The translations under genes and the position numbers were made by a program. A stretch of DNA of 12,340 nucleotides. Source: Physocladia obscura (Eukaryota; Chytridiomycota; Chytridiomycetes; Chytridiales; Chytriomycetaceae). Shown here piece by piece: positions 1-12,340 of the stretch. Location: assembly GCA_027596945.1 (NCBI GenBank), contig JADGJH010000703.1, forward strand, positions 2,838 to 15,177. Direction: 5' to 3'. The notes below the pieces were generated by a model. That model had not been told where the DNA came from. It was given only the letters and a program-made list of their open reading frames with translations, and did not search any database. Numbering within the stretch: the stretch's first letter is position 1; every line of letters starts with the position of its first letter.

Positions 1-610
1 CATTTAGTCTGACCAAATTAGTTCGATCAAGAAATCTCTTCGATTGGCCAAACTCAAATGATGAAAACAACGAAATTGATGCTATCAGCTTGAAGAAGTG
101 GATGGTTTGATTAAAAGACTTGTTCTGTCAAATGATGTTACCAATATGCAGATCACTCACTTGCAGCTTTTTCTCCCCTTTCTATCCATAAAATATGAGG
201 TTTTTTGTTACTTTCCTTCAAGATCACTTTATTTTATTCTACTTTATTGTTTATGTAACCTGCATTCATGAACTATTTTGCAGTCATCTATAAGTTACTC
301 CAAAGAGTTGAAATATGCTGTTGATAAAAAGAAAATTGTACCTATTAAATTAGAAACCAATGTTTGTGGAATATTAACTACAATGGCATCATCAGAGTAA
401 AATGCATTAATTAATCAAAAGTAATACTAATTTTTGCAATATTTTTTTCTCTGCTTCATTAGAATACAGCCCATATTGATGACAGATTTTGTTCCACAAA
501 GTCATGCTTGGAATAGTTTCCTCCAAAAACTCAAAAATTACCAAGCCAGAGTCTTTGACAAGATTTTATTTGAACTGTGTTTTGAAAAAGCCGAGAAAGT
601 TGATGTTTAA
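1..610 (+). pseudogene. TIR-like domain remnant, three exon pieces, 5' end off the window
   Basis: Three pieces share one frame when spliced: about 80-199, 284-396 and 463-610 (stop TAA 608-610). The second intron (397-462) has donor GTAAAA, branch site TACTAAT (423-429) and acceptor TTCATTAG, and preserves phase 2. The first intron (200-283) has a poor donor, GTTTTT, and a good CAG acceptor. The peptide around the first junction reads LFLPFLSIKYE then SSISYSKELKYAVDKKK and IVPIKLE. This matches the late half of TIR domains: hydrophobic strand, S-x-x-C-x-x-E-L helix with the usual catalytic-position Glu, basic turn, hydrophobic strand. Here Tyr replaces the usual Cys/Trp. Codons 3-107 are open in a different frame, so a frameshift or missing splice lies near base 100. 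TIR domains act as signalling or NAD-cleaving modules in immunity. The family call is by motif only. Whether it once joined the LRR exons downstream is unknown. Confidence 0.5.
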
Positions 611-661
611 CAACAAAGAGCAACATATTTGCACTAAAAACTCAAACTTCCAAAGTAAAAT

Positions 662-1834
662 GTATAATTTATTTCTTGCTTTTCTTGGTCACCTTATTCC
701 CAACTCTTCCAAGCTGCAGCATGTTTTGTGATAGCTGCACTGTGTTTTGATACTAATTTACCAAAACAGATGGTTTGAAAACAGTGAAATTTCTGGATGA
801 ATTCCACCAGAATTGGGAAAACTGGTTGATTTGACTCAGCTGTGAGTTTCTTCTTGTTGCTCATTCCTACCAATTCCAAACTTGTTGGCAGCATGTCTTG
901 TGGCAACAGCAGTGTTTTTTTGACACTAATTGCTTTTGCAAAAACAGATATCTGGACAACAACAAACTTTCTGGACCGATTCCACCAGAATTGAGAAAAC
1001 TGGTGAATTTGACTGTACTGTGAGTTTTCTTTTCATTGCTCATTCCCACCCATTCAAAAAAATTTGTTAACAGTATGTTTTGTAGTAACTACAGTGTGTT
1101 TTGACACTAATTGGTTTTGCAAAAACAGGCAGCTTAACAACAACCTAATTTCTGGACCAATTCCTCCAGAATTTGGACAACTAATGAATTTGACTCAGCT
1201 GTGAGTAGTTTTTGTCCTGTTGCTCATTCAAACCTATTCCAAACGTGTTGGCAGCATGTTTTGTGACAACTGCAGTGTGTTTTGACACTAATTGGTTTTG
1301 TAAAAACAGACATCTCAACAGCAACCAACTTTCTGGACCAATTTTGCAAGAATTGGGACAACTGGTAAATTTGAGCTCGCTGTGAGTTTTCTTCTTGTTG
1401 TTTATCCTCATCAATTTCAAACTTATTAGCAGTATGTCTTCTAACAACTGTAGTGTGTTTGACACTGATTGGTTTTGCAAAAACAAATCCCTTGAGGACA
1501 ACAGACTTTGTGGATTAATTCCACCAGAATTGGGACAAGCGGCAAATTTGAAGTATCTGTAAGTTTTATTCTTGTTGCTTATTACCACCCATTCCAAACA
1601 TGTTGGCAGCACATCTTGTTGCAACTGCAGTTTGTTTGGAAACTCATTGGTTTTACAAAAACAGATCTCTTACCAAGAACAGACTTTTTAAACCAGAATT
1701 GGGACAACTGGTGAGCTTGAAATATCTGTGAGTTTTATTCTTGTTGCTTATTACCATCTATTCCAAACTTGTTGACAACATGTTTTGTGGCTGCTGCAGT
1801 GGTTTTTGACACTAGTATTGGATTTCAAAAATAG
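662..1834 (+). repeat. Tandem array of an about 180-base exon-plus-intron unit
   Basis: Seven introns (662-769, 842-947, 1020-1128, 1201-1309, 1382-1486, 1559-1664, 1728-1834; 105-109 bases each) resemble one another along their whole length, not only at splice sites. Shared blocks include CTTGTTGCTCATTCC, ATTCCAAACTTGTTGGCAGC and TTTTGACACTAATTGG. Unit spacing is 178, 181, 181, 177, 178 and 170 bases. The first intron (donor GTATAA) follows a strongly eroded stretch (about 598-661) that may be an eighth LRR exon. Introns normally diverge quickly, so their similarity indicates duplication of the whole exon-intron unit by unequal crossing-over or slippage. Confidence 0.85.
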
Positions 1835-1898
1835 GTATCTTGATTATAATAAATTTTCTGGACCAATTCTGGAAAGAGTGAAAAGATTCATGAAATAA
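770..1898 (+). pseudogene. Leucine-rich-repeat gene, seven single-LRR exons, damaged
   Basis: Exons lie at 770-841, 948-1019, 1129-1200, 1310-1381, 1487-1558, 1665-1727 and 1835-1898. Five intact-length exons are exactly 72 bases and all internal junctions are phase 2, so each exon adds one 24-residue LRR without changing frame. The repeat resembles YLDNNKLSGPIPPELRKLVN, the plant-type LRR that forms a curved ligand- or partner-binding surface. The last exon reads into a short divergent tail and stops at TAA 1896-1898. Donors are GTGAGT (once GTAAGT), branch site CTAAT lies about 20 bases before the acceptor, and the acceptor is usually CAAAAACAG. Damage: exon 1 has TGA at 798-800 where others have Pro; exon 5 has AA for the acceptor AG at 1485-1486; exon 6 lacks 9 bases. 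No start codon or signal peptide is visible, so the 5' end is missing or decayed. Confidence 0.7.
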
Positions 1899-1977
1899 AC
1901 TGAGTGGGGGTAATCTCTAATTTATATGGGAACTGAAAGAAAGAAGAAATTAATGATATTTTATTTTTTGATTACAG

Positions 1978-2275
1978 TTTGAAAGAGATTTAGATGACTT
2001 GTCCAAAAAATTGTTAGTATTCTTTTGGTCAATTACCAGAACTACCTTCAAACTTACATGAATTATTATCTGAGTGGCTGGATTTGGAATACAAAATTGG
2101 ATAACCAGAAGGATGCCAAATTCTCTGTCATTGAACTTGATGCAATAAGGAATCCACTAACAGCAAAAAATGTTGTAATCTATGTTGTGAAATTAATTGA
2201 TGTTCACCTGCCAAAATCCTTCAATCACCAAATTGAAATGTTGAATTATAGATTCTGTGCTCAAGTTAAATATAT
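1978..2275 (+). pseudogene. Decayed coding patch of unknown family
   Basis: After an acceptor-like TTTTTTGATTACAG (ending 1977), protein-like reading passes through three frames: 1978-2028 (FERDLDDLSKKLLVFF), 2027-2095 (GQLPELPSNLHELLSEWLDL) and about 2092-2275 (KDAKFSVIELDAIRNPLTAK and onward). It ends at a good donor, AT|GTGAGT, at 2276, again phase 2 like the LRR exons. Each segment reads like a soluble helical protein, but the frame moves twice, so at least two indels are needed. I do not recognise the family. The LPxLPxNL pattern may be a last irregular LRR. An ORF starting with ATG at 2025 covers only the third segment properly. Probably the 3' part of the LRR gene, or a neighbour, in decay. 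Confidence 0.35.
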
Positions 2276-2280
2276 GTGAG

Positions 2281-3420
2281 TAGATAATAATGGTTGAAGA
2301 TCTTTACATCTGATTTTTGTTAAATTGGATGAGAATAAACACATAACAAAGAAAAAAAAATTCGAACTTTGTCTCACAAATACAAATAAAAAAATAAGAA
2401 AATTTATAAGAAAACAGTTCACAATGAGCAATCCCATTGAGAGTTATTATTTTTTTGAATATTGAAAGATTTTAACATAAAATCAATGTTTCAATATGAA
2501 CAGTTCAACAGGAATTTGTCAATGCAGGATTCAACATGAAACAATTAGCTTTTTACTCTTTTCCCTAACATATAAAGCTTTTCTATTTATGTACACATAT
2601 AATTTCTGCTTAATGACAGAGTGGGAAACTTTGCCACTGATTTAGATTTTGAATGCTTTTTCATCAGTTAGAGAATTCTTTTCAACTTCCATATAGCTTG
2701 AATTAATTTTATCTTCATTTCAACACCTCGTTCAAGGGGAATTGTAAATAATTCTAAATACATAATTTAAGGAAAAAAAAAAAAAAAGAACATTTTTGAA
2801 ATTTAAAGTTGATTAAATAAGAAATGCAATTGACACAATTGCTAAATAAGAAGAGAAAGTTGCAAATACAAGAAAACTTCCAGTGGCATGGCTCTGTGGC
2901 AAAGTTTACAGCTGTTTTCATAAATGAAAAAAAATTGAAATTTTCAACAAATGTGATACTTGCCTATGCTAACCACTGCCAAACTTACTAAATACACAGG
3001 AGCAGTGTATATAATAAAGATATTAATGACAGTCAGTCTTTCACAACTTCAAAAAGTAATCAGCCAGGCTTAGATTTCTCACAACAATGTGCACTTTGCA
3101 ACTGCTTGATATGCAGTAAAACTCTGCATGTGATTGTTCTGGCAAAATTACAATTGTAAGTAACAAAAACAGTCAAGCTAACTTGTTGAATCTTGCAAAG
3201 GTGGATTCACTTGAACTAGTGGAATTGGCACAGTAAAGTATAATTTAGTTTTAGAATCTTATTATTTATTTCCAAGAATAGAACAATAATTTAATGTTCG
3301 CAATTCTGTGCCTCAAATTAAAACTTTTGTGCCTCATTTCTAATGGCAATACTGATGCCTCATAGTCCTGGAAAATACACCATCCAGGAGATGGTGCAAT
3401 AAAAAAGATATCCACTAACT
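2281..3420. other. AT-rich intergenic DNA, nothing recognised
   Basis: No long ORF, RNA gene or mobile-element protein was recognised on either strand. A run of 15 A lies at 2773-2787, which could be a retrocopy tail on the + strand, but no coding remnant precedes it. A short hairpin-capable sequence, CACCAT-ccaggag-ATGGTG, lies near 3377-3395; a role as terminator is not supported. Confidence 0.5.
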
Positions 3421-3641
3421 CATTCCACAGCATTGCTAGATCTGTCCCAAGCTTGTGTCATGGAAGGCAGGGGTGGAAGGGGTGTGAAGAAAAGGTCAGC
3501 ACGTATCCCTTGGGCTGCTGTGAGTTCAGTACAACAGCTCCAAGTGTCACTCTCATGGTGGAAGACATGTGGTGGTGCAGAGACACCAGTTGAGCTCGAT
3601 GCACCACTGGCCTCATAGAGCTGTTTGCATCTTGCAAACAA
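3421..3641. other. GC-richer patch, open on both strands, unidentified
   Basis: This stretch stands out from its AT-rich surroundings by composition. It is open on the + strand (3433-3618, 61 codons) and in two - frames (3641-3420, 73 codons; 3649-3458). None of the peptides resembles a family I know, and no splice sites or start context favour one. It may be a decayed exon or transposon piece, or simply a composition anomaly. Simultaneous openness in several frames is weak evidence for coding. Confidence 0.2.
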
Positions 3642-3659
3642 TAGGCCATTTCTCAGAAC

Positions 3660-4600
3660 ATCTTTAATTTATTATTTCAACTCCAAAATTCAAAGGGAAA
3701 CAAAACAGATTAATAAAACCGAAAACATGAATAATCAAAAAAAACCAAACAAACAGACAACCAATAAATAAATAAAATTATATACAGAATACAAATAAAC
3801 AAATATATGCAAAATATAAATAAATACAAATATTTACAAAATAATTATCAGATAAAGTCAAGGAGTTTTAATCAAACTAAACCATCATGCGAGAATCTTA
3901 CAAAGTAATCAATTTTACACAAATTTTTTACCATTCTGTGCAACCTTTAACAATTAATTCTTACTCTCAGACCTTTCTCCACACAGATTTGTCAGCAAAG
4001 ACAAGTTGATTTACTAAATTGGCCAATGAAAATTTGAAATTAATTCATTTTACTTGGAAGCAGTTGTATGTCATAAATGAACATACAATTTAGATATAAA
4101 TCTGTTTGTTTCTTGTTTTCTATATTACCTGTTTGTGGTTGGACTCAAGCTGATAAAGGCCGTGCAACAGAGTTGGAATACTAACATGTTGACCTGAGAT
4201 AGAATAGACCTCTACAACAACTTCTTGGAGATACCAATCTTTTCTGTTTGCCACAAGTGTTTTGTCATGCTGTTATATTGCGAAATTTTCAAGCTACTAT
4301 ACAAAACAGGTGCATGCCACAAGAACCCAAGCCTCCAAGATCCACTTCTTTCTCTTACTTACACAAGTGGATTGTGAATTATTCCAAATATAGTATAATA
4401 CTTTCATGTTTGACAAACTAACATTTTATTAATTAACAGCTGATTTGCAGCTGTCTTAAAGCCACATCCATCCAACAGCGCCAAGATGACCTACCAGAGT
4501 AACGGATCAAAATATTGAATACTACCAATGCCTTTTAAATTGGTTTTATGTCCAAGATGGTTGGTTTGGAAGAACTATTATAAACCATTATACTCTGTCA
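3660..4600. other. AT-rich intergenic DNA with an A/AT low-complexity tract
   Basis: About 3736-3850 is low-complexity DNA dominated by AAATA, ACAAAT and AACAAAC-like words on the + strand. The rest, 3850-4600, has no feature I can support. Near 4500-4600 a + strand frame reads briefly like protein (EYYQCLLNWFYVQDGWFGR), but it runs into AT-rich sequence and was not called. The stretch lies downstream of the 3' end of the minus-strand gene. Confidence 0.5.
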
Positions 4601-4626
4601 CATATATTTTTTTGGACTTTTCGTTT

Positions 4627-4632
4627 TTTATT
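4627..4632 (-). promoter_or_regulatory. Candidate polyadenylation signal AATAAA
   Basis: On the - strand AATAAA occurs 29 bases after the end of the TGA stop of the multidomain gene, within an A-rich stretch. Position and sequence fit, but such words are common in AT-rich DNA. Confidence 0.4.
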
Positions 4633-4660
4633 TTTCATTTTAAAAAGAACAGATTTTGTT

Positions 4661-5471
4661 TCATTTTCTACCACCAAAAAGATAATTTTTAACTTTTTTA
4701 ACCTGGACAAGGGCCCCACTTTCATGAACAGGATAAATGGGTAAACTATCTGCGAGCAATCTTTCAATTTTGTCAGAATCAGACACGCTTGCAACTGCAT
4801 CTGCGAGCAATCTTTCAAGTTTTTCAGAATCAGACACGCTTGCAGCTGCACCAATAATCACGGCAATTTCCTTTTGTGTGCGAAGTTCCTTAACATATTC
4901 TTGCCACCCAGTTTTTTTCTCGGATTCAGTTGCTTTTTTTCATTTGTGTTGGTTTGGAAGTTGAAAAAGTGAAGCAATTAACCTACCAAGTATCAACTGA
5001 TCGATGAATTCCACATTTGTGCATTTAGATGCCCGCCAAGCCTCTTTCCGTAGCTTCTCCAATGTCGCATTCAACTCGACGAGGGTTTCCTGGACCTTTT
5101 TCCTGTTTTCTGATATTTTAATTTCGATACGCTTTAATAATTCCTGCTTGGATATTTTTTCGCTCGTTTTGTCGTCATATTTTCTCTGACAAAGGGTAAA
5201 AAATATTGGAGAAACGATCAGCTCTGGATACAAATACAAAAACTTGCTGAAATTGCATGATACCTTCAATTCAAAATAAGTTTTCTTCACTCTGACTTGT
5301 TTGCTCTTGAAATAGAAGTCGTTATTCACATGCTCATGCCATATGCACTTGTTAGCACAAACAGTACAGCTTCCATCAGTCATTACACAACAGTTAATTT
5401 TATCATTATTATTGGGTATAGCACAGTTTTCATGACACGTAATGTTGCATTTGAGACAGTTTGTAACATAT
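4661..5471 (-). CDS. Exons 4-6: Cys-rich domain and C-terminal coiled coils
   Basis: Exon 4 (5471-5264) starts YVTNCLKCNITCHENC and continues with further Cys/His pairs to CTVCANKCIWHEHVNN, about ten Cys and several His within 55 residues. This is the Cys-rich block that follows GTPase domains in many GIMAP-like and SNTX-like animal proteins and probably binds zinc (family recall plus residue pattern). Intron 5263-5186 (donor GTATCA, acceptor TTTGTCAG) is 78 bases and open in frame, so its retention would add 26 residues. Exon 5 (5185-4987) is a charged coiled coil (EKISKQELLKRIEIKISEN). Intron 4986-4933 is 54 bases with an A-rich acceptor, and the phase is correct. Exon 6 (4932-4661) carries a duplicated 17-residue segment and ends at TGA 4663-4661. 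Confidence 0.7.
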
Positions 5472-8386
5472 CTGTATAATTTTGTTGAATATCAGCAATA
5501 GAAAATCAATGAAAATGGAAAAAGCTCTTGCCTTCCTTGCCCTTTTATGTCAACCTTCTCTGATATCTCCTCTGTCACTTCATATTCAAAATTTTGATTG
5601 GCATGAACTTCCGAGTCAATCTGATTCAAAATTATCGTTTCTTGCTTCATTGTGTTAACTTCGTTGATCAAATTTCTAATTTGACGTTGAAGTTGCTGTG
5701 CAATGGCTTCCAGTTTCTGCCGAAACCGCAATACAGAAGCTGAGCCAGCAGTAGAAATTGGAATCCATGTTTTAATTTTTGAGAAAAAAAGTTCAAAGCA
5801 CTTGACTCCGAGGTCCCAAAATGCCACCATCGGTGCTGGTGTGAAGAAAGCACTGTTGTTGAACATGAAGATTTTTTCTGTTACAGAAATTTCAGCTTCC
5901 TTGAGCGCATCAATGGCTGGTGCTCTGGCACCATCAGAGAAGGTCAAAAGAGGTGTGATACGTTGGCCAAGATCTTTTCCGAAGAGGTCAGACACGCGAC
6001 CAATCTGGTACGCAAGTGTAGCCGTGAGACGTGTTTCACTTGCTTTAATGATGAAGCAAACAGCAGTAAGAGCCGACATATCCAGATCAACGCCCTCAAA
6101 TAGCTTTTTAATCATGTTCAGGGTTCCAGAATCATACTTCAAGCCCCGAGTATCACCGAACCCTGGAGTATCAATTATTACAACAGACCTTTTCAGAATG
6201 GTGTCAAAAATAGTGTATATAGTGATGTTGGAGGTCTGGCTGTGTGCTTGGCCCTGGTTATTGTTCTCTTTACCTTCCCAAACAATTTTGAATCTGAAGT
6301 TGTCATGTATCTCAACTCCAAATAGATAGTTAATTAGAGAATTGAGGGTGGTGGTTTTTCCTGATCCAGTGGGTCCAACCATCAAAAGTCGTATGGGATC
6401 TATTGGCAATCGACGTAAACGTTTCGGGCCCACTGCGACTTTTTTGATGAAATTTTGCTCAAACGTTATTTCTGTTTCAGGTTCATACATATCAAGGAAT
6501 GCGGTGCCTTCAGTGACTCTGCCTTTTATTGTTGATGTCGCCTTGACGTCAAGAGCGAGGCGCGTTCGTTCAAGTGTTTGGATTCCCATAATTGTTGTGC
6601 TTGGTGAAGAAAAGCCTTCCTTGCATTGAGCTTGGATGTAAACATTGTATTTGCTGCCAGCAATTAAGTTTGATAGCTCATGGATAGTTTTATTTGAGGC
6701 AATTTCGATCTGCTTCCAAACGCCATCTGCAGCTTCCTGGAAACTGATTCGATAACCCGTAACAGAACCAACACCAATTTCTGGCGCATTCCATGTAAGG
6801 GAAATGGTTGAGGTTGTCTCTGATTTAGCAACCAAGTGGAAATTCTTCGGGGCAGATGGAGGATCAAATGGATGGCGTTCTTGATCACAGTAAGATTCCA
6901 GGGAGAATGGCGACTGAGAGAATTGGCTGTCATCAGACATAACGAAAATAGAATCTTCACTCTGATTGTCTTTCTGTCCAACGAATTCCACAAAACGACG
7001 AAGAATTTATGTTGTTTCCTTTTTCCAGTGCTTGTCCTGTAAATAAGAAGGTGTTTGCTCAGGAAATTTTTCATTGGTGTTGCCAAGTTTTGGTTAAGCG
7101 CGAGTGGGTGGAAGCGGAAGCAGATAATATTACTTATCTCGATATCGTCAATGTAATAGTGTATCTGGGCTCCAAACGAAGCAACAACTCCTTTACTTTC
7201 CAGGTTCTTCCGAGTTTTGTTGAGAAATAAGACATGTAGTTGAGCATTTCTGGTATAAACTTCCAAGTTTTCTGTCGAAAACGGAGATGATTTCCAGAGA
7301 TAAATGTAATGAGCCAATTTTTCTTCCGCAACGCCTGTTCCACGGATGTGTATCAAAAGTGGAATCAAGCAGTGTTGGAAAATCGTCTCAGCCTGAGAAA
7401 CCAAATTTCTCATCTCCAAAAATTCCTTTGTGAGACCCGCAAATACTCCATCAATCATTGTGATGAAACCGTTAACGTGGCATCGGAAATCAATGAATGC
7501 TTGTATGATTGACTCAGCTTCAGTGGTCAATGTAATACTAATCTGCCGGACTAAACGGGCACTTTGGCTGTCCAGCTTAACAAGAGGATATAAGTGGATA
7601 GTTTTCGGAACAGGTTTCTGTTCCTTGATAAATCTAGGCAGATTTTGGTAAACTTGGATTGCATCTTTGAATGTGGTGGGCATCTGTGGGAGATTTAAAT
7701 CCCCTGTGTATTTTACAATAGTAGTTAATATATGCTTTTTCTCAAAAAATCAGAAATCAAAGAATTACCATACCAAAGAAAGAACAGGTAAAGCCCGAAA
7801 GTTCATCGACGGCGTGCTCGCCGCTGCTGAATTGCGCCGTTCCGTCAATTGAGAATGCAATTTTCTGAAGTGCTGCCTGAAGACTGCCCTCCATTTGAGC
7901 AGACTCAATCTTGCTGGAGACATTTTTGGAAAACACAAAGGCTGCATCGCTACCATATTCAATGCCTGTTACAACATGGGTAGCACTACTCATATTCGAA
8001 ACTTGAGCAGTGTATTGTAGCTGCTCGGTAGCCAAGTGCTCCATAGTGAGAGTATCCATATGCGATCTTGTTTTGGACAAAAGTGACACGCGACTTGTAA
8101 GGGTCGATTCTCGATTATCCTTGAGGTATTTTCCAGAGGCCTTGAGATCAACAAGTCCTGCGAGAACGCTGAGCTTTAGGCTCCCAGAAACGTCCAATCT
8201 CGCAAACTTGTCTGACATGGTCTCCGAGGTAATCACATCCGAGCTCTGAAACGGGTTGGTAACTCTCTTGACATGTTGTTTCAATGCACTATCTTGCCAC
8301 ATGGTGATCCCGACAATGAGTTTGTCTGATCTGGCATCATACAGCATTCCCAAGGCAAATGGACGGCCGAGAGCGGCAATGGTCAT
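4661..8386 (-). CDS. SNTX-like / FN3 / AIG1-type GTPase / Cys-rich multidomain gene, six exons, broken at exon 2-3
   Basis: Exon model (- strand): 8386-7774, 7703-7134, 7036-5532, 5471-5264, 5185-4987, 4932-4661. The product would be about 1120 residues. Domain order: SNTX-like MACPF-related region, helical middle region, fibronectin III, P-loop GTPase, Cys-rich domain, coiled coils. The ATG at 8386 is the first ATG in frame and sits just before the conserved family start AALGRPFALGMLYDARSDK. The frame stays open upstream to an acceptor-like CGCTAG at 8481-8480, so an upstream exon is possible. Junctions 1-2, 3-4, 4-5 and 5-6 preserve frame. Junction 2-3 (donor GTAATA at 7133, acceptor TTTACAG ending 7037) is off by one base, and a TAA follows at 7009-7007, so the locus may be a recent pseudogene. 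A candidate AATAAA lies 29 bases after the TGA stop (4663-4661). SNTX-family proteins include fish venom pore-formers and many non-venom relatives. With an intracellular GTPase fused and no signal peptide, a cytosolic defence role is likelier than secretion; that is inference. Confidence 0.75.
4748..4849 (-). repeat. 51-base tandem duplication inside exon 6
   Basis: Units 4748-4798 and 4799-4849 are 48/51 identical by eye. Each encodes 17 residues like ASVSDSEKLERLLADA on the - strand. The duplication is in frame and lengthens the C-terminal helical tail by one turn set. Confidence 0.9.
5472..5531 (-). other. Probable GC-AG intron
   Basis: Between the GTPase exon and the Cys-rich exon there is no GT donor in a usable place. 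GAAG|GCAAGA at 5532/5531 matches the known GC-AG donor form. It gives a 60-base intron with branch-like CTGAT and acceptor TTATACAG, and joins the exons in phase 2. A second GC donor nine bases upstream (GG|GCAAGG) would also keep frame and remove three residues. Confidence 0.55.
5532..7036 (-). CDS. Exon 3: fibronectin type III domain plus AIG1/GIMAP-like GTPase
   Basis: The exon opens with DKHWKKETT, then TAA (7009-7007), then ILRRFVEFVGQKDNQSEDS in the same frame; both sides read like the same SNTX-family segment, so the stop looks like a late lesion. The only upstream alternative to splicing is a GTG, and the first in-frame ATG is at MSDDSQFS, so this is an internal exon. The FN3 domain spans about 6868-6600 (PPSAPKNFHLVAKS ... 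ISLTWNAPE ... VTGYRISFQE). The GTPase has a P-loop GPTGSGKTTTLNSL (about 6376-6335), switch-II DTPGFGDTRG (about 6172-6143), and TFSDG (5944-5930) where classical G proteins have NKxD, a substitution I associate with this AIG1/septin-like group. A coiled coil follows (FRQKLEAIAQQLQRQIRNLI). It likely binds GTP and drives assembly. The exon ends at 5532 before a GC donor. Confidence 0.8.
7134..8386 (-). CDS. Exons 1-2: SNTX-like N-terminal region and helical middle region
   Basis: Exon 1 (8386-7774) carries about 204 residues that match the SNTX/MACPF-related N-terminal fold: ALGRPFALGMLYDARSDKLI at the start, then alternating strands and the region ending in FSIDGTAQFSSGEH. Intron 7773-7704 (70 bases; donor GTATGG, acceptor TACACAG) splits a Gly codon, and the frame continues without loss into exon 2. 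Exon 2 starts with LPQMPTTFKDAIQVYQNLP, the expected link to the helical middle region, where long helices such as EAESIIQAFIDFRCHVNGF follow. In MACPF-related proteins the N-terminal fold can insert into membranes as oligomers. Whether this copy can form pores cannot be told from sequence by eye. No signal peptide or strong membrane helix is seen. The exon ends near IDDIEIS, at donor GTAATA (7133). Confidence 0.75.
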
Positions 8387-8766
8387 TGGCTCTTCAGCCA
8401 AAGAATTCTCAAGAGGCGCCAAGCCAAAGGTTCTGCACCCTAATTCAGATTCTGCAGAATTCCGGCCGCAAGCCAGAATCTAGCGAAATTAATGGGAACA
8501 GTTATGTCACAGTGGATCGAAAATTTGGCAGAAATTCTTGAGTGAATTTTGACAAAACTTTGGGCAACACTTTGTGGGTAGGGTTGTTGAAACTTAATCC
8601 TATTGGCAGATTTGGTTGACTGGAAAAAAATCGGAATGAACCACAAATACTTTGTCTATCAATACATGAAATGCAAAAATAACAAATCCAAACAACAGTT
8701 AATTTAAATTCATAGCAAAAATAACTCAGAATAATTGAAATGACACAGTCATATCATTATTGAAAG
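8387..8766. other. 5' flank of the multidomain gene
   Basis: The frame of exon 1 is open upstream on the - strand from 8386 to 8479 (AESELGCRTFGLAPLENSL), and CCCATTAATTTCGCTAG ending at 8480 looks like a 3' splice site. So the true start may lie in an upstream exon that I cannot identify. From 8500 to 8766 I see no convincing coding sequence. Retroelement debris begins beyond 8767 and may have replaced the original promoter. Confidence 0.4.
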
Positions 8767-9081
8767 TTAAGTATGGATTTCAAAAGCCATTTGATGGTAG
8801 CAACACTTTGAATCCATGAACTTATCCAATAGAGATGGAAAGTTTTATATTGAGGCAATTTTTGCCAAAAATATTGCCCATAGTAGTGGTGATAATGCAT
8901 ATCCCTGTGGTATTCCTCTTATTGGTATGAATTCATTGGTGTAACCATGTGGAGTATTTATCTGTTATTTTCTATCTGAGAGGAGTGTTTTTATTAGGTT
9001 GATTATTTTTGTTGGAACTTTTATCTGTTTGAGAAAAAGTTCTATTAATTCAAATGAGACTGCATCAAGCAAGGTTTTGAT
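8767..9081 (-). pseudogene. LINE reverse-transcriptase fragment (motifs A-B)
   Basis: Read on the - strand, the frame gives LLDAVSFELIELFLKQIKVP, then IIN-LIKTLLSDRK, then FIPIRGIPQGYALSPLLW, which is the reverse-transcriptase region from motif A to motif B of non-LTR retrotransposons. The usual Asp after PQG is Tyr here. In-frame TAA codons at 8967-8965 and 8847-8845 and loss of the catalytic D-D motif C show it is dead. Homology fades after about 8848. The piece begins abruptly at 9081, inside motif A. Confidence 0.75.
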
Positions 9082-9124
9082 TTATTAAAACCAGCTCAAC
9101 AAGGCAAGGAAACTTGTCAAAAAT

Positions 9125-9151
9125 AAATTTTTTTTTTCTCTTTTTTTTTTT
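9125..9151 (-). repeat. A-rich tract on the minus strand, possible LINE tail
   Basis: The + strand has about ten T, CTC, then eleven T; on the - strand this is a poly(A)-like tract broken by GAG. It lies downstream (on the - strand) of the reverse-transcriptase fragment at 9367-9182 and could be its 3' tail. No target-site duplication was identified. Confidence 0.35.
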
Positions 9152-9181
9152 AATGACTCATGTCTAGTGCTGTTGTTCCCC

Positions 9182-9367
9182 CTAACCTCCACCCACTATG
9201 CAAACTTTGTGCCTGTTTTCTTCTGATTTTATTTTTGCATTTCTCAATAAAATTGGCATTTGGGGTGTCTTGGCAACATCCCCATCTGCCTGCATTTTGC
9301 CCAACTTTATTCCTTGAACAATTTGACCCAACCTGTTGAAAGCCTTTTCTATGTTCAAGAATGCCAT
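9182..9367 (-). pseudogene. LINE reverse-transcriptase fragment (motif A)
   Basis: The - strand frame starts MAFLNIEKAFNRL (9367-9329), which is motif A of LINE reverse transcriptases (xFLDIEKAFDRx) with both Asp changed to Asn. After that the reading (GQIVQGIKLGKMQADGD ...) has no recognisable reverse-transcriptase features and stops at TAG by 9182. Because the fragment at 9081-8767 also starts in motif A, these are two separate element copies rather than one split copy. The fragment ends about seven bases from a + strand endonuclease piece. Confidence 0.6.
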
Positions 9368-9374
9368 GTATATT

Positions 9375-9809
9375 GGTATCCTTTCCTTCGCATCCCCAAC
9401 TACCCCAAAAAACTACCGTGTTATATTTGAAGACAAAGATGTGTGTTTTATGGCAATCCAGTGCTCTGACATCACTTTGATTGCAGTCTACTTGTCACTG
9501 TCATGGAAAAACGCCAAAATGCTGGAAATATTGGCTGAGGCTGAATCCCTGTCTGATGGCTTTGTGAAAAGGTGTGTATTATTTGGTGACTTCAACGCGC
9601 AAATGGGCCCAGCAACTGGAGACTCAATCACCAACACACGGAGCAACCTGCTGTTGGAAGAACTGGCCAACTCCCAACTGGACATTCAAATGCCAGTGTC
9701 TGGAAAATGGACGACCTTTTCTGAAACTGGACGTGGGATCACTGATATTGTACTGGCAAACTTTGAAATCAATACTGTTGTGGTACATGAACTGGATTGC
9801 TTTATTTGG
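9375..9809 (+). pseudogene. LINE ORF2 endonuclease fragment (APE type)
   Basis: The + strand frame encodes the middle of an apurinic-like endonuclease: IAVYLSLSW, then LFGDFNAQMG (9582-9605), then KWTTFSETGRGITDIVLANF. These are the tyrosine, Asp/Asn and T-x-S...D-x-V motifs of this family, which nicks target DNA for LINE insertion. The N-terminal Asn and Glu motifs are absent to the left and the SDH motif is absent to the right. It is cut at both ends: by the inverted junction near 9375 and by the start of another LINE near 9810. The first 138 bases are about 91% identical to 12100-12237. The ATG at 9336 belongs to unrelated flanking sequence. Confidence 0.75.
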
Positions 9810-11902
9810 ATGACTACACCACTGCAGAACCCAACAGCAAACCTCGCGCCTCCAGGCACGCCCAAGACCCACAATCCTGATGGTGGCGGCCCTCCAGCTG
9901 TTGTCAGTCCAATCCAGTTTGAAAAACTCAAGCTGGCCTGCTTCAAGAAGGAGCAGGCCAAGCTCGTTTGCCCCAACTGCGAAGCCCCCAAAGCACTTAC
10001 CAACCACGACGTTGGCGGTCAAGTCAGATCCAAAGGCGCCTGCCACATCCAGCTTCACTGCAAGGCATGCAACAGGAATTACTGCTTTGATGCAGCCCTG
10101 GCATGTACTGGGCCAGCGGTCGCTGACACAATCGAAGAGCTGTCGGCTGCCCACGTCACACTCTCAACCCAGCATAAAGCTGCCCCATCCACCGCGAGAA
10201 CCACTGAAGTTGAAGCAAAGAGAACTGCTGTCTCAAAGGCCGATTGCCTCCAACCACTCATCAGCTTCACGCCGAAGGCCACCAAGTGCCTGTGAGAGCG
10301 CAGCCCTGAGGACGCCGCCCCTATTGGGGACTTGATTCTCGAGTCGCGAGTGCCAGCCAACATGACAACAGAGACGCCAACACAGAACATGCAGACGGTA
10401 CCACCTGTGAACCTCAGCTGCAAGTTGGAGTTTGATTTTAGTACAACTTCACCAAAACACACAACTCACTGGAGGGATCCTGATACAATGAGCGAAACCA
10501 GTGAAATGTTTGAATTTGGATCATCAAGCATGCGAAGCCCATTCTCAGCTGCTGGCCCACCTTTGGTTCCCATTCGCATTGCACAATGTGACTGCAAAGT
10601 TAACTCAAAACCAATTGCTGCGAATCTGAGGCTGCCACGCAAACTATTTATGCCACTGACCTCTGCAGGAGACACCGTGACATGGAAGGCAATAGTGAAG
10701 CGCACAGAGGCGAGAGCTGATCGGGCCAAGGCACAAATGCGCGAATTAAAAATTGAAACGATTCAACTTTGAAATCTATTGAAGTCATTAATTGAACAAA
10801 ACGCAAACACAGATCGCAGGCCAACCAAAGTCCTGAGCAAAGATCAGATCACACCAAATACAACAATGAGACAAGCCCCCCCCCTCTGACAAAAGATCAC
10901 AGTGGAGAATCCAGCTCTGGTGTTGACAGCCAATTCATGCCAGGATTGGACACCAGCCAGACCTCATGGGCAGACAAGGCTGAGGACAAATGCGCAAATG
11001 CGAGCAAGAAAGGAGGCAACAGGCCCAAAGAGCAAAACAAGGTGTCAGACCCCCCAAGTAGCTTGGAGCCAGTCTGGAATCTAGTGACTGGATACAGGAA
11101 ATCGCAAAAGACAAACTTGGTGAGGACGGCAAACAGAAATACATATGAGGGGGGCTGCATCAGTGGCACATTGAACTTGACAAAAGTTGGTCCCCCTCAA
11201 GGATCGATAAGTGCACACCACCTTGTTTCCTCCACAGCCTCCTTTGCTAATATAGCTGCCACCCTCCCGTCAGCCCAACAGCTACAAAAACTACGGAAAA
11301 AACATGCAATTGCTGTTCAGCGTATGGTGGCCCCAGTTCAGGAACCACTGAAGTTTAGAACCATCCGAATGGTCATTAACGACACAAGACCACTCCGGGA
11401 CCTACAAGGGAAAACTCGGGACCGCACCATTTGAGAACTAGCCAACCACCTAGGAATCAGCAAGTTTATCGTGCTAACCTTGTCAATTGGCAACTCCATT
11501 GTGGAGTTTTACGTCTCGGAAGCTGCCTATGCAACAGCCATCTTGCACCTAGCAGAAGCTGGAGTGAAACTATACACTGGGACTGATGTATTCAAACCTC
11601 CAGCCCATGCTCGCCAATCCAAGGAGGCATGCCACCTATCAATTGTCAACAGACTTGCACACCTCTGCCTTTCAGCCTGTACTGTTAATCTACAGGACAC
11701 AATTCTGGAGGGAGCAACTCTGGAAATCAGAGTGGCAGTTCTAAAGAAAGCACAAGAGATAACTTCTAACGTGGCACTGAAACTGGGCCGACAACTGGAA
11801 ACTGTCGGAAAGAGTGAATCTGAACCAGTGCATGAGAACCAGGTGGAACAGTCTCCCTTGGAGGAAGACGATGACATGGCTGAGGAGTCTCAACTATGTT
11901 GA
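9810..11902 (+). pseudogene. LINE ORF1, three in-frame TGA and one frame break
   Basis: The likely start is ATG 9810 (MTTPLQNPTANLAPPG). The frame runs through TGA 10293-10295 and TGA 10770-10772 with protein-like sequence on both sides, shifts by -1 at a nine-C tract (10876-10884), passes TGA 11432-11434 and ends at TGA 11900-11902: about 697 codons. The N-terminal part has a CPNC (9969-9980) ... CKAC (10059-10070) zinc-ribbon-like pair. A low-complexity middle follows (Ala/Thr/Lys-rich). The C-terminal part (NHLGISKFIVLTLSIG then VEFYVSEAAYATAILHLAEA) has alternating strand/helix structure that may be an RRM-like RNA-binding fold; the end is acidic. ORF1 proteins of LINEs bind element RNA to form the RNP. 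The exact family is not recognised. It lies directly upstream of ORF2, which it overlaps by seven bases. Confidence 0.65.
11896..11902 (+). promoter_or_regulatory. ORF1 stop / ORF2 start overlap ATGTTGA
   Basis: ATG of ORF2 (11896-11898) and TGA of ORF1 (11900-11902) overlap within seven bases in different frames. In some LINEs such overlaps support termination-reinitiation for ORF2 translation. Here the arrangement is seen; the mechanism is inferred. Confidence 0.55.
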
Positions 11903-12340
11903 TACACCTCGCAAACGTAAATGGCCTGGCGGGCAATGCCGAAGAAATCTGCTACTTTAATTCTCAACAGCAAACTCATATAACGTTTTTATTAGAAACT
12001 TGGTTATCACCTCAATCATCTATCCAATTTAGACCTCATATCTCAAACCTTTTAACTGAAAATATGGAACAAACTGCCGGTGGATGTTGCAGCACTGGTG
12101 GAATCCTTTCCTTTGCATCCCTAACTACACCAAAAAACTACTGTGTTGTATTTGAAGACAAAGATGCGTGCTTTATGGCAATCCAGTGCTCTGACGTCAT
12201 CTTGATTGCAGTCTACTTGTCACCGTCATGGGAAAACACCATTGACAATGAAATGCTGGAACAACTTCAAGATCTTTTTGAGCATAACTCCAGTTCCCTG
12301 GTTGTTGCTGGACGCAGGAGTAAGCCAATTGAAAACTGTC
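11896..12340 (+). CDS. LINE ORF2 N-terminus, endonuclease domain, runs off window
   Basis: From ATG 11896 the frame is open to the window end (148 codons). It has the APE-endonuclease motifs in order: HLANVNGLAG (Asn motif), LLETWLSP (metal-binding Glu), then a stretch like the upstream copy, IAVYLSPSW (Tyr). Where the GDFN motif is expected after LVVAG, the sequence reads RRSKPIEN, so either the frame or the element breaks near 12310. The start overlaps the ORF1 stop, which fits coupled translation of ORF2. The reverse transcriptase, if present, lies beyond the window. Confidence 0.75.
   Translation, partial: MLIHLANVNGLAGNAEEICYFNSQQQTHITFLLETWLSPQSSIQFRPHISNLLTENMEQTAGGCCSTGGILSFASLTTPKNYCVVFEDKDACFMAIQCSDVILIAVYLSPSWENTIDNEMLEQLQDLFEHNSSSLVVAGRRSKPIENC

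Follow-up and report, generated by a model that had tools for sequence, protein, structure and literature searches.

A stonustoxin-like domain encoded upstream of an immune-type GTPase in the chytrid fungus Physocladia obscura: a candidate intracellular pore-former

In the chytrid fungus Physocladia obscura, a gene was found in which a domain resembling the stonefish toxin pore-former is encoded upstream of an immune-type GTPase, and homology to known proteins extends over both halves. It lies on the minus strand of contig JADGJH010000703.1, in a stretch of 12,340 nt that was analysed as a whole (the window), and was modelled as six exons running from an ATG at 8386 to a stop codon at 4661-4663, with a product of 1,094 aa (Table 1). 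We tentatively interpret the locus as a fused SNTX-FN3-GTPase gene whose product would be an intracellular, GTP-driven pore-former acting in cell-autonomous defence or regulated death. The SNTX-like, FN3, P-loop GTPase and Cys-rich domains that an earlier note had read from the bare sequence were all recovered where it had placed them, by Pfam, by comparison with stonustoxin beta (4wvm_B) and by conserved Cys/His residues.

Table 1. Modelled gene structure, domains and motifs at the Physocladia locus (positions in the window).
Feature	Position	Strand	Description
exon 1	7774..8386	-	start codon 8386; most of SNTX-type MACPF/CDC-like domain
intron 1	7704..7773	-	70 nt, GT-AG; same splice in public protein HK100_011423
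exon 2	7134..7703	-	end of MACPF region and stonustoxin helical domain; may extend to ~7054
exon 2/3 junction	6955..7133	-	modelled as 179-nt intron; thioredoxin-like, in exon-2 frame, down to ~7054
exon 3	5532..6954	-	end of thioredoxin-like region, FN3, GTPase, helical stalk; may start at 6969
FN3 domain	6593..6856	-	PF00041, E 1.8e-14, 54.1 bits
GIMAP/Toc34/septin-like GTPase core	5933..6391	-	AIG1 profile match
P-loop GPTGSGKTT (G1)	6350..6376	-	aligned relatives: first G 179/179, last G 180/180, K 181/181
DTPGFGD (G3)	6152..6172	-	D, T, P, G kept in 177-179/180 relatives
TFSD at G4 place (family TFxD)	5933..5944	-	T 172/175, F 169/175, D 170/175
intron 3	5472..5531	-	60 nt, GC-AG; separate Zopfochytrium P0175 matches end/begin here
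exon 4	5264..5471	-	Cys/His-rich domain; missing in public protein HK100_011422
ten near-invariant Cys/His residues	5330..5458	-	conservation per residue: 157-165 of 163-165 relatives in the alignment
intron 4	5186..5263	-	78 nt, GT-AG
exon 5	4987..5185	-	helical C-terminal part
intron 5	4933..4986	-	54 nt, GT-AG
exon 6	4661..4932	-	C-terminal end, stop codon, 51-bp tandem duplication (4748-4850)

Among 291 relatives compared by tblastn, matches were obtained to exon 1 (151 relatives), exon 2 (150), exon 4 (164), exon 5 (146) and exon 6 (116), and exon 3 is contained in an open frame extending from 7006 to 5492. The P0175 match that spans exons 5 and 6 includes one TGA. Retroelement pieces adjoin the locus, and an Rfam search of the window returned no family.

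The upstream half has a MACPF/CDC-like fold. In this N-terminal region, on whose profile matches the earlier reading had been made to depend, MACPF_SNTX (PF24674; 7931-8380 in exon 1, E 1.8e-10, 40.9 bits) and Stonustoxin_helical (PF21109; 7246-7446 in exon 2, E 8.9e-8, 32.6 bits) both score above their cut-off of 27, and stonustoxin beta matches exon 1 at E 7.5e-39 and exon 2 at E 1.8e-11. Both MACPF helix clusters are present and the toxin subunit is the closest solved relative; astrotactin-2, whose role is non-lytic, also occurs among the fold matches. The absence of a family from a structure-comparison Z list says nothing about that family. No Pfam match to SPRY was detected in the exons, no second MACPF domain (PF01823) in the genome at E 0.001, and no paralogue of the GTPase or SNTX half among the best candidates scored, the locus being the one place found in the genome for both halves. 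The protein has no signal-like or TM-like stretch, its first 20 hydrophobicity windows peaking at 0.73, and should therefore act inside the cell.

In the downstream half, the GTPase scores just below cut-off with both the AIG1 profile (E 5.6e-6, 26.3 bits; cut-off 27) and the Septin profile (E 1.1e-5, 25.4 bits; cut-off 26.2). At the locus, the G1 and G3 motifs are complete and none of the ten Cys/His residues is lost. In the chytrid Zopfochytrium polystomum, the AIG1 profile gave 27.9 bits for P0176, 24.1 bits for P0175 and no row for P0177, and it is in a Zopfochytrium relative that the fold matches the Toc34 and GIMAP2 GTPases. The TFxD motif of this family replaces the usual G4 of GIMAP, Toc34 and septin GTPases and, judging from its place, TFSD would act as G4 here. 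The ten Cys/His residues of exon 4 probably form a metal site. A Pfam search of the exons, taken as far as E 0.1, gave no NACHT or NB-ARC match.

The earlier note had described a single exon series with frame-keeping introns; the six-exon model agrees with this, and the part not confirmed is the single transcript, the exon 2/3 junction being ambiguous and the public annotation dividing the gene there into HK100_011423 and HK100_011422. Twenty-one frame-keeping introns are possible at this junction and none stands out. The modelled one is the lowest of five GT-AG choices (6.0 bits), and by profile the best GC-AG intron (16.9 bits) and the best GT-AG intron (7133-6970, 16.3 bits) are not separable; the latter would remove a piece matched by 115 of 150 relatives, in which the match continues at least 10 codons beyond 7134 into the junction stretch. 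From the other side, only three of 63 FN3-frame matches begin inside this stretch, whose G+C of 0.40 is higher than that of the four remaining introns (0.24-0.35). At the junction the reading frame changes from one half to the other, and thioredoxin-like sequence is split in order over the two frames, at the facing ends of the halves. The family profile of the thioredoxin-like SNTX domain (PF18078) matches nowhere in the genome; a home-made thioredoxin profile gave weak colinear pieces (E 0.14 and 2.2, best domain 0.9; an unrelated piece, 0.82), both scoring above 2000 of 2000 shuffles. Within the junction itself, a 26-aa thioredoxin-like piece also scored above all 2000 shuffles and an 18-aa piece did not.

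These features bear on two alternatives. The locus could consist of two adjacent genes as annotated, HK100_011423 for a free SNTX-domain protein and HK100_011422 for an FN3-GTPase protein, whose products may act as a split pair; indeed, the public proteins (P0055 and P0001) are annotated separately, the halves lie in different frames and the second protein begins at a Met near 6940. However, thioredoxin-like sequence is shared between the frames in order, as a fusion would predict, the conserved exon 4 is dropped from the public proteins and the last 18 residues of the first are in another frame than that matched by relatives. Because of the dropped exon and the wrong-frame end, the public proteins look like ab initio predictions, and two separate genes seem unlikely. 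It is also doubtful that the locus is a decaying copy with a broken thioredoxin linker, from which the full protein is no longer made. The frame change in the linker with no outstanding intron, the degraded thioredoxin, the single place in the genome and the neighbouring retroelement pieces would agree with decay, but the other exons are open across ~1,000 codons with fitting splices, G1, G3 and the full set of ten Cys/His residues have been preserved and the frame can be kept by any of the 21 introns; an assembly error is another possible cause of the junction problem.

If the locus encodes a fused pore-former, as we favour, it would descend from a single fused gene, would be expressed as one transcript and would place a chytrid among the bearers of SNTX-FN3-GTPase proteins, which are otherwise known as uncharacterised proteins of animals. 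A trigger would lead to GTP binding and to oligomerisation of the GIMAP/septin-like GTPase, including the helical stalk and the metal-binding domain attached to it; this would gather several SNTX domains in a prepore-like arrangement, and the two helix clusters of each would unfold into membrane hairpins that permeabilise the membrane, the likely use being defence of the cell itself or its regulated death. GTP-driven assembly controlling a membrane-acting domain, which the earlier note had also supposed, would be compatible with the folds and with the lack of a signal or TM stretch. Against this explanation, the public annotation has two genes, few FN3-frame matches enter the junction and the thioredoxin is degraded, as if decaying, the GTPase is below the AIG1 and Septin cut-offs, and no neighbour at the locus suggests defence. 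The fused protein might instead be functional with an SNTX domain that serves as a scaffold or membrane-binder and makes no pores, which appears somewhat improbable: a MACPF fold need not mean lysis, and astrotactin-2 matches too, but among solved structures the nearest is that of a toxin subunit, and neither helix cluster is missing.

A secreted toxin aimed at other organisms, in the manner of the fish venom proteins, would account for the stonustoxin homology but is very improbable, with no N-terminal hydrophobic signal, no SPRY match in the exons and a GTPase, for which a cytosolic site of action is expected. Least probable of all is contamination of the fungal assembly by animal DNA: the organism-named relatives of the SNTX half are all animals besides its own among the 120 matches listed, yet none of the listed matches exceeds 40% identity, the GTPase half forms a 100/100 clade with Zopfochytrium, to which it is 51-56% identical, and the flanking DNA is copied on other contigs of the same assembly. 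The host is a fungus, the case for which the earlier note had thought the architecture worth describing; the SNTX-FN3-GTPase architecture is not special to it, being common to the animal proteins named below.

In trees built without an outgroup, four chytrid rows group with the nematode Plectus for the GTPase (100/99), and for SNTX Physocladia joins an ostracod on two long branches, possibly a false grouping; such trees cannot decide between transfer and descent. Viral contigs searched with P0001 and alignment A2, and genome contigs searched for prokaryotic SNTX with alignment A1, gave no relative in what were weak scans with few peptide patterns. A broader proposal, that chytrids hold modular, non-NLR, GTP-gated immune pore-formers in which a GIMAP-like GTPase and a metal domain carry varied N-terminal effectors, shared with animals by descent or transfer, is decidedly unlikely. 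In Physocladia the effector would be the MACPF/CDC-like pore-former, and in Zopfochytrium its place would be taken by other N-termini.

SNTX proteins have been studied as fish venoms, and many animals carry SNTX-GTPase fusions, for no member of which a function was found in the literature searched. A chytrid copy at one place in the genome would offer a microbial system to test GTPase gating of a MACPF pore, and the locus may be an internal cell-defence switch. It would also extend AIG1-like GTPases to fungi; according to a 2013 study, no AIG1 domain occurs in representative fungi (PMC3723955).

The proposed intracellular control of a membrane-acting domain would be like that of fungal HeLo, gasdermin and NLR cell-death proteins, from which the locus differs by its lack of a NACHT/NB-ARC match and by its pore fold. 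This fold would be an addition to those in the literature about NLRs, immunity and cell death of fungi, where a term search did not find it; the terms MACPF, stonustoxin, GIMAP and perforin were likewise not found by term search in PMC10197012 and PMC12881547. Compared with stonustoxin alpha/beta (4wvm) and fish SNTX toxins, Physocladia has a GTPase module in place of SPRY and one place in the genome; compared with GIMAP, Toc34 and septin GTPases, it adds the Cys/His domain and the SNTX partner. Zopfochytrium P0175-P0177 share the GTPase and Cys/His domain (51-56% identity) but have other N-termini with no SNTX, thioredoxin or FN3 match, residues 1-127 of P0175 being predicted at low confidence and having no PDB sequence match. 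The closest likeness is to uncharacterised animal SNTX-Trx-FN3-GTPase proteins such as P0003 of Pogona (domain order from its precomputed domain list), P0011 of Portunus ("Neoverrucotoxin subunit beta") and P0017 of Montipora. These are longer (1,258-1,323 aa versus ~1,094 aa) and, unlike Physocladia, their thioredoxin segment is not degraded; one FN3 stretch occurs in Physocladia and P0011, and two in P0017. The order SNTX, helical, thioredoxin, FN3 and AIG1/septin GTPase recurs on one strand in Physocladia, where the thioredoxin part is seen in weak pieces and, by the model, all would lie on one polypeptide; the Cys/His domain is common to both.

The exon model, built from stop-to-stop frames and splice sites, places the gene on the minus strand of the window and reproduces exactly the boundaries of the six-exon gene first read from the sequence. 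Its introns measure, from first to fifth, 70, 179, 60, 78 and 54 nt, and start with GT in four cases and with GC in the third; the predicted product is 1,094 aa. Near its C-terminus the product gains 17 residues from a 51-bp tandem duplication with copies that are 94% alike.

Exons of the gene and other features of the window
Feature	Position	Strand	Basis
Exon 1	8386-7774	-	frames and splice sites
Exon 2	7703-7134	-	frames and splice sites
Exon 3	6954-5532	-	frames and splice sites
Exon 4	5471-5264	-	frames and splice sites
Exon 5	5185-4987	-	frames and splice sites
Exon 6	4932-4661	-	frames and splice sites
51-bp tandem duplication	4748-4850		
Tandem array	716-1869	+	
Retroelement-like pieces	9327-12340	+	

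The earlier note had read an SNTX-like region, FN3, a P-loop GTPase and a Cys-rich domain, and this reading was right, the profiles matching the N-terminal region too. In the Pfam search, MACPF_SNTX (E 1.8e-10) and Stonustoxin_helical (8.9e-8) were above cut-off, fn3 matched at 1.8e-14, and AIG1 (5.6e-6) and Septin (1.1e-5) both fell slightly below their respective cut-offs. Against PDB sequences, exon 1 matched stonustoxin beta first (7.5e-39) and alpha second (1.9e-27) and exon 2 matched stonustoxin beta at 1.8e-11, while the 60 of 76 matches listed for the GTPase exon were chiefly FN3 chains and included septin Cdc3 weakly (0.0043). In the MACPF comparison that the earlier note had proposed, sequence and structure model show a domain of MACPF/CDC-like type in which both clusters of helices are present. 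Alignment of relatives shows GTPase motifs G1 and G3 to be intact, with the family motifs TFxD and NNSA also there; no signal-like or TM-like stretch was detected in the protein. Searches of the assembly found the gene at one place in the genome.

Two public Physocladia obscura proteins, HK100_011423 (SNTX half, 370 aa) and HK100_011422 (FN3-GTPase half, 618 aa), divide the gene at the exon 2/3 junction, and exon 4 is missing from the latter. Each of the ten Cys/His residues of exon 4 is kept in 157-165 of 163-165 aligned sequences (from 184 relatives), all ten are intact in Physocladia, and the separate matches to P0175, a GTPase protein of Zopfochytrium polystomum, stop and start close to the exon limits. 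On these grounds exon 4 is very probably genuine, and the public model errs at this point.

At the exon 2/3 junction, the animal relatives P0011 and P0017 carry a thioredoxin-like domain between the helical domain and FN3. Among 150 relatives with exon-2 frame matches from upstream of 7134, 115 continue at least 10 codons beyond the 7134 donor, and 3 of the 63 FN3-frame matches starting at 6600-7010 begin within the modelled 179-nt intron. A thioredoxin profile made from 105 relatives and searched against 375 pieces of the window matched weakly in the exon-2 frame (E 0.14) and the FN3 frame (2.2; best domain 0.9); the two matches are colinear and the second reaches the profile's end, with an unrelated piece scoring between them (0.82). 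With 2,000 shuffles per piece, on pieces picked after the match had been seen, no shuffle equalled the 26-aa piece within the modelled intron or the 35-aa piece that opens exon 3, and 369 equalled the 18-aa piece between them. The 179-nt stretch has a G+C of 0.40, versus 0.24 to 0.35 in the other four introns. Of the candidate introns (GT-AG or GC-AG, at least 40 nt), 21 leave the whole frame open, five of them GT-AG. None stands out, since the best by profile, a GC-AG intron (16.9 bits), nearly equals the best GT-AG intron (7133-6970; 16.3 bits; product 1,099 aa); the modelled intron scores 6.0 bits. From this junction evidence we conclude that the ancestor of the locus was a single fused gene, and that the junction as it now stands may reflect an intron of ordinary or unusual kind, decay that broke the frame, a misassembly or division into two genes.

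The whole-model protein search gave 54 matches, 31 of which (P0002-P0032) combine stonustoxin helical, fn3 and septin/AIG1 domains (hand count of precomputed Pfam lists); all 25 that carry an organism name are animals (lizards, snakes, amphibians, bony fish, rays, sawfish, crabs, shrimps and coral). The strongest match after self, P0002, is a 1,537-aa protein on a 201-kb contig with SNTX-type domains, thioredoxin, FN3 and two tandem GTPase copies. Among the best 120 of 351 SNTX-part matches, organism-named rows are animals except HK100_011423, and no Zopfochytrium SNTX protein occurs. The best 120 of 469 GTPase-part matches include four fungal proteins, the window's own and three (51-56% identity) from Zopfochytrium polystomum, which belongs to a different family of Chytridiales; the remaining organism-named rows are animals and many rows are nameless. 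SNTX, thioredoxin and FN3 are absent from the three Zopfochytrium proteins in a Pfam search to E 0.01. Residues 1-172 of P0175, without Pfam match up to 0.01 or PDB sequence match, are predicted to form a low-confidence helical N-terminus and, ahead of the GTPase, a small element of helix plus strands that is modelled with confidence (about 131-170). The protein type is common to animals and the fungus. The fungal host, which the earlier note had posed as a condition for a defence or allorecognition candidate, stands: Physocladia obscura is a chytrid of the family Chytriomycetaceae.

In the GTPase-part tree (36 rows), a 100/100 branch separates the four chytrid rows from the rest and the nematode Plectus joins them at 100/99; a quick 50-row tree gave a similar picture. 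This grouping of P0182, an FN3-named GTPase protein of Plectus sambesii, may reflect artefact, transfer or a deep lineage. In the quick SNTX-part tree (44 rows), Physocladia has a long branch joining the ostracod Cyprideis, a grouping flagged as possibly false. Both part trees lack an outgroup and therefore do not separate descent from transfer. An early-diverging fungus has been reported to have acquired an animal gene by transfer, apparently gaining introns in it (PMC11291939, in passages that do not name Physocladia).

The window takes up the greater part of a contig of 15,177 bases; the assembly totals 21.76 Mb in 1,222 contigs. The tandem array repeats a unit of 169-182 nt some six to seven times; a unit apparently comprises a single leucine-rich-repeat exon and a single intron (LRR_1 0.049, below cut-off), and similar DNA is present on contigs C870 and C1143. 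On the other side, non-LTR retroelement-like pieces, with copies on other contigs, include an endonuclease-like frame (Exo_endo_phos_2 0.00023, below cut-off) and more frames. The retroelement-side flank has 11 further matches on 9 other contigs, and the LRR-side flank 12 on 6.

Titles and abstract openings of the open-access papers listed (stonustoxin, SNTX, neoverrucotoxin and species topics) pointed to none that treats an SNTX-GTPase protein or SNTX in a fungus. GIMAPs and septins undergo GTP-driven assembly. In the putative mechanism, such assembly of the GTPase would cluster the SNTX domains into a prepore; a role in defence or death is a guess made from the kinds of parts. The MACPF domains of alpha and beta subunits in fish toxins make a prepore-like complex (PMC10566576), and fungal NLRs are known to use pore-forming HeLo domains as effectors (PMC9815663).
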